A DNA stretch of 64,000 nt from Rhodospirillales bacterium. GTDB taxonomy: Bacteria > Pseudomonadota > Alphaproteobacteria > ATCC43930 > CGMCC-115725. Below, piece after piece: positions 1 to 64,000 of the stretch. The stretch is from contig DAHUYF010000079.1 of NCBI GenBank assembly GCA_027315365.1, forward strand, positions 1-64,000, written 5' to 3'. Below the pieces are notes generated by a model that saw only the letters and a program-made list of their open reading frames with translations, was not told where the DNA came from and did not search any database. The stretch's first letter is position 1; every line of letters begins with the position of its first letter. Position numbers and translations under genes: made by a program.

Positions 1-1
1 G

Positions 2-904
2 CTACTCGCTGCGCGCGTGCTCCTCCGGAGCGGCGGCGGGTTTGCCGCTCTGCGCCTCGAGATAGGCGATGATGTCCTGCCGCGTCTCGGCGTCGTCGAT
101 GCTCATCGGCATCAGCGAGCCCGGCACCAGGCGCTGCGGCCCGGCCAGCCATTTGTCGAGCGTCGCCGTCGACCAGACGATGCCGGAGTCGAGCAGCGGC
201 TTGGAATAGGGATACCCCACGACGCTGGCGGCGCGGCGGCCGACCACGCCGGCGAGCGGCGGTCCGACCAGGGCGCGGTCGAGCTGATGGCAGCCGGCGC
301 AACGCGAGGCGAAGAGCTTGCCGCCGGCCTCGGCATCGGGCGCCGCATGGTCGAAGCGGGTCAGGTCCTCCGCGCCCTCGGGACGCTCCGAGGCGAAGAA
401 GGTGTAGGACAGGGTGATGGTATCGACGTCGCGCGTCGTCGGGTCGGCGGCGAGCTGCGGGTCGACGAAGAAATCGACCGGCATCTCGACCCGCTGATGC
501 GCGCCGAGGCGCTCCTCGGTGAAGCAGAAGCACTGGATCTTCTTGAAGTAGATGCCGGCCTTGAGCGGCGTCACGTTGAAGGTGGCGTGCCCGACATAGT
601 CCCGCGCCGAGAGATTCTCGGCGGTGAAGAAGGCCAGGGTGTCCTGGCCGAGATGAAGCTGCACCTCGCGCTGCGCCGGCTCGAAGCGCCAGGGCAGGCC
701 GGGCGCGACATTGGTCGTGAAGCGCACGGTGACGACGCGCGAGGATTGACCGGCGGTGTCGGAGGCGACGCGCTGGGTTGCGCCGCCATAGCCGGTGGCG
801 GCGCAGAACAGGCGGTAGAAGGTCGCCGAAAAGGAGACCAGCCCGATCATGGTGCCGAGCATGATGCCGAGCAGCGCCACGACCACGAGATTTTTTCGCC
901 GCAT
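2..904 (-). CDS. ctaG: Cox11/CtaG copper chaperone fused to a C-terminal cytochrome c domain
   Basis: The protein has 300 residues. Residues 1-175 are Cox11, which delivers copper to the CuB site of cytochrome c oxidase. There is an N-terminal membrane helix at about 6-28, the conserved FYRLFCAATGYGG stretch at 29-41, and the copper-binding pair C125-F-C127. Residues 190-285 form a class I cytochrome c domain with the haem motif C202-A-G-C205-H206 and a probable axial methionine in GSLMPM (M265 or M267). Cox11 alone is normally about 190-200 residues, so the haem domain is an extra module. It would lie on the same periplasmic side as the copper site. The gene follows an SCO gene 41 bases upstream on the same strand, which supports a role in oxidase assembly. 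The fusion is seen directly; its function is inferred. Confidence 0.93.
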   Translation of the reverse strand: MRRKNLVVVALLGIMLGTMIGLVSFSATFYRLFCAATGYGGATQRVASDTAGQSSRVVTVRFTTNVAPGLPWRFEPAQREVQLHLGQDTLAFFTAENLSARDYVGHATFNVTPLKAGIYFKKIQCFCFTEERLGAHQRVEMPVDFFVDPQLAADPTTRDVDTITLSYTFFASERPEGAEDLTRFDHAAPDAEAGGKLFASRCAGCHQLDRALVGPPLAGVVGRRAASVVGYPYSKPLLDSGIVWSTATLDKWLAGPQRLVPGSLMPMSIDDAETRQDIIAYLEAQSGKPAAAPEEHARSE

Positions 905-945
905 GACGACCTACCGTCCCGATCCGACGAGCCGCCGCGCGCCGA

Positions 946-1551
946 TCACGAGGCCTGGCCGAGCAGCGGCCGAAGCTGCTCGGCGAGGCCCGCGGCCGGC
1001 GTGTCGCCGGCGAGAAGCCGAACGAACTTGCCTTCGGGGTTCATCACATAGATGAACGAGCTGTGATCGACGAGATAGTCCTTGCCGTCCTCGGTATGGG
1101 GCGCGACATAGACCTTGTATTCCTTCGCCACCGCGCTGATCTGCTCGGGCGAGCCGCTGAGCCCGACGATCCGGGGATCGAAGGCCTTGACGTACTCGCC
1201 CATCACCTTGGGCGTGTCGCGGCGCGGATCGACGGTGATGAACAGCACCTGCAGCCTGTCGGCCGCCGGTCCCAGCTTGGCGAGCGCGCCGGCGATGTTG
1301 CCGAGCGCGGTCGGACAGGCGTCGGGACAGAAGGTATAGCCGAAATAGACCAGCAGAAATTTGCCGGGATAGCTGCGGTCGGTGACCGCCTTGCCGTCAC
1401 CGCCGATAAGGGTGAAGGGTCCGCCGAGCGAGGCCGTGGCGAGGATCGAGCCGCTGTCGCGCTCGGCGACCAGCAGCGTCGTCGTCGCGGCGCCGCCCAG
1501 GATCAGCGCGCCCAGGCCGATGCCGAGGAGCAGGCGCAGGCGCGGCGTCAT
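946..1551 (-). CDS. SCO1/SenC family copper-binding thioredoxin-like protein
   Basis: The 201-residue protein begins with one membrane anchor (about 7-27) followed by a thioredoxin-fold domain. The copper ligands of the SCO family are present: C75-PDA-C79 and H163 in VDHSS. SCO proteins load or reduce the CuA site of cytochrome oxidase subunit II on the periplasmic side of the membrane. The ctaG-cytochrome c fusion follows 41 bases downstream, so the two probably form an oxidase-assembly operon. No oxidase structural gene lies inside the window. The start ATG at 1551 overlaps a 14-base perfect palindrome. Confidence 0.94.
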   Translation of the reverse strand: MTPRLRLLLGIGLGALILGGAATTTLLVAERDSGSILATASLGGPFTLIGGDGKAVTDRSYPGKFLLVYFGYTFCPDACPTALGNIAGALAKLGPAADRLQVLFITVDPRRDTPKVMGEYVKAFDPRIVGLSGSPEQISAVAKEYKVYVAPHTEDGKDYLVDHSSFIYVMNPEGKFVRLLAGDTPAAGLAEQLRPLLGQAS

Positions 1552-1564
1552 CGGACCGGTCCGA
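1551..1564. repeat. 14-bp perfect palindrome at the SCO start codon
   Basis: TCGGACCGGTCCGA is its own reverse complement and covers the first base of the SCO start codon and the region where its ribosome-binding site should lie. It could be an operator or a short mRNA hairpin hiding the start. No further support is visible. Confidence 0.5.
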
Positions 1565-1721
1565 CGGCGGCAAGCCGGGTCAATCCTCGATCGCGCTGCG
1601 GCATCGGCGTGGGCGACATCCTCTGCGACGGCCGCTTCGGCAGGAAGCGTGGCCTATCCATCGCGCCGTGACATCAGGATGTCAACGCCCCGGGGTCAAT
1701 CCGCCGCAGCCCGGCCGGAGA

Positions 1722-2339
1722 TCAGCGCGAGTAGAACTCAACCACCAGGTTGGGCTCCATCGACACCGGATAGGGCACGTCGGCGAATTTGGGCGCGCGC
1801 ACGAAGGTGCCCTTCATCTTGTCGTGGTCGACCTGGAGGTAATCGGGCACGTCGCGCTCGGTCGATTTCGACGCCTCGAGCACGATGGCGAGCTGCTTCG
1901 ACTTGTCCTTGACCTCGATGCTGTCGCCGTCCTTGACCCGATACGAGCCGATATTCACCCGCCGGCCGTTGATGCGGATATGGCCGTGGTTGACGAACTG
2001 GCGCGCGGCAAAGGGCGTCGGCGCGAACTTCATGCGGTAGATCACCGCGTCCAGCCGGCGCTCCAGCAGCTCGATCAGGTTCTCGCCGGTATCGCCCTTG
2101 CGCCGCACCGCCTCTTCGTAGAGCCGGCGGAACTGGCGCTCGCCGATATTGCCGTAATAGCCCTTGAGCTTCTGCTTCGCCAGCAGCTGGGTGCCGAAAT
2201 CGGAGGGCTTCTTGCGCCGCTGCCCGTGCTGGCCGGGGCCGTAATCACGGTTGTGATTCAGCGGGCTCTTCGAGCGGCCCCAGAGATTGACGCCGAGGCG
2301 CCGGTTGATCTTGAACTTAGACCCTTCACGCTTGCTCAT
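1722..2339 (-). CDS. rpsD: 30S ribosomal protein S4
   Basis: The 205-residue protein starts [16 protein letters not shown] and carries the S4 RNA-binding fold with the internal S4 domain (about residues 95-160). It binds 16S rRNA early in 30S assembly and is a translation-accuracy protein. The N-terminus has no cysteine cluster, so this is the zinc-free type. The open frame continues 12 codons upstream, but family alignment favours the ATG at 2339. The gene stands alone between trmJ and SCO, unlike the alpha-operon location in E. coli, and has its own strong promoter about 100 bases upstream. Confidence 0.98.
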
Positions 2340-2437
2340 GATCCGGTCAACCCGTTTTGGTTGTTGTTGTCCCAATAGTCCTCGCCCGCAGGCGTGGCGG
2401 GGCCAATGGCCCGCTTTCTTGGGAATGAAGGGCCGGA

Positions 2438-2465
2438 ACTATAGGGATGGCGGCGGGAAAGTCAA
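2438..2465 (-). promoter_or_regulatory. Sigma-70 type promoter of rpsD
   Basis: On the minus strand TTGACT (2465-2460) and TATAGT (2443-2438) are separated by 16 bases, close to the sigma-70 consensus. The -35 box overlaps the trmJ stop codon. The predicted transcript would have a leader of about 90 bases, which includes an inverted repeat GGGCCA-A-TGGCCC at 2400-2412. Confidence 0.7.
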
Positions 2466-3286
2466 ATCTTAACGGCCGTCCGCTTGCGGGGCCTTGCCGG
2501 GGCCTTGGCCGCGGGGCTCGCGTCCTCGCGGCGGCGCGGGCCGACGAAGGCGGTGATCACGCCATGGAGCGTGCGCAGCTCCTGCGCGGTCGGGTTGGCG
2601 CGCTGGAAGAGATTGCGCAGGTTGCGGATCATGCCGGGCCGCTTGTCCTCGCTGCGCAGGAAGCCGCTGCGGTCGAGCTCCTCCTCGAAATGGCCGAAGA
2701 AGCGCAGCAGCTCCTCCTTGGTCGCGGGGGTCGAGTGGCCGGTGGGAAGCTGCTCGGGCGGCGTCGCGTCGCCGGCGGCGAACCATTCATAGGCGACCAG
2801 CAGCACCGCCTGCGCCAGGTTGAGCGAGGAGAAGGCCGGGTTGAGCGGCACCGACAGCACGGTGTCGGCGAGCGCCACGTCGTCATTGACGAGGCCGGTG
2901 CGCTCCGGCCCGAACAGGATGCCGCACCCCTCGCCCGCCGCCATGAAGCGGCGCATCTCGGCGGCGCCTTCGCGCGGCGTCAGCACGCGCTTCACCATGA
3001 AGCGGTCGCGCGCGGTGGTGGCGTAGACGTGGCGGAGATCGGCGACCGCCTCGGCGACGCTGTCGAACAGCCGCGCCCCGGCCAGCACGATATCGGCGCC
3101 GCTCGCGGTCGCCACCGCCTTGGGGTTGGGCCAGCCGTCGCGCGGGCGCACCAGGCGCAGCTCGGTCAGGCCGCAATTGTACATGGCGCGCACGGCGGTG
3201 CCGATGTTCTCGCCGAGCTGCGGCGCCACCAGCACGATGACCGGCCCGCCCGAAGCGGGCAAGCGGCGATGATCGGTCCCGGCCAT
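2462..3286 (-). CDS. trmJ: tRNA (cytidine/uridine-2'-O-)-methyltransferase, TrmJ type
   Basis: A SPOUT-class methyltransferase of 274 residues. Three family motifs are visible: the NIG asparagine (N27), FGPERTG at 125-131, and NPAFSSLNLAQAV at 149-161, which forms the trefoil knot that binds S-adenosylmethionine. The C-terminal extension past residue 165 and the overall length match TrmJ, which methylates ribose 32 in the anticodon loop, rather than the shorter TrmL. Only two bases separate it from the upstream cimA stop codon, so the two are co-transcribed. Confidence 0.9.
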   Translation of the reverse strand: MAGTDHRRLPASGGPVIVLVAPQLGENIGTAVRAMYNCGLTELRLVRPRDGWPNPKAVATASGADIVLAGARLFDSVAEAVADLRHVYATTARDRFMVKRVLTPREGAAEMRRFMAAGEGCGILFGPERTGLVNDDVALADTVLSVPLNPAFSSLNLAQAVLLVAYEWFAAGDATPPEQLPTGHSTPATKEELLRFFGHFEEELDRSGFLRSEDKRPGMIRNLRNLFQRANPTAQELRTLHGVITAFVGPRRREDASPAAKAPARPRKRTAVKI

Positions 3287-3288
3287 GC

Positions 3289-4893
3289 TCAGCCCCGCCG
3301 TCCGGCGCGCCAGAGCTTGTAGGTAAGGCTGTCGTGGAGCGCGTTGTAGGAGGCGTCGATGACGTTGGGCGAGACGCCGACCGTCGCCCAGCTCTCGCCC
3401 GCGCCGTCGCTGCTGGTGATCATGACGCGGGTGATCGCCTTGGTGCCGTCCTGCGGCGTCAGGATGCGCACCTTGTAATCGGTGAGGCGGATGCCCTCGA
3501 GCTCGGGAAAGACCGGGATGAGCGCCTTGCGCAGCGCCGCGTCGAGCGCGTTGACCGGGCCGTTGCCCTCGGCCACGGTCATCATCGTCGTGCCGCCGAC
3601 ATCGACCTTGATCGTCGCCTCGGAGAGCGTGACGAGATCGCCGCGCGCGTTCCAGCGCCGCTCGTCGATGACGCGGAAGCTCTGCAGCCGGAAATAGTCC
3701 GGCACGCTTTCGAGCGCGCGGCGCGCCAGCAGCTCGAAGCTGGCCTCGGCGCCGTCATAGGCATAGCCTTGGAATTCGCGCTCCTTCACCTCCTCCAGCA
3801 GCCGCGCCACCTTGGGATGCCTGGCGTCGAGCTCGATGCCGGCCTCGCGCAGGCGCGACAGGATGTTCGAGCGGCCGGCCTGGTCGGAAACCAGGATATG
3901 GCGCCGGTTGCCGACGGCTTCGGGCGGCACGTGCTCGTAGGTGCGGGGATCCTTCTCGACCGCCGAGACGTGCAATCCGCCCTTGTGCGCGAAGGCGGCG
4001 GCGCCGACATAGGCGGCGTGCCGGTTGGGTGCACGGTTGAGGAGCTCGTCGAGGAGGCGCGAGAGCTGCGTCAGGTGGCGCAGGCCATCCTCGGCGATGC
4101 CGGTCTCGAAGCGCTCGGCATAGGCGGGCTTCAGCATCAGGCTCGGGATGAGCGAGACGAGATTGGCGTTGCCGCAGCGCTCGCCCAGCCCGTTCAGCGT
4201 GCCCTGCACCTGCCGCGCGCCGGCGCGGATGGCGGCGAGGCTGTTGGCGACGGCGTTCTCGGTGTCGTTATGGGCGTGGATGCCGAGGCGCTCGCCGGGC
4301 ACGCGGCGCACCACCTCGCCGACGATGCGCTCGACCTCGTGCGGCAGCGTGCCGCCATTGGTGTCGCACAGCACCATCCAGCGCGCGCCCGCCGCCTCCG
4401 CCGCCTTGAGGCAGGCGAGCGCGTAGTCGGGATTGGCCTTGTAGCCATCGAAGAAATGCTCGGCATCGAACATCGCCTCGCCGCCCCTCGCCGCCGCCGC
4501 CGCGATCGACTCGCCGATGAGGCGCAGATTCTCCTCGAGCGTGATGCCGAGCGCCAGCGTGACGTGGAAATCCCAGCTCTTGCCGACGAGGCAGGTGCCT
4601 TGCGCCCGGGCGTCGAGCACGGCGGCGAGACCGGGATCGTTGGCGGCGCTGCGGCCGGAGCGCTTGGTCATGCCGAAGGCGATGAGCCTGGCGCGCGCCA
4701 GCGCCGGCGGCGCGGCGAAGAAGCCGCTGTCGGTCGGATTGGCCCCCGGCCAGCCGCCCTCGACATAGTCGATGCCGATGCGGTCGAGCGCTTCGGCAAT
4801 GGTGCGCTTGTCCTGGACGCTGAAATCGACGCCCTGCGTCTGCGCCCCGTCGCGCAGCGTGGTGTCGAAGAGATAAAGGCGCTCACGGGTCAT
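3289..4893 (-). CDS. cimA: (R)-citramalate synthase
   Basis: The 534-residue protein has the HMGL-like TIM barrel opening with DTTLRDGAQTQGVDFS and a C-terminal LeuA-type regulatory domain (about 410-530). The motif and the length near 530 distinguish it from 2-isopropylmalate synthase. It condenses pyruvate with acetyl-CoA to citramalate, the threonine-independent entry into isoleucine synthesis. I place the start at the ATG at 4893; a GTG four codons upstream (4905) is possible. trmJ follows after two bases and cysS lies upstream, past a palindromic spacer. Confidence 0.92.
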   Translation of the reverse strand: MTRERLYLFDTTLRDGAQTQGVDFSVQDKRTIAEALDRIGIDYVEGGWPGANPTDSGFFAAPPALARARLIAFGMTKRSGRSAANDPGLAAVLDARAQGTCLVGKSWDFHVTLALGITLEENLRLIGESIAAAAARGGEAMFDAEHFFDGYKANPDYALACLKAAEAAGARWMVLCDTNGGTLPHEVERIVGEVVRRVPGERLGIHAHNDTENAVANSLAAIRAGARQVQGTLNGLGERCGNANLVSLIPSLMLKPAYAERFETGIAEDGLRHLTQLSRLLDELLNRAPNRHAAYVGAAAFAHKGGLHVSAVEKDPRTYEHVPPEAVGNRRHILVSDQAGRSNILSRLREAGIELDARHPKVARLLEEVKEREFQGYAYDGAEASFELLARRALESVPDYFRLQSFRVIDERRWNARGDLVTLSEATIKVDVGGTTMMTVAEGNGPVNALDAALRKALIPVFPELEGIRLTDYKVRILTPQDGTKAITRVMITSSDGAGESWATVGVSPNVIDASYNALHDSLTYKLWRAGRRG

Positions 4894-4919
4894 GGCGCGG
4901 CCCACGCACGAGGACCGCC

Positions 4920-4948
4920 CCCTCTCCGCCCCTCGGGGGCGGAGAGGG
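4920..4948. repeat. Perfect 13-bp inverted repeat with a 3-nt loop (REP-like)
   Basis: CCCTCTCCGCCCC at 4920-4932 pairs exactly with GGGGCGGAGAGGG at 4936-4948 around TCG. There is no T run on either side, so a standard intrinsic terminator is unlikely. Similar CTCTCC...GGAGAG palindromes are dispersed in many alphaproteobacterial genomes, and this looks like a member of such a family in the cysS-cimA spacer. Confidence 0.75.
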
Positions 4949-4995
4949 AGAAACGCCGTGCGAGCGAGTGTTGAGCAATGCTGTCATCATCGTAC

Positions 4996-6366
4996 CTAAT
5001 TCACGCGCCGCCAGTCGGTGGTGCCGTCCGGCCTGTCTTCTAGCACGATTCCCTTGATCGCGAGCCCGGTGCGGATCTCGTCGGCGCGCGCAAAGTTGCG
5101 CGACTTGCGCGCGGCATTGCGCTCGGCGATGAGGGCGGCGACCTCCGCCGCCTCGCCGCCTTCGCCCTGAAGCCAGGCTTGCGGATCCTGCTGCAGCAAC
5201 CCCAGCAGCGCGCCGCCGGCCAGCAGCTCGCCCTTGAGCCGCGCCCGCTCGGCCGGCTCGGCCGCCTTGTTGAGCGCGCCCAGGATGTCGTGCAGCGCCG
5301 CCAGCGCCAGCGGCGTGTTGAGATCGTCCATGAGCGCCGCCAGCACGCGCTCGGGAAGTTCGGCCGGCACCGCCGGCGGCGGCTGGCGCAGCGCGAGATA
5401 GAAGCGGTCGAGCGCGTGCCGCGCCTCGCCCAGCCGCTCGGCGGTCCAGTCGAGGGGGTCGCGGTAGTGGCTCATCAGCATGGCGTAGCGCGCCGTCTCG
5501 CCCGGCGCCTGGGCGAGCACGTCGCGGATGATGAGGAAGTTGCCGAGCGATTTCGACATCTTCTCGCCCTCGACGATGACGAAGGCGTTGTGCAGCCAGT
5601 AGCGCACGAAGGGCCGCCCGCCATGGGCGCAGACGCTCTGCGCGATCTCGTTCTCGTGGTGCGGAAAGATGAGGTCGAGGCCGCCGGCATGGATGTCGAA
5701 GGTCTCGCCGAGATAGGCTTCCGACATCGCCGAGCATTCGATATGCCAGCCCGGCCGGCCGCGACCCCAGGGGCTGTCCCAGCCCGGCTGGTCCCGGGTC
5801 GACGGCTTCCACAGCACGAAATCGGCGGGATCGCGCTTGTAGGGCGCCACCTCGACGCGGGCGCCGGCGATCATCTCGTCGCGCGAGCGGCCGGAGAGGC
5901 GGCCGTAATCGCTCATGCTCGGCACCGAGAAGAGCACGTGATGGTCGGCGAGATAGGCGTGGCCCGATGCGATCAGCCGCTCGATCATGGCGATCATGCC
6001 CGGGATGTGCTCGGTGGCGCGCGGCTCGATGTCGGGCGGCAACGCTCCCAGCGCCGCGGCATCCTCGTGGAAGATGCGCAGCGTGCGCTCGGTGAGCGCG
6101 CGGATGTCCTCGCCGTTCTTCCTGGCGGCGACGATGATCTTGTCGTCGACATCGGTGACGTTGCGCACGTAGCGCACCTGCGCCGCGCCGTAGACCTGGC
6201 GCAGCAGGCGATAGAGCACGTCGAAGACGATCACCGGCCGCGCATTGCCGATATGCGCGAAGTCGTAGACGGTCGGGCCGCAGACATACATGCGCACGTT
6301 CTTCGCGTCGAGCGGCGCGAAGACCTCCTTGCGGCGTGTCAGCGTGTTGTGAAGAACGAGCGGCAC
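4996..6366 (-). CDS. cysS: Cysteinyl-tRNA synthetase
   Basis: A class I aminoacyl-tRNA synthetase of 456 residues, the usual length. The HIGH-type motif is HIGN at 38-41 and the KMSKS loop is at 269-273. The catalytic zinc ligands C29, C211, H236 and E240 are all present. It attaches cysteine to tRNA-Cys in the cytoplasm. It sits in the long leftward run between nadE (75-base gap) and cimA. Confidence 0.98.
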
Positions 6367-6441
6367 GGTCTTGGATCGGCTGGTGAATGCTGCCCGAGGG
6401 GTAGCAGATTACTCACCCTCGGTCCACGCCGCTCCGGCCGG

Positions 6442-8160
6442 TCAGGTGACCGAGGGCGCCGGCGCGCGCGGCGTCTCGCCGGCATCCTGCACCGGCGCCG
6501 GCCCCTTGTCCTGGAAGGCGTTGGTGATGGGATAGCGCCGGTCGCGGCCGAAGGCGCGGCGGGTGATCTTGACCCCGGGCGGCGCCTGGCGGCGCTTGTA
6601 CTCGGCACGGTCGAGCATGCGCCAGACGGCGCGCACGGTCGCCTCGTCATAGCCGCGGGCGACGATGTCGGGCACCGGCATTTCGTGCTCGACCAGGCAT
6701 TCGAGGATGCCGTCGAGCACGTGATAGGGCGGCAGCGAGTCTTCGTCCTTCTGGTCGGGCTTGAGCTCGGCGCTGGGCGGCTTGGTGATCACCCGCTCGG
6801 GAATGACGCGGCCGGCGGGGCCGAGCAGCCCCTCGGGATGCGCCTGGTTGCGCCAGCGCGACAGCGCGAAGACGGTCATCTTGTAGACGTCCTTCAGCAC
6901 GTTGTAGCCGCCGCACATGTCGCCATAGAGCGTGGCGTAGCCGACCGACATCTCGGATTTGTTGCCGGTCGAGAGCACCATCCAGCCGAACTTGTTGGAG
7001 AGCGCCATCAAGGTGAGTCCGCGGGCGCGCGACTGGATGTTCTCTTCGGTGATGTCGGGCGGCCGGCCGTCGAAGGACGGCGCCAGCATGGCGGCGAACG
7101 CCTTCATCGCCGGCTCGATGCCGATCGAACTCAATTCGACGCCGAGCAGGCTTGCCGCCTCGGCCGCATCCTCGAGGCTGTCGCGCGAGGTGTAGGGCGA
7201 GGGCATCATCACGCAATGCACCCGGTCACGCCCCAGCGCGTCGACCGCGACCGCCGCGGTCAGCGCCGAATCGATGCCGCCGGAAAGCCCGATGACGACG
7301 CCGGGAAAGCGGTTCTTGCCGACATAGTCGCGCAAGCCCAGCACCATCGCCTGATAGACGGCCTCGAGCCCTTCCGAGGGCGGCGTCATCGGCCCCGGCT
7401 CGACCGTCCAGAGGTCATCGGCGGTACGCCGCCACTCCGTCGCCAGCACCACCTCGCGCCAGTCCGGCGCCTGCACGCGCAGATGGCAGCCGGCGTCGAT
7501 GGCGAACGAGCCGCCCTCGAAGACCAGCTCGTCCTGGCCGCAGATCTGGTTGACGTAGAGCAGCGGCAGGCCGCTTTCCTGAACGCGCGCCACGGCGAGC
7601 GATAGCCGCTCGTCGCGCTTGTTGCTCTCGAAGGGCGAGCCGTTGACGACCAGCAGCAGCTCGGCGCCGCTCTCCTGCAGCGCCTCCGTGGCGTCCGGCG
7701 TCCACATATCCTCGCAGATCATCAGGCCAAGACGCACGCCGCGGAACGCGATCGGACCCGGCGCCGGGCCGGAAGTGAAGACGCGCTTCTCGTCGAACAC
7801 GCCGTAATTCGGCAAATCGTATTTGAAGCGCAACGCCGCGACCTTGCCGCCGTCGAGCAGCGCCGCCGCGTTGTAGCGCTTGCCATCCTGCTGCCAGGGC
7901 GTGCCGACGATGATCGCCGGACCGCTCGTCGTCTCCGTGGCGAACGCGCGCACCGCCGCCTGGCAGGCGGCGACGAAGGCGGGCTTCAGCACGAGGTCCT
8001 CGGGCGGGTAGCCGGCAACGCAAAGCTCGGGAGCGACGACGAGATCGGCGCCGAGCCGCCCGCCCTCGGCGCGCGCCCGCCGAAGCCTGGCGATATTGCC
8101 GGCGATGTCGCCCACGGTCGGGTTGAGCTGGGCGATGGCGATGGTGAGATGGTCGGTCAT
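6442..8160 (-). CDS. nadE: Glutamine-dependent NAD+ synthetase
   Basis: The 572-residue protein has two domains. The N-terminal nitrilase-type glutaminase (1-260) shows the catalytic triad E45, K113 and C149 (LMICEDMW). The C-terminal synthetase (270-550) has the pyrophosphatase loop SGGIDS at 293-298. It converts nicotinate adenine dinucleotide to NAD+ using ammonia released from glutamine. It lies downstream of pncB, so two NAD-salvage steps are neighbours, although a 130-base spacer with a large inverted repeat separates them. Confidence 0.97.
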   Translation of the reverse strand: MTDHLTIAIAQLNPTVGDIAGNIARLRRARAEGGRLGADLVVAPELCVAGYPPEDLVLKPAFVAACQAAVRAFATETTSGPAIIVGTPWQQDGKRYNAAALLDGGKVAALRFKYDLPNYGVFDEKRVFTSGPAPGPIAFRGVRLGLMICEDMWTPDATEALQESGAELLLVVNGSPFESNKRDERLSLAVARVQESGLPLLYVNQICGQDELVFEGGSFAIDAGCHLRVQAPDWREVVLATEWRRTADDLWTVEPGPMTPPSEGLEAVYQAMVLGLRDYVGKNRFPGVVIGLSGGIDSALTAAVAVDALGRDRVHCVMMPSPYTSRDSLEDAAEAASLLGVELSSIGIEPAMKAFAAMLAPSFDGRPPDITEENIQSRARGLTLMALSNKFGWMVLSTGNKSEMSVGYATLYGDMCGGYNVLKDVYKMTVFALSRWRNQAHPEGLLGPAGRVIPERVITKPPSAELKPDQKDEDSLPPYHVLDGILECLVEHEMPVPDIVARGYDEATVRAVWRMLDRAEYKRRQAPPGVKITRRAFGRDRRYPITNAFQDKGPAPVQDAGETPRAPAPSVT

Positions 8161-8165
8161 GGGGA

Positions 8166-8292
8166 AGCCATCAGCTATCAGCTCTCAGCCGTCAGCCAGG
8201 CCGTGTTGCCGTTGATTGCGAATTCTCAAGGGGCGCGGTCGCGCCCTTGCCGCCTCCGCAAGCTGACAGCCGACGGCTGAGAGCTGATGGCT
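8166..8292. repeat. Long imperfect inverted repeat in the pncB-nadE spacer
   Basis: AGCCATCAGCT...CTCTCAGCCGTCAGC at 8166-8196 is the inverted, slightly shuffled counterpart of GCTGACAGCC...GAGAGCTGATGGCT at 8262-8292. The arms are about 31 bases, built of short CAGCTCTCAGCC-like units, and enclose about 65 bases. The right arm reaches the pncB stop codon. It looks like a repeat-derived element rather than a terminator, as no T run follows. Confidence 0.7.
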
Positions 8293-9421
8293 ACCCATCG
8301 GCCCGCTTCCGCAGCAGGAACTCGCGGCCTTTCTTGACCAGCGGGTTGCCGTCATAGGCGACGATGTCGGAGGTCGCGTAGGTCTCGGTCCAGAGCTCCG
8401 GCAGGTAGGAGCCGGTGCCGACCACGTCGATGGGCGCGCCCGCCACCGACATCATGCGGCATTTGGCCGGGGTAAAGCCGGAGCTGGCGACGATCCGGAC
8501 CTTGGGGAAGCCCGCGGCATCAAGGCGCTGACGGACATGCCAGAGCGCGGCGGCGGTGACGCCGGTGCCGACGAGATAGCGCAGCTCCGCCTCGGTGCGG
8601 TAGCCGCGGATCGCCTGCGGCACATGCTTCTCCAGCACGTCGTAGCTGCGCGCGAGGTCGAGCTCCTCGATGTAGCGGCCGCCATGGGTGTCGAGGCGGA
8701 CGGAGAGCCGGCCGTTCTCGGCGAGCTTGGGAAAGCGGCGGCAGACGGCGAGCGCGTCGCTGACCTCGAGGCCGAAATAGTCGACCAGCACGGTGAGCGC
8801 CTCGTCGGGAAAGGCTTCGTGGAACATCTCGGCCGCGCGCACCGTCGAACCGGCATAGCCGATCAGCGCATGCGGCATGGTGCCCCGGCCCTTCTCGTTG
8901 CCGAAGAAGCGCGCGGTGGCGTCGGTGGCGTTGCCGACGAAGCCCACCGCACCGACCTCGCGCCGCGCGGCGGCCGAGCCGACCGACGCGGCATAGGCCA
9001 TCATCTCGGCCATCTCGGCGCCGGCGCAGTGCCGCGCATCCATGGCGAGGAACGCCGTCTTCGGCAGGTCGACGCACATGGCATAGGCGTTGTAGGCGGC
9101 AACGCAGGCGGGGCCGAGCTTCTGCAGATAGACCGTCTCGAGATCGACCAGGTGATAGAGCGAACCCGAGAGATAGAGCAGCGGCTCGCCGGCGCCGACC
9201 CAATCGCCTTCGGCGTAATTGAACTCGATGGCGAATTTGGTCTGCCGCTCCGCCGCCATCGCCTCGAGGAAATCGACCATCAGCTGCGGCGTGCAGATCA
9301 CCGGCCGGCGCATGAAGATGGCATAGGTCACCTCCCGGTCGCCGAAGCGGCGGACGACTTCCTTGGTGCGCAGGAAGTAGGCGTCGGTGAGGCGCGGCAA
9401 ATCCTTGGGATCGGGCTGCAT
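8291..9421 (-). CDS. pncB: Nicotinate phosphoribosyltransferase
   Basis: The 376-residue protein begins MQPDPKDLPRLTDAYF. It shows the family's RLDTHGGRYIEEL segment and a GNATDATARFFG segment in the phosphoribosyltransferase barrel. It makes nicotinate mononucleotide from nicotinate and PRPP, the Preiss-Handler salvage step. The frame is open far upstream into aroG, but similarity begins at the ATG at 9421, which lies 20 bases after the aroG stop codon. nadE, the last step of the same pathway, is the next gene. Confidence 0.9.
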   Translation of the reverse strand: MQPDPKDLPRLTDAYFLRTKEVVRRFGDREVTYAIFMRRPVICTPQLMVDFLEAMAAERQTKFAIEFNYAEGDWVGAGEPLLYLSGSLYHLVDLETVYLQKLGPACVAAYNAYAMCVDLPKTAFLAMDARHCAGAEMAEMMAYAASVGSAAARREVGAVGFVGNATDATARFFGNEKGRGTMPHALIGYAGSTVRAAEMFHEAFPDEALTVLVDYFGLEVSDALAVCRRFPKLAENGRLSVRLDTHGGRYIEELDLARSYDVLEKHVPQAIRGYRTEAELRYLVGTGVTAAALWHVRQRLDAAGFPKVRIVASSGFTPAKCRMMSVAGAPIDVVGTGSYLPELWTETYATSDIVAYDGNPLVKKGREFLLRKRADG

Positions 9422-9441
9422 CGCGAATGTCCGGCCGGCGT

Positions 9442-10827
9442 TCAGGAGGCGATGGCGGCGCGCCGCCGCACCTCGCCCACGCGCTTCTTCTTGAGCGCCT
9501 CGGCGATGAGGAAGGCGAGCTCCAGCGCCTGGCTGGCGTTGAGCCGGGGATCGCAATGGGTGTGGTAGCGGTCGCCGAGCGAGGTCTCGGTGATCGCCTG
9601 CGCGCCGCCGATGCATTCCGTGACGTCCTGGCCGGTCATCTCGAAATGCACGCCGCCGGCATAGCTGCCCTCGGCGTCGTGCACCGCGAAGAAGCCCTTG
9701 ACCTCGGCAAGGACGCGATCGACCGAGCGCGTCTTGTAGCCGACCGAGGAGGTCACGGTGTTGCCGTGCATGGGATCGCAGCACCACACCACCTTGCGCC
9801 CTTCGCGCGCCACGGCGCGGATGAGTGCCGGCAGCTTCGCCTCGACCTTGTCGGCGCCCATGCGGGCGATCAGGGTGAGGCGTCCCGGCTCGTTCTCGGG
9901 ATTGAGGATGTCGATCAGCCGCAGCAGATCGGCGGGGTCGAGCGACGGTCCGCATTTCAGCCCGATCGGGTTCTTGACGCCGCGCAGGAACTCGACATGC
10001 GCGCCATCGGCCTGGCGCGTGCGATCGCCGATCCACAGCATGTGCGCCGAGCAGTCGTACCAGTCGCCGCTGGTGCTGTCGATGCGGGTCAGCGCCTGTT
10101 CATAGGGCAGCAGCAGCGCCTCATGCGAGGTGAAGAGATCGGTCTCGCGGATCTGCGGCGTCGTCTCCGAGGTGAGGCCGCACGCCGCCATGAAGTCGAG
10201 CGTCTCGGTCAGCCGGTCGGCGAGCTCCTGATAGCGGCCGCCCGCCGGGCTTTCGGCGACGAAGCCCTGGTTCCAGCTGTGCACGCGGTGGAGATCGGCA
10301 TAGCCGCCCTGGGCGAAGGCACGCAGCAGGTTCAAGGTCGCCGCCGCCTGGCTGAAGGCCTGCAGCATGCGCCGCGGGTCGGGGGTGCGCGCCGCCGCGG
10401 TGAACTCCATGCCGTTGACGATGTCGCCGCGATAGGCCGGCAGGGTCACGCCGTTCTGCGTCTCCTCGTCGGCGCTGCGCGGCTTGGCGAACTGGCCGGC
10501 CATGCGGCTCACCTTCACCACCGGGCAGGCGGCGCCGTAGGTCAGCACGACCGCCATCTGCAGCAGCACGCGGAAGGTGTCGCGGATATTGTTCGGGTGG
10601 AACTCGGCGAAGCTCTCGGCGCAGTCGCCGCCCTGCAGCAGAAAGGCGCGGCCGCCCGCGACCGCGGCGAGGCTCTGCTTCAGCCGCCGCGCCTCGCCAG
10701 CGAAGACCAGCGGCGGGTAGTTGCGCAACGTCGCTTCGACCGCGGCCAGCGCCGCCTCGTCGGGATAGTCCGGCAGCTGCCGGATCGGCTTGCCCCGCCA
10801 GCCGTCGGGGGTCCATTTCTGCGCCAT
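9442..10827 (-). CDS. aroG: 3-deoxy-7-phosphoheptulonate synthase, class II
   Basis: The 461-residue length and the motifs [14 protein letters not shown] near the N-terminus and [11 protein letters not shown] identify the class II (plant and mycobacterial type) DAHP synthase. It condenses phosphoenolpyruvate with erythrose 4-phosphate at the start of the shikimate pathway. It is first in the long leftward run, directly ahead of pncB. aroQ of the same pathway lies elsewhere in the window at 35.5 kb. Confidence 0.95.
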
Positions 10828-11052
10828 CGAAGCCTCGCGAACCTACGCAAGAACGCGTTCCAACCCCAGGAATATCCGGTTCTTCCCGGGAATGCCAGCC
10901 TCGCCCGGCAGATCGCCGGAACCCGGCCGCCGCAGGATTGCCTTGCTCGACGCCAGTCTAGCACCAATCCAGGCCAAGAGGATGGCCGGCGGCGCTGCGG
11001 GCCAGCCATGCGCCGGCGTAGAATGGCCGTCGTCCCTTGCCGAGGCATCGCC

Positions 11053-11481
11053 ATGAAGCTCTATCTGGCTGGTCCGCTCTTCACCGTCGCCGAGCGCGAT
11101 TTCAACCTGGGTCTCGCCCGCAAGCTGCGGCGGCTCGGCCATGAGGTGTGGTTGCCGCAGGAGAAAGAGCAGCGCCGCAAGACCGCCCGCACCATCTTCC
11201 GCGAGGATGTCGCAGGGATCGACTGGGCCGAAGCGGTGGTTGCCAACATGGATGGGCCTGACCCGGATTCCGGCACCTGCTGGGAGTGCGGCTACGCCTA
11301 TGGCAAGAAGCCGATCCTTCTGTTCCGCACCGATTTCCGCATCGGCGCCGAGCATCGCGACGCGCCCTACAATCTGATGCTGACGGAATCGGCGACGCGG
11401 CGGATCGAGCTGCCCTTCACCGATCTCGACACCCTCGCCAAACGCCTCCATCGCGAACTCGCCAAACTGCGCCGGCGATAG
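11053..11481 (+). CDS. Nucleoside 2-deoxyribosyltransferase
   Basis: A small cytoplasmic protein of 142 residues starting MKLYLAGPLF, typical of the family. The substrate-binding segment MDGPDPDSGT (66-75) precedes the glutamate E78 in CWECGYAYG, which aligns with the catalytic nucleophile. The family exchanges the base on 2'-deoxyribonucleosides, or hydrolyses them in some members. The next gene in the same direction, 87 bases on, is an adenosine deaminase-like lipoprotein, so both handle nucleosides. Substrate preference cannot be read from the sequence. Confidence 0.85.
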   Translation: MKLYLAGPLFTVAERDFNLGLARKLRRLGHEVWLPQEKEQRRKTARTIFREDVAGIDWAEAVVANMDGPDPDSGTCWECGYAYGKKPILLFRTDFRIGAEHRDAPYNLMLTESATRRIELPFTDLDTLAKRLHRELAKLRRR

Positions 11482-11568
11482 CTCGCCCCTGTACAACAAA
11501 TAAGTGTTGCGGACACGCATCGCCGCCTCCGGCATGCTGCCGCCGCAGCCGCCGCTGGAGTTCCTTGC

Positions 11569-13158
11569 ATGACCGCCCGGCTCCTCGCCGCGATCGCCGC
11601 CGCCCTTCTCGTCTCCTGTGCCGCCTCCATCCCCACCGCGCCCCTCCCGGTCGCCCCCGCTGCGACGGCATCCGCGCCTGGGCCGGCGGTCGGCGCCCCC
11701 GAGAGCCCCGCCGAGCAGCGCGTCGCGCATTACGTCGAGGCGATCCGCGGCACGCCGCCGCTGCTCGCCGCCTTCCTGCGGCGCATGCCCAAAGGCGGCG
11801 ATCTCCACAATCATCTCTCCGGCGCGGTCTATGCCGAGAGCTATATCGCCTGGGCGGCGGCTGACGGCCTCTGCGTCGAGCGGGCGGCGATGGCGCTCGT
11901 GCCGCCGCCCTGCACCGCGCCGCAGGCGTTTCCGGCGGCGCAGATCTATCGCGACGGCGCGGTCTATTCCGCGCTGATCGACGCGCTGTCGATGCGCGAC
12001 TTCGTGGCGGGACCGCAATCGGGCCATGACCACTTCTTCGCCGCCTTCGCCAAATTCGGCGCCGCCGGCGAGCGGCGCGGCGCCGACATGCTGGCGGAGG
12101 CGGTCGCGCGCGCCGGCGAGGAGAACGTCTCCTATGTCGAGCTGATGACCTCGCCCGGGATGGGCGCGGCACGCAAGATCGGCGCCGCCATCGGCTGGGA
12201 CGAGGATCTCGCCCGCCTCGCCGCCAAGATGAAGGCGGCGGGGCTGGAGGAGGTCGTGCCGGCGGTGCGGCGCGACCTCGACCAGGTCGAGGCCGGCATG
12301 CGCCGGCGGCTCGGCTGCGGCACCGTCGCCGCCAGGCCCGGCTGCGCGGTGTCGGTGCGCTATCTCGCGCAGGTGATCCGCACCTTCCCGCCGGAGCAGG
12401 TCTTCGCCCAGTCGCTGCTCGCCTTCGAGCTGGCCCGGGCCGATCCGCGCGTCGTCGGGCTCAATCTGGTGGCGCCCGAGGACGATCCCGTCACCTTGCA
12501 CGACTACACCCGGCAGATGCGCATCCTCGGCTTCCTCGGCCGGGAGATGCCCGAGGTGGAGCTCTCCCTCCACGCCGGCGAGCTGGCGCCGGGACTGGTG
12601 CCGCCGGAGCAGCTCCGCTTCCATATCCGCCAGGCGGTCGAGATCGCCGGGGCGCGCCGCATCGGCCACGGCGTCGACGTGCTCGACGAGGACGACCCCT
12701 GGGGCCTGCTCAAGGAGATGGCGGAGCGGCGGATCCTGGTCGAGATCAACCTCACCAGCAACGCCGAGATCCTCGGCGTCAGCGGCGACCGCCATCCCTT
12801 CGACAGCTATCGCCGCTTCGGCGTGCCGCTGGCGCTGTCGACCGATGACGAAGGCGTGTCGCGCGGCGACCTGACGCAGGAATATCTACGCGCCGCGCTC
12901 AGCTATCGCCTGGGATACGGCGAACTCAAGACGCTGGCGCGCAACAGCCTCGAATACGCCTTCCTGCCGGGCGAGAGCCTGTGGCGCTCGACCGCGCCGT
13001 TCGCGCCGCGCGAGGCCTGCGCCGAGGTCACGCCCGGCGCAGGCACGCCTGGCGCCACCTGCGCCGCCTTTCTCGCCGGCAGCGAAAAAGCCCGCACACA
13101 ATGGCGGCTCGAGGCGGAATTCGCCGAATTCGAGGCGCTGCCCTGGGCCGGACCCTAG
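11569..13158 (+). CDS. Adenosine deaminase family lipoprotein, exported
   Basis: The 529-residue protein begins with a lipoprotein signal ending in LVSC (C17), then a low-complexity Ala/Pro linker (18-45). The metal-dependent deaminase barrel follows: H80-N-H82 in GDLHNHLSG, H335-A-G-E338, H367 in RIGHGVD, and the aspartates D426-D427 in STDDEG. All expected zinc ligands and catalytic residues of adenosine deaminases are in place. Bacterial adenosine deaminases are usually cytoplasmic and about 330-350 residues; this longer, lipid-anchored form would act in the periplasm or at the surface. Specificity for adenosine is inferred from the family. Confidence 0.87.
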   Translation: MTARLLAAIAAALLVSCAASIPTAPLPVAPAATASAPGPAVGAPESPAEQRVAHYVEAIRGTPPLLAAFLRRMPKGGDLHNHLSGAVYAESYIAWAAADGLCVERAAMALVPPPCTAPQAFPAAQIYRDGAVYSALIDALSMRDFVAGPQSGHDHFFAAFAKFGAAGERRGADMLAEAVARAGEENVSYVELMTSPGMGAARKIGAAIGWDEDLARLAAKMKAAGLEEVVPAVRRDLDQVEAGMRRRLGCGTVAARPGCAVSVRYLAQVIRTFPPEQVFAQSLLAFELARADPRVVGLNLVAPEDDPVTLHDYTRQMRILGFLGREMPEVELSLHAGELAPGLVPPEQLRFHIRQAVEIAGARRIGHGVDVLDEDDPWGLLKEMAERRILVEINLTSNAEILGVSGDRHPFDSYRRFGVPLALSTDDEGVSRGDLTQEYLRAALSYRLGYGELKTLARNSLEYAFLPGESLWRSTAPFAPREACAEVTPGAGTPGATCAAFLAGSEKARTQWRLEAEFAEFEALPWAGP

Positions 13159-13259
13159 ACCGGATTTCTCGAACCAAGTGTCGAAATCGAATCGGGCCGA
13201 ACGTCATGGAGGTGGCGGCGCGCGCGTGCCGGCCGGTTTTGTCCCAAGTAGAGGAGCCG

Positions 13260-13349
13260 ATGCGATATGAGATCAGATTGCGTGAGATATCCAGACCCGC
13301 GCCACGCAAGAGGGAGCGGCGTATGGCACCCATGCCCCATTCGGCGTAG
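13260..13349 (+). CDS. Possible small basic peptide (29 aa)
   Basis: An ATG with GAGGAG four bases upstream opens a 29-residue frame rich in arginine (MRYEIRLREISRP...), ending TAG. It lies alone in the 242-base gap between the deaminase and the MFS gene. I recognise no family; the only support is the ribosome-binding site. The rest of the gap shows nothing notable. Confidence 0.2.
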   Translation: MRYEIRLREISRPAPRKRERRMAPMPHSA

Positions 13350-13400
13350 AGCAACGCCCGCCGATCTGCTTTAACCGGCCGCCACATCACCGAGGCCGCC

Positions 13401-14897
13401 TTGCCCGACCACGCCGCCCTGCCCGCCGCACCGCCGGCGCTGACCGCCGCGCGCCGCCGCTGGATCATGACCGCGGCAATGATGGCAATGTTCATGGCCG
13501 CGGTGGAGAGCACCATCGTCTCCACCGCCATGCCGACCATCGTCGCGACGCTGGGCGATTTCCATCTGCTGAGCTGGGTGTTCGCGGCCTATCTGCTGAC
13601 CCAGGCGGTGACCATCCCGGTCTATGGCCGGCTCGCCGACCTCTATGGCCGCAAGCGCGTGCTGATCATCGGCTCCGGCGTGTTCCTCATGGGCTCGGCG
13701 CTGTGCGGCTTCGCCTGGAACATGCCGGCGCTCATCGCCTTCCGCGGGCTGCAGGGGCTCGGCGCCGGCGCGATCATGCCGGTTGCCACCACCATCGTCG
13801 GCGACATCTATTCGCCGACCGAGCGCGGCCGCGTGCAGGGCGCGATCTCCAGCCTCTGGGGGGTCGCGGCCGTTACCGGCCCGCTGCTCGGCGCCTTCCT
13901 GGTGCAGCAGGTCGGCTGGCCCACCGTGTTCTGGGTCAATCTGCCGGTCGGCGTCGCGTCGATCCTGGTCCTGGTGCTGGCGCTCCGCGAGCAGCGGCCG
14001 CCGCGGCCGCACAGCGTCGACTATCTGGGATCGCTGCTGCTGATGACGGCATCGAGCGCGCTGATCCTGGCGCTGGTGCAGGCGGGCCGGCTCGGCGCCG
14101 GCGCGCTGGCGGCGCTGCTGGCGATCGCCGTGCTGGCGCTAGCGATCCTCATCCGCCACGAGCGGCGCCATCCGGAGCCGATGATGCCGCTGGAGCTGTG
14201 GCGGCTGCGCATCATCGTCGCGGTCAATACCGGCGCCTTCGCCATTGGCGCGGTGATGATGGCGACGGTCGTCTTCGTGCCGACCTATGTCCAGGGGGTG
14301 ATGGGAGGAAGCGCCCTCCTCGCCGGCTTCGCGCTCGCCGCCATGTCGATGGGCTGGCCACTCGGCAGCACGCTCGCCGGCCGCCTGGTCAACCGCAGCT
14401 CCTACCGCGCCATGGCGGCCGCGGGCGGCGCCGGGCTGGTGCTGGGCGCGGCGCTGCTGGTTGCCATGAATCCCGCGCGCGGCCCGCTCTGGGCGGGAAG
14501 CGCCGCTTTCCTCACCGGCCTCGGCATGGGCTTCGGCAATACCGGCGTGATACTGGCGGCGCAGTCGAGCGTCCCGTTTCGCCAGCGTGGCGTCGCCACC
14601 TCGATGGGCCTCTTCATGCGCATGCTCGGGCAATCGGTCGGCGCCGCCATTTTCGGCGGCATCCTCAATCTCAGTCTGGCGCAGCGGCTGCCCGGCGCCG
14701 GCGACGTGGTCGAACGGCTGATGGAGCCGAGCCAGCGTGCGGGTCTCGGGGCCGAAGCCACCGCCCGGCTGGCGCAGGCGGTGGCGGCGGCGCTGCATCA
14801 GGTCTATCTCGTGACCGGCCTGCTCGCGCTGGCGGCGCTGTGCCTCGCGCTGCTGTTCCCGGCAGGGATCAATCCCCATCACGGCCGGGAGGACTGA
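13401..14897 (+). CDS. MFS transporter, DHA2 (EmrB/QacA) family, 14 transmembrane segments
   Basis: The 498-residue protein has the 14-helix layout of drug:H+ antiporter family 2. Near the N-terminus RRRWIMTAAMMAMFMAAVES opens helix 1, and the loop motif GRLADLYGRKR follows helix 2. Members export drugs, dyes or metabolites using the proton gradient. The start is a TTG at 13401 with GAGG eight bases before it; an internal ATG at 13467 would cut into helix 1. No regulator gene is adjacent. The substrate is unknown. Confidence 0.88.
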   Translation: MPDHAALPAAPPALTAARRRWIMTAAMMAMFMAAVESTIVSTAMPTIVATLGDFHLLSWVFAAYLLTQAVTIPVYGRLADLYGRKRVLIIGSGVFLMGSALCGFAWNMPALIAFRGLQGLGAGAIMPVATTIVGDIYSPTERGRVQGAISSLWGVAAVTGPLLGAFLVQQVGWPTVFWVNLPVGVASILVLVLALREQRPPRPHSVDYLGSLLLMTASSALILALVQAGRLGAGALAALLAIAVLALAILIRHERRHPEPMMPLELWRLRIIVAVNTGAFAIGAVMMATVVFVPTYVQGVMGGSALLAGFALAAMSMGWPLGSTLAGRLVNRSSYRAMAAAGGAGLVLGAALLVAMNPARGPLWAGSAAFLTGLGMGFGNTGVILAAQSSVPFRQRGVATSMGLFMRMLGQSVGAAIFGGILNLSLAQRLPGAGDVVERLMEPSQRAGLGAEATARLAQAVAAALHQVYLVTGLLALAALCLALLFPAGINPHHGRED

Positions 14898-14999
14898 CCC
14901 GGCGCCGGGCTGGTCCTATGGCACCGCATAGCAGCCATGCCCACCGCCGGCGCCGCCGTCATGATAGACTGGCGCCGGGCAATCAAGGGGTTGCAGAGC

Positions 15000-16229
15000 A
15001 TGGCGGCGCTGGCCGAATCGCAACGCGGCGAGCGGGATGTCGCGGTCATATCGCTGGTCGGCATCGCGCATTACATGAGCCATGTGCTGCAGCTGGCGCT
15101 GCCGCCGCTCTTCCCCATCCTGCATGCCGGCTTCGGCGTGAGCTTCACCGAGCTCGGCGCCTTCGTCACGCTGTTCTATCTCGCTTCCGGCCTCGGCCAG
15201 ACGGCAGCGGGCGTGCTGGTCGACCGCTACGGCGCCCCCCGGCTTCTGGCGGCCGGGCTGACGCTGCTGTCGGGCTCGATCGCGCTTGCCGGCCTCGCCG
15301 GGTCCTACTGGATGCTGCTGCCGCTGGCGCCGATCGCCGGGCTCGGCAACAGTATCTTCCATCCTGCCGATCTCTCGATCCTGAGCCACCGCGTCAGCGA
15401 ACGGCGGCTCGGGCGCGCCTATGCGGTGCATGGCCTTTCGGGCTCGCTGGGATACGCCACCTCGCCGGTGCTGGTAACGCTGCTGGCGGCCTACGCCAAC
15501 TGGCATGTGGCGCTGGGCGCCGTCGGCCTGATCGGCCTCGCCGCCGCCGCCGTCATCTTCGCCCGCCTCCCGCTGCTCGATTACCCCCCCGCCGCGTCCC
15601 CCGCCGCCGGCGCGGCGCGGCGCACGCCCTATCTGCAGCTCATCGGCCAGCCGGTGGTGCTGATGGCGTTCGGCTATTTCGCCATGACCTCCTTTGCCGG
15701 CTCGGGCATGCAGACCTTTTCCATCGCCGCACTCACCTCGGGCTATGGACTCGCGCTCCATGCGGCGACGCTCGCCCTGACCGGCTATCTCATCGGCAGC
15801 GCCCTCGGCATGGTCGCCGGCGGCTTTCTCGCCGACCATACCCAGCGCCACGACCGCGTGGCGATGACCGGCATCGCGTTCGCGGCGCTGCTGATGCTGA
15901 GCATCGCGGTGCTGCCGGCGGTCGCCGCCTTCATGCTGCCGATCACGATCATGGCCGGCATGGCCAATGGCGCCACCGGCCCGTCGCGCGATGTGCTGGT
16001 GCGCCGGGCCGCCGCCGGCGTCGGCACCGGCAGCGTCTTCGGCTTCGTCTATTCCGGCTTCGACCTCGGCTCCTCGACCGCGCCGCTGCTGTTCGGGGTG
16101 CTGCTCGACCATGGCGCGCCGCATGCCATCTTCCTGGCGATCGGCTTGTCCTTCGCGCTCGCGGCGCCGACGGTCATGCAAGTGCGCCAGCGCATCGCCG
16201 CGCGCGCCCAGCCGACCGCGGCGGAATAG
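15000..16229 (+). CDS. MFS transporter, fosmidomycin-resistance (Fsr)-like
   Basis: A membrane protein of 409 residues with 12 predicted helices. The N-terminal segment VISLVGIAHYMSHVLQLALP resembles the first helix of the Fsr subfamily. The frame is open from an ATG at 14937, but that codon has no ribosome-binding site; the ATG at 15000 has AAGGGG ten bases upstream and fits family starts. It follows the DHA2 exporter on the same strand. Fsr relatives export antibiotics or small metabolites; the substrate here is not known. Confidence 0.85.
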   Translation: MAALAESQRGERDVAVISLVGIAHYMSHVLQLALPPLFPILHAGFGVSFTELGAFVTLFYLASGLGQTAAGVLVDRYGAPRLLAAGLTLLSGSIALAGLAGSYWMLLPLAPIAGLGNSIFHPADLSILSHRVSERRLGRAYAVHGLSGSLGYATSPVLVTLLAAYANWHVALGAVGLIGLAAAAVIFARLPLLDYPPAASPAAGAARRTPYLQLIGQPVVLMAFGYFAMTSFAGSGMQTFSIAALTSGYGLALHAATLALTGYLIGSALGMVAGGFLADHTQRHDRVAMTGIAFAALLMLSIAVLPAVAAFMLPITIMAGMANGATGPSRDVLVRRAAAGVGTGSVFGFVYSGFDLGSSTAPLLFGVLLDHGAPHAIFLAIGLSFALAAPTVMQVRQRIAARAQPTAAE

Positions 16230-16230
16230 C

Positions 16231-16686
16231 TCACTCGTCCAGGCGCTGCTCCGCGCGCATGCGCGCGACGATGGGTTCGCGCACTTTGCGCCGCTCGTCG
16301 TCCGGGGCGGCAGATCGCAGGCGTGGAGCCCGTGCAGCGCCAACAACATCCCCGGGACAGCATCGCCGGGAGCCCTGCCGCCAACCGAGGCCGGCCAGGG
16401 GAATCTCCGCCCCTGAGCGAGCGGCGGACGCGGCTCCCCGTCCGAGTTTGCCACAAGACACTCCCACGCCGCCAACGCCCGCGCCGGCAATGCCGCACCG
16501 GTGCCGGGTGTGCCGCCGGCTCAGCGCAACGTCGAGCAACGCAGCCTCATAGCGCTCGCTTGCCAGGAGGCGCCGCGCTGCGGCGCCGTCCGTGGCCTGA
16601 TCGACGGCATAGCCGCTCTCCGTGAGATAGGACTGGATGAGATCGCGGACATCGACGCGATCGTCCACCACCAGGATCCGTCGCAC
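16231..16686 (-). pseudogene. Decayed response-regulator receiver gene
   Basis: The first 55 codons are an intact receiver N-terminus: ILVVDD with acidic residues D8-D9 and the phospho-acceptor D52 in ALLDVAL. After codon 55 the reading frame loses the family pattern. Pieces that resemble the rest of a receiver (GGTPGT..., ...SGKLGR..., RFPW...) appear in different frames, suggesting several small indels. The frame still runs open to codon 151 with an unrelated arginine-rich tail. I read it as a single-domain receiver turned into a pseudogene. A sequencing error could also cause one shift, but more than one frame change seems needed. Confidence 0.6.
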
Positions 16687-16756
16687 GCTCCCCCCTTATG
16701 CCAAGCGCCGCCCGCCAGAAATCATATCAAGCCGGAACTTCAAGGCGTTGTAGGCG

Positions 16757-18133
16757 CTACTCCGCAGCCGCGGCCTTGGGCTCCGGCACCTTGTCGCGCA
16801 TGGTGACGAACTCCTCGGCGGCGGTCGGGTGGATGCCGATCGTCTGGTCGAATTGCCGTTTGGTCGCGCCGCATTTCAGTGCGATGGCAAGGCCCTGGAT
16901 GATCTCCGGCGCATCGGCGCCGAGCATGTGGCAGCCAAGCACTCGGTCGCTCTGGCGGTCGACCACCAGTTTCATCATCGTGCGCTCCTCGCGTCCGGAG
17001 AGCGTGTGCTTCATCGGCCGAAAGCGGGTGCGGTAGATGTCGACCGCGCCGTGGCGCCGGCGTGCCTCGCGCTCGGTGAGGCCGACGGTGCCGATCGGCG
17101 GCTGGCTGAAGACCGCGGTGGCAATGTCGCGGTGGTCGATCTGGATCGGGTTGTCGTTGAACAGCGTCTCGGCCAGCGCGCGCCCTTCGGCGATCGCCAC
17201 CGGCGTCAGGTTGAGCCGGTTGGTGACGTCGCCGATCGCGTAGATGTGCGGCACGCTGCTGCGCGACCGGTCGTCGACCACCACGGCCCGCTCCGCATCG
17301 AGCCGCACGCCGGCTTCCTCCAGGCCGATGCCGCGCGTGTTCGGCCGGCGGCCAGTCGCATACATCACGAGATCGGCCGAGAACGTCTCGCCCTGCGCCG
17401 TCGCAAGCTCGAAGCCGTGATCGCGCTTGTCGATGCCGGTGATTTGGCTGCGCGACCGGATCTCGATACCGCGCTGGCGCATCTCCTGCGCCAGGCAGAC
17501 GCGGATGTCGTCGTCGAAACCGCCAAGCAGTTCCTCGCCGCGGATGACGAGGCAGACTTCGGCGCCGAGGCCGTTGAAGATGCCGGCGAACTCGACGGCG
17601 ATATAGCCGCCGCCGACGATGACGATGCGACGCGGCAGCGATGCGAGATCGAGCGCCTCGTTGGAGGTGATGGCGTGCTCGATGCCGCGAACCGCCGGCA
17701 GCACCGGATGAGCGCCGCTCGCCACCAGGATGTTGGCGGCTGTGTAACGCTTGCCCTCGACCTCGACGGTATGCGGATCGATCAGCCGGCCGCGGCCTTC
17801 GACGAGCCGCACGCCGGAATTCTTCAGAAGATCGCGATAGACGCCTTCGAGGCGGTCGATCTCCCGGTTCTTGGCGGCGATCAGCGTTGCCCAGTCATGC
17901 ACCGGCGGCGCCACGGTCCAGCCGAAGCCGGCGGCTTCGGCGAAGGCGTCGGCGAACTGCGCGCCGTAGACGAGCAGCTTCTTCGGCACGCAGCCGCGGA
18001 TGACGCAGGTGCCGCCGACGCGGCTGTCCTCGCAGATCGCCACCTTGGCGCCATAGGAGCCGGCGCGGCGCGAGGAGGCAACCCCGCCCGATCCGGCGCC
18101 GATGGTGAACATGTCGAAATCGTACTGGGCCAT
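16757..18133 (-). CDS. gor: Glutathione-disulfide reductase
   Basis: The 458-residue flavoprotein has the FAD-binding GAGSGG near residue 12, the redox pair C43-VIRG-C48, a second GGGYIAVEFAG nucleotide-binding loop, and the C-terminal IGIHPTAAEE with the catalytic His/Glu. It reduces glutathione disulfide with NADPH in the cytoplasm. The CVIRGC form is the one found in plant and alphaproteobacterial glutathione reductases, which separates it from dihydrolipoamide dehydrogenase. It is probably a single-gene unit. Confidence 0.95.
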   Translation of the reverse strand: MAQYDFDMFTIGAGSGGVASSRRAGSYGAKVAICEDSRVGGTCVIRGCVPKKLLVYGAQFADAFAEAAGFGWTVAPPVHDWATLIAAKNREIDRLEGVYRDLLKNSGVRLVEGRGRLIDPHTVEVEGKRYTAANILVASGAHPVLPAVRGIEHAITSNEALDLASLPRRIVIVGGGYIAVEFAGIFNGLGAEVCLVIRGEELLGGFDDDIRVCLAQEMRQRGIEIRSRSQITGIDKRDHGFELATAQGETFSADLVMYATGRRPNTRGIGLEEAGVRLDAERAVVVDDRSRSSVPHIYAIGDVTNRLNLTPVAIAEGRALAETLFNDNPIQIDHRDIATAVFSQPPIGTVGLTEREARRRHGAVDIYRTRFRPMKHTLSGREERTMMKLVVDRQSDRVLGCHMLGADAPEIIQGLAIALKCGATKRQFDQTIGIHPTAAEEFVTMRDKVPEPKAAAAE

Positions 18134-18275
18134 GGGGGCTCTCTCGTCGGCGGTGGCGCGGCCAGCCTAGCGCTTCGCTCCCGCCCGGCTCAACCCGTCC
18201 GCCGGACCGGGCGGCACGGCGTCAGCGGAAGTCGACCGCTCCCGGCCGCGGCGAGGCTCGCAGCCCCACGCCGCG

Positions 18276-19733
18276 TCAACCGGTGACGCCGCCCATGCAG
18301 AGATACTTCACCTCGAGAAACTCCTCGATGCCGTATTTCGAGCCCTCGCGGCCGAGGCCGCTCTCCTTCACGCCGCCGAAGGGCGCCACCTCGGTGGAGA
18401 TGATGCCTTCGTTGATGCCGACGATGCCGTATTCGAGCGCCTCGGCGACGCGCCAGACGCGGTTGATGTCGCGGCTGTAGAAATAGGCGGCGAGCCCGAA
18501 CTCGGTATCGTTTGCCATCCGGATCGCCTCGGCCTCGGTCTTGAAGCGGAACAGCGGCGCTACCGGCCCGAAAGTCTCCTCGCGGGTGACCATCATGTCG
18601 GTTGTGACATCGGCGAGCACGGTCGGCTCGTAGAAGGAGCCGCCCAGCGCATGGCGACGGCCGCCGACGACCACCCGCGCGCCCTTCTCGAGCGCGTCCG
18701 AGACATGCTGCTCGACCTTTTCGATCGCCTTCATGTCGATGAGCGGCCCGATGACCGCCCCGGCCTCGGCGCCGGGCGCTACCTTCATGGCCTTCACCGT
18801 CTCGGCCAGCTTGGCGGCGAATGTGTCGTAGACGCCGTCCTGCACCAGCAACCGGTTGGCGCAGACGCAGGTCTGGCCGGCATTGCGGTATTTGGAGGCG
18901 ATGGCGCCCTTGACCGCCGCGTCGAGATCGGCGTCGTCGAAGACGACGAACGGCGCGTTGCCGCCGAGCTCCAGCGACAGCTTTTTCACCGTACCGGCGC
19001 ATTGCTCCATCAGCAGCTTGCCGATTTCGGTAGAGCCGGTGAAGGTGAGCTTGCGCACGATCGGATTGGAGGTCATCTCGCCGCCGATCTCGCGGGCGGT
19101 ACCGGTGACGCAGGAGAAGACGCCCTTGGGCACGCCCGCGCGCTCGGCAAGCTCGCACAGCGCCAGCGCCGAAAATGGCGTCTGCGTCGCCGGCTTCAGC
19201 ACCATGGCGCAGCCCGAGGCGAGCGCCGGCCCCATCTTGCGCGTGATCATCGCCGCCGGGAAGTTCCACGGCGTGATCGCGGCACAGACGCCGATCGGCT
19301 GCTTCAGCACGACGATGCGCTTGTCGCGCATATGGCCGGGGATGGTATCGCCGTAGACGCGCTTGCCCTCTTCGCCGAACCATTCGATGAACGAGGCCGC
19401 GTAGACGATCTCGCCGCGCGATTCCGCCAGCGGCTTGCCCTGCTCGGCGGTCATGAGCTGCGCCAGATCCTCCTGGTTCGCGATCATGAGGTCGTAGAGC
19501 CTGCGCAGTACCACGGCGCGCTCCTTGCCGGTGCGCGCGCGCCATTCCGGCAGCGCGCGCTCCGCCGCGTCGATCGCCGCGCGCGTCTCGTCGGCCCCCA
19601 TCTTCGGCACATGGCCCAGGATCGAGTTGTCGGCCGGGTTGTTGACCGGGATCGTCTCGCGATTGCCGGCGTCGACCCATTTGCCGTCGATGTAGCATTG
19701 CTGACGGAAGAGCTTGGCGTCCTTGATCTGCAT
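18276..19733 (-). CDS. gabD: NAD(P)-dependent succinate-semialdehyde dehydrogenase
   Basis: The 485-residue aldehyde dehydrogenase shows N157 (PWNFP), E256 (LELGG) and the catalytic C289 (GQTCVC). The segment SLELGGNAPFVVFDDADLD and the length match GabD, which oxidises succinate semialdehyde to succinate in 4-aminobutyrate breakdown. Start at 19733 is set by GGAGG six bases upstream; the frame extends further upstream without similarity. No gabT is nearby. Another semialdehyde, such as glutarate semialdehyde, is an alternative substrate. Confidence 0.9.
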   Translation of the reverse strand: MQIKDAKLFRQQCYIDGKWVDAGNRETIPVNNPADNSILGHVPKMGADETRAAIDAAERALPEWRARTGKERAVVLRRLYDLMIANQEDLAQLMTAEQGKPLAESRGEIVYAASFIEWFGEEGKRVYGDTIPGHMRDKRIVVLKQPIGVCAAITPWNFPAAMITRKMGPALASGCAMVLKPATQTPFSALALCELAERAGVPKGVFSCVTGTAREIGGEMTSNPIVRKLTFTGSTEIGKLLMEQCAGTVKKLSLELGGNAPFVVFDDADLDAAVKGAIASKYRNAGQTCVCANRLLVQDGVYDTFAAKLAETVKAMKVAPGAEAGAVIGPLIDMKAIEKVEQHVSDALEKGARVVVGGRRHALGGSFYEPTVLADVTTDMMVTREETFGPVAPLFRFKTEAEAIRMANDTEFGLAAYFYSRDINRVWRVAEALEYGIVGINEGIISTEVAPFGGVKESGLGREGSKYGIEEFLEVKYLCMGGVTG

Positions 19734-19782
19734 GGGAGCCTCCGTTCTGGCGCTGCAGCCGATGATAGCAGGTGGCCGCCGG

Positions 19783-19835
19783 CTAGCGTTCCGATTCCGA
19801 CGCTTGGCTCCCAAGCGTCGAAGCCGCAACGCTAG
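19783..19835. repeat. Nested inverted repeat between bioB and gabD
   Basis: The inner hairpin is GACGCTTGG (19799-19807), loop CTC, CCAAGCGTC (19811-19819), perfect over 9 bp. An outer pair, CTAGCGTT (19783-19790) and AACGCTAG (19828-19835), is also perfect over 8 bp. The outer right arm contains the bioB stop codon. It may act as a transcript 3' end or barrier between bioB and gabD, though there is no T run. Confidence 0.7.
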
Positions 19836-20818
19836 AGCGGCATCGCCACAAGGCCGAGCCGGTCGAAGAGGAGCATGTCGCGCTCGTGCTCGGGATTGGC
19901 CGTGGTCAGCAGCTTGTCGCCCGAGAAGATCGAGTTGGCACCGGCGAGAAAGCACAGCGCCTGTGTCTCGTCGCTCATCTCCTGGCGGCCGGCCGACAGC
20001 CGCACCATCGAGGCGGGCATGGCGATCCGCGCGACGGCGATCATGCGCACGAAATCGATAGGGTCGAGCCTGCGCGTACCGGCGAGCGGCGTGCCCGCGA
20101 CCTGGACGAGCATGTTGACGGGCACGCTTTCGGGATGTACCGGGAGCGTCGCCAGCATCTCGATCAGGCCGACGCGATCCTCGAGGTCTTCGCCCATGCC
20201 GATGATGCCGCCGCAGCAGAGCTTGATCCCGGCGTCGCGCACATGAGCGAGGGTCTCGAGCCGATCACGATAGGTGCGTGTGGTGATGATGTCGCCATAG
20301 AACTCCGGCGAAGTATCGAGGTTGTGATTGTAGTAGTCGAGCCCCGCCGATTTGAGCCGCGCCGCCTGCGCCGGGGTCAGCATGCCGAGAGTGACGCAGC
20401 TTTCCATGCCCAGCTCGCGCACGCCCGCGACCATGTCGCAGACCGCGTCGAGATCGCGGTCCTTAGGCGAGCGCCAGGCCGCGCCCATGCAGAAGCGCGA
20501 GGCGCCGGCCGCGCGCGCCGCACGCGCCGCCGTCAGCGCAACCGCGACGTCCATCGGCTTCGCCGCCTCGACGCCGGTGTCGTAGTGAGCGCTTTGCGGG
20601 CAATAGGCGCAATCCTCGGGGCAGCCGCCGGTCTTGATCGAGAGCAGGGTCGAGATCTGCACCTCGCGCGGGTCGAAATATTGGCGGTGCACCGCCTGTG
20701 CGCGAAAGATCAGCTCCGGCAGCGGCAGCGCGAAAAGCGCGCGCAGCTCCTCGCGCGTCCAGTCATGGCGCAGGGCGGCCGGCGGCTCGCCGCTTCGGGT
20801 TTGGGTCGAGACCGGCAT
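19832..20818 (-). CDS. bioB: Biotin synthase
   Basis: A radical-SAM enzyme of 328 residues with the iron-sulfur motif C66-PED-C70-AY-C73 followed by [10 protein letters not shown]. It inserts sulfur into dethiobiotin in the last step of biotin synthesis. The start at 20818 has AAAGGG eight bases upstream; the frame runs further upstream without family similarity. bioF, bioA and bioD are not in the window. The biotin-carrying protein accB is at 36 kb. Confidence 0.96.
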
Positions 20819-20976
20819 GGACAGAGCCCTTTCTTGCTGGCGAAGCCGCAGCAGCCCGCGGCGGTCTCCGGGGTAGCGCCCGCGGCCTTCGGCCGTCAAG
20901 CGCAGCGCACGGCGGCGCGTTGCGTCCCGTCGGTCGCGGGCCTACGATCAACGCCTCGTCGAGCCCGGAGGCCGCA

Positions 20977-22317
20977 ATGAGCACGATGGTGAAGTCGGCG
21001 CGAAGCACGCGCGAGCCCGCCACCCCGGCCAAGCCGCCCGTCTATCTCTCGGGCTTCGGCAACGAACATGCCAGCGAGGCGGTTGCCGGCGCCCTGCCGC
21101 AAGGCCGCAACTCGCCGCAGCGTCCGCCGCTCGGGCTCTACGCCGAGCAGATCAGCGGCACCGCCTTCACCGCGCCGCGGGCGCTCAACCGCCGCGCCTG
21201 GCTCTACCGCATCCGCCCCTCGGCGGCGCATGGCGCCTATCGGCGCATCGACACCCGGCTGCTGCGCAGCGCCCCTTTCGGCGAGGTCGACGCGCCGCCC
21301 AACCGGCTGCGCTGGAGCCCGCTGCCGCTGCCCGACGCTCCCGCCGATTTCATCGACGGCCTCGTCACCATGGCCGGCAATGGCGATGCCAGTGCGCGCA
21401 GCGGCGTCGGCATCCACCTCTATCTCGCCAACCGCTCGATGAGCGACCGCTATTTCGCCAATGCGGACGGCGAGATGCTGCTGGTGCCGCAGCACGGGCG
21501 CCTGGCGCTCCACACCGAACTCGGGCTGCTCGAACTCGCGCCCGGCGAGATCGCGCTCCTGCCGCGCGGACTTAAATTCCGCGTCGCGCTGCCCGACGGC
21601 GCCGCGCGCGGCTATGTCTGCGAGAATTACGGTGCGTTTTTCCGCCTGCCGGAACTCGGCCCGCTCGGCGCCAATGGCCTCGCCAATGCGCGCGATTTCC
21701 TCGCGCCCGCCGCCGCCTTCGAGGATCGCGACGCGCGCGTCGAGGTGGTGGTGAAATTCGAAAGCAACCTGTGGGCATGCGAGCAGGACCATTCGCCGCT
21801 GGACGTGGTCGCCTGGCACGGCAATTACGCGCCCTGCAAATACGATCTCGCGCGCTTCAACGCCATGGGCACGGTGAGCTTCGACCACCCGGATCCATCG
21901 ATCTATACCGTGCTGACCTCGCCCAGCGAGATCGCCGGCACGGCCAACGTCGATTTCGTCATTTTCCCGCCGCGCTGGCTCGTCGCCGAGGATACCTTCC
22001 GGCCACCCTGGTTCCACCGCAACGTGATGAGCGAGTTCATGGGGCTCATCCATGGCCTCTACGACGCCAAGGCGGAGGGCTTCCTGCCCGGCGGGGCGAG
22101 CCTGCACAACTGCATGAGCGGCCATGGGCCGGACGCGCAGACCTTCGAGAAGGCAAGCCAGGCGGTGCTGACGCCGCACAAGATCGACAACACCCTGGCC
22201 TTCATGTTCGAGACCCGGCTGGTCTGCCGCCCGACGCGCTTTGCGCTCGAGACCCCGGCGCTACAGCCCGACTACGACGCCTGCTGGCAGGGCTTGCCCC
22301 GGCATTTCCGGGGCTGA
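20977..22317 (+). CDS. hmgA: Homogentisate 1,2-dioxygenase
   Basis: The 446-residue enzyme has the family opening [13 protein letters not shown] and the C-terminal iron-binding region [20 protein letters not shown]...EFMGLI with [11 protein letters not shown]. It opens the ring of homogentisate to 4-maleylacetoacetate in tyrosine breakdown. GGAG six bases upstream fixes the ATG at 20977. The other enzymes of the route (hpd, fahA, maiA) are about 10 kb away, so hmgA is separately transcribed, divergently from bioB. Confidence 0.97.
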
Positions 22318-22527
22318 GGCCCACCGACGAGAACCGGCGGCGGCGGGGCGGTCGCGACGCGCGACTTGCTTTTCCCGGCGAAAAGCACCATTTTGTCCGA
22401 ATCAGTCTCTGCTTCGGCGCTTGCCGTATCGTCCTTCGGGGCGTTCCTTCAAGAACTCATGAGGCCGACACTGCATCGCACCATGCGAGGGCGCGTGGGG
22501 CGTTTTCATCATCTTACGGAGGCCTAT

Positions 22528-22734
22528 ATGGCTCTTGGTACTGTCAAGTGGTTCAATGCGCAGAAGGGCTTCGGCTTCATCCAGCCGGCCGATGGCGGCA
22601 AGGACGTTTTCGTCCACATCTCGGCGGTCGAGCGCGCCGGGCTGGCCCCCCTCCAAGAGGGGCAAAAGATCCGGTTCGAGGTGGTCACCGAGCGCGGTAA
22701 GCAGGCTGCGGCCAATCTATCGCTCGCCGACTGA
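22528..22734 (+). CDS. cspA: Cold-shock protein, CspA family
   Basis: A single cold-shock domain of 68 residues with both nucleic-acid binding motifs, KGFGFI and VFVHIS. It binds single-stranded RNA and melts secondary structure. ACGGAGG ends five bases before the ATG. The 210-base gap from hmgA leaves room for a structured 5' leader, as known for cspA mRNAs; I see no conserved cold box. rpsU follows 86 bases downstream. Confidence 0.95.
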
Positions 22735-22755
22735 GGACTGAACACACCGGCACCC

Positions 22756-22781
22756 GCCGGGCAGCCTCAGGGCTGTCCGGC
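22756..22781 (+). terminator. Hairpin between cspA and rpsU
   Basis: GCCGGGCAGCC (22756-22766) pairs with GGCTGTCCGGC (22771-22781) through 11 pairs including one G-T, with loop TCAG. No T run follows, so it may be an attenuating or RNA-stabilising hairpin rather than a full terminator. Confidence 0.4.
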
Positions 22782-22820
22782 GGCGCCGGTCGCAGTGTCA
22801 ACGGCCCACGGGAGGGCTTC

Positions 22821-23024
22821 ATGCAGGTATTCGTCCGCGACAACGACATCAATGCGGCGTTGCGCGTTCTCAAGAAGAAGATGCAGCGCGAAGGCACGTT
22901 TCGCGAGATGAAGCGGCGGCGCTCTTACGAGAAGCCGTCCGAGCGGCGGGCGAGAGAGAAGGCCGAGGCGGTGCGTCGTACCCGCAAGGCATTGCGCAAG
23001 CGCATGGAGCGCGAAGGTTACTAG
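22821..23024 (+). CDS. rpsU: 30S ribosomal protein S21
   Basis: A 67-residue basic protein, [20 protein letters not shown]..., with the S21 signature [20 protein letters not shown]. It is the small-subunit protein near the anti-Shine-Dalgarno region of 16S rRNA. GGAGG lies five bases before the ATG. It follows cspA in the same direction and is followed by a small charged protein, so three translation- or RNA-related small proteins may share a transcript. Confidence 0.96.
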
Positions 23025-23074
23025 GCTACGGCACCACCGCCGCTTTCTCTCGCGGCGCCCGCAGGAGGGTGAGC

Positions 23075-23332
23075 ATGAGCAAAGCCGATGATCTAGCCGC
23101 CGCCGCCCGGCGCAAGGCGCAGGAGATCGCCAGCCGGACCAAGGAGGCCGATGCCGAGCGGCTTGCCACGCGCGACAAGCAACGCGAGGCCGAGGCCGCC
23201 AAAACGGCGCGGCTCAAGGAGCAGCGCCTTGCCAAGCAGGCCGCCGATGCCGATGCCGCCCGCGAGGCCAAGGAAGCGGTGAAGCAGGCCCAGAAACAGG
23301 CGCGCGACGCCAAGCGCAAGGCGCAGGCCTGA
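23075..23332 (+). CDS. Small Ala/Lys/Glu-rich helical protein of unknown function
   Basis: An 85-residue protein composed almost only of Ala, Lys, Glu, Asp, Arg and Gln, predicted as one long charged helix, possibly coiled coil. GGAGG six bases upstream fixes the ATG at 23075; a GTG at 23069 is too close to it. I do not recognise the family. It lies 50 bases after rpsU and its 3' end is 12 bases from glmS, which comes the other way. A role with RNA or ribosomes is only suggested by the neighbours. Confidence 0.7.
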   Translation: MSKADDLAAAARRKAQEIASRTKEADAERLATRDKQREAEAAKTARLKEQRLAKQAADADAAREAKEAVKQAQKQARDAKRKAQA

Positions 23333-23344
23333 CGCGCCGCTCCC

Positions 23345-25168
23345 TCATTCCACCGTCACACTTTTCGCCAGGTTGCGCGGCTGGTCGACGTCGGTGCCCT
23401 TAGCCACCGCAACGTGATAGGCCAGGAGCTGCACCGGGATGGCATAGAGCAGCGGCGCCACGAAGGGATCGCAACTCGGCACCTCGATGCCGTGGCTCAG
23501 CCTGCCGCCCAGCCTCGCCAGCCCGTCGCGGTCCGAGATCATCACCACCTTGCCGCCGCGCGCCATCACCTCCTGGATATTGGACGCGGTCTTCTCGAAG
23601 AGATCGTCCCGCGGCGCCAGCACGATCACCGGCACGCGGTCGTCAATAAGCGCGATCGGCCCGTGCTTCATCTCGCCGGCGGCATAGCCCTCGGCGTGGA
23701 TGTAGGAGACTTCCTTGAGCTTCAGCGCGCCCTCGAGCGCCAGCGGATAGGCGGTGCCGCGGCCGAGGTAGAGCACATCCCGCGCCTCGGCGATACTCGC
23801 GGCGATCTCGGCGATGCGCTCGGCATGCATGAGCACGTCGTTGGCGCGCGCCGGCACCTCGGTGAGCGCGATCGAGAGCCTTGCCTCCTGCGCGGCGTCG
23901 ATGGCGCCTCGCGCCCGCGCGATCGCCAGCGTGAAGCAGGCGAGCACGGCGAGCTGGGTGGTGAAAGCCTTGGTCGAGGCGACACCGATCTCGGGGCCGG
24001 CCAGCGTCGAGAGCACGGCATCGGCCTCGCGCGCCATGGTGCTTTCGGGCTGGTTCACCAGCGCTACGACCTTCTGTCCCTGCTTGCGGGCATAGCGCAT
24101 CGCCTCGAGCGTATCGAGCGTCTCGCCTGACTGCGAGATGAAGAGCGCCAGCCCGCCTTTGGGCATGGCCGGCGCGCGATAGCGGAATTCCGAGGCGATG
24201 TCGGTCTCGACCGGGATGCGGGCGATGCGTTCGAGCCAGTATTTCGCCACCAAGCCTGCGTGGAACGACGTGCCGCAGGCGATGATGGTCACCTTGTCGA
24301 TGTCGCCGAGCGCGAACGGCAGGCTGGCGAGATGGACGCTGCGCGTCGTCGGGTTGAAATGCGCGTGCAGCGTGTCGCCGATCACCGCCGGCTGCTCGAA
24401 GATCTCCTTCTCCATGAAATGGCGGTGGTTGCCCTTGCCGATGAGCGCGCCGGACAGCGCCGTCTCCTTGATCGGCCGCTCCACCTTGCGATGCTCGGCG
24501 TCGAACACGCTGGCGCCGTCAGGCGTCACCACCGCCCAATCGCCTTCGTTGAGATAGAGGATGCGGCGCGTCAGCGGCGCCAGCGCCAGCGAATCCGACC
24601 CCAGATACATCTCGCCGTCGCCGAAGCCGATGGCGAGCGGCGAGCCGCGCCGGGCGCAGATCAGCAGGTCGGGCTGGCCGGCAAAGAGGATGGCGAGAGC
24701 GAAGGCGCCGTCGAGCCGCCTGAACGCCTTGCCGGCGGCCTCGACCGGCGTCATGCCCTCAACCAGATGGCGCGTCACCAGCGCCGCCACCACCTCGGTG
24801 TCGGTCTGGGTCTCGAAGCGATGACCCCAGGCGATGAGCTCGTCCTTGAGCTCCTGGAAATTCTCGATGATGCCGTTGTGGACGACCGCGACCCGGTCGG
24901 TAGCGATGGGATGCGCGTTGGTCTCGTTGGGCGCGCCATGGGTCGCCCAGCGGGTATGGCCGATGCCGATCGTGCCGCCGAGCGGGGCGGCCTGCAGCCG
25001 CGCGACCAAACGGTCGAGCTTGCCCTCGGCGCGGCGGCGCTCGATGCGCCCGTTGACCAGCGTGGCGAGGCCGGCGCTGTCATAGCCGCGATATTCGAGC
25101 CGCCGCAGCCCCTCGACGAGCAGCGGCGAGACGTCGTTCTTGCCGATGATGCCGATGATGCCGCACAT
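23345..25168 (-). CDS. glmS: Glutamine:fructose-6-phosphate aminotransferase (isomerising)
   Basis: The 607-residue enzyme has the N-terminal glutaminase with catalytic C2 (MCGIIG) and two SIS sugar-isomerase domains, ending in NLAKSVTVE. It makes glucosamine 6-phosphate, the first step to UDP-N-acetylglucosamine for peptidoglycan and lipopolysaccharide. Its ATG overlaps the glmU stop by one base (TGATG), so translation is coupled to glmU. No glmS ribozyme could fit upstream. Confidence 0.98.
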   Translation of the reverse strand: MCGIIGIIGKNDVSPLLVEGLRRLEYRGYDSAGLATLVNGRIERRRAEGKLDRLVARLQAAPLGGTIGIGHTRWATHGAPNETNAHPIATDRVAVVHNGIIENFQELKDELIAWGHRFETQTDTEVVAALVTRHLVEGMTPVEAAGKAFRRLDGAFALAILFAGQPDLLICARRGSPLAIGFGDGEMYLGSDSLALAPLTRRILYLNEGDWAVVTPDGASVFDAEHRKVERPIKETALSGALIGKGNHRHFMEKEIFEQPAVIGDTLHAHFNPTTRSVHLASLPFALGDIDKVTIIACGTSFHAGLVAKYWLERIARIPVETDIASEFRYRAPAMPKGGLALFISQSGETLDTLEAMRYARKQGQKVVALVNQPESTMAREADAVLSTLAGPEIGVASTKAFTTQLAVLACFTLAIARARGAIDAAQEARLSIALTEVPARANDVLMHAERIAEIAASIAEARDVLYLGRGTAYPLALEGALKLKEVSYIHAEGYAAGEMKHGPIALIDDRVPVIVLAPRDDLFEKTASNIQEVMARGGKVVMISDRDGLARLGGRLSHGIEVPSCDPFVAPLLYAIPVQLLAYHVAVAKGTDVDQPRNLAKSVTVE

Positions 25169-26529
25169 CAGCTCTGGCCTCGCCGCCGCTTCGCGCCCTT
25201 GCCGGCGCGCCGGGCGCGCATCTCCGCGGCGCGTCCGGGCTTGGTCACTTGCGGCGCGCGCTCCACCGCCAGCGCGTCGGCCGGGACGTCCTCGGTGATG
25301 ACGCTGCCGGCACCGATGAAGGCGCCGTCGCCGATCTTGACCGGCGCCACCAGCGCGGTGTTGGTGCCGATGAAAACCCGCTCGCCGATCTCGGTGCGAT
25401 GCTTCTCGAAGCCGTCGTAATTGCAGGTGATGGTGCCGGCGCCGATATTGCTGCCGCCGCCGACGGTGCTGTCGCCGAGATAGCTCAGATGGTTGGCCTT
25501 GACGCCGGGACCGAGGCGCGAATTCTTCACCTCGACGAAATTGCCGATATGCACGTTCTCGGCGAGGTCGGCGCCGGGCCGGAGCCGGGCGAACGGCCCG
25601 ATGCTGGCGCCGTCGCCGATGCTGGCGCCGATCATGTGGCAGAAGGCCGGGATCTCGACCCCCGCGCCGATGCTGCAGCCGGGGCCGAAGACGACGAAGG
25701 GCCCGACCACGGTGTCGCGGCCGATGCGCGTATCGGCGCTGAGATAGACGGTGTCGGGATCGATCAGGGTGACGCCGCTCGCCATCGCCGCGGCGCGCAG
25801 GCGGCGCTGCATCAGCGCCTCGGCCTCGGCCAGCTCGGCGCGACTGTTGACGCCCACCGTCTCGGCGGCCGGCGCCTCCACCGCGCGGCAGGGCAACCCG
25901 CGCCGGCGCGCCACGGCGACGAGGTCGGTGAGATAGTGTTCGCCCTTGGCGTTGTTCGTGCCGACCTCCGCCAGGAGGTCGAAGAGCAGCGCGCCCTCGA
26001 TCGCCCAGATCCCGGCATTGCAGAACTCGATCGCCGCCTCGGCAGGGGTGCAGTCGCTCGCCTCGACGATCGCCTCGAGCACGCCGTCGCGGATCACCAG
26101 GCGGCCGTAGAGGCCGGGATCGGTGGGCCGCATACCCGCCACCACGGCCGCCGCCGCCGGCGCCCGGCGGCGCTCGGCCAGCACCGCGCGCAGCGTCCCG
26201 GTGGTGATCAGCGGCGCGTCGCCATAAAGCACCAGCACGTCGCCAGCGAAGCCCTGCAGCGCCGGACGTGCCGAGATCGCCGCATGGCCGGTGCCGCGCG
26301 CCGCGACCTGCACCACCGTCTCGGCCGGAGCCACCGCCTCGGCGACCGCCTCCATGCCGGGAGCGACGACGACAATGGTGCGCGCCGGGGCGAGCGGCGC
26401 CACCGCCGCCAGCACATGCTGGATCATCGGCCGATGCGCGATGCGGTGCAGCACCTTGGGCAGCGCGGAGTTCATGCGCGTGCCCTGGCCGGCGGCGAGT
26501 ATCAGCACGGCAAGTTGCGGATCGGTCAT
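25168..26529 (-). CDS. glmU: Bifunctional UDP-GlcNAc pyrophosphorylase / glucosamine-1-phosphate acetyltransferase
   Basis: A 453-residue two-domain enzyme. The N-terminal nucleotidyltransferase (1-230) starts LILAAGQGTRMNS with LPKVLH, and the C-terminal left-handed beta helix (250-440) has hexapeptide repeats and the acetyltransferase signature NYDGFEKHRT. It performs the last two steps to UDP-N-acetylglucosamine. The start is the ATG at 26529 (MTDPQLAV); an upstream in-frame start is less likely. The gene is divergent from gph and coupled to glmS. Confidence 0.97.
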   Translation of the reverse strand: MTDPQLAVLILAAGQGTRMNSALPKVLHRIAHRPMIQHVLAAVAPLAPARTIVVVAPGMEAVAEAVAPAETVVQVAARGTGHAAISARPALQGFAGDVLVLYGDAPLITTGTLRAVLAERRRAPAAAAVVAGMRPTDPGLYGRLVIRDGVLEAIVEASDCTPAEAAIEFCNAGIWAIEGALLFDLLAEVGTNNAKGEHYLTDLVAVARRRGLPCRAVEAPAAETVGVNSRAELAEAEALMQRRLRAAAMASGVTLIDPDTVYLSADTRIGRDTVVGPFVVFGPGCSIGAGVEIPAFCHMIGASIGDGASIGPFARLRPGADLAENVHIGNFVEVKNSRLGPGVKANHLSYLGDSTVGGGSNIGAGTITCNYDGFEKHRTEIGERVFIGTNTALVAPVKIGDGAFIGAGSVITEDVPADALAVERAPQVTKPGRAAEMRARRAGKGAKRRRGQS

Positions 26530-26635
26530 GGGCGAAAAAGGGAGCGAGGGCAAAGCGGTGGAATCATCGGTGACTCGCGCGGCGGGAACCTGTCATAAGA
26601 GGATAACAGCGGCCAGTAAAGAATTGTGAACGAAG

Positions 26636-27304
26636 ATGAAGCGGATCGCCCTGTTATTCGACCTCGACGGCACGCTGGTGGACAGCGTGCCCGATCTCGC
26701 CGCCGCCGCCAATCGGCTGCTGGCGGAGCTCGGGCGCGATCCGCTCGGCGAGGCGGAGGTCGCCGCCATGGTCGGCGACGGCGTCGCCAAGCTGGTGGAG
26801 CGCGCGCTCGCCGCTCGCCAGGTCGAGGACGCCGCGACGGCAACTTGCGTGGCGCGCTTCGTCACGCTCTACGAGGCGAATGCCACCGCTCGCACCCGGC
26901 CCTATCCCGGCGTCCCGCAGGTGCTGACGGAGCTCGCTGCGGCCGGGGCTGCGCTCGCGGTCTGCACCAACAAGCCCGAGCAGGCGACGCGTGCGGTGCT
27001 GGACGGGCTCGGCCTCGCGCGGTTCTTTCCCGTGGTGCTGGGCGGTGACAGCCTGGCGGCACGCAAGCCCGACCCGGCGCCGCTGATCGCCGCCCTCGAC
27101 CGGCTGGACGTCGCGCCGGCAGCGGCGGCCATGGTGGGCGACCACCGCAACGACGTGCTGGCGGCGCAGGGCGCGGGCGCCGCCGCGATCTTCGCCCGTT
27201 ATGGTTACGGGCTCGCCACGCTGGGCGCCCTCGAACCCGCGGCGATGATCGACACCTTCGCCGAGCTGCCGCGAGCGCTGCACGGACTTTTTGGCTGGGA
27301 CTGA
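26636..27304 (+). CDS. gph: Phosphoglycolate phosphatase (HAD family)
   Basis: A 222-residue HAD hydrolase with the nucleophile motif FDLDGTLVDS (D11, D13), a helical cap, a CTNKP segment, KPDP and the late MVGDHRNDV motif. It removes phosphate from 2-phosphoglycolate formed in DNA repair or photorespiration-like reactions. The family is broad, so another small phosphate ester is possible. It diverges from glmU with a 106-base gap. Confidence 0.87.
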   Translation: MKRIALLFDLDGTLVDSVPDLAAAANRLLAELGRDPLGEAEVAAMVGDGVAKLVERALAARQVEDAATATCVARFVTLYEANATARTRPYPGVPQVLTELAAAGAALAVCTNKPEQATRAVLDGLGLARFFPVVLGGDSLAARKPDPAPLIAALDRLDVAPAAAAMVGDHRNDVLAAQGAGAAAIFARYGYGLATLGALEPAAMIDTFAELPRALHGLFGWD

Positions 27305-27333
27305 AGCCGGGCCGAGGGCCGCCCGACGCTCGT

Positions 27334-28182
27334 TCACCGTGCCGGCTCGAGCGCCGTCATGCGGACCGTGACGAAGCCCCAGGAGCTGCCGAAATCGATG
27401 CGCAGCGGCAGCGCCGGCGCTCCCGGCGCGGGGGCGGCGAACCAGACGCGGCCCGCCGTGGTATGGGGCGAGTAGTCCTGGTCCCAGGAAAAGCCGGCGA
27501 TTTTCACCGCCGCCGCGGCGCAGCGCCGGACATCGCCAGGGGTATGGCCGGGCCACCGCTCCGCCGGCTCGACGCCGTCGTCGCTGAGCAGGATGTCATA
27601 GCGCCGGCGACCGTCATAGACGGCGAAGCGGCCCTCGCATCGGCCCCGCCGCGCCACGCTCCGGCCGATCGCCAGGAGCGTGGTGAGGGGATCGAGGGTA
27701 TCGACCGTCTGCTGGCGGGTGGGCTTGGGCCGGCCCGGATCCTCGGCCGGAACCAGTGCGGTCGTTACCGTGCCGTCGCCGGGATAGTCCAGGCGGGCCG
27801 AGCGCTGCTTGCCGCGCGCGCGCAGGCTCTGCTCATGGAACAGCGGATGCAGGTCGGCGGTGGCGATCGTGCCTTGGCTGAGCGTGCGCAGGTCGAGACG
27901 ATAGAAAAGCCGCAGCAACCCCTCCGTCCTCACCTGCCCGCCGAGCGCGTAAGCGCTGGCACCCTCGTCGAGGCGAAAGTCGAAGGCGACGACCGGAAGG
28001 CCCACGACATAGGCCTCATAGCGCACCGTCAGCGGCGCCGGGCCGCCCGCCAGCGCCGCCCGTTGCTGGGCGGCGGGAACGGGGCCGCCCGCGAGCAGCG
28101 CCAGCATCGCGACCGCCGCAGCAAGCCGCGCCGATTGCCACAGCCGGCGTTCCGTCGAGACCATCGCTCCAGCCTGCGTCAT
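27334..28182 (-). CDS. DUF3108 domain protein, exported
   Basis: A 282-residue protein with an N-terminal signal sequence (hydrophobic stretch about 17-34, Ala-rich cleavage region) and a beta-rich DUF3108 domain starting near LTVRYEAYVVGLPV. Members are periplasmic proteins of unknown function. The start is uncertain: ATG at 28182 or ATG at 28164, six codons later. It is convergent with gph, 29 bases apart, with no terminator visible between them. Confidence 0.75.
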   Translation of the reverse strand: MTQAGAMVSTERRLWQSARLAAAVAMLALLAGGPVPAAQQRAALAGGPAPLTVRYEAYVVGLPVVAFDFRLDEGASAYALGGQVRTEGLLRLFYRLDLRTLSQGTIATADLHPLFHEQSLRARGKQRSARLDYPGDGTVTTALVPAEDPGRPKPTRQQTVDTLDPLTTLLAIGRSVARRGRCEGRFAVYDGRRRYDILLSDDGVEPAERWPGHTPGDVRRCAAAAVKIAGFSWDQDYSPHTTAGRVWFAAPAPGAPALPLRIDFGSSWGFVTVRMTALEPAR

Positions 28183-28227
28183 CGGCGGGCGGTGATCAAC
28201 GGCGACATCGGCGCGCCCGCCGTTTGC

Positions 28228-28256
28228 TTGACACCGCCTCGCCCCATCCCCTAAAT
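28228..28256 (+). promoter_or_regulatory. Promoter of tRNA-Val
   Basis: TTGACA at 28228-28233 is a perfect -35 box. After 17 bases comes CTAAAT (28251-28256) as a partial -10 box, 13 bases before the mature tRNA 5' end. Confidence 0.65.
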
Positions 28257-28269
28257 GCTGGCCGGCTTC

Positions 28270-28344
28270 GGGCGCTTAGCTCAGCGGGAGAGCACACCCT
28301 TCACACGGGTGGGGTCGTAGGTTCAATCCCTACAGCGCCCACCA
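28270..28344 (+). tRNA. tRNA-Val (anticodon CAC)
   Basis: A complete cloverleaf of 75 bases. The acceptor stem GGGCGCT (28270-28276) pairs with AGCGCCC (28334-28340), the D stem is GCTC/GAGC, and the anticodon stem CACCC/GGGTG holds loop TTCACAC with anticodon CAC at 28302-28304. The T loop contains GTTCAATCC. Discriminator A and CCA (28342-28344) are encoded. It reads GUG codons. Confidence 0.97.
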
Positions 28345-28370
28345 TAGCCCCTCGCCTCCCCCTCCTTTCC

Positions 28371-28391
28371 TCGTTGCATTAACGATTTTTT
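28371..28391 (+). terminator. Weak terminator after tRNA-Val
   Basis: TCGTT-GCATT-AACGA forms a 5-bp stem directly followed by six T. The stem is short, so strength is doubtful. Confidence 0.4.
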
Positions 28392-28414
28392 GCCGCTGCC
28401 GGGCGGGTATCGGC

Positions 28415-28445
28415 CTTGAAACCCGGAAACGCCCCGCCTATTTTG
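28415..28445 (+). promoter_or_regulatory. RpoH (sigma-32) promoter of groESL
   Basis: CTTG (28415-28418, within CTTGAAA) is followed after 18 bases by CCTATTTTG (28437-28445). This fits the alphaproteobacterial RpoH pattern CTTG-N17/18-CYTAT-T--G. Its -10 box directly abuts the CIRCE element. Confidence 0.75.
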
Positions 28446-28472
28446 CTGGCACTCATGCTCGGAGAGTGCTAA
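28446..28472. promoter_or_regulatory. CIRCE element (HrcA operator) of groESL
   Basis: CTGGCACTC, nine bases, then GAGTGCTAA. The right arm is a perfect match to the TTAGCACTC-N9-GAGTGCTAA consensus; the left arm differs at two outer positions. It indicates repression of groESL by HrcA. Confidence 0.85.
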
Positions 28473-28522
28473 CAGTCCGGCATAAACTCATAGTCTCGGC
28501 AACATTTCGGAGGAGGATTTCC

Positions 28523-28840
28523 ATGCAATTCCGTCCCTTGCACGACCGTGTGGTCGTCCGCCGCATCGAGTCGGAGGAGAAGACCTCCGGCGGCATCATC
28601 ATTCCCGACACCGCCAAAGAGAAGCCGCAGGAAGGCGAAGTCATGTCCGTCGGCCCTGGCGCGCGGGGTGAGGACGGCAAGCTGCATCCGCTCGACGTCA
28701 AGGCGGGCGACCGCGTGTTGTTCGGCAAATGGTCGGGCACCGAGGTCAAGCTCGACGGCGAAGAGCTCATCATCATGAAGGAAAGCGACATCATGGGCGT
28801 GATCGAGGGCAAGCCCAAGAGCGCCAAGAAGGTCGCCTGA
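28523..28840 (+). CDS. groES: Co-chaperonin GroES
   Basis: A 105-residue protein with the GroES beta barrel: [14 protein letters not shown] at the N-terminus, mobile loop around [15 protein letters not shown], and [17 protein letters not shown]. It caps the GroEL cage. GGAGGAGG upstream fixes the ATG at 28523; the longer frame is spurious. groEL follows 46 bases downstream and the pair is under RpoH and CIRCE control. Confidence 0.98.
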
Positions 28841-28880
28841 ACCCTTCGGACCCCATTCCAGAGACAGAGAAAGAGAGTGA

Positions 28881-30524
<1,644 letters not shown>

Positions 30525-30551
30525 GCGCGACGTCCATCGCGAGAACGGCGA

Positions 30552-30579
30552 GGGCCGGGGAACTTCCCCGGCCCTTTTT
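30552..30579 (+). terminator. Intrinsic terminator of groESL
   Basis: GGGCCGGGG (30552-30560), loop AACTT, CCCCGGCCC (30566-30574), followed by TTTTT. It lies 27 bases after the groEL stop codon. Confidence 0.9.
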
Positions 30580-30591
30580 CTTCGCCGGGGC

Positions 30592-32049
30592 TCAGAAAAA
30601 ATCCGGATAGAGCGATGTCAGCTTCGCCTCGAGCACATCGACGGGCGCGAGCGCGTCGTCGGCAGAACGGCCGGGCAAGGAGCGGCCGAGATCGTAGCAG
30701 ACCCAGGCAAGGTCGGTGCGCGAGATCCGGAGGAAATGATCGCCGAGTTCCTTATATACGCCGGCGAGATAGGGATTACCGGCGAGAGCGCGCGCGAAGG
30801 CGGCCATGGCCTCCCGGCGATGGCCGGCGGCGCTGAGGCGATCGGCGAGAAAGGCGTCGACGACGTAGCCGTCCGCCACGTCGTCGTGCTTCAGATCCTG
30901 CCATACCGTCACCGCCGCAGCGGCGTCCTTGGGCTCGGTGGTCTGCGCCTTGTAGAAGAGCATGGCGCGCGGATCGGCGGCCAGCGCACGACGAATATCG
31001 TCCGTCCGCGGGCAACCGGCGGCCCAGCCCAGCCCGGATGCGCAATCGCCCGCGGCGGTTCCGTATTGCAGCGCCGCTTCCGACAGCAACAGCATCGCGG
31101 CAAAGCCATGTCCCTGCCCCAGCGCCTGGTCGGCGGCGCGTCGGTAATCCGCGAGCGAGCGCGGGGCGGCGGCACGCCGGCCCGACACCGCTTCGAGCAT
31201 GGTCGGCAGGAGGCCGCCCAGGCTCAACCCCTCCGCGTCCGCCGCCTGACCGGCCAGCGGACGCGGCTCGAAGCCCGCGGGCAGCGGGTAGTCGCCCTCG
31301 AGCCGCTCGACCGACCGCAGCACGAGACCGACGGGGCGGCGCTCGCCATGGGCAAGACCGACCAGGACGAGACGCTGCGGCAGCCTGCCGTCGAGCGTGA
31401 TCGCGGCGAGAATATCGGGATGGATCGGCAGGCGCAGGCGGAGAAAGCGGGCAACGCTCCTTTGCAGCGCCGCCGGCACCATTTGCGTCGACGGCGCGAA
31501 CAGCGCCACCTCCTCGCCGGCGAAGCGAAAACGCAGCGCGCCGTCGGCAAGCGTCTCGTGCGAGATCGCCAACGGCGTCGCGCTGGCCGCAAGGCCGGCA
31601 TCGCTCTCTATCCAGAACCGCTGCAAAAAAAGCGGCAGCTCCTCTCCGCGGCTGGCTTCCGCGAAGAGATCGGCCAGCTCCAGCCGGTTGGTCAGCTCGA
31701 AGCGGCGGAACGCCACGTCGCCATAGAGCGAAAGGTTCGCGAAGGCCTGCGCCGCACGGTCGAGGTTCAGCCGGCGTCGCAGGCGGAAGTCATAGAGCGT
31801 CTCGCGTCCGCCCTCGACGACATCGGCATAGTCGGTGCCGAGCAGCGCCGTGAGCGGCACCGGCGCCGCATTACCGCGATGGAGATCGAAGACGAGGCGA
31901 AGCTGCGTCCGCGGCGCCACCTGCCGGGCGGCACGCAGCGCCGCCGCGTCGAGCTGCGGCCCGGCAATCTCGGCGGTGGATCCGGCGGCCGGCGTCAGCA
32001 ACAACGCGAGTGTCAGCGCCAGGGCGCCGAGCCGGCGGCAGGTCCGCAC
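30592..32049 (-). CDS. Exported protein of unknown function in the tyrosine operon
   Basis: A 485-residue protein with a Sec signal (RRLGALALTLALLL..., cleavage near Ala-Gly-Ser-Thr-Ala) and no later membrane helix. The middle is beta-rich, and the last 150 residues look like helical TPR-type repeats (SLADYRRAADQALGQG..., AGHRREAMAAFARALAG...). I do not recognise a family. The start is a GTG at 32049, only seven bases after the maiA stop codon, so it belongs to the hpd-fahA-maiA transcript. The frame is open further upstream, but there it merely overlaps maiA. It converges on groEL. Confidence 0.65.
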   Translation of the reverse strand: MRTCRRLGALALTLALLLTPAAGSTAEIAGPQLDAAALRAARQVAPRTQLRLVFDLHRGNAAPVPLTALLGTDYADVVEGGRETLYDFRLRRRLNLDRAAQAFANLSLYGDVAFRRFELTNRLELADLFAEASRGEELPLFLQRFWIESDAGLAASATPLAISHETLADGALRFRFAGEEVALFAPSTQMVPAALQRSVARFLRLRLPIHPDILAAITLDGRLPQRLVLVGLAHGERRPVGLVLRSVERLEGDYPLPAGFEPRPLAGQAADAEGLSLGGLLPTMLEAVSGRRAAAPRSLADYRRAADQALGQGHGFAAMLLLSEAALQYGTAAGDCASGLGWAAGCPRTDDIRRALAADPRAMLFYKAQTTEPKDAAAAVTVWQDLKHDDVADGYVVDAFLADRLSAAGHRREAMAAFARALAGNPYLAGVYKELGDHFLRISRTDLAWVCYDLGRSLPGRSADDALAPVDVLEAKLTSLYPDFF

Positions 32050-32056
32050 GGCTATG

Positions 32057-32701
32057 CTATTCCGCGTCAGGCTGGAGTTCCGGCCGCGCGCGCTCGAAGG
32101 CCTCGAGCGCCATGCAATTGTCGAAGACGCGGCGGATGGCGGGATAAGGCGCCATGTCGAAGCTGGGGTAGCGCCGGGCGTTGAACACTTGCGGCACGAG
32201 GCAAATATCGGCGAGCCCCGGGGCATCGCCGTGGCAGAACTTTCCCGTCCGCCCGTCCTTCGCCAGCAGTTGCTCGATGCCATCGAAGCCGAGCTCGATC
32301 CAGTGATTGAACCAGGCTTCGACCGCCGCTTCGTCGTGGCCGAGCGGCCTTACCAGGTAACGCAGCACGCGCAGATTGTCGATGGGATGGATGTCGCAAG
32401 CAATCGCCTGCGCCAACGCACGCACGCGCGCACGACCAGCGGGATCGGTCGGCAGCAACGGCGGTGCCGGATGCGTCTCGTCGAGATATTCGACGATGGC
32501 GAGCGACTGGATGAAGATCTCGCCGGTGTCGGTCTCGAGCACCGGCACCAGCCCTTGCGGCTGCAGCGCCAGGTAGTCGGCCTTGCGCTGCTCGTTCTTG
32601 CGCAGATGCACCGACAGCTGCTCGCAGGCGAGCCCCTTGAGATTGAGCGCGATACGTACGCGGAAGGCGGCGGAGGAGCGGAAATAGCCGTAGAGCTTCA
32701 T
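32057..32701 (-). CDS. maiA: Maleylacetoacetate isomerase
   Basis: A zeta-class glutathione transferase of 214 residues. The active-site serines S9-S10 lie in YFRSSAAFRVRIALNLKG, the zeta-class signature. It isomerises 4-maleylacetoacetate to fumarylacetoacetate with glutathione. It follows fahA after 82 bases and precedes the unknown exported protein. The pathway context (hpd, fahA) supports the assignment over a general GST. Confidence 0.95.
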   Translation of the reverse strand: MKLYGYFRSSAAFRVRIALNLKGLACEQLSVHLRKNEQRKADYLALQPQGLVPVLETDTGEIFIQSLAIVEYLDETHPAPPLLPTDPAGRARVRALAQAIACDIHPIDNLRVLRYLVRPLGHDEAAVEAWFNHWIELGFDGIEQLLAKDGRTGKFCHGDAPGLADICLVPQVFNARRYPSFDMAPYPAIRRVFDNCMALEAFERARPELQPDAE

Positions 32702-32783
32702 CGGACGGCACCCTGAGGCTGGCGAGGCGCCCAGTGTCGCCGCGGCGTGCGCGGCGTCAAGCGGTGCGTGGCCGCAGCACGCG

Positions 32784-33776
32784 TCAGCCGGCGTGGCGCT
32801 GCACCACCTGCTGGTCGATCGCGCCGAAGATGGAGCGGAGCTGCGCGTCGAACATCTCGATACGCACCCGGTCGCCGAAGCGCAAAAACGGCGTCCCGGG
32901 CGCGCCTTCCTCGATCGTCTCGATCATGCGGCGCTCGGCGATGCAGCACGAGCCGACCTTCTCCGGGTTGCGGTTCGACACCGTGCCGGAGCCGATGATG
33001 CTGCCGGCCTCGAGATCGCGGGTCTTAGCGGCATGCGCGATCAGTGCCGGAAAATCGAAGTTCATGTCGATGCCGGCGTTAGGTCGGCCGAATTCCTGGC
33101 CGTTGACGTGGCAGACAAGCGGCAGACGCACGGTGCGCCCGTTCCAGGCATCGCCGAGCTCGTCCGGCGTGACCGCCACCGGCGAGAACGCCGTCGCCGG
33201 CTTGCTCTGGAAAAAGCCGAAGCCCTTGGCAAGCTCGCCCGGAATGAGGTTGCGCAGGCTCACGTCATTGACCAGCAGGACGAGCTTGATGTGCTTGGCC
33301 GCCGCGTCCGGCGTCACGCCCATCGGCACGTCGTCGGTGATGACCGCCACTTCGCCTTCGAAGTCGATGCCCCAAGCCTCGTCGGCCGCAAGAATGTCGT
33401 CCTCGGGGCCGATGAAGCTGTCGGAGCCACCTTGATACATCAGGGGATCGTTGTAGAGGCTTTGCGGCATCTCCGCCTTGCGCGCCTTGCGCACGAGCTC
33501 GGCGTGGTGGAGATAGGCCGAGCCGTCGGCCCATTGATAGGCGCGCGGCAGGGGCGAGGCCGCGGCCGCGGCGTGGAACGGGACGGCGCGGCCGAGCTGG
33601 CGAAAGTTGAGCAGGCGATAGATCTCGCGCAGCTCCGCCTCGCACGCCGCCCAGCGGTCGAGCGCCGCCTGCAGCGTGCCGGCCGCCTGCGGCGCCGGGG
33701 CGCAGATCGCAAGATCGCGGCTCACCACCACCAGCGTGCCGTCGCGGCCGCCCTCCTTCAGGCTCGCGAGCTTCAT
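32784..33776 (-). CDS. fahA: Fumarylacetoacetase
   Basis: A 330-residue FAH-fold hydrolase with the metal-binding segments DFEGEVAVI and SIIGSGTVSNRNPEKVGSC. It splits fumarylacetoacetate into fumarate and acetoacetate, the end of tyrosine breakdown. It is the short bacterial form, shorter than the roughly 420-residue eukaryotic type. Its ATG overlaps the hpd stop codon by four bases (ATGA), showing translational coupling. Confidence 0.93.
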   Translation of the reverse strand: MKLASLKEGGRDGTLVVVSRDLAICAPAPQAAGTLQAALDRWAACEAELREIYRLLNFRQLGRAVPFHAAAAASPLPRAYQWADGSAYLHHAELVRKARKAEMPQSLYNDPLMYQGGSDSFIGPEDDILAADEAWGIDFEGEVAVITDDVPMGVTPDAAAKHIKLVLLVNDVSLRNLIPGELAKGFGFFQSKPATAFSPVAVTPDELGDAWNGRTVRLPLVCHVNGQEFGRPNAGIDMNFDFPALIAHAAKTRDLEAGSIIGSGTVSNRNPEKVGSCCIAERRMIETIEEGAPGTPFLRFGDRVRIEMFDAQLRSIFGAIDQQVVQRHAG

Positions 33777-34903
33777 GACGTCGCCCTTTCCGGTTTCGCG
33801 GCGCCGGGATCAAGCACGCCGCGCCGGATCTGATCAAGTTCGATCGATTCGAAGAGCGCGCGGAAATTGCCTTCGCCGAAGCCTTCATTGCCCTTGCGCT
33901 CGATGATTTCGAAGAAGATCGGACCGATCATGGTGTCGGTGAAGATCTGCAGCAGCAGCCCGCCGCCGGCAGCGGGCGCGCCGTCGATCAGAATGCGATT
34001 GCGCTCGAGCCGCGCCAAATCCTCGCCGTGCGCCGGCAGACGCGCCGCCAACTGCTCGTAATAGGTATCGGGTACGTCCTGGAAGCGGACACCCGCCGCG
34101 CGCAAGCCCTCGACCGTGCGATAGATATCGCGCGCCGCCAGCGCGATATGCTGAATGCCCTCGCCGCGGTAGGCCGCGAGATACTCCTCGATCTGCGACT
34201 TGTCGTCGGCGCTCTCGTTGATCGGAATGCGGATCTTGCCGCAGGGGCTGGTCATCGCCTTGGAGCGCAGGCCGGTGAGCTTGCCCTCGATATCGAAATA
34301 GCGGATCTCGCGGAAGTTAAAGAGCCGCTCGTAATAGCGCGCCCATTCCGTCATGCGGCCCTGGTGGACATTGTGGGTAAGGTGATCGATGCCGATCAGC
34401 CCCGCACCCTGCGGGGGCACCTCGCCGCCCGTCATCGGCACGAAATCGACATCATAGATGGTATGGTCGCCGTAGCGGTCGACGAGATAGAGCAGGCTGC
34501 CGCCGATGCCCTCGATGGCGGGGATATTGAGCTCCATCGGCCCGACTTTGCCCGCCACCGGCCGTGCGCCGAGCGAGAGGGCGCGCTGATAGGCCTTCGC
34601 CGCGTCGCGCACGCGGAAGGCGATGGCGCAGACCGAGGGACCGTGCAGGCGCGCGAAGGCCTGGGCGAAGCTCTCGGGCTCGGCATTGACGATGAAGTTC
34701 ACGCCGCCCTGCCGGTAGAGCGTCACGTCCTTGGAACGATGGCGGGCCACCGCCGCGAAGCCCAGCCGCTCGAACAGGCGGCGCAGGGCCGCCGCATCGG
34801 GAGCGGCGTACTCGACGAACTCGAAGCCGTCGGTGCCCATGGGATTGTCCCAGAGGCTCGCGGTCGGGCCGGGCGGCGCGGCGGCTTGCTCGCTAGCGCT
34901 CAT
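33773..34903 (-). CDS. hpd: 4-hydroxyphenylpyruvate dioxygenase
   Basis: The 376-residue protein has two VOC domains. The three iron ligands are H174 (GIDHLTHNV), H252 (QHIAL) and E332 (FFEIIERKG), spaced as in known HPPD enzymes. It converts 4-hydroxyphenylpyruvate to homogentisate. It is the first gene of the operon and is divergent from a MarR-type regulator, with 59 bases between. Confidence 0.97.
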   Translation of the reverse strand: MSASEQAAAPPGPTASLWDNPMGTDGFEFVEYAAPDAAALRRLFERLGFAAVARHRSKDVTLYRQGGVNFIVNAEPESFAQAFARLHGPSVCAIAFRVRDAAKAYQRALSLGARPVAGKVGPMELNIPAIEGIGGSLLYLVDRYGDHTIYDVDFVPMTGGEVPPQGAGLIGIDHLTHNVHQGRMTEWARYYERLFNFREIRYFDIEGKLTGLRSKAMTSPCGKIRIPINESADDKSQIEEYLAAYRGEGIQHIALAARDIYRTVEGLRAAGVRFQDVPDTYYEQLAARLPAHGEDLARLERNRILIDGAPAAGGGLLLQIFTDTMIGPIFFEIIERKGNEGFGEGNFRALFESIELDQIRRGVLDPGAAKPERATS

Positions 34904-34931
34904 GATTCCTCCGCGGCGAAGCAGGGAATGC

Positions 34932-34949
34932 TTGACGGCAACTGTTCAA
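34932..34949. promoter_or_regulatory. Candidate operator between hpd and the MarR gene
   Basis: TTGAC (34932-34936) and GTTCAA (34944-34949) form an imperfect inverted repeat in the 59-base divergent spacer. MarR proteins bind such palindromes between their own gene and the target operon. The match is short, so this is tentative. Confidence 0.35.
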
Positions 34950-34962
34950 AAGGAGAATTTGG

Positions 34963-35481
34963 TTGATAATGAAACGAATTGCAACCGGCCCGTTGCCGCC
35001 GGACGGCGGGAAGCTCTCGCTCAATCTCGAGCATTTCATGCCGTTCCGTCTCTCCGTGCTCGCCAACCGGGTGACGCGCGCCGTCGCCCGCGTCTATGCC
35101 CGGCGCTTCCAGCTCTCGGCGCCGGAATGGCGTACCATGGCGGTGCTCGGCCGATATGGCGCCATGACCGCGAACAGTGTGGTCGAGCGCACGGCAATGG
35201 ACAAGGTGCGCGTGAGCCGGGCGGTGGCGCGCCTGCTCGCCCATGGGCGCGTCACCCGGCGCACCGATCCCGACGATCGCCGCCGCGCGATCCTCGACCT
35301 GACGCCCGAGGGAAGCGCCGTCTATGCCGCGGTGGCGCCGATGGTGATGGCCGTCGAGAGCGAGCTGCTCGCCGAGCTCGACGCCGAGGAGCGCCTGCTG
35401 CTCGACCAGCTCCTGCACAAGCTCGAACGGCGCACCGCGGCGGATCTCGATGGCGGCGACGAGGAAGCGGAGCTCGGCTGA
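34963..35481 (+). CDS. MarR family transcriptional regulator
   Basis: A 172-residue protein with a winged helix (about 65-125): APEWRTMAVLGRYG, the recognition helix MDKVRVSRAVARL, and the wing RTDPDDRRRAIL. TTG at 34963 has AGGAG seven bases upstream; the ATG two codons later (34969) is 13 bases from it, so the TTG is preferred. It is divergent from hpd, which suggests it controls tyrosine/homogentisate breakdown. The ligand is not known; a pathway intermediate would be the obvious guess. Confidence 0.88.
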   Translation: MIMKRIATGPLPPDGGKLSLNLEHFMPFRLSVLANRVTRAVARVYARRFQLSAPEWRTMAVLGRYGAMTANSVVERTAMDKVRVSRAVARLLAHGRVTRRTDPDDRRRAILDLTPEGSAVYAAVAPMVMAVESELLAELDAEERLLLDQLLHKLERRTAADLDGGDEEAELG

Positions 35482-35541
35482 TTTGCCGCCCTACCCTTCC
35501 GTGCTATAAGGCGGGCGCAAGCCAAGAGCGGGAGCCAGCGC

Positions 35542-35988
35542 GTGGCCGGAGCGACGATCCTGGTCCTCAACGGGCCCAATCTCAACCTGCTGGGCGTGCG
35601 CGAGCCGGCCACCTACGGTCACGACACGCTGGCCGATATCGAGGAGGCCTGCCTCGAGCGCGCCGCCGAGCTCGACCTCGGCGTCGATTTCCGCCAGTCG
35701 AACCATGAAGGTCAGCTGGTCGATTGGATCCAGGAGGCGCGCGAGAACGCCGACGGCATCATCCTAAACGCCGGCGCCCTGACCCACACTTCGATCGCCA
35801 TTCTCGACGCGCTCAAGGCGTCGGAGCTGCCGGCGATCGAAGTGCATCTCTCCAATATCTTTCGTCGCGAGAGCTTCCGCCGCCATTCCTATGTCAGCGA
35901 AGCGGCGCAAGGGGTCATCTGCGGCTTCGGGGCGCAGGGCTATCTGCTGGCGCTGGACGCGATGGCGCAGCTCATCAAGCGCGACTGA
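35542..35988 (+). CDS. aroQ: 3-dehydroquinate dehydratase, type II
   Basis: A 148-residue protein of the small dodecameric type with [12 protein letters not shown], the catalytic tyrosine in [16 protein letters not shown] and the [11 protein letters not shown] segment. It dehydrates 3-dehydroquinate in the shikimate pathway. The start is GTG at 35542 with GGAG seven bases before it. It heads the aroQ-accB-accC-aat group common in alphaproteobacteria; accB starts 16 bases on. Confidence 0.97.
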
Positions 35989-36004
35989 CGGGGTTTCGTT
36001 CAGC

Positions 36005-36442
36005 ATGGCGAATTCGAAGGATTTGACGGTGGACGGCGAACTCGTCCGCGCGCTGGCGTCGCTGCTGGCGGAGACCGGCCTCACCGAGATCGAGTATGCG
36101 GTCGGCGAGCGGCGTATCCGGGTCGTGCGCGGCGCGCCCGCGGCCGCCGCGGTGGCGATCCCCGCGCCGCTGGCTGCTCCGGCCCCGACGGCCGCTGCTG
36201 CCGACGCACCGGGGGCGGTCAAATCACCGATGGTCGGCACCGCCTACCTCGCGCCGCAGCCCGGCGCGGCACCCTTCGTCAAGCTCGGCGACAGCGTGCG
36301 CGAAGGACAGGTCCTGCTCATCATCGAAGCAATGAAGGTGATGAACCAGATCCCGGCGCCGCGCGCCGGCAAGATCGCGCAAATCCTGATCAGCGATGGA
36401 TCGCCGGTCGAATACGGCCAGGCGCTGGTCGTGCTGGAGTAG
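36005..36442 (+). CDS. accB: Biotin carboxyl carrier protein of acetyl-CoA carboxylase
   Basis: A 145-residue protein with an N-terminal assembly region, an Ala/Pro linker (44-70) and the biotinyl domain with K111 in EAMKVMN. It carries carboxybiotin between AccC and the carboxyltransferase for malonyl-CoA synthesis. The ATG at 36005 gives the standard N-terminus. accC follows after nine bases. Confidence 0.97.
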   Translation: MANSKDLTVDGELVRALASLLAETGLTEIEYAVGERRIRVVRGAPAAAAVAIPAPLAAPAPTAAAADAPGAVKSPMVGTAYLAPQPGAAPFVKLGDSVREGQVLLIIEAMKVMNQIPAPRAGKIAQILISDGSPVEYGQALVVLE

Positions 36443-36451
36443 CCGCCGGGC

Positions 36452-37792
36452 ATGTTCGAAAAGGTGCTCATCGCCAACCGCGGCGAGATCGCGCTGCGCA
36501 TTCATCGCGCCTGCCGCGAGATGGGCATCCGCACGGTGGCCGTGCATTCCACCGCCGACGACAACGCGATGCATGTGCGGCTCGCCGACGAGAGCGTGTG
36601 CATCGGCCCGCCGCCGGCGCGGGACAGCTATCTCAACATCCCCGCCATTCTGTCCGCCGCCGCCATCACCGGCGCCGACGCGATCCATCCCGGCCTGGGG
36701 TTCCTTGCCGAGAGCGCCGATTTCGCCGCGATGGTGGAAGAGCATGGCTTCACCTTCATCGGCCCGTCAGCCGAGCACATCCGCCTGATGGGCGACAAGG
36801 TGACCGCCAAGCGCGCGGCGGTGGCGCTCGGCATTCCGGTAGTGCCCGGCTCCGCGGGCGGCGTCGCCGACGCCGCGGCCGCCGCCGAGGCGGCGGCGCA
36901 GATCGGCTATCCCGTGCTGGTGAAGGCGGCGGGCGGCGGCGGCGGCCGCGGCATGCGCGTCGCACGCAACCTCGAGGAGCTTGAGATCGCGGTGCCGCAG
37001 GCTCAGGGCGAGGCCAAGGCCTTCTTCGGAAACGGCGAGGTCTATCTCGAGCGTTATCTCGGGAAACCGCGCCATATCGAAGTGCAGATCCTAGCGGACG
37101 GCCAAGGCGGCGTGATTCATCTCGGCGAACGCGACTGCTCGCTGCAGCGCAAGCATCAAAAGATACTCGAGGAGACTCCCTCCCCGGCGCTCAATGTGGC
37201 CGAGCGCCAGCAGCTTCTCACTACCGCAACCGACGCCATGCGCAAGCTCGGCTACAAGAGCGCCGGCACCATCGAGTTCCTCTATCAGGACGGCGCCTTC
37301 TTCTTCATCGAGATGAACACGCGCCTCCAGGTCGAGCATCCCATCTCCGAAATGGTGAGCGGCATCGACATCGTGCGCGAACAGATCCGCATCGCCGACG
37401 GCGCGCCGCTGGGATACCGGCAGGAAGAAGTCAGGCTCGCCGGCCACGCCATCGAATGCCGCATCAACGCCGAGAATCCCGAGACCTTCGCCCCCTCGCC
37501 CGGCTGCGTCAGCAGCTACCACGTGCCCGGCGGCCTCGGCGTGCGCGTCGACAGCGCGCTCTATCAGGGCTATACCGTGCCGCCGCAATACGACAGCCTC
37601 GTCGCCAAGCTGGTCGTGCACGGCACCTCGCGCAACGAGTGCCTGATGCGCCTCAGGCGCGCGCTCGAGGAATACGTCATCGGCGGCATCGAGACGACGA
37701 TCCCGCTGCACCAGCGGCTCGTCGCCGCCGCCGACTTCATCAACGGCGACTATGATATCCACTGGCTCGAGCGTTTCCTGACGCGCCGTTAG
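36452..37792 (+). CDS. accC: Biotin carboxylase subunit of acetyl-CoA carboxylase
   Basis: The 446-residue ATP-grasp enzyme begins [17 protein letters not shown] and contains [12 protein letters not shown], the catalytic [11 protein letters not shown] and a full C-terminal domain. It carboxylates the biotin of AccB with bicarbonate and ATP. It is nine bases downstream of accB. accA and accD are not in the window. Confidence 0.98.
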
Positions 37793-37848
37793 ACAGAACG
37801 GCTCCGGGCGGGTGGAATTCGCGCGCGCCGTGCTGCATCATCCCGGTG

Positions 37849-38502
37849 ATGATCGCGTTGACCCCCGAGCTGCTGCTGCGCGCTTACGCTGCCGGCATCT
37901 TCCCGATGGCGGAAGACGCCGAAGACCGGGAGGTGTTCTGGGTCGATCCCGATCAGCGCGGCGTGCTGCCGCTCGATCGCTTCCACCTGCCGCGCCGGCT
38001 GCGCCGGGCGCTCCGGCAAGAGCTCTTCGATATCCGCTGCGACAGCGCCTTCGCCGAGGTCGTGCGCGGCTGCGCCGAACCGCGACCTGAACGACCGAAG
38101 ACCTGGATCAACGAGGAGATCGTGCAGCTCTACACCGCGCTCTTCCGCCTGGGCTTCGCGCACAGCGTCGAGTGCTGGCATGCGGGGGCGCTCGTGGGCG
38201 GGCTCTATGGCGTCGCGCTCGGCGGCGCCTTCTTCGGCGAGAGCATGTTCAGCCGGGTGAGCGACGCGAGCAAGATTGCGCTGGCGCAACTGGTGGCGCG
38301 TCTCAGGCTGGGCGGCTACCGTCTCCTCGACACGCAATTCGTTACCCCGCATCTCGAGCGCTTTGGCGCCATCGAAATCCCGCGCCGGCAGTACCACCGC
38401 GAACTCGCGGCAGCGCTGGAGGTCGACGCCTACTTCCCCGGTGAGCCGCTGCCGGGAGAGGCGGCGGCGGCGCTTTTGCAATCGAGCACCCCGATATCGT
38501 AG
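37849..38502 (+). CDS. aat: Leucyl/phenylalanyl-tRNA-protein transferase
   Basis: A 217-residue protein with [15 protein letters not shown]...[17 protein letters not shown] near the start and [20 protein letters not shown], both signatures of Aat. It adds Leu or Phe to proteins with N-terminal Lys or Arg, marking them for ClpSA, which is encoded at 50-53 kb. ATG at 37849 is chosen; GTG at 37846 is in frame. The last 73 bases overlap the convergent DUF2155 gene. Confidence 0.94.
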
Positions 38503-38840
38503 ATCGGGTTCTCCAGCGCCGACAGGGCCGGGCTGGAAGCGAACATCCAGCCACTGAAGACGCGCTGCGAAACGACGGCGCTGCGCTCGCCCTGGCGCAT
38601 TTCGTCGATCTGCACGAAAGCGGCGCTTTCCGGCTCTTCCTCCGGCGGATGCTTGACGCAGGCGCGCACCGTGATGGTGAGGCGGCCGAAGCGCACGGGT
38701 TGATCGACCGGCGCGTCGAACCTGCTGACCCGCGCGGTGGTCTTGTCGAGGCCTTGCAACACCGCCACCGTCTGCGCCCGCGCAGCGCCCGCAGGCAAGG
38801 CCGCGAGCATCAGCAGCAGCACCGCCAGGCTGCGCCTCAC
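38430..38840 (-). CDS. DUF2155 family periplasmic protein
   Basis: A 136-residue protein with a signal peptide ([22 protein letters not shown]) and the DUF2155 core: [30 protein letters not shown] and [27 protein letters not shown]. Its function is unknown; it is conserved in alphaproteobacteria at this locus. GTG at 38840 (preceded by GAAGGA) overlaps the stop codon of the 80-residue protein upstream. Its 3' end overlaps aat on the other strand. Confidence 0.88.
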
Positions 38841-39079
38841 GCCCGGTCCTTCGCATAAGGGTTTACCAATCCGGCCGCGAGGCAGCGCAGCACCTCGCGG
38901 AACTGCGCCTCGTCGCACCCCATCAACAGGGCATCCTCGAGCGCCTCCTGCGCCAGCGCCTGCAGCTCGCCGAGGTTCTCGTTGAGCACCTTGATCTTCT
39001 CGACGCAGGAGACCGGATCGCCGTCCGGGGTGCGCCAGACCGGCAGTTCCAGCGTGGCGGGTTTCCTGGCCTCGCTCAT
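38837..39079 (-). CDS. Conserved small protein of unknown function (80 aa)
   Basis: An 80-residue acidic, mostly helical protein, MSEARKPATLELPVWRT...CVEKIKVLNENLGELQALAQEALEDALLMG. I recognise no domain. Both ends are coupled: its ATG overlaps the methyltransferase stop codon by four bases and its stop codon overlaps the DUF2155 GTG. Position and helical pattern suggest a small cytoplasmic accessory protein. Confidence 0.72.
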   Translation of the reverse strand: MSEARKPATLELPVWRTPDGDPVSCVEKIKVLNENLGELQALAQEALEDALLMGCDEAQFREVLRCLAAGLVNPYAKDRA

Positions 39080-39885
39080 GGCGCTCTCTCCGGCGGCTTC
39101 AGCGCATTGAAGCGCAGCCGCACATAGTCCACCGTCCAGGCGCCCGCCGCGTCGGCGAGCCGACCGCGCAGCGTCTCCTCGACCTCGTGCTTGAGGCTGG
39201 GGCGGGTTTGCGGCGGAACGGTGGCGAGGAAGCTCTCGGCAAAGGTATCGAGCCAATCGGCGAGCGAGCCCGGCAGCCGCGTCGGCCGCGGGATCAGCGC
39301 GATCGAGGCGACGGCGAAGCCGTGGCGTTCGAGCCGGACGCGGTACTCTTCCGCGCTTGGGAAATACCACGGGTTCGCCGCCTCGGCGTCAATGCCGCGC
39401 CGCGCCAGCGCCTCGGCCAACGCGCGGCGCACGGTCTCGACATTGCCGGCACCGCCGCATTCCGCGACGAAGCGTCCGCCCGGCTTCAGGGCGCGCCAGA
39501 CGCCGGCGATCACCGCGTCGGGATCGCGCATCCAATGCAGCGCGGCATTGCTGAAGACCGCATCGAACTCGCCGGCGAAGTCGAGGCTTGCGCCGTCTGC
39601 TACCTCGGCGGCGAGGCCGCGGGCGCGGGCCGCCGCCACCTGCTCGGCGCTGGCATCGACGCCGATGACCTCGGCGCGCCGGGCGAGGAGCGCGGTGAGC
39701 GCGCCGTCGCCGCAGCCGAGGTCGAGGATGCGCTCCTGCGGCTGCGGCGCCAGCAGCTCGAGCAGGGGCTCGCCGAGGCGCGCGACGAACCCGGCGTTAC
39801 GCTGATAGCGCGCGGGATCCCAGCGCTGCCCGGCGATGCCGGCACCGGGCCGGGCGGCGCTATTTCGCCGGGGGAATCTGACCAT
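39076..39885 (-). CDS. Class I SAM-dependent methyltransferase (trans-aconitate methyltransferase-like)
   Basis: A protein of about 269 residues with motif I ERILDLGCGDGALT, the acidic VIGVDAS after strand 2, and FDAVFSNAALHWMRDPD, which is typical of the Tam-like group. It transfers methyl groups to a small molecule; the substrate is unknown. ATG at 39885 overlaps the end of mlaD by 26 bases; an in-frame start at 39921 would overlap more. It is coupled downstream to the 80-residue protein. Confidence 0.85.
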   Translation of the reverse strand: MVRFPRRNSAARPGAGIAGQRWDPARYQRNAGFVARLGEPLLELLAPQPQERILDLGCGDGALTALLARRAEVIGVDASAEQVAAARARGLAAEVADGASLDFAGEFDAVFSNAALHWMRDPDAVIAGVWRALKPGGRFVAECGGAGNVETVRRALAEALARRGIDAEAANPWYFPSAEEYRVRLERHGFAVASIALIPRPTRLPGSLADWLDTFAESFLATVPPQTRPSLKHEVEETLRGRLADAAGAWTVDYVRLRFNALKPPERAP

Positions 39886-40348
39886 TCTGCTGTTTCTGCT
39901 GCTGGCCGCCTTGCGTGCCATAGATGAACTGCCCGATCAGCGATTCGAGGCTGATCGGCGGCGTGGTGTGCTCGATCATGCCGCCGGGCTTGATGAACTC
40001 CTCATCGGCGCCGGGCACGATCGACAGGTACTTGTCGCCGAGCAGGCCGGTGGAAGCGATCGTCGCCACGGAATCGCGCGGCAGCTTGATCGCGGGATCG
40101 ATGCTCATCTTCACCACCGCGACATAGTCCTTGGGATCGAGGGTCTGCGAGATGATGCTGCCGACCCGGATGCCGCTGATGCGGACGTCGCCGCCGTCGC
40201 GCAACCCCTCGACCCGGTCGAAATTGGCGGTCACGTCATAGCCCGAGACCGCGCGCACCTGGCTTGTCGTATAGGCGAAGAACAGGAACACCGCGGCCAC
40301 CACCAGCACGACGGCGCCCATCACGGTCTCGACGGCGTTGCGATTCAT
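39860..40348 (-). CDS. mlaD: MlaD-type MCE domain lipid-binding protein
   Basis: A 162-residue protein with one N-terminal membrane helix (8-27) and an MCE domain (about 38-115: GYDVTANFDRVEGLRDGGDVRISGIRVGSI). MlaD forms hexameric rings in the inner membrane that move phospholipids between membranes. The Gln-rich tail (GGQQQKQQNG) is a low-complexity extension. The usual mlaE and mlaF partners are not next to it; instead it follows the NDUFA12 gene. Those partners must be elsewhere if it works in the Mla system. Confidence 0.92.
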   Translation of the reverse strand: MNRNAVETVMGAVVLVVAAVFLFFAYTTSQVRAVSGYDVTANFDRVEGLRDGGDVRISGIRVGSIISQTLDPKDYVAVVKMSIDPAIKLPRDSVATIASTGLLGDKYLSIVPGADEEFIKPGGMIEHTTPPISLESLIGQFIYGTQGGQQQKQQNGQIPPAK

Positions 40349-40384
40349 CCGCTCTTGCTCCCTCGCAGGGTTCTTGTTGCGGTC

Positions 40385-40768
40385 TTACTCCGGCGTCCAG
40401 GGCTGGTAATCGCCGGCGGCGCGGGCGCGATGCCCGCCGCGCAGCACCGAGCCCGGCGGCCGGTAGGCGTCCGGCGTCCCTGTCAGGTTGGGTACGTACT
40501 CCTTCTGCCAGGGATACTTTTTCTGCCCTGCCCCCGTCGGCAGCTCGTCGAAGGTATAGTGCAGCCAGCCATGCCATTCCGGCGGCACGCGCGAGGCCTC
40601 GGGCTCGCCGTTATAGATCACCCAGCGGCGCTCGCGGCTCTCGCGCCCGCCCCCCCGCTTCAGCGGCCGATGGCGCTTGTCGCGGTAATAGCGGTTGCCG
40701 AACTGGTCGGTGCCGACCAGTTCGCCGCGCAGCCAGGTGAAGAGCCTTGTGCCGAGAGTGACGCCCAT
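40385..40768 (-). CDS. NADH:ubiquinone oxidoreductase subunit NDUFA12-like
   Basis: A 127-residue protein with the family core WLRGELVGTDQFGNRYYRDK and RRWVIYNGEPEASRVPPEWHGWLHY, plus a C-terminal YQPWTPE. In alphaproteobacteria and mitochondria it is an accessory subunit of Complex I. Start M at 40768; longer frames upstream lack family similarity. It is the first gene of the mlaD-methyltransferase-DUF2155 run. Confidence 0.93.
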   Translation of the reverse strand: MGVTLGTRLFTWLRGELVGTDQFGNRYYRDKRHRPLKRGGGRESRERRWVIYNGEPEASRVPPEWHGWLHYTFDELPTGAGQKKYPWQKEYVPNLTGTPDAYRPPGSVLRGGHRARAAGDYQPWTPE

Positions 40769-41011
40769 GACGAAGAACCCGATCGCTTGTGGCGAAAGCG
40801 AAGCGCGGCCGCCGTGCTTCCTGGAAAAAACCGGCGCGACTATGGCATCTACCGAGGGGCCGCGTCCAGAGCGCGGGCCGCGCCGACACTCCCGCCCCCC
40901 ATCGCGACCCGGTCCCCGCCTCGGCGCACCGGAACCCGCCAAAAGACCGGATGCCCCACCGCCCCACTCCTTTTTGGGAAAGCTATAGATTGATCGCGTA
41001 ACCCCGTCCGC

Positions 41012-41023
41012 ACAAAATCTTGT
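41012..41023. promoter_or_regulatory. Candidate NrdR box 1 upstream of nrdJ
   Basis: ACAAAATCTTGT has the ACAA-N4-TTGT core of the NrdR consensus ACAC(A/T)ATATAT(A/T)GTGT. NrdR represses ribonucleotide reductase genes. Confidence 0.5.
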
Positions 41024-41075
41024 TGCTGAATGCCAGTTTTTACGCCAACATCTAGTTTCCTGGTTAACAGCCCCT

Positions 41076-41085
41076 CTACATATAG
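41076..41085. promoter_or_regulatory. Candidate NrdR box 2 upstream of nrdJ
   Basis: CTACATATAG matches the C(A/T)ATATAT(A/T)G core at nine of ten positions. Its centre is 63 bases from the first box, six helical turns, so both would face the same side of the DNA. It also contains a TATAGA-like -10 element. Confidence 0.5.
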
Positions 41086-41142
41086 ACAGAGGCGGCTCGC
41101 CAGGAAAAGTGGCAAGAAATTTTATGGTGGGCGGGGGTCAGG

Positions 41143-44100
41143 ATGCGCATCGAGCGTCGATTCACGACAGAGGGCCAGGATCCGTATTCCGGAGTCGAAT
41201 TCCGGGTCGCGACCAGCGAAATACGCAATCCCGACGGCTCGCGCGTCTTCCACCTGCCGGACATCGAAGTCCCGGCGGCATGGAGTCAGGTCGCCTGCGA
41301 CATCCTCGCGCAAAAGTATTTCCGCAAGGCCGGCGTGCCTGCCGTGCTGCTGCCGGTGGTCGAGGCGGATGTGCCGGACTGGCTGTGGCGGCGCACGCCC
41401 GACGAGCAGGCGCTGCGGGCGCTGCCCGTCAAGGAGCGTCACGGCTCGGAAAAGAGCGCCAAGCAGGTATTCGACCGGCTTGCCGGCACCTGGACCTATT
41501 GGGGCTGGAAGGGCGGCTATTTCGACGGCGAGGCGGACGCCCGTGCCTATTACGACGAGATGCGGCTGATGCTGTGCCGCCAGATGGCGGCGCCGAATTC
41601 GCCGCAATGGTTCAACACGGGGTTGCACTGGGCCTATGGCATCGATGGGCCAGCGCAAGGCCACTACTACGTCGACTTCAAGAGCGGCGCGCTGGTTGCG
41701 TCGCAAAGCGCCTACGAACATCCCCAGCCGCATGCCTGCTTCATCCAGTCCGTGGCCGATGACCTCGTCAACGAAGGCGGCATCATGGATCTCTGGGTGC
41801 GCGAGGCGCGCCTCTTCAAGTACGGCTCGGGCACCGGCTCCAATTTCTCCAAGCTGCGCGGCGAGAACGAGAAACTGTCCGGCGGCGGCCGCTCCTCGGG
41901 GCTGATGAGCTTCCTCAAGATCGGCGATCGCGCGGCAGGCGCCATCAAGTCGGGCGGCACCACGCGGCGCGCCGCCAAGATGGTGACGGTCGACATCGAC
42001 CACCCCGACATCGAGGCCTACATCAACTGGAAGGTGATCGAGGAGCAGAAGGTCGCGGCGCTCGTCGCGGGATCGAGGCTGGCGCAAAGGCATCTGAACT
42101 GCGTCATCGCCGCCTGTCACGGGGGCGAGGCCGAGAGCCTGGGAGAAGGCCGCTTCACCCCGGCGACGAATCCCGCGCTGAAGCGCGAGATCAAGGCGGC
42201 GCGGCGGGCGCTGATCCCCGAGAGCTTCATCCAGCGCGTCATTCAGTTCGCGCAGCAGGGCTATACCGCGATCGATTTCCGCACCTATGACACCGACTGG
42301 GACAGCGAGGCTTATCTCACCGTTTCCGGCCAGAACTCGAACAATTCGGTGCGCGTCACCAACGACTTCCTCGAGAAGGTCGAGGCTGACGGCGAATGGG
42401 AGCTGATCCGCCGCACCGACCGCAAGGTACACAAGACGCTCAAGGCGCGCGAGCTCTGGGACAAGATCGCCTATGCCGCCTGGGCCAGCGCCGATCCCGG
42501 CCTGCAATACGACACCACCATCAACGAGTGGCACACCTGCTCCGAGAGCGGCCGCATCAACGCGTCGAATCCGTGCTCGGAATACATGTTCCTCGACGAC
42601 ACCGCCTGCAACCTCGCCTCGCTCAACCTGATGGCCTTCCGCCGCGAGAACGGCGAGTTCGATACGCCGGCCTTCGAGCATGCGACGCGGCTGTGGACGA
42701 TCACGCTCGAGATCTCCGTGCTGATGGCGCAGTTCCCGTCGCGCGAGATCGCTCAGCTATCCTACGAATTCCGCACGCTGGGCCTCGGCTATGCGAATAT
42801 CGGCGGCCTGCTCATGGCCGGCGGCCTGCCCTATGACAGCGACGAAGGCCGCGCGCTCTGCGCCGCCATCAGTGCCGTCATGACCGGCGTCGCCTATGCC
42901 ACCTCGGCAGAGATGGCCGCCGAGCTCGGCGCCTTCCCGGGTTTTGTCCGCAATCGCGAGGCGATGCTGCGGGTCATCCGCAACCACCGCCGCGCCGCCC
43001 ACGGCGAGACCGCCGGCTATGAGGGGCTGTCGATCCTGCCTGTGCCCCTTGACGCCGCGAATTGCCCCGATCAGGCGCTGGTCGCCGCGGCGCGCCATGC
43101 CTGGGACGCGGCCCTGGCGCTGGGCGAGCTGCACGGCTACCGCAACGCCCAGACCAGCGTCATCGCGCCCACCGGGACGATCGGCCTGGTGATGGATTGC
43201 GACACCACCGGCATCGAGCCCGATTTCGCCCTGGTCAAATTCAAGAAGCTGGCTGGCGGTGGCTATTTCAAGATCATCAACCGGATGGTCCCCGAGGCGC
43301 TGCGCATGCTCGGCTATGGCCCCGACGAGATCGAGGCGATCACGCGCTACGCGGTTGGTCACGGCACGCTCAAGGACGCGCGTGGCGTGAACCATGCGAG
43401 CCTGCGCCAGCGCGGCTTCACCGACGGCGCGATCGAGGCGATCGAAGGCGCCCTGGGCGCCGCCTTCGACATCAAGTTCGCCTTCAACAAGTGGACACTG
43501 GGCGAGGAGTTCTGCAAGGCCGCCTTCGGCTTCACCACCGCCGAGCTCGATGACGTCGGGTTCGACATGCTGACCGCGCTCGGCTTCACCAGAGCCGAGA
43601 TCGAGGCCGCCAACACCTATTGCTGCGGCGCCATGACCTTGGAAGGGGCGCCGCATCTGCAGGAGCAGCACTTGCCGGTGTTTGATTGCGCCAACCCCTG
43701 CGGCCGCATCGGCAAGCGGTATCTGTCGGTCGACAGCCACATCCGCATGATGGCTGCGGCGCAACCCTTCATCTCGGGTGCGATCTCCAAGACCATCAAC
43801 ATGCCGAACGCCGCAACGGTCGAGGAATGCAAGAGCGCCTATCGCCTGTCATGGCGGCTCGGCCTCAAGGCGAACGCGCTTTATCGCGACGGCTCCAAGC
43901 TGTCGCAGCCGCTCTCCTCGGCGCTGCTGGACGATGACGAGGATGCGGCAGCCGATCTTCTGGACAAGGCGCCGCTCGAGCGCGTTCCGGTGATCGCGGA
44001 GCGGATCGTCGAGCGGGTGGTGGAACGCGTGGTGCAGCAGGCCGAACGCCGCCGCCTGCCGCAGCGGCGCAAGGGCTACACGCAAAAGGCCATCGTCGGC

Positions 44101-44826
44101 GGCCACAAGGTCTATCTGCGCACCGGCGAGTACGAAGACGGCAAGCTCGCGGAGGTCTTCATCGACATGCACAAGGAAGGCTCCGCCTTCCGCTCGCTGA
44201 TGAACAACTTCGCCATCGCCATCTCGATCGGCATGCAATACGGCGTGCCGCTCGAGGAATACGTCGAGGCCTTCACCTTCACCCGCTTCGAGCCCGCTGG
44301 CATGGTCGAGGGCAACGACGCCATCAAGATGGCGACCTCGCTGCTCGACTACATCTTCCGCGAGCTCGCCATCTCCTATCTCGGTCGCAACGATCTCGCC
44401 CATGTGCAGCCCGCCGACATTCTGCCGGACACGCTGGGCAAGGGCGTCGCGGAGTCGAGCCTGCCCGACGGCGGCCACCGCAACGACGTGGCGGCGGCGG
44501 TGCAGAAGGCGCTGTCGACCGGCTACGTTCGCAACCGGCTTACCAAGCTCACCGTTTTCGAGGGCGGTGTGCGGGGAGCGATGACGAGCGACGGGAGCAC
44601 GGCCATCACCATGGGCGCGCCGGCCACGCAAAGCGTGGCATTCGCGGCGGAGCTGCAGGCGAGCACTTCGCTCACCCAGCCCGATACGCGGATCGAGCAG
44701 ATTCGCGCCGCGCGCATGAAAGGCTACGAGGGCGATAGCTGTGGCGAATGCGGCAATTTCACCCTCGTGCGCAACGGGACCTGCCTCAAATGCGATACGT
44801 GCGGCAGCACAAGCGGCTGTAGCTAA
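41143..44826 (+). CDS. nrdJ: Adenosylcobalamin-dependent ribonucleoside-diphosphate reductase (class II)
   Basis: The 1227-residue protein has the ribonucleotide-reductase barrel: C199 in HACFIQS, the NPCSE motif with C478 and E480, and the ten-stranded barrel region. The C-terminal third has the family's TSCPD-like domain and ends with cysteine pairs CGECGNF...[13 protein letters not shown] that shuttle electrons. It makes deoxyribonucleotides with B12, independent of oxygen. ATG at 41143 gives the usual N-terminus [17 protein letters not shown]. It is a single-gene unit with a strong terminator. Confidence 0.97.
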
Positions 44827-44885
44827 TCGCGGCGTGCCCCCGGCTCTAAGCCTCCCGGCCGGGCCACGGTATTGAGGCAGAAATT

Positions 44886-44917
44886 GGGGTGCGGCGAAAG
44901 CCGCACCCCTCTTTTTT
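44886..44917 (+). terminator. Intrinsic terminator of nrdJ
   Basis: GGGGTGCGGC (44886-44895), GAAA loop, GCCGCACCCC (44900-44909), then TCTTTTTT. A perfect 10-bp stem with a tetraloop. Confidence 0.93.
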
Positions 44918-45101
44918 CCATTCCCCACGCCGGAGCGGCCGGCTGCCCGCTCGGCACGCTGCGCAAAAATTAATCACAACGATCTCGACTCGTCCTTTGA
45001 GCGCCGCGCGATCCGGGGCAAAACCCGCCGCCGGCACGGCATGCTTTTTGCTGGTCCTTCGAGAGCGCAGCGGCGTCGCCGCGCCCGGCAAAGGAGTCCT
45101 C

Positions 45102-46058
45102 ATGCCGCATCGGATCGGGACCGTGATCTCGGCGCTCTTGGCCGCCGTTATGCTCGCCGGAGCGGCGTCGCGCCCGGTGGCGGCCGAGGATAGGGTGATC
45201 AAGGTCGGCACCTTGAAGCTGATCCACGCCATCACCCCCTACTTCTATGAGAAATTCACCCCGCCGGGCTACAAGGTCGAGATCTTCCCCTTTGAAAGCC
45301 CGACCGACGGCAAGAATGCGGTGGTGACGGGATCGGTGGATTTCGGCACCTATGGCCTTGCCGCGGCCACGCTCGGCGCCGCCGCGGGCGAGCCGGTAGT
45401 GGTGATCGGCGCCTCCTGCAATCGCGGCATGGCCGTCGTCGCCGGCATCGACAGCGGCATCGCCAGCATCCGCGATCTCAAGGGAAAAAAGGTCGGCATC
45501 TGGCCGGGCTCGACCCAGGAAGTCGTCATCCTCAACCGTCTCGCCGACGAGAGAATGTCGATCAGGGACATCCAGATGATCCGCATCTCCTTCGGCGACA
45601 TGGCGCCGGCACTCGCGCGCGGCGATATCGACGCCTATGTCGGCGCGGAGCCGGGGCCGGGCATCAGCCTCGCCAACGGCACCGGCAGGATCGTCGAGTA
45701 CCCCTACTCCACCAAGGTCGGGTCGCTCAACATGGTGATGACGACCAGCCAGGCCATGGTGGACCGCGATCCCGCACTGGTCGTCACCTTTCTCAGGATT
45801 CATCGCGCCGCTACGGAATATGCCATGGCGCATCGCGACGCGCTGGTAGCGATGGCGGTGGCGAAGCTCGGACAGACGCGAGGGTCGATCGAGAAGGCGG
45901 CGCCGAATGTCGAACTCACCTGGAACATCGACGATGCGTTCATGACCGCGGCCAGGTTCTATGGCGCGCAGATGCTCGAGCGGAAGCAGATCCGCCAGCT
46001 GCCGGCTGATTACGACAGCTTCATCAATCGCCGCTTCGTGCGCGAGATCGCCGAATAA
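45102..46058 (+). CDS. ABC transporter substrate-binding protein, NitT/TauT type
   Basis: A 318-residue periplasmic protein with a signal peptide (about 1-28, ending PVAAE) and an NMT1/SsuA-like two-lobed fold: VGTLKLIHAITPYF, FGTYGLAAATLGAAAGEP, KKVGIWPGSTQEVV. It binds a small ligand for the transporter encoded by the next two genes. AAGGAG six bases upstream fixes the ATG at 45102. Relatives bind sulfonates, nitrate, taurine or pyrimidine precursors; I cannot tell which applies. The 184 bases between the nrdJ terminator and this gene show no riboswitch I recognise. Confidence 0.88.
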   Translation: MPHRIGTVISALLAAVMLAGAASRPVAAEDRVIKVGTLKLIHAITPYFYEKFTPPGYKVEIFPFESPTDGKNAVVTGSVDFGTYGLAAATLGAAAGEPVVVIGASCNRGMAVVAGIDSGIASIRDLKGKKVGIWPGSTQEVVILNRLADERMSIRDIQMIRISFGDMAPALARGDIDAYVGAEPGPGISLANGTGRIVEYPYSTKVGSLNMVMTTSQAMVDRDPALVVTFLRIHRAATEYAMAHRDALVAMAVAKLGQTRGSIEKAAPNVELTWNIDDAFMTAARFYGAQMLERKQIRQLPADYDSFINRRFVREIAE

Positions 46059-46062
46059 CGCC

Positions 46063-46920
46063 GTGAGCGACGCCCCCACGATTGCCGCCCCGGCGCGCCG
46101 CACGGCCCCGACCGCATGCATCGCCGCGATTCCGATGCCGAGCCGCGCGATGCGAGCGGCGATCCCGGTGCTGATCGTTCCTCTCGGCCTCCTGCTGTTG
46201 TGGCACGTCATGGTGACGCTCAGCGGCACGCGGCTGGTGCCGACGCCGGCCAGCGTCGCGGTGACGATCTACGACTTCGTCTTCGGCGGCATCTACGACG
46301 ATGCCTTCTCCGGCACGGCCTACATCCATCTCTACCAATCGGCACGCCGCGTCTACGGCGGCTTCCTGCTCGCCGCCGCCTTCGGCGTACCGCTCGGACT
46401 GTTGCTCGGACGCGTGACGCTGCTGCGCCGGATGCTCGATCCCACGATTTCGCTGCTGCGTCCGGTGCCGGTAACCGCCTGGTTGCCGCTGTCGATGATC
46501 TTTTTCGGGCTCGGCCCCAGCTCGGCGGTATTCCTGGTGTTTCTCGGCGCCTTCTACCCGATCCTGCTCAACACCACCTTCGGCGTGCGCGCCACCGATG
46601 CGCGGCTGTTCGAGGCGGCGGCGATGCTGGGCTGCCGCGGATCGGCGATGTTCCGCTCCATCGTCCTGCCCGCAGCGCTGCCGAGTATCTTCAACGGGCT
46701 GCGGCTCGGGCTCGGTTTCGCATGGGTGCTGATCGTCGTCGGCGAGATGACCGGCGTGCCGCAGGGCCTCGGCGCCGTGATCATGGACGGGCGTACATTG
46801 TCGCGCACCGACCTGGTCATCACCGGCATGATCGTCATCGGCGTCGCCGGCTTCCTATCCGACCGGCTGATGGTGGCGCTCAACAACCGCCTGCTGCGCT
46901 GGAGCCCGCAGCATGGCTGA
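46063..46920 (+). CDS. ABC transporter permease, NitT/TauT type
   Basis: A 285-residue membrane protein of the BPD transporter family. The cytoplasmic EAA loop is FEAAAMLGCRGSAMFRSIVLPAALP, which contacts the ATPase. GTG at 46063, four bases after the binding-protein stop codon, is the likely start because earlier in-frame codons lie inside the previous gene. It overlaps the ATPase gene by eight bases. Confidence 0.9.
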   Translation: MSDAPTIAAPARRTAPTACIAAIPMPSRAMRAAIPVLIVPLGLLLLWHVMVTLSGTRLVPTPASVAVTIYDFVFGGIYDDAFSGTAYIHLYQSARRVYGGFLLAAAFGVPLGLLLGRVTLLRRMLDPTISLLRPVPVTAWLPLSMIFFGLGPSSAVFLVFLGAFYPILLNTTFGVRATDARLFEAAAMLGCRGSAMFRSIVLPAALPSIFNGLRLGLGFAWVLIVVGEMTGVPQGLGAVIMDGRTLSRTDLVITGMIVIGVAGFLSDRLMVALNNRLLRWSPQHG

Positions 46921-47686
46921 ACCGCCGATGCTCGATATCCGGCAAGTCAGCAAGCGCTTCCAGCTCGACGGCGACACCATCGAGGCGTTGACCCCGATCG
47001 ATCTCGCCATCGCGCGCGGCGAATTCATCTGCCTCATCGGCGCCTCCGGATGCGGCAAGTCGACGCTGCTCCGGATCATCGCCGGTTTCGAGACCGCCTC
47101 CTCGGGAGAGGTGTTTGCCGCCGGCAAGAAGGTGGCGGGCCCGGGCCCCGACCGCGGCATGGTCTTCCAGGACTATGCGCTCTTTCCGTGGATGACCGTG
47201 CGGCAGAACATCGGTTTCGGCCCGCGGCAGCGCGGGCTGCGGCGGGACGAAGTGCGCGACGTCGCCGAGCGATATGCGGCGATGGTCGGACTCAGTCGCT
47301 TCACCGACCGTTATCCGCATCAGCTTTCCGGGGGCATGAAGCAGCGCGTGGCCATCGCCCGATGCCTGGCCAACGACGCTGACGTGTTGCTGATGGATGA
47401 GCCCTTCGGGGCGCTCGATGCGCTTACTCGTGCGAAGCTGCAGGATGAACTGCTGGATATCTGGCAGCGCACCCGCACAACCATCATCTTCGTCACTCAT
47501 TCCGTCGAGGAGGCGGCGCTTCTCGCCGACCGCATTGTCGTCATGTCGGCTTCTCCCGGCCGCGTCGACAGCGACAACGCCGTGAGCTTGCCGCGGCAGC
47601 GCGACGTTTCATCAGCCGATTTCAACGCGCTCAGGCGCATGATCACCAATCGGCTGTCCAGCCATCTCGTGTCCGGCGCCGCCTAG
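46913..47686 (+). CDS. ABC transporter ATP-binding protein, NitT/TauT type
   Basis: A 257-residue ATPase with Walker A GASGCGKST, Q-loop VFQDYALFPW, signature LSGGMKQR, Walker B VLLMDEPFGALD and H-loop VTHSVEEA. It powers the importer with the preceding permease and binding protein. Spacing and overlap show one operon. The importer has no regulatory gene beside it. Confidence 0.93.
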   Translation: MAEPPMLDIRQVSKRFQLDGDTIEALTPIDLAIARGEFICLIGASGCGKSTLLRIIAGFETASSGEVFAAGKKVAGPGPDRGMVFQDYALFPWMTVRQNIGFGPRQRGLRRDEVRDVAERYAAMVGLSRFTDRYPHQLSGGMKQRVAIARCLANDADVLLMDEPFGALDALTRAKLQDELLDIWQRTRTTIIFVTHSVEEAALLADRIVVMSASPGRVDSDNAVSLPRQRDVSSADFNALRRMITNRLSSHLVSGAA

Positions 47687-47772
47687 GAAAAAGCCGCTAC
47701 CGAGCGCCCGCCGGCAGCAATTTTCCGCCGCGCCGCGGGGATGCCGCGGCGGCGCCCCGCCTACCATCAGTA

Positions 47773-47793
47773 CCCTCGCCGCTGTGGCGAGGG
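47773..47793. repeat. Perfect hairpin 3' of the ABC operon
   Basis: CCCTCGCC (47773-47780), loop GCTGT, GGCGAGGG (47786-47793). It has no T run and lies 17 bases before the next, terminator-like hairpin. Confidence 0.5.
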
Positions 47794-47809
47794 GCCACGC
47801 GCAGTTACT

Positions 47810-47843
47810 GACCGGCCATCTCTACGGTGGCCGGTCCTTTTTT
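47810..47843 (+). terminator. Intrinsic terminator of the ABC operon
   Basis: GACCGGCCA (47810-47818) pairs with TGGCCGGTC (47828-47836) and is followed by CTTTTTT. It lies between the convergent ATPase gene and the DUF4412-like gene. Confidence 0.85.
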
Positions 47844-47851
47844 CTCGGGGT

Positions 47852-48469
47852 TCAGCCGGGCTTGCTGCCGAACAGCGCCTGAAGCGCCTCGGCGGGCAGC
47901 TTGGCGAGGCCGGGCGGCACCTGGAACAGGGCGGGGTTCTGCGGTCCCACGGCGAGGTTGCCGAGTTCCATGCGAATTGACAGTGGCTTGCCGCCATTTT
48001 TGCGAGTGATCGTGCCGTCGATCCGCATCAGGACGCCCGGCGCGCTCAGCCAGGCATAGCCCTCGGCGCGGCTGCCGTCGGCCGACACATGGTCGATCCG
48101 GTACTTGGTCGTGCGCACCCCGTTGATCGTCTCCCGCCCGACCGGCCTCCGGCGCAGGCTGGGATCGTCCAGCTCGGCCATAACACCGGGAAAGCCGAAG
48201 GCGATATAGCTCTTCAGCATCGGCACGATCAGGAAAGCCTGCTTGGCGGCAGCGTCGAGGATGATGACCTCGGGTATCCCCTGGATTTCCTGTTCGTGGC
48301 GTTCACGGCCGGGAACATGAAATACCATCCCGGTATAGCTCCGGCCGTTCACGGTCACCGTGCGCTCGGCGCTGTAGGCGATACTGGCGTCGCCAAGCAG
48401 TGCCGCCCGCGCCACTGCCGGCGAGACGACGAGAAGCAGGAGACTCAACAGCAGCGTCGATCGGCGCAT
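47852..48469 (-). CDS. Periplasmic protein, DUF4412/LolA-like
   Basis: A 205-residue protein with a signal peptide (MRRSTLLLSLLLLVVSPAVARA) and a beta-rich body: RSYTGMVFHVPGRERHEQEI, TKYRIDHVSADGSRAEGYAWLS. The pattern resembles DUF4412/LolA-type half-barrels that hold hydrophobic ligands. Function is unknown. It is divergent from ridA. Confidence 0.7.
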   Translation of the reverse strand: MRRSTLLLSLLLLVVSPAVARAALLGDASIAYSAERTVTVNGRSYTGMVFHVPGRERHEQEIQGIPEVIILDAAAKQAFLIVPMLKSYIAFGFPGVMAELDDPSLRRRPVGRETINGVRTTKYRIDHVSADGSRAEGYAWLSAPGVLMRIDGTITRKNGGKPLSIRMELGNLAVGPQNPALFQVPPGLAKLPAEALQALFGSKPG

Positions 48470-48585
48470 ATGCTCCTCCCTGGCGGCGAGAACATCCCGA
48501 TAGCCGCCGATTGCGGCGCTTTCGCGGCGACAAGCCGGCGGGCTATGCTGCCTGGCGCGGCGAAAACCTGGAGAAAGACGTGGTC

Positions 48586-49053
48586 ATGGCGGGACGGATC
48601 GAGGCGCGATTGACAGAACTCAAGCTTGAACTGCCGCAGGCGGCAGCGCCGGCGGCGAATTATGTACCGACGGTGCGCAGCGGCGACCTGCTCTTCGTTG
48701 CCGGTCAGATATGCCAATGGCAGGGCGAGCGCCGCTTCATCGGCAAGCTCGGCCGCGAGATCAGTCTCGATCATGGCCAGCAAGCGGCGCGGCTTTGCGC
48801 GCTCAACATCCTCGCCCAGGCCAAGGCGGCGCTGAACGGCGACCTCGACCGTATCCTGCGCTGCGTGCGGCTGGGAGCCTTCGTGAACTGCACCGATGAC
48901 TACACCCAGCAGCCGCAGGTGGCGAACGGCGCCTCCGACCTGATGGTCGAACTGCTCGGCGACGCCGGCCGGCACGTCCGCGCCGCGGTCGGCGTCAGCG
49001 CCCTCCCCGGTGGCGTCGCGGTCGAGATCGACGCCATCTTCGAGGTTCGCTGA
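48586..49053 (+). CDS. ridA: RidA family protein
   Basis: A 155-residue YjgF/RidA protein with [13 protein letters not shown], a central [25 protein letters not shown] and [23 protein letters not shown]. RidA enzymes deaminate reactive enamine/imine intermediates. The family's ALPG segment and the nearby arginine are present. ATG at 48586 has GGAGAAAG eight bases before it; the nearby GTG is too close. The protein belongs to the longer RidA subgroup, so the substrate may differ from canonical RidA. Confidence 0.85.
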
Positions 49054-49058
49054 GCGTC

Positions 49059-50219
49059 ATGGCGGATGGCTGCGGCGTCACGGTAAAGGTCGTTCCCGGC
49101 ATCGCCGCCATTCCGGCGGCGGAATGGGATGCCTGCGCCGGCGCCGACAACCCCTTCCTGTCGCATGCCTTCCTCGAGGCGCTCGAGGGCTCGGGGTCGG
49201 CGACGGCCGAGACCGGCTGGCTGCCTCAACACCTCGTACTCGAAGATCATAGCGGCAGCCTTGTCGGCGCCGTGCCGCTCTACCTCAAGAACCACTCCTA
49301 TGGCGAGTACGTCTTCGATTGGGGGTGGGCATCGGCCTATGAGCGCGCCGGAGGACGCTATTATCCGAAGCTGCAATGCGCCGTGCCCTTCACGCCGGTG
49401 ACGGGCCGGCGCCTGCTGCTACGGCAGGATGCTGGGCCGGCCGCATCCGACGCGCTCATCGCCGGCATGGTGGAGCTGGGGCGCCGCCACAAGGTGTCCT
49501 CGCTCCACGTCACCTTCCCGACGGAGGGAGAGTGGCAACGGCTCGGCGAGGCCGGCTTCCTGCTGCGGGTGGGTCAGCAATTCCACTGGCAGAACGACGG
49601 CTACCGCAGCTTCGATGACTTCCTCGACGCCCTCAACTCGCGCAAGCGCAAGCAGATCCGGCGCGAGCGGCGCGACGCGCTGGCCGACGGCATCGAGATC
49701 GAGACGGTCACCGGCAGCGCCATCAGGGGCGAGCATTGGGACGCGTTCTATCGCTTCTACCGCTCGACCAGCGATCGCAAATGGGGCGAGGCCTATCTCA
49801 CCCGCGCATTCTTCGACCTCCTGGGCGAGCGCATGTCCGAGCGCGTCGCGCTGGTGATGGCGCGCAAGAACGGCCGCTACGTGGCCGGCGCGCTCAACCT
49901 CATCGGCCGCGACACGCTCTATGGCCGCAATTGGGGCTGCCTCGGCGACTTTCCCTTCCTGCATTTCGAGGCCTGCTACTACCGCGCCATCGATTTCGCC
50001 ATCGAGCACGGCCTGAAGCGCGTCGAGGCCGGCGCCCAGGGCCAGCACAAGATCCAGCGCGGCTACCTGCCGACCGCCACCTACAGCGCCCATTGGATCC
50101 GCGATCGCGGCTTCGCTCGAGCGGTCGAGGATTTTCTCGTCCGCGAGCGCCGCGCGCTGGCTGACGAGATGGAGGAACTCGAGGAGAACCTGTCGCCGTT
50201 CAAATGCGAGGCGGAGTAG
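49059..50219 (+). CDS. FemAB/GNAT-like acyltransferase (DUF482 family)
   Basis: A 386-residue protein with the family opening [21 protein letters not shown] and [11 protein letters not shown], then [22 protein letters not shown], which is GNAT-fold-like. Homologues are annotated as peptidogalycan or GNAT-like acyltransferases; the substrate is not established. It starts five bases after ridA and is co-transcribed. The Glu-rich C-terminus ([10 protein letters not shown]) is common in the family. Confidence 0.85.
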
Positions 50220-50275
50220 CGACGCGGCGGAAGCCCGAAATCGGCATCCTTTGCCACAAATTGCGACGCGCCGCC

Positions 50276-50305
50276 AAAAAAAGGAAGGCCGCTTGCGCGG
50301 CCTTC
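50276..50305 (-). terminator. Intrinsic terminator of clpA
   Basis: On the minus strand a perfect 9-bp stem GAAGGCCGC/GCGGCCTTC (50284-50292 and 50297-50305) is followed by a C and TTTTTTT (50282-50276). It lies after the clpA stop codon; on the plus strand it may also serve the GNAT-like gene. Confidence 0.9.
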
Positions 50306-50333
50306 TCTACTGATTGACCTGCGATAGCACGCC

Positions 50334-52637
<2,304 letters not shown>

Positions 52638-52679
52638 CTACGCCTAATCCTCTTATGGTTCCCAACTGGGCTTTCCGGT

Positions 52680-53009
52680 TCAATCCTTTTCCAAGGTGCA
52701 CTGCAGCGGGTGTTGATGCTGCCGGGCAAAGTCCATCACCTGGGTCACCTTGGTCTCGGCGACCTCATAGGTGTATACGCCACAAACGCCTACGCCGCGG
52801 CGGTGAACATGCAGCATGATGCGCGTGGCCTCCTCTCGGTTCTTGTTGAAGAACCGCTCCAGGATGTGAACGACGAACTCCATGGGTGTGTAGTCGTCAT
52901 TCAACATGAGGACCTTGTACATCGACGGCTTCTTCGTCTTCGGCTTGGCCTTGACGATGACTCCGGTGGCTGGCCCCTCGCCACCGTTCCGTTTCTCGAC
53001 GTCGCTCAT
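52680..53009 (-). CDS. clpS: ATP-dependent Clp protease adaptor ClpS
   Basis: A 109-residue protein with [24 protein letters not shown], the N-degron pocket, and [22 protein letters not shown]. It delivers proteins with N-terminal Leu, Phe, Tyr or Trp to ClpA. The start at 53009 (MSDVEK) fits the family; an upstream in-frame start is less likely. aat at 38 kb makes such substrates. The 200 bases upstream hold no other gene. Confidence 0.96.
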
Positions 53010-53210
53010 CTTCGGTCGATCACGCCACGGTCCGTCCGTTCCAACCACCCCTATGACCCACCCCTATGATATTGGGTTCGCCGATCCCGGGGGAAGACCT
53101 TTCCATGTCTCCTCGCGCCAATTCGCCGCGCCGGCGGACGGACGGCCCGACGCGCCGCGACAGAGTGTAGCAGCTTCATGGTTAACGCGCCGGAAAGGCC
53201 GGTAGGGACC

Positions 53211-53243
53211 AAAAGAAAAGACCCGGCCGCGGGCCGGGTCTTT
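53211..53243 (-). terminator. Intrinsic terminator of the phasin gene
   Basis: A 12-bp stem AAAGACCCGGCC/GGCCGGGTCTTT with GCG loop (53217-53243) and, on the minus strand, a TCTTTT run after it. It follows the phasin stop codon at 53267. Confidence 0.9.
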
Positions 53244-53266
53244 GACCGCCGCAAAGTGGGCCCCCC

Positions 53267-53692
53267 TCAAACGGCAAGCGGCTTGGCGAGCTTGTGAATC
53301 GTCGCCTCGACCCGGCCGCCGATCGGCGCCATGGCCTCATTCGCGAGCTTGACGCTCATCTCGGACAGCTTCGCCGAGCCCTCGAGCAGCCGCTCCAGAT
53401 TGGCCTTGGCGAATTCCGAGTTGAGTTGGAACACGTCCTGAAAGGTCTTGGCGCCCAGCAACGCGGTCGCCGTCTCCGCGGCCCGCTCGAACGACCCGCG
53501 GGCATAAAGGATGACCTCCTTGCCGATTTCCTCAAGCCCGGTGGACAGCGCCGCATTGGCGCGCAGGAAAGCGGCCATGTTCTCGCGGCCGAGATCCGCC
53601 AGTTCCTCATAGCCCGCGAACACCGCGGCCGCCGCCTCGCCGTTCGTCTTGACGACCGCGCCCATGGCCGCCGGCTTCTTCGTCTTCGCCAT
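53267..53692 (-). CDS. Phasin family protein
   Basis: A 141-residue helical protein of the alphaproteobacterial phasin type: basic N-terminus MAKTKKPAAM, an amphipathic region GYEELADLGRENMAAFLRANAALSTGLEEIGKEV and RAAETATALLGAKTFQDVFQLNSEFAKANLERLLEGSAKLSEM. Phasins coat polyhydroxyalkanoate granules. The upstream in-frame extension lies in the regulatory region and is not coding. It is a single gene with its own terminator. Confidence 0.9.
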   Translation of the reverse strand: MAKTKKPAAMGAVVKTNGEAAAAVFAGYEELADLGRENMAAFLRANAALSTGLEEIGKEVILYARGSFERAAETATALLGAKTFQDVFQLNSEFAKANLERLLEGSAKLSEMSVKLANEAMAPIGGRVEATIHKLAKPLAV

Positions 53693-53728
53693 CGCCGATT
53701 CTCCCGATATGGGGCGATCAGCCCCAGC

Positions 53729-53741
53729 TTGCTGCAATGCA
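53729..53741. promoter_or_regulatory. Candidate PhaR operator 1 of the phasin gene
   Basis: TTGCTGCAATGCA, overlapping CTGC-AAT-GCAG (53732-53742), an exact CTGC-N3-GCAG match to the PhaR site known from Paracoccus and Rhodobacter. It sits just downstream of the predicted -10 box. Confidence 0.7.
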
Positions 53742-53747
53742 GCATAT

Positions 53748-53777
53748 TTTATATGGCGGCTTGCACCACCATCGCAA
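53748..53777 (-). promoter_or_regulatory. Promoter of the phasin gene
   Basis: On the minus strand TTGCGA (53777-53772) and TATAAA (53753-53748) are 18 bases apart. The two PhaR-like sites flank this promoter. Confidence 0.55.
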
Positions 53778-53787
53778 GCGAAATTTG

Positions 53788-53800
53788 TGCATTGCAGCAA
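53788..53800. promoter_or_regulatory. Candidate PhaR operator 2 of the phasin gene
   Basis: TGCATTGCAGCAA is the exact reverse complement of site 1 over 13 bases. It lies just upstream of the -35 box. Confidence 0.65.
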
Positions 53801-53845
53801 TAATCGTTCGAAATCGTCGCCACAGACATCGGTCTGCGGTCAGCC

Positions 53846-53884
53846 CCCGCCCGTGATCCACCGCGGAATTTCGCGGCGGGCGGG
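53846..53884. repeat. Bulged inverted repeat between the phasin and carboxypeptidase genes
   Basis: Outer arms CCCGCCCG (53846-53853) and CGGGCGGG (53877-53884) enclose an inner pair CCGCG/CGCGG around GAATTT, with a 7-base bulge on one side. Its role is not known. The remaining 190 bases up to 54075 show nothing definite. Confidence 0.5.
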
Positions 53885-54074
53885 AACCGCCACGGCCATG
53901 CGATGGTTATCGACCGGCGGTTTCCTTGATCCTGCCGCCCGATCGGGATGGCGCGGCGCCGTTGCGAAAAAATCCCCGTCCGAGCGAGAGAAAACCTGGA
54001 CAAGGACTCCATGCTTTTTTAATCTCTTTCTGATTGAATCCTATCCCTGTTGCCGGGGGGATTGGGGGAGAACG

Positions 54075-55352
54075 GTGAGAAGCTTGATATCGCGACTGCG
54101 CATTATGGAATTCGTCTTCGCACCATTGTCGATCGCCTTCCTGGCCGCATCGCTTCTGTTGTCCTCCCCGGCAGCGTCGGCCAAGACCGAAGCCTTCATC
54201 GTCATCGACGCCGAGAGCGGCAAAGCGCTCATCGAGCGCAACGCGGATGCTCAGACCTACCCGGCCTCCCTCACCAAGATGATGACGCTTTATCTCCTGT
54301 TCGAGCAGATCGAGCAGGGGAAAACGAGTCTCGATCAGCAATTCACCGTCTCGCGCTGGGCTTCCGCCCAAGCCCCTTCCAAGCTGGGCTTGGTAGACGG
54401 GCAGACCATCAAGGTTCGGGACCTTATCCTCGGGATCGTCACCAAATCGGCCAATGACGCCGCGGTCACCGTCGCCGAGAACTTGGCCGGCAGCGAGGCG
54501 GCATTCGCCGAACGCATGACGCAAAAGGCGCGCGCGCTCGGGATGATGCACACCTTCTATCGCAATGCTTCCGGCCTGCCCAATCCGGGGCAACTCACCA
54601 CCGCGCGCGACCTCGCCCGTCTGGCGCGGGCGCTATACCGCGATTTTCCCAAGGAATACGCTTACTTCGCCACCGAGGAATTCACCTATAACGGCATCAC
54701 CCACGCCAACCACAACCATCTCATGCATGCCTTCGAAGGCATGGACGGCATCAAAACCGGCTATATCCGCGCCTCGGGCTTCAATCTCGCCGCCTCGGCG
54801 GTGCGCGACGGCCGCCGACTGATCGGCGTCGTCATGGGCGGGCTCACGGCGCGTACCCGCGACGTCGAGATGGCGCAGCTGCTGAACACGGCCTTCGCCA
54901 GCAAGACCGGGGCGCCGCCGGTGCTGACCGTGGAGAACGACGAGGACACCGACCAGAGCACGCTGGCCGGCAGCGCCGCTCATACGCTGGCCCAGCTCTC
55001 GCCGGTCGCGCGAGCGGAGGCCGCAACGCCGCCGCGTGCCGGTCGCCATAGCCGGGTCCGTGAAGCGGCAGGGCATTGGAGCGTCCAGGTCGGCGCCTTC
55101 GCCCAGCAAAGTGCCGCTGAAAAGGCCGGGACGACGGCGCTTGCCAAGTTGCAAAGCGGCAAAGGCCGGGTCGTGCAGGTGCTACCGCCTAACCAGAGCG
55201 AGCGTTATTTCCGGGCGCGGATCGTCAGTTTCTCCGAGCGAGAAGCCGAGAAGGCGTGCCGCATGCTGCACAAGAAGCATCTGCAATGCGCGGTGATCGC
55301 CCCCGGACCGACGCAGCAGATGGCGGCCAACAGCACCCATCGCGGCAGCTGA
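54075..55352 (+). CDS. D-alanyl-D-alanine carboxypeptidase with C-terminal SPOR domain
   Basis: A 425-residue exported penicillin-binding protein. Signal sequence about 12-36, ending PAASA; the serine hydrolase motifs S65-LT-K68, S125-A-N127 and K227-T-G follow. Residues 345-415 form a SPOR domain that binds denuded glycan at the division site. It trims D-Ala from peptidoglycan stem peptides. GTG at 54075 follows GGGGGAG; the ATG at 54105 is an alternative start. DacA-type enzymes usually end in a membrane-anchoring helix, which is replaced here by SPOR. Confidence 0.9.
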   Translation: MRSLISRLRIMEFVFAPLSIAFLAASLLLSSPAASAKTEAFIVIDAESGKALIERNADAQTYPASLTKMMTLYLLFEQIEQGKTSLDQQFTVSRWASAQAPSKLGLVDGQTIKVRDLILGIVTKSANDAAVTVAENLAGSEAAFAERMTQKARALGMMHTFYRNASGLPNPGQLTTARDLARLARALYRDFPKEYAYFATEEFTYNGITHANHNHLMHAFEGMDGIKTGYIRASGFNLAASAVRDGRRLIGVVMGGLTARTRDVEMAQLLNTAFASKTGAPPVLTVENDEDTDQSTLAGSAAHTLAQLSPVARAEAATPPRAGRHSRVREAAGHWSVQVGAFAQQSAAEKAGTTALAKLQSGKGRVVQVLPPNQSERYFRARIVSFSEREAEKACRMLHKKHLQCAVIAPGPTQQMAANSTHRGS

Positions 55353-55403
55353 CACGCGCCTCTGCGACGATCGTTCGGCGCCCCATCTCGGCAGGCGGCG
55401 AGA

Positions 55404-56792
55404 TCAGAAATCGGGGGGTGAAATTCCGCTGCGCGCGAGTTCGTCCACCAGCAGCGCCTTCAGTCGGCCGAGACCGGCCGCGTCCTGCGCCTCCGCACGG
55501 GCCACCAGCACATCCTGAGTGTTCGATGCGCGTAGCAGCCACCAGCCATCCCTGGTCCTGACGCGCACACCATCGATATCGGCCATCTCCGCCCCCGCGC
55601 TTTTGAGGCGTGCGCGCACCTCGGCGATGACGGCGAATTTGCGCGACTCGGTGCAGGGGAAGCGCAACTCTGGTGTATTGACCACCTGCGGCAGCCGATC
55701 GCGGAATGACGCCAAGCTCTCCTCGCCGCGGGCCAGGATGGCGAGCAGACGCACCGCGGCGTAGAGCGCATCGTCATAGCCGTAATAGCGGTCGGCGTAG
55801 AAGATGTGGCCGCTCATCTCGCCCGCGAGCGGCGCGCCTATCTCCGCCATCTTGGTCTTGATCAGCGAATGGCCGGTGCGCCACATCAGCGGCTTGCCGC
55901 CCCGCCGCGCGATCTCGTCGAACAGCACTTGGCTCGCCTTCACGTCGGCGATGATGGTCGCACCGGGCCTGGCTCGCAACACGTCATCCGCCAGCAGCAC
56001 CAGGAACTGGTCGCCCCACAGGATGCGGCCTTTTCCGTCGACGACGCCGATACGGTCGCCGTCACCGTCGAAAGCGATACCGAGATCGCAGCCGCGCGCG
56101 ATGACGGCCTCCTGCAGCTGCACCAGGTTCTTCGCCTCGGTAGGGTCGGGGTGATGCGCCGGGAAGCGCCCATCGATCGACTCGTTGAGCAATTCGTGCC
56201 GACCGGGGAGCTGCCGCACCAGACGCTGGAGCACCTCGCCGGTGGCGCCGTTTCCGCAATCCCAAGCAACGCTGAGCGGCCGCTTGCCGTCGTAATCGAC
56301 GAGAAGCCGCGCCACGTAGGCATCGATCACCGGCCGCTCGACGGCGGTGCCGCGACGTGCCGCCGGAGCCGGAGCCGCGGCGGCGATACGACCGAGACGC
56401 TGGAGGTCCTCGGCAAAAAATGACGCCTTGCCGAGCATCAGCTTGAAACCGTTATAGTTCCCGGGATTGTGCGAACCGGTCACCATGATCCCGCCATCGA
56501 CCTCGAGGGTGTTGGCGGCGAAATAGAGCATCGGGGTCGGGCCGAGGCCGATGCGCACGGCGTCGATGCCGCCCTCCCCCAGCCCCTCGACCAGCGCCGC
56601 CTCGAGCTCGGGCGAGCTCAGCCTGCCGTCACGGCCGACGGCAACGCGCTTGCCGCGCGCTTCGGTTACCACGGCGGCGAAAGCGCGACCGATGGAACGC
56701 GCATCCGCAACATCGAGCGTCTCGCCGAAGATGCCGCGAATGTCGTATTCGCGCAGAATGGTGGGATCGAGAACGTGACCGCTGCTGCTCAT
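55404..56792 (-). CDS. Phosphomannomutase/phosphoglucomutase
   Basis: A 462-residue alpha-D-phosphohexomutase with the phosphoserine S107 in TGSHNP, the metal loop DGDGDR and a GEMSGH sugar-binding loop. It interconverts 1- and 6-phosphates of mannose or glucose for surface polysaccharide synthesis. It starts at the ATG at 56792, 14 bases after the galU stop codon, with a GGAAG upstream. galU uses glucose 1-phosphate, so the two act in sequence. AlgC-type enzymes do both sugars. Confidence 0.93.
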   Translation of the reverse strand: MSSSGHVLDPTILREYDIRGIFGETLDVADARSIGRAFAAVVTEARGKRVAVGRDGRLSSPELEAALVEGLGEGGIDAVRIGLGPTPMLYFAANTLEVDGGIMVTGSHNPGNYNGFKLMLGKASFFAEDLQRLGRIAAAAPAPAARRGTAVERPVIDAYVARLLVDYDGKRPLSVAWDCGNGATGEVLQRLVRQLPGRHELLNESIDGRFPAHHPDPTEAKNLVQLQEAVIARGCDLGIAFDGDGDRIGVVDGKGRILWGDQFLVLLADDVLRARPGATIIADVKASQVLFDEIARRGGKPLMWRTGHSLIKTKMAEIGAPLAGEMSGHIFYADRYYGYDDALYAAVRLLAILARGEESLASFRDRLPQVVNTPELRFPCTESRKFAVIAEVRARLKSAGAEMADIDGVRVRTRDGWWLLRASNTQDVLVARAEAQDAAGLGRLKALLVDELARSGISPPDF

Positions 56793-56806
56793 CGCCGCTT
56801 CCAGAC

Positions 56807-57679
56807 TCAGCAATATCCGTCGAGAATCTTGCGCACGGCTCCGGCCATGTCCGGCCGCGCCAGAGCGAAGGCGATATTGGCTTGGAGGAAACCGACCTTG
56901 TCACCGCAATCGAAGCGCGTACCGGCAAAGCGCAGGCCATGAAACGGCTTGTTGCCGCGGATCAGCTCGGCCAGCGCGTCGGTGAGCTGGATCTCGTTGC
57001 CGGCGCCGCGGCCGATGCGCGCGAGATGGTCGAACACCTCCGGCTGCAGGATATAGCGGCCGATGATGCTGAGATTGGACGGCGCGACCGCCGGTTCCGG
57101 TTTTTCAACCACCCCCCTGACGGCGACCAACCGTCCGTCATCGCGCTCGACATCGAGCACGCCGTAACGGTTGGTGTGCTCCCGCGGCACCTCCATCACT
57201 GCCACCACGTTGCCCTCGGTCTCGCCATGCGCTTCGACCATCTGCTTGAGGCAGGGCGTGTCCGCAAGAATGAGGTCATCGGCCAGCAGCACGGCAAAGG
57301 GCTCGTCGCCCACCAGGTTGCGTGCGCACCAGACCGCGTGGCCGAGCCCGAGCGGGAACTGCTGGCGGATATAGGCGATCTGCCCGGGCTGCAGCATCCA
57401 GGCGTTGACCGCGGCGATCTGCGCCTCCTTGCCCCGCTCTCGCAGCGTCGTCTCCAACTCGTAGGGATGGTCGAAATGATCCTCGATCGTCGTCTTCGAT
57501 CGACCGGTAACGAAGATGAACTCCTCGATCCCGGCCGCCTGCGCCTCCTCCACCGCATACTGGATAAGTGGCTTGTCCACCACCGGCAGCATCTCCTTGG
57601 GCATGGCTTTGGTCGCCGGCAGGAATCTCGTCCCCAGCCCGCCCACCGGAAAGACCGCCTTGCGAATGCGCTTTGCCAT
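56807..57679 (-). CDS. galU: UTP-glucose-1-phosphate uridylyltransferase
   Basis: A 290-residue nucleotidyltransferase with the family opening VFPVGGLGTRFLPATKAMPKEMLP and VVDKPLIQYAVEEA. It makes UDP-glucose for polysaccharides and glycolipids. It heads a two-gene unit with the mutase downstream. The 152 bases upstream separate it from the J-domain gene and show no clear signal. Confidence 0.97.
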   Translation of the reverse strand: MAKRIRKAVFPVGGLGTRFLPATKAMPKEMLPVVDKPLIQYAVEEAQAAGIEEFIFVTGRSKTTIEDHFDHPYELETTLRERGKEAQIAAVNAWMLQPGQIAYIRQQFPLGLGHAVWCARNLVGDEPFAVLLADDLILADTPCLKQMVEAHGETEGNVVAVMEVPREHTNRYGVLDVERDDGRLVAVRGVVEKPEPAVAPSNLSIIGRYILQPEVFDHLARIGRGAGNEIQLTDALAELIRGNKPFHGLRFAGTRFDCGDKVGFLQANIAFALARPDMAGAVRKILDGYC

Positions 57680-57831
57680 GACCCTCTCTGTTCGGTAGGC
57701 GGGGTTGAGTTCGAGGGATAACGGAAGGTGGCGGCTGCTCGTTCCCTCGCCACGCGAATTGCGCGGTCGGCCGCGGCACTCCTGCTATAGACGAAGCTTA
57801 TAGCCGCAGCGCGCGGCCGGCACCAGTCCGC

Positions 57832-58542
57832 TCAGCCGCGTAACAAGACCTCGCGCGCACGATTGATCTGTGCCGCCAGATAGGTCGAGCCGCCCTGATC
57901 CGGATGGATCTTCATCATCAGCCGATGATAGGCCTCGCGGATTTCCGCCTCGCTGGCGCCGGCAGCGAGACCGAGGACGGCAAAGGCCTCCTCGCGGGTC
58001 ATTGCATCGTTCGAGGGGCGCGGGCTCGCGCCCGTCGGGCCGCCCGCCCCGCGCCAGCCGGCCATGACCCGGTCGAGATAAGCTTCGAGCAAGCTCGCCC
58101 CTTGCGCGTCCTCGGCGCGGCATTCGCGCCACAGCGCGACGAGCTCCTCGCGGCCGAGTTCGTTCAGCCGGCGCCCCTGGAAGGGACCGCGGCGCACCAC
58201 GCCCGACATCGTGCCGGTATCGTGGTCGAGCCGCATGCGCAGGTACTCGGTCTCGACCTCCGAGGACTGTCCAGCCGCCGCCGTCGCCGCTTGGCGCCGT
58301 CGCCATCGCCCCCAGCCGCGCAACGCCAACGGCGCAAGGCCACCGAGTTCGGCAACCCCCAATCCGAGACGACCGCTGGCGACGAGCACGACGAGCAGCA
58401 GCAGGGCAAGGCTGAGGCCGACCGTCATGACGAAGACCCGCACGCCGCGCGCCAGCCGCGCCGGATCGGCCTCGACGAACGCCCGCAAAAGCCACAGGCC
58501 GAGCACCAGCACCAGCACGCCGAGGCCCAGATAGACGATCAC
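57832..58542 (-). CDS. Membrane-anchored J-domain protein
   Basis: A 236-residue protein with one or two N-terminal membrane helices (about 1-20 and 35-55) and a C-terminal J domain containing H213-P-D in KIHPDQGG. The C-terminal placement recalls Tim14/Pam18, which stimulates Hsp70 at membranes. GTG at 58542 has GGGAG eight bases upstream; longer frames overlap the next gene. It starts four bases after the VWA gene. Confidence 0.88.
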   Translation of the reverse strand: MIVYLGLGVLVLVLGLWLLRAFVEADPARLARGVRVFVMTVGLSLALLLLVVLVASGRLGLGVAELGGLAPLALRGWGRWRRRQAATAAAGQSSEVETEYLRMRLDHDTGTMSGVVRRGPFQGRRLNELGREELVALWRECRAEDAQGASLLEAYLDRVMAGWRGAGGPTGASPRPSNDAMTREEAFAVLGLAAGASEAEIREAYHRLMMKIHPDQGGSTYLAAQINRAREVLLRG

Positions 58543-58546
58543 GGTA

Positions 58547-59275
58547 CTATCTCCCGGCGTCTCGGATCGCGCCTGCGAGCAGCAGCGCGGCACCGCCGGT
58601 GCGCTGGCCATAAGCGGCAAGCGCGGGAGGGCCGCCCGCGGCATAGGCCGCGACGGCGCCGAGCAGCTGACGCAGCTGCTCGGCGCTGGCACCATCGAAG
58701 GGGCAATAGGCCCCGCCGGAAAGTTTGGCGACCTGGCGGAATGCCAGGCCGGCGACCTCGTCGCCGCCCTCCTGGAAAACGAAGACGGGAACGCCCAGCA
58801 GGCCGAGTTCGCCTGCGAGCCGGCTGATCTCGTCTACGTTCTCCTCCATGGCGTCGCCGACAAAAACCAGCGCATTCACCTTCTGGGCACGCGCCTCCTT
58901 GACAGCATGGGCGAGTACGCGGGCGATCTGCGTTTCGCCGCCAGCGCAGGAGACGCTGCGCATGGCGCGATTGAGGTCGGCGGCGGCGGCAAGCCAGCGG
59001 CTCGCTTTGCATTGGTCGAACCCGCGGTAGAAGACCAGCTGCACCTCGAGCCCGCCCAGCGCGGCTGCCGCCTCGAACATCTCGCCCTGCAGCCGGCAGG
59101 CGCGATCCCAGCTCGCCTCACGGCTCGCCGTGGCGTCGAGCGCGAAGATCAATCGCCCGCGCCCGCTCGCCGGTCGCACCACCCGCATCGCCCGTACCTG
59201 GCGCAGGAACACGTCCACCGCCGCCGATTTGGGGTCGGCCGGGAGCTGCTCCTTGCGTTCATCGTCTCTGGCCAC
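58547..59275 (-). CDS. VWA-domain-like protein
   Basis: A 242-residue protein with a VWA-like fold. The metal site reads D47-A-T-A-S51 in LIFALDATAS, in place of the usual DxSxS, and a late VNALVFVGDAMEE segment follows. Function unknown; such proteins often serve in protein complexes or stress responses. GTG at 59275 is the best start, but its ribosome-binding site is weak; ATG at 59332 is possible. It is four bases from the J-domain gene, so the two are co-expressed. Confidence 0.75.
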   Translation of the reverse strand: MARDDERKEQLPADPKSAAVDVFLRQVRAMRVVRPASGRGRLIFALDATASREASWDRACRLQGEMFEAAAALGGLEVQLVFYRGFDQCKASRWLAAAADLNRAMRSVSCAGGETQIARVLAHAVKEARAQKVNALVFVGDAMEENVDEISRLAGELGLLGVPVFVFQEGGDEVAGLAFRQVAKLSGGAYCPFDGASAEQLRQLLGAVAAYAAGGPPALAAYGQRTGGAALLLAGAIRDAGR

Positions 59276-59425
59276 GGTCCCCAGTATATGGGGTGCCGGG
59301 GTTTTTCGCCGCCGGCAAGACGCGGCAACCATCCTGACCCAGGCGCCAGTGCCGCCAGGTAGGCGGCCCCGGACCGAATTGCCGGGCGCGGCGGATGCTC
59401 GGCCCAGCGCCTGACTGTCAGGTTG

Positions 59426-61489
59426 TCAGGCGGCCCGCAGCCATACCGCAGTATCGTGGAACACCGCGCCGCCGTTGGGCAAGCCGGGCTCGGCACTTAT
59501 CAGGGCGTTGATGCCGATGCCTTCCTCGAAGGCGTGGTTCGGCCAGATGCCCTCGACGACGAGGACGCCGCGCTGCAATCCGTTGAAGGCCAGGGCATGG
59601 AGCACCACGGTGCCGCGGCAGTTGCCGAGCCGCACGCGGCTGCCATCGGCAAGGCCGAGGCTTGCGAGATCGTCGGGATGGACGCGCACCATCGGCCTGC
59701 CCTCGCGACCGACGCTCGACGGCAGGTTGTTGAAGCTGGTGTTGAGGAAGGAACGCGCCGGCGGCGCCACCATGCGGAAGGGATGCTCGGCATCCGCCAG
59801 GTCGATCACCACGGCGTGATCGGGCAGCCGCGGCAGCGCCGCGTGATCGGCTCCGATCGCCGCCCAATTGGCCTCGAAATGAAAGCGCTTGTCGGCATGG
59901 CCGAAGCCATCGAGGAAATGTGCTGTCTCGAACGGCAGCGCCAGATCGTGGCCACCCCGCTCGTGGATGGTTGCGGCGTCCGGTAAGGCCGACAGCGCAA
60001 GCGTGCGGTCGATGATCTCCCATTCCGTCAGATCGAAGCCGGGATGCTCGGCGCCCAGCCGCTTGGCGAGCGCGCAGATGACGGCATGGTTCGACCGGGC
60101 TTCGCCGAGGGGCTCGATCACCTTGCGCGCCACCTGGAGAAACGTGTGGCCCCCGGCGGTATAGAGATCATCGTGCTCGAGCATGGTGGTCGCGGGCAGC
60201 ACTATGTCGGCCATCGCCGCGGTCTCGGTCATGAACTGCTCGTGCACGCAGGTGAAGAGATCGGCGCGCGAGAAGCCGCGGCGAACCGCGTTCGAGTCCG
60301 GCGAAACCACCATCGGATTGGTGTTCTGCACGAGGAGCGCGGTCACCGGCGGGCCGTCGCCGAGATCGCGTCGCTCTCCGGCGAGGATCGGGCCGATGCG
60401 CGACTGGTCCAGAATACGCGTCCCGTGATCGACCATGTCCAGCCCTTCGATCAGATTGCGGTCGAGCTTGTAGAGGCCGCCGCCATTGGCATAGAGCGCG
60501 CCGCCGCCCTCATATTGCCAGGCGCCGGTGACGGCCGGCAGGCAGCTCGCGGCGAAAAGCTGCGCCGCGCCGTTGCGCGATCGCGAGAAGCCGTAGCCGA
60601 TCCGCAAATAGCTGCGCCTGGTACGACCATAGAGCCGCGCGAAATCGACGATCGCTGCCGGATCGAGCCCGGTAATCTCCGACGCCCAGTTGGGGTCGCG
60701 CGACTGGAGATGCGCCTCGAGCTTGTCAGCCCCGGCAGTATATTTCGCGAGATAGGTGCGATCGGCATAGCCCTCCTTGAACAATACGTGCATCACGGCG
60801 CAGGCGAGCGCGCCATCCGTGCCGGGGCGCGGCGCGAGATGGATATCCGCGGCCTCGGCAGTGGGCGTGCGGTAGGGATCGATGACGATGAACGGCGCAT
60901 CCCGCTCCTTGCGGGCGCGGGTGATGTGCGTCATCAGGTTGACTTGCGTCGCCACCGGGTTGCCGCCCCACATGACGACGAGATCCGACAGCGGCACCTC
61001 GCGCGCGTCGACGCCACGCTTGACCCCCGCGCCGGCCAGCCAACCAGCGTCCGCCAGCACATTGCAGATGGTCGAATGCTGGCGCGAGTAGCGCAGCACA
61101 TGGCGCAAGCGATTGATGCCGTCGCGTTGCACCAGCCCCATGGTACCGGCATAAAAATGCGGCCAGACGGTCTCGCTGCCATGGCGCTGGACGGCGCGGG
61201 CGAAGGCCTCGGCGACATGGTCGAGTGCCTCGTCCCAGGCGACGGGTACGAAGGCGCCGATGCCCTCGCCCTTGTCGCCGACCCGGCGCAGCGGCGTGCG
61301 CAAGCGCAGCGGATGGTGCTGGCGCTCGGCGTAGCGGCCGACCTTGGCGCATACCACCCCGGCCGTATAAGGATGGTCCTTGCGCCCGCGAACCCGGCCG
61401 ATGGTCGACGGGTCGAGCCTCTCCACCTCGAGCGCACAGGTGCTCGGACAATCGTGCGGACAGACCGAAGCGGCAAAATCGCGCGGCAA
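59426..61489 (-). CDS. Molybdopterin-dependent oxidoreductase
   Basis: A 687-residue enzyme of the DMSO reductase/formate dehydrogenase superfamily. The iron-sulfur cluster ligands are C10, C14 and C18 (CPHDCPSTC) with C47. VVMWGGNP and VLVQNTNPM-type segments bind the molybdopterin guanine dinucleotide, and the C-terminal domain (580-687) is present. No signal peptide, so it is cytoplasmic. The start is TTG at 61489 with GGAGG eight bases upstream. The substrate is unknown. No electron-transfer partner is adjacent. Confidence 0.9.
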   Translation of the reverse strand: MPRDFAASVCPHDCPSTCALEVERLDPSTIGRVRGRKDHPYTAGVVCAKVGRYAERQHHPLRLRTPLRRVGDKGEGIGAFVPVAWDEALDHVAEAFARAVQRHGSETVWPHFYAGTMGLVQRDGINRLRHVLRYSRQHSTICNVLADAGWLAGAGVKRGVDAREVPLSDLVVMWGGNPVATQVNLMTHITRARKERDAPFIVIDPYRTPTAEAADIHLAPRPGTDGALACAVMHVLFKEGYADRTYLAKYTAGADKLEAHLQSRDPNWASEITGLDPAAIVDFARLYGRTRRSYLRIGYGFSRSRNGAAQLFAASCLPAVTGAWQYEGGGALYANGGGLYKLDRNLIEGLDMVDHGTRILDQSRIGPILAGERRDLGDGPPVTALLVQNTNPMVVSPDSNAVRRGFSRADLFTCVHEQFMTETAAMADIVLPATTMLEHDDLYTAGGHTFLQVARKVIEPLGEARSNHAVICALAKRLGAEHPGFDLTEWEIIDRTLALSALPDAATIHERGGHDLALPFETAHFLDGFGHADKRFHFEANWAAIGADHAALPRLPDHAVVIDLADAEHPFRMVAPPARSFLNTSFNNLPSSVGREGRPMVRVHPDDLASLGLADGSRVRLGNCRGTVVLHALAFNGLQRGVLVVEGIWPNHAFEEGIGINALISAEPGLPNGGAVFHDTAVWLRAA

Positions 61490-61701
61490 GCCTGCATCCT
61501 CCCGACATCATGAACCTGAGCGACTATATGGCCCCCGAGCAGGTGGCGGAAGCCGATTGCGCGACCCTCCCGGGGGTGTCATCGTCGGCCCGTTGGGCTG
61601 GAGCGGCGGCGGTGCACCGGGAGGGCAGCTGGCCTTGTGGCGAGCGACGCCAGGGTGTTAGCCTAGGGCGTTTACCCTAGCGCGGCAACGAGGGGACACA
61701 G
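61490..61701. other. Divergent spacer with possible gene remnant
   Basis: From the ATG at 61510 a 56-codon frame begins MNLSDYMAPEQVAEADC and ends at 61680. In the neighbouring frame, after about codon 20, the sequence reads PGGVIVGPLGWSGGGAPGG, which looks more protein-like. This could be a frameshifted remnant. It has no ribosome-binding site. The P450 operator palindrome lies at its end. Confidence 0.25.
61663..61680. promoter_or_regulatory. Candidate operator upstream of the P450 gene
   Basis: CTAGGGCGTTTACCCTAG is a perfect 6-bp inverted repeat with a 6-base spacer, 21 bases before the P450 start codon. A partial copy, AGGGTGTTA, lies 13 bases upstream of its AGGGCGTTTA half. This suggests a regulator site. 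Confidence 0.45.
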
Positions 61702-63096
61702 ATGAGCGTGACAGACCGGAGGCCGGCGCCGGCAACGCTTCCGCACCTGGCGGCGCCGCGCATGCCGCAGGGTCGGCCGTCCCTGCTGGAGTTCCTGCGC
61801 GTGCTGCGCGACAATTCGCTCGCGACGTATGGCAGCGAAGCCTACACCGCGGACATCCTCGAGCGTCGGCTGTTCTGGCGCCGTACCGTCTTCGTCAACG
61901 ACCCCGGCGCGATCAAGCACGTCCTGCTCGACAACGCCGCCAACTACCACAAGACAGAGCTGACCCGGCGCCTGCTCGAACCCGGTCTCGGCCGCGGCCT
62001 AATCACCAGCGAAGGCGAGACTTGGCGGCGTCACCGCCGCATCATGGCGCCGGCCTTCGATCATCGCAGCATCGTCGGCTACTCGCCGATCATGGCGGAG
62101 ATAGCCCTGCAGATCGTAGACGACTGGGACGCGCGGCCTGCGGGCGCCGAAATCGACGTCGCCGTCGCGATGATGCATGCAACGCTGCACATCATCGCAC
62201 GCACGATGTTTTCTTCCGATTCGGACGACATCGTCGACGTGGTGGAGCGCGGCGTCGAGCGCTATCAGGCCGAGGTGCGGCCCCGGCTTGCCGATCTGCT
62301 GGAACTGCCGCTCTGGCTCTCCCGGCTCGGCCGACGGCCCCGGCCCGAACTGATCTTCAGCGAGTTCGACGAGGCGATCGATCGGCTGCTCGCCTCGCGC
62401 GAGCGCGCGAGTACTGCGCAGCCCAACGATCTGCTCACGCGGCTTATTGCCGCTCGCGACGAGGAGACCGGCGGGGGGATGACCGCCAAGGAGGTGCGTG
62501 ACCAGGTGGTCACCACCTTCATGGCCGGGCACGAGACGACGGCGTTGGCCCTGACCTGGACTTGGTACCTGCTCTCTCAGCATCCCGCCGCGGAAGCGAA
62601 GCTGCATGCCGAGTTGGCAGAGGTGCTGGGCGGACGGGTGCCGGCGCACGAGGATCTACCCCAGCTCCGGTATACGCGCATGGTGATCGAGGAGGCGATG
62701 CGGCTCTATCCGCCGGCCCATACGCTGTCGCGCACCGCTGTCGGCTCCGACGTGGTGCTGGGCAAGCGCATCCCCAGGGGCGCTAGCGTTCTGATCGTGC
62801 CGTGGCTGCTGCATCGCAATCCCAAGCTTTGGAGCGATCCCGAACGCTTCGATCCCGAGCGTTTCGCGCCCGAGCGCGCGGCCCAGCGCCATCGCTTCGC
62901 TTACCTGCCTTTTGGTGCGGGACCCCGTATCTGCATCGGCGCCGCCTTCGCGATGGCCGAGGCCATGCTGGTCCTGGCCACGCTCGCGCAGCGCTACCGG
63001 CTGCGGCTGGCGCCCGACTTTCCTGTCGAACCCCAGGGACTCATCACCTTGCGCCCGCGACACGGCATGCGGATGATCCTCGAGCGGCGGCGCTGA
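61702..63096 (+). CDS. Cytochrome P450
   Basis: A 464-residue soluble P450. The oxygen-binding I helix is AGHETT (275-280), the E331-x-x-R334 motif is in the K helix, and the haem cysteine is C411 in FGAGPRICIG. There is no membrane anchor. It inserts oxygen into an unknown substrate. GAGGGGA five bases upstream supports the ATG at 61702. No ferredoxin or reductase gene is adjacent. The AGHETT and FGxGPRxCIG forms are closer to the fatty-acid/terpene hydroxylase-like P450s than to camphor-type ones, but the subfamily cannot be fixed. Confidence 0.93.
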   Translation: MSVTDRRPAPATLPHLAAPRMPQGRPSLLEFLRVLRDNSLATYGSEAYTADILERRLFWRRTVFVNDPGAIKHVLLDNAANYHKTELTRRLLEPGLGRGLITSEGETWRRHRRIMAPAFDHRSIVGYSPIMAEIALQIVDDWDARPAGAEIDVAVAMMHATLHIIARTMFSSDSDDIVDVVERGVERYQAEVRPRLADLLELPLWLSRLGRRPRPELIFSEFDEAIDRLLASRERASTAQPNDLLTRLIAARDEETGGGMTAKEVRDQVVTTFMAGHETTALALTWTWYLLSQHPAAEAKLHAELAEVLGGRVPAHEDLPQLRYTRMVIEEAMRLYPPAHTLSRTAVGSDVVLGKRIPRGASVLIVPWLLHRNPKLWSDPERFDPERFAPERAAQRHRFAYLPFGAGPRICIGAAFAMAEAMLVLATLAQRYRLRLAPDFPVEPQGLITLRPRHGMRMILERRR

Positions 63097-63115
63097 GCGC
63101 GGGCTGCACCGACCG

Positions 63116-63748
63116 ATGTTGGCCCACCTTCTCTACGCCTTCGTCACTCTCTTCGTCATCGTCGACCCCGTCGGCAGCGCCGCCATTTTCTCGGGCCTGA
63201 TGCGCGGCGCGCCGATCCGGCTGCGGCGTCTCTATGCGGTGCGTGGCGTGATCGTGGCTACCGTCCTGATCCTTGCCTTTGCACTGGGCGGCAGCGCGCT
63301 GCTGCACGCGCTCGGCATCACTCTCCCGGCCTTCCGCGTCGCCGGGGGCATCTTGCTCTTTCTCCTTGCCACGGAGATGGTATTCGCGCGGGAATCGGGC
63401 ATCCGCAGGCCGACCGCATCGGAAGAGCAGGAAACCGAACAGCGCCGCGACATCTCCGTCTTTCCCCTCGCCTTCCCGCTGCTCGCGGGTCCGGGCGCGC
63501 TCACCTCGATCGTATTGCTGATGGAGCGCGCGGCCTCGCCGCTCGCCGCCCTCGGAGTCATCGGCGCACTGATCGCCGTGATGGCAATCACCCTGGCGCT
63601 GCTCATGGCTGCGGCACAGGTGTCCCGGTTCGTCGGCGTCACCGGCGCTACCGTGATGAGCCGCGTGCTCGGCATCATTCTCGCCGCGCTGGCGGCGCAG
63701 TTCGTCCTCGATGGCCTTGCCCAGGGCTGGCCGGCGCTCCGAGTCTAG
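63116..63748 (+). CDS. MarC family inner-membrane protein
   Basis: A 210-residue membrane protein with six predicted helices, [21 protein letters not shown] at the start and [15 protein letters not shown] in the middle, both family signatures. Its function is unknown; the old link with antibiotic resistance is not supported. It starts 19 bases after the P450 stop codon, so they may be co-transcribed. Its stop codon overlaps that of the convergent putA at CTAG. Confidence 0.87.
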
Positions 63749-64000
63749 ATATCGTCTGCAAGCGACAGCAAAGTGGCGTTGCCGCCCGACGCGGTCGTAT
63801 CGACGCTCAAACTGCGCTCGACCGCAAATCGGTGCAGGTACCGTGGGCCGCCGGCCTTGGGCCCGGTACCGGAAAGACCTTGCCCCCCGAAGGGCTGTAC
63901 CCCCACCACGGCACCAATCATGTTGCGGTTGACGTAGGTATTGCCGGTCGCGAGGCGCTGATGGATATGCGCCACCGTCTCGTCGATGCGGCTATGAATG
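63745..64000 (-). CDS. putA: Proline dehydrogenase/glutamate-semialdehyde dehydrogenase PutA, 3' end only
   Basis: Only the last 84 codons are inside the window; the frame stays open to the edge, so the 5' part lies beyond. [20 protein letters not shown] and [18 protein letters not shown] are diagnostic of the aldehyde dehydrogenase half of PutA. PutA oxidises proline to glutamate. Whether the proline dehydrogenase domain is present cannot be seen. Confidence 0.93.

Follow-up and report, generated by a model that had tools for sequence, protein, structure and literature searches.

A candidate transferable CuB-insertion chaperone in which Cox11 is fused to a class I cytochrome c

We identified in a Rhodospirillales bacterium (GCA_027315365.1, here G000) a gene that joins a complete Cox11 copper chaperone to a class I cytochrome c in one open frame. 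It lies in the window, the 64,000-nucleotide stretch G000:C12:1-64000 that we analysed. We read the protein most readily as a transferable chaperone for CuB insertion that has a haem tethered to it and can take the place of Cox11, and the fusion appears to have replaced ordinary Cox11 in at least three lineages. The gene, its parts and its upstream neighbour are as follows:

2..904, minus strand: Cox11-cytochrome c fusion gene, 300 aa, ATG to TAG (stop at 2-4), a single open frame
833..901, minus strand: N-terminal membrane-anchor helix, residues 2-24, from the structure model
803..805, minus strand: Cys34, the membrane-proximal third cysteine conserved in Cox11, unchanged in 27 fused and 59 aligned Cox11 proteins
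395..823, minus strand: Cox11/CtaG domain, residues 28-170 (PF04442; Foldseek match to 1so9)
521..532, minus strand: CFCF copper-binding motif, residues 125-128, invariant
335..385, minus strand: inter-domain linker, residues 174-190, from near-constant spacing and the model
56..334, minus strand: class I cytochrome c domain, residues 191-283 (PF00034; PDB matches)
287..301, minus strand: CxxCH haem-attachment motif, residues 202-206, invariant
110..112, minus strand: Met265, presumed distal haem ligand by comparison with class I cytochromes c, invariant
946..1551, minus strand: SCO1/SenC copper chaperone gene (PF02630), directly upstream of the fusion

Family score, the CFCF motif with the third cysteine, a predicted single N-terminal helix and the predicted fold all place the first part of the protein in Cox11/CtaG. 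In Pfam the fusion protein matches PF04442 (CtaG_Cox11) with E 3.5e-54 and 183.3 bits against a curated cut-off of 25, and its first part scores 192 bits against the cut-off of 162 of the NCBIfam Cox11 equivalog NF003465; Pfam gives no match of the protein to PF09678 (Caa3_CtaG, a multi-helix membrane protein). The second part belongs to the class I cytochromes c by its score (PF00034, Cytochrom_C: E 4e-9, 38.1 bits against a curated cut-off of 21.3), its CxxCH motif and its distal Met. The first-pass annotation of this DNA had described one uninterrupted frame holding a full Cox11 and a class I cytochrome c, with ligands at C125, C127, C202, C205 and H206 and an SCO gene alongside. The frame and both Pfam domains bear this out; the five residues lie where it placed them and, with C34 and M265, are invariant in 27/27 fused proteins, and SCO is found directly upstream on the same strand, across a gap of 41 bp. 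The contig ends 1 base past the fusion's stop codon, so the downstream side of the gene is out of view; its orthologues terminate near the same point (291-330 aa).

Among pairs with at least about 75% identity, median dN/dS is 0.09 in the Cox11 part and 0.13 in the cytochrome part, values that point to purifying selection on both. The distance from CFCF to CxxCH is 74 residues in 25 of the 27 fused proteins, 73 in one and 71 in one, and we argue from this near-constant spacing that the two parts work together. A structure model built from 59 sequences (mean pLDDT 85.8), which superseded a poorer first model with pLDDT 70, has an ordered and fairly confident linker. Foldseek searches with this model returned apoCox11 (1so9, E 1.5e-13) and class I cytochromes c, including Paracoccus c552 (rmsd 1.0) and cytochrome cH.

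A tree of 100 Cox11 domains gathers the 27 fused proteins into a single clade (support 98/83, from a bootstrap that had not fully settled) that excludes the Cox11 encoded in the oxidase operons of these genomes, and so shows a single origin for the fusion. The CxxCH motif occurs in 0 of 74 sampled unfused Cox11 proteins. We also considered independent fusions in other lineages and found none among the matches listed in our class and phylum samples, which weak Cox11 matches could escape. The nearest unfused relative, sister to all fusions, is the Cox11 of Rhodovibrio sodomensis (L095:2435-3094). Its tail, PEGAKDLKRLDEPKQPDQDGG, is similar to the fusion linker, so either the linker is older than the fusion or the haem domain was lost in Rhodovibrio sodomensis.

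A search of the window's whole family found the fusion in 11 of 39 genomes; in the 10 further genomes the orthologues are full-length, with 53-63% identity over both domains. From a sample of 385 genomes across the class, the matches listed added just G363, which belongs to another family and has a copy broken by two unread bases. The matches listed from a phylum sample of 398 genomes added one carrier, G517, whose distant genus has the fusion in 15 of 242 genomes, with two copies in G1005. It is also encoded on the conjugative plasmid pBAL398.3 of Rhodopseudomonas sp. BAL398 (NZ_CP133114.1), as WP_152647780.1, which is annotated just as 'cytochrome c oxidase assembly protein', and a scan of named genomes found at least two named carriers, both unclassified MAGs. 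These family, distant-genus and plasmid occurrences make the fusion rare, patchy and mobile, and mark it as an accessory, horizontally spread gene that has moved between distant bacteria. It often stands alongside ordinary Cox11, as in G001, G011, G023 and G024 of the family and in many genomes of the distant genus.

The first-pass annotation had proposed mapping C-terminal CxxCH domains among Cox11 homologues, and held that a stop codon or frameshift near residue 185, or two separate genes in close relatives, would undo the fusion. Carriers are now mapped in the family, the distant genus and the plasmid; close relatives have the same fusion and not two genes, and independent orthologues are free of such an interruption except in G934. 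The copy in that genome of the distant genus (L200:9080-10228) has an internal TGA between its two parts, and is possibly a pseudogene, a sequencing error or a gene split into two frames. Horizontal spread, coexistence with ordinary Cox11 and the copper-island location described below were all unforeseen in that annotation.

The fusion lies outside the oxidase operon, often after SCO and/or PCuAC. Within the family it follows SCO in the window, SCO and PCuAC in G001, G002 and G010, and PCuAC in G007, G019, G023 and G027, among otherwise unrelated genes; in genus g9 neither adjoins it. SCO is again a neighbour on pBAL398.3, where the genes run multicopper oxidase, cytochrome c, DUF411, DsbE, TlpA, YCF48, cytochrome c, SCO, PCuAC and fusion, followed by DsbA, CcdA and then CusB/CusA and arsenic genes. 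One of the two G1005 copies sits within a gene set resembling this island. The copper-handling island common to the plasmid (L189:2490-22957) and G1005 (L191:2704-15146) comprises a multicopper oxidase, DUF411, DsbE, TlpA, SCO, PCuAC, the fusion, DsbA, a trypsin-like peptidase and a methyltransferase, and no oxidase genes lie near the fusion in either. The other distant-genus copies that we examined lie away from these copper genes, with varied neighbours, and most stand alone. No copper-handling island surrounds the fusion in the window's family.

G000 has one copy of Cox11, the fusion. One of its aa3-type operons, on G000:C80, reads cox1 - ctaB - 44-aa ORF - 27-codon stub - cox3, with the ORF and stub at L103:1245-1500; in two genomes of the same genus, G001 and G003, ctaG is intact at the exact site of the stub. 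The stub starts with ATGACC, as does ctaG of G003, and at its end 25 of 30 positions match the sequence around the ctaG stop of G003, with a score of 20 where 500 shuffles reached at most 18; against ctaG of G001 the score is within the range of its shuffles. Together these comparisons are suggestive of a deletion scar of ctaG. We looked for an ordinary ctaG elsewhere in G000 and rejected it, since there is only one Cox11 and the contiguous operon site is the stub; an unassembled copy is conceivable. Haem-copper oxidase subunit I is matched five times in G000, on contigs C57, C36, C61, C80 and C21; the C80 match is truncated at the start of the contig, and contig C57 finishes shortly after its operon's cox3.

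Ordinary ctaG is likewise missing from G007 and G010, two genomes of other genera with a completeness rating of 100%, and the fusion is their sole Cox11. We found no Caa3_CtaG in G000, G007 or G010, and rejected it as a substitute CuB factor there. A ctaB-cox3 (aa3) operon is in view in 28 family members, and 21 of these have ctaG in it; the seven operons that lack ctaG fall into the three fusion carriers without Caa3_CtaG and four genomes with Caa3_CtaG and no fusion. Every one of the three genomes that have neither ordinary Cox11 nor Caa3_CtaG therefore has the fusion (hypergeometric 0.011 if genomes are independent, with no correction for relatedness). The two-way association of fusion and ctaG loss in the family is weak, with three carriers and four non-carriers lacking any ctaG, and only the three-factor pattern of fusion, ctaG and Caa3_CtaG is informative.

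The four non-carriers (G008, G013, G020 and G022; aa3 operons L125, L128, L106 and L119) have a cox1-ctaB-cox3 order, no Cox11 at all, and Caa3_CtaG in 4/4. Most Cox11-bearing relatives in the family have no Caa3_CtaG, and the two look largely interchangeable as CuB factors in this family. An incomplete assembly with no match to the aa3 cox3, G028, has both the fusion and Caa3_CtaG. G023 has two aa3 operons, L112 (C438) and L045 (C102), one with ctaG and one without, and its unfused Cox11 is among the longest branches of the tree, which might reflect contamination or rapid evolution.

CuB depends on Cox11, a membrane-anchored dimer in which Cu(I) sits between CFCF motifs (PMC6696091, PMC9145763); the chaperone's transfer of copper to CuB is not well understood (PMC6696091). 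The third cysteine of human COX11, near the membrane, participates in copper transfer, and the redox and copper state of that protein depends on its partners (PMC9232578). By position, Cys34 of the fusion may be the counterpart of human COX11 C121 (PMC9232578). We propose that the Cox11 part of the fusion has its anchor in the cytoplasmic membrane and its soluble domain on the periplasmic side; since the anchor is N-terminal, the C-terminal cytochrome would be periplasmic as well. Attachment of haem c is itself periplasmic, and the CxxCH motif would be loaded there. The Cox11 part would take up Cu(I), probably from the SCO or PCuAC encoded alongside, and, like ordinary Cox11, insert it into aa3 oxidase subunit I. 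Because the operon's ctaG is gone in the window's organism, the fusion would there perform CuB insertion unaided.

The cytochrome c, held at a nearly fixed distance, would most likely exchange electrons at the assembly site; its ferrous haem might, for example, convert chaperone-bound Cu(II) to Cu(I). With a potential typically near +250 mV, class I cytochromes c are able to reduce Cu(II) at a Cu(I)-favouring site but are poor disulfide reductants. Thiol reduction by the fusion's haem is unlikely because a c-type haem is too oxidising, and we prefer exchange with copper, at modest confidence, because the potential suits Cu(II) and not a disulfide.

That the fusion acts in CuB assembly we consider probable, and the tie to oxidase assembly is strengthened by the genomes that have no ctaG in their aa3 operon and no Cox11 but the fusion. 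Electron exchange between its haem and the copper site is a tentative suggestion, with odds somewhat below even, and the proposal as a whole, a haem-bearing Cox11 for CuB insertion with the electron role included, is put forward just as tentatively. We are a little more hesitant about the fullest version, a redox-active metallochaperone that couples CuB delivery to electron transfer and whose portable gene lets some hosts drop ordinary Cox11. Against the proposal count the island copies without oxidase genes, the lone copies in the distant genus and the extent of the replacement pattern, which is three genomes. Many carriers also have ordinary Cox11, and the fusion may therefore have another role in them.

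The first-pass annotation had suggested two uses for the haem, supplying electrons for copper reduction and docking the chaperone to the oxidase, and both remain plausible. In the docking reading, the cytochrome part could bind the cytochrome c site of subunit II and place the Cox11 part above subunit I, so that the assembly of CuA and CuB is coordinated and redox chemistry is secondary. Such an arm would fit a domain closest in sequence and fold to oxidase-interacting cytochromes (such as Paracoccus c552 and cytochrome cH), a linker of near-fixed length, and the stable interaction of human COX11 with COX2 and SCO1/SCO2 (PMC9232578). However, pure docking would not require the haem ligands, which are fully conserved, Met265 included, and the calculated charge of the cytochrome domain varies among orthologues (pI 5.7 to 9.7); we regard docking as rather unlikely. 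The cytochrome part could also be a membrane-anchored donor to the finished oxidase, simply kept close by the fusion and with no role in copper delivery, and Paracoccus c552, among its closest folds, is itself a membrane-anchored cytochrome. Cytochrome c is likewise carried on subunit II of caa3 oxidases (PMC6696091), yet carriers have several further class I cytochromes c in their genomes, an assembly factor leaves the enzyme and small amounts of it suffice, and the fusion's neighbours are copper chaperones and not oxidase subunits. We judge it unlikely that the haem feeds electrons to the finished oxidase, and slightly less likely again that this is the protein's whole function.

The plasmid and island copies raise a further reading, in which the fusion works with SCO, PCuAC, DsbA, CcdA and the multicopper oxidase in periplasmic copper redox chemistry or tolerance and, at least in those copies, not in oxidase assembly. 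The pBAL398.3 island, with DUF411 and CusA/CusB besides, and its G1005 counterpart have no oxidase genes nearby, as such a copper-stress module would predict, but the window's family has no island, and some of its genomes have an aa3 operon with no Cox11 other than the fusion. Since SCO, PCuAC and Cox11 all serve in oxidase assembly, the island may instead protect that process under metal stress, and we think a stress module improbable. An assembly or sequencing artefact, or a decaying gene, might be suspected from the position at the extreme contig end and the internal TGA in G934. Twenty-six other fused proteins from independent genomes, with low dN/dS in both parts, invariant ligands and near-constant spacing, make this exceedingly improbable; the independent orthologues rule out misassembly, and the Cox11-cytochrome c fusion is a real gene.

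A natural haem carrier tied to a CuB chaperone would give a direct handle on copper delivery to the buried CuB site, and mutants in its haem ligands could tell whether electrons matter in CuB insertion. In the plasmid, oxidase assembly factors and copper-handling genes are seen to travel together on a conjugative element.

Our literature search, which covered few subscription papers, found no published description of a Cox11 fused to a cytochrome. By every feature tested the protein is a member of Cox11/CtaG (PF04442; NF003465), with the complete domain, membrane anchor, CFCF motif, third cysteine and 1so9 fold, plus a class I cytochrome c. It differs from other members in this C-terminal addition, in its place outside the oxidase operon beside SCO/PCuAC and in its horizontal spread. 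With class I cytochromes c such as Paracoccus c552 and Methylobacterium cytochrome cH it has in common the fold, CxxCH and distal Met; those proteins are free or merely membrane-anchored carriers, whereas the anchor here is a copper chaperone. Subunit II of caa3-type oxidases also tethers a cytochrome c C-terminally to a periplasmic copper-binding domain (PMC6696091). That protein is a structural, electron-carrying subunit, while the partner in the fusion is an assembly factor. The closest precedent, with the same design principle, is a Sco-cytochrome c fusion of Pseudomonas putida, reportedly described by Banci et al. in 2011 (J Biol Inorg Chem 16:391), in which an oxidase-assembly copper chaperone is joined to cytochrome c. 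There the chaperone is Sco, with a thioredoxin fold and acting on CuA, whereas here it is Cox11, with an immunoglobulin-like fold and acting on CuB, and the two chaperone parts have no direct homology.
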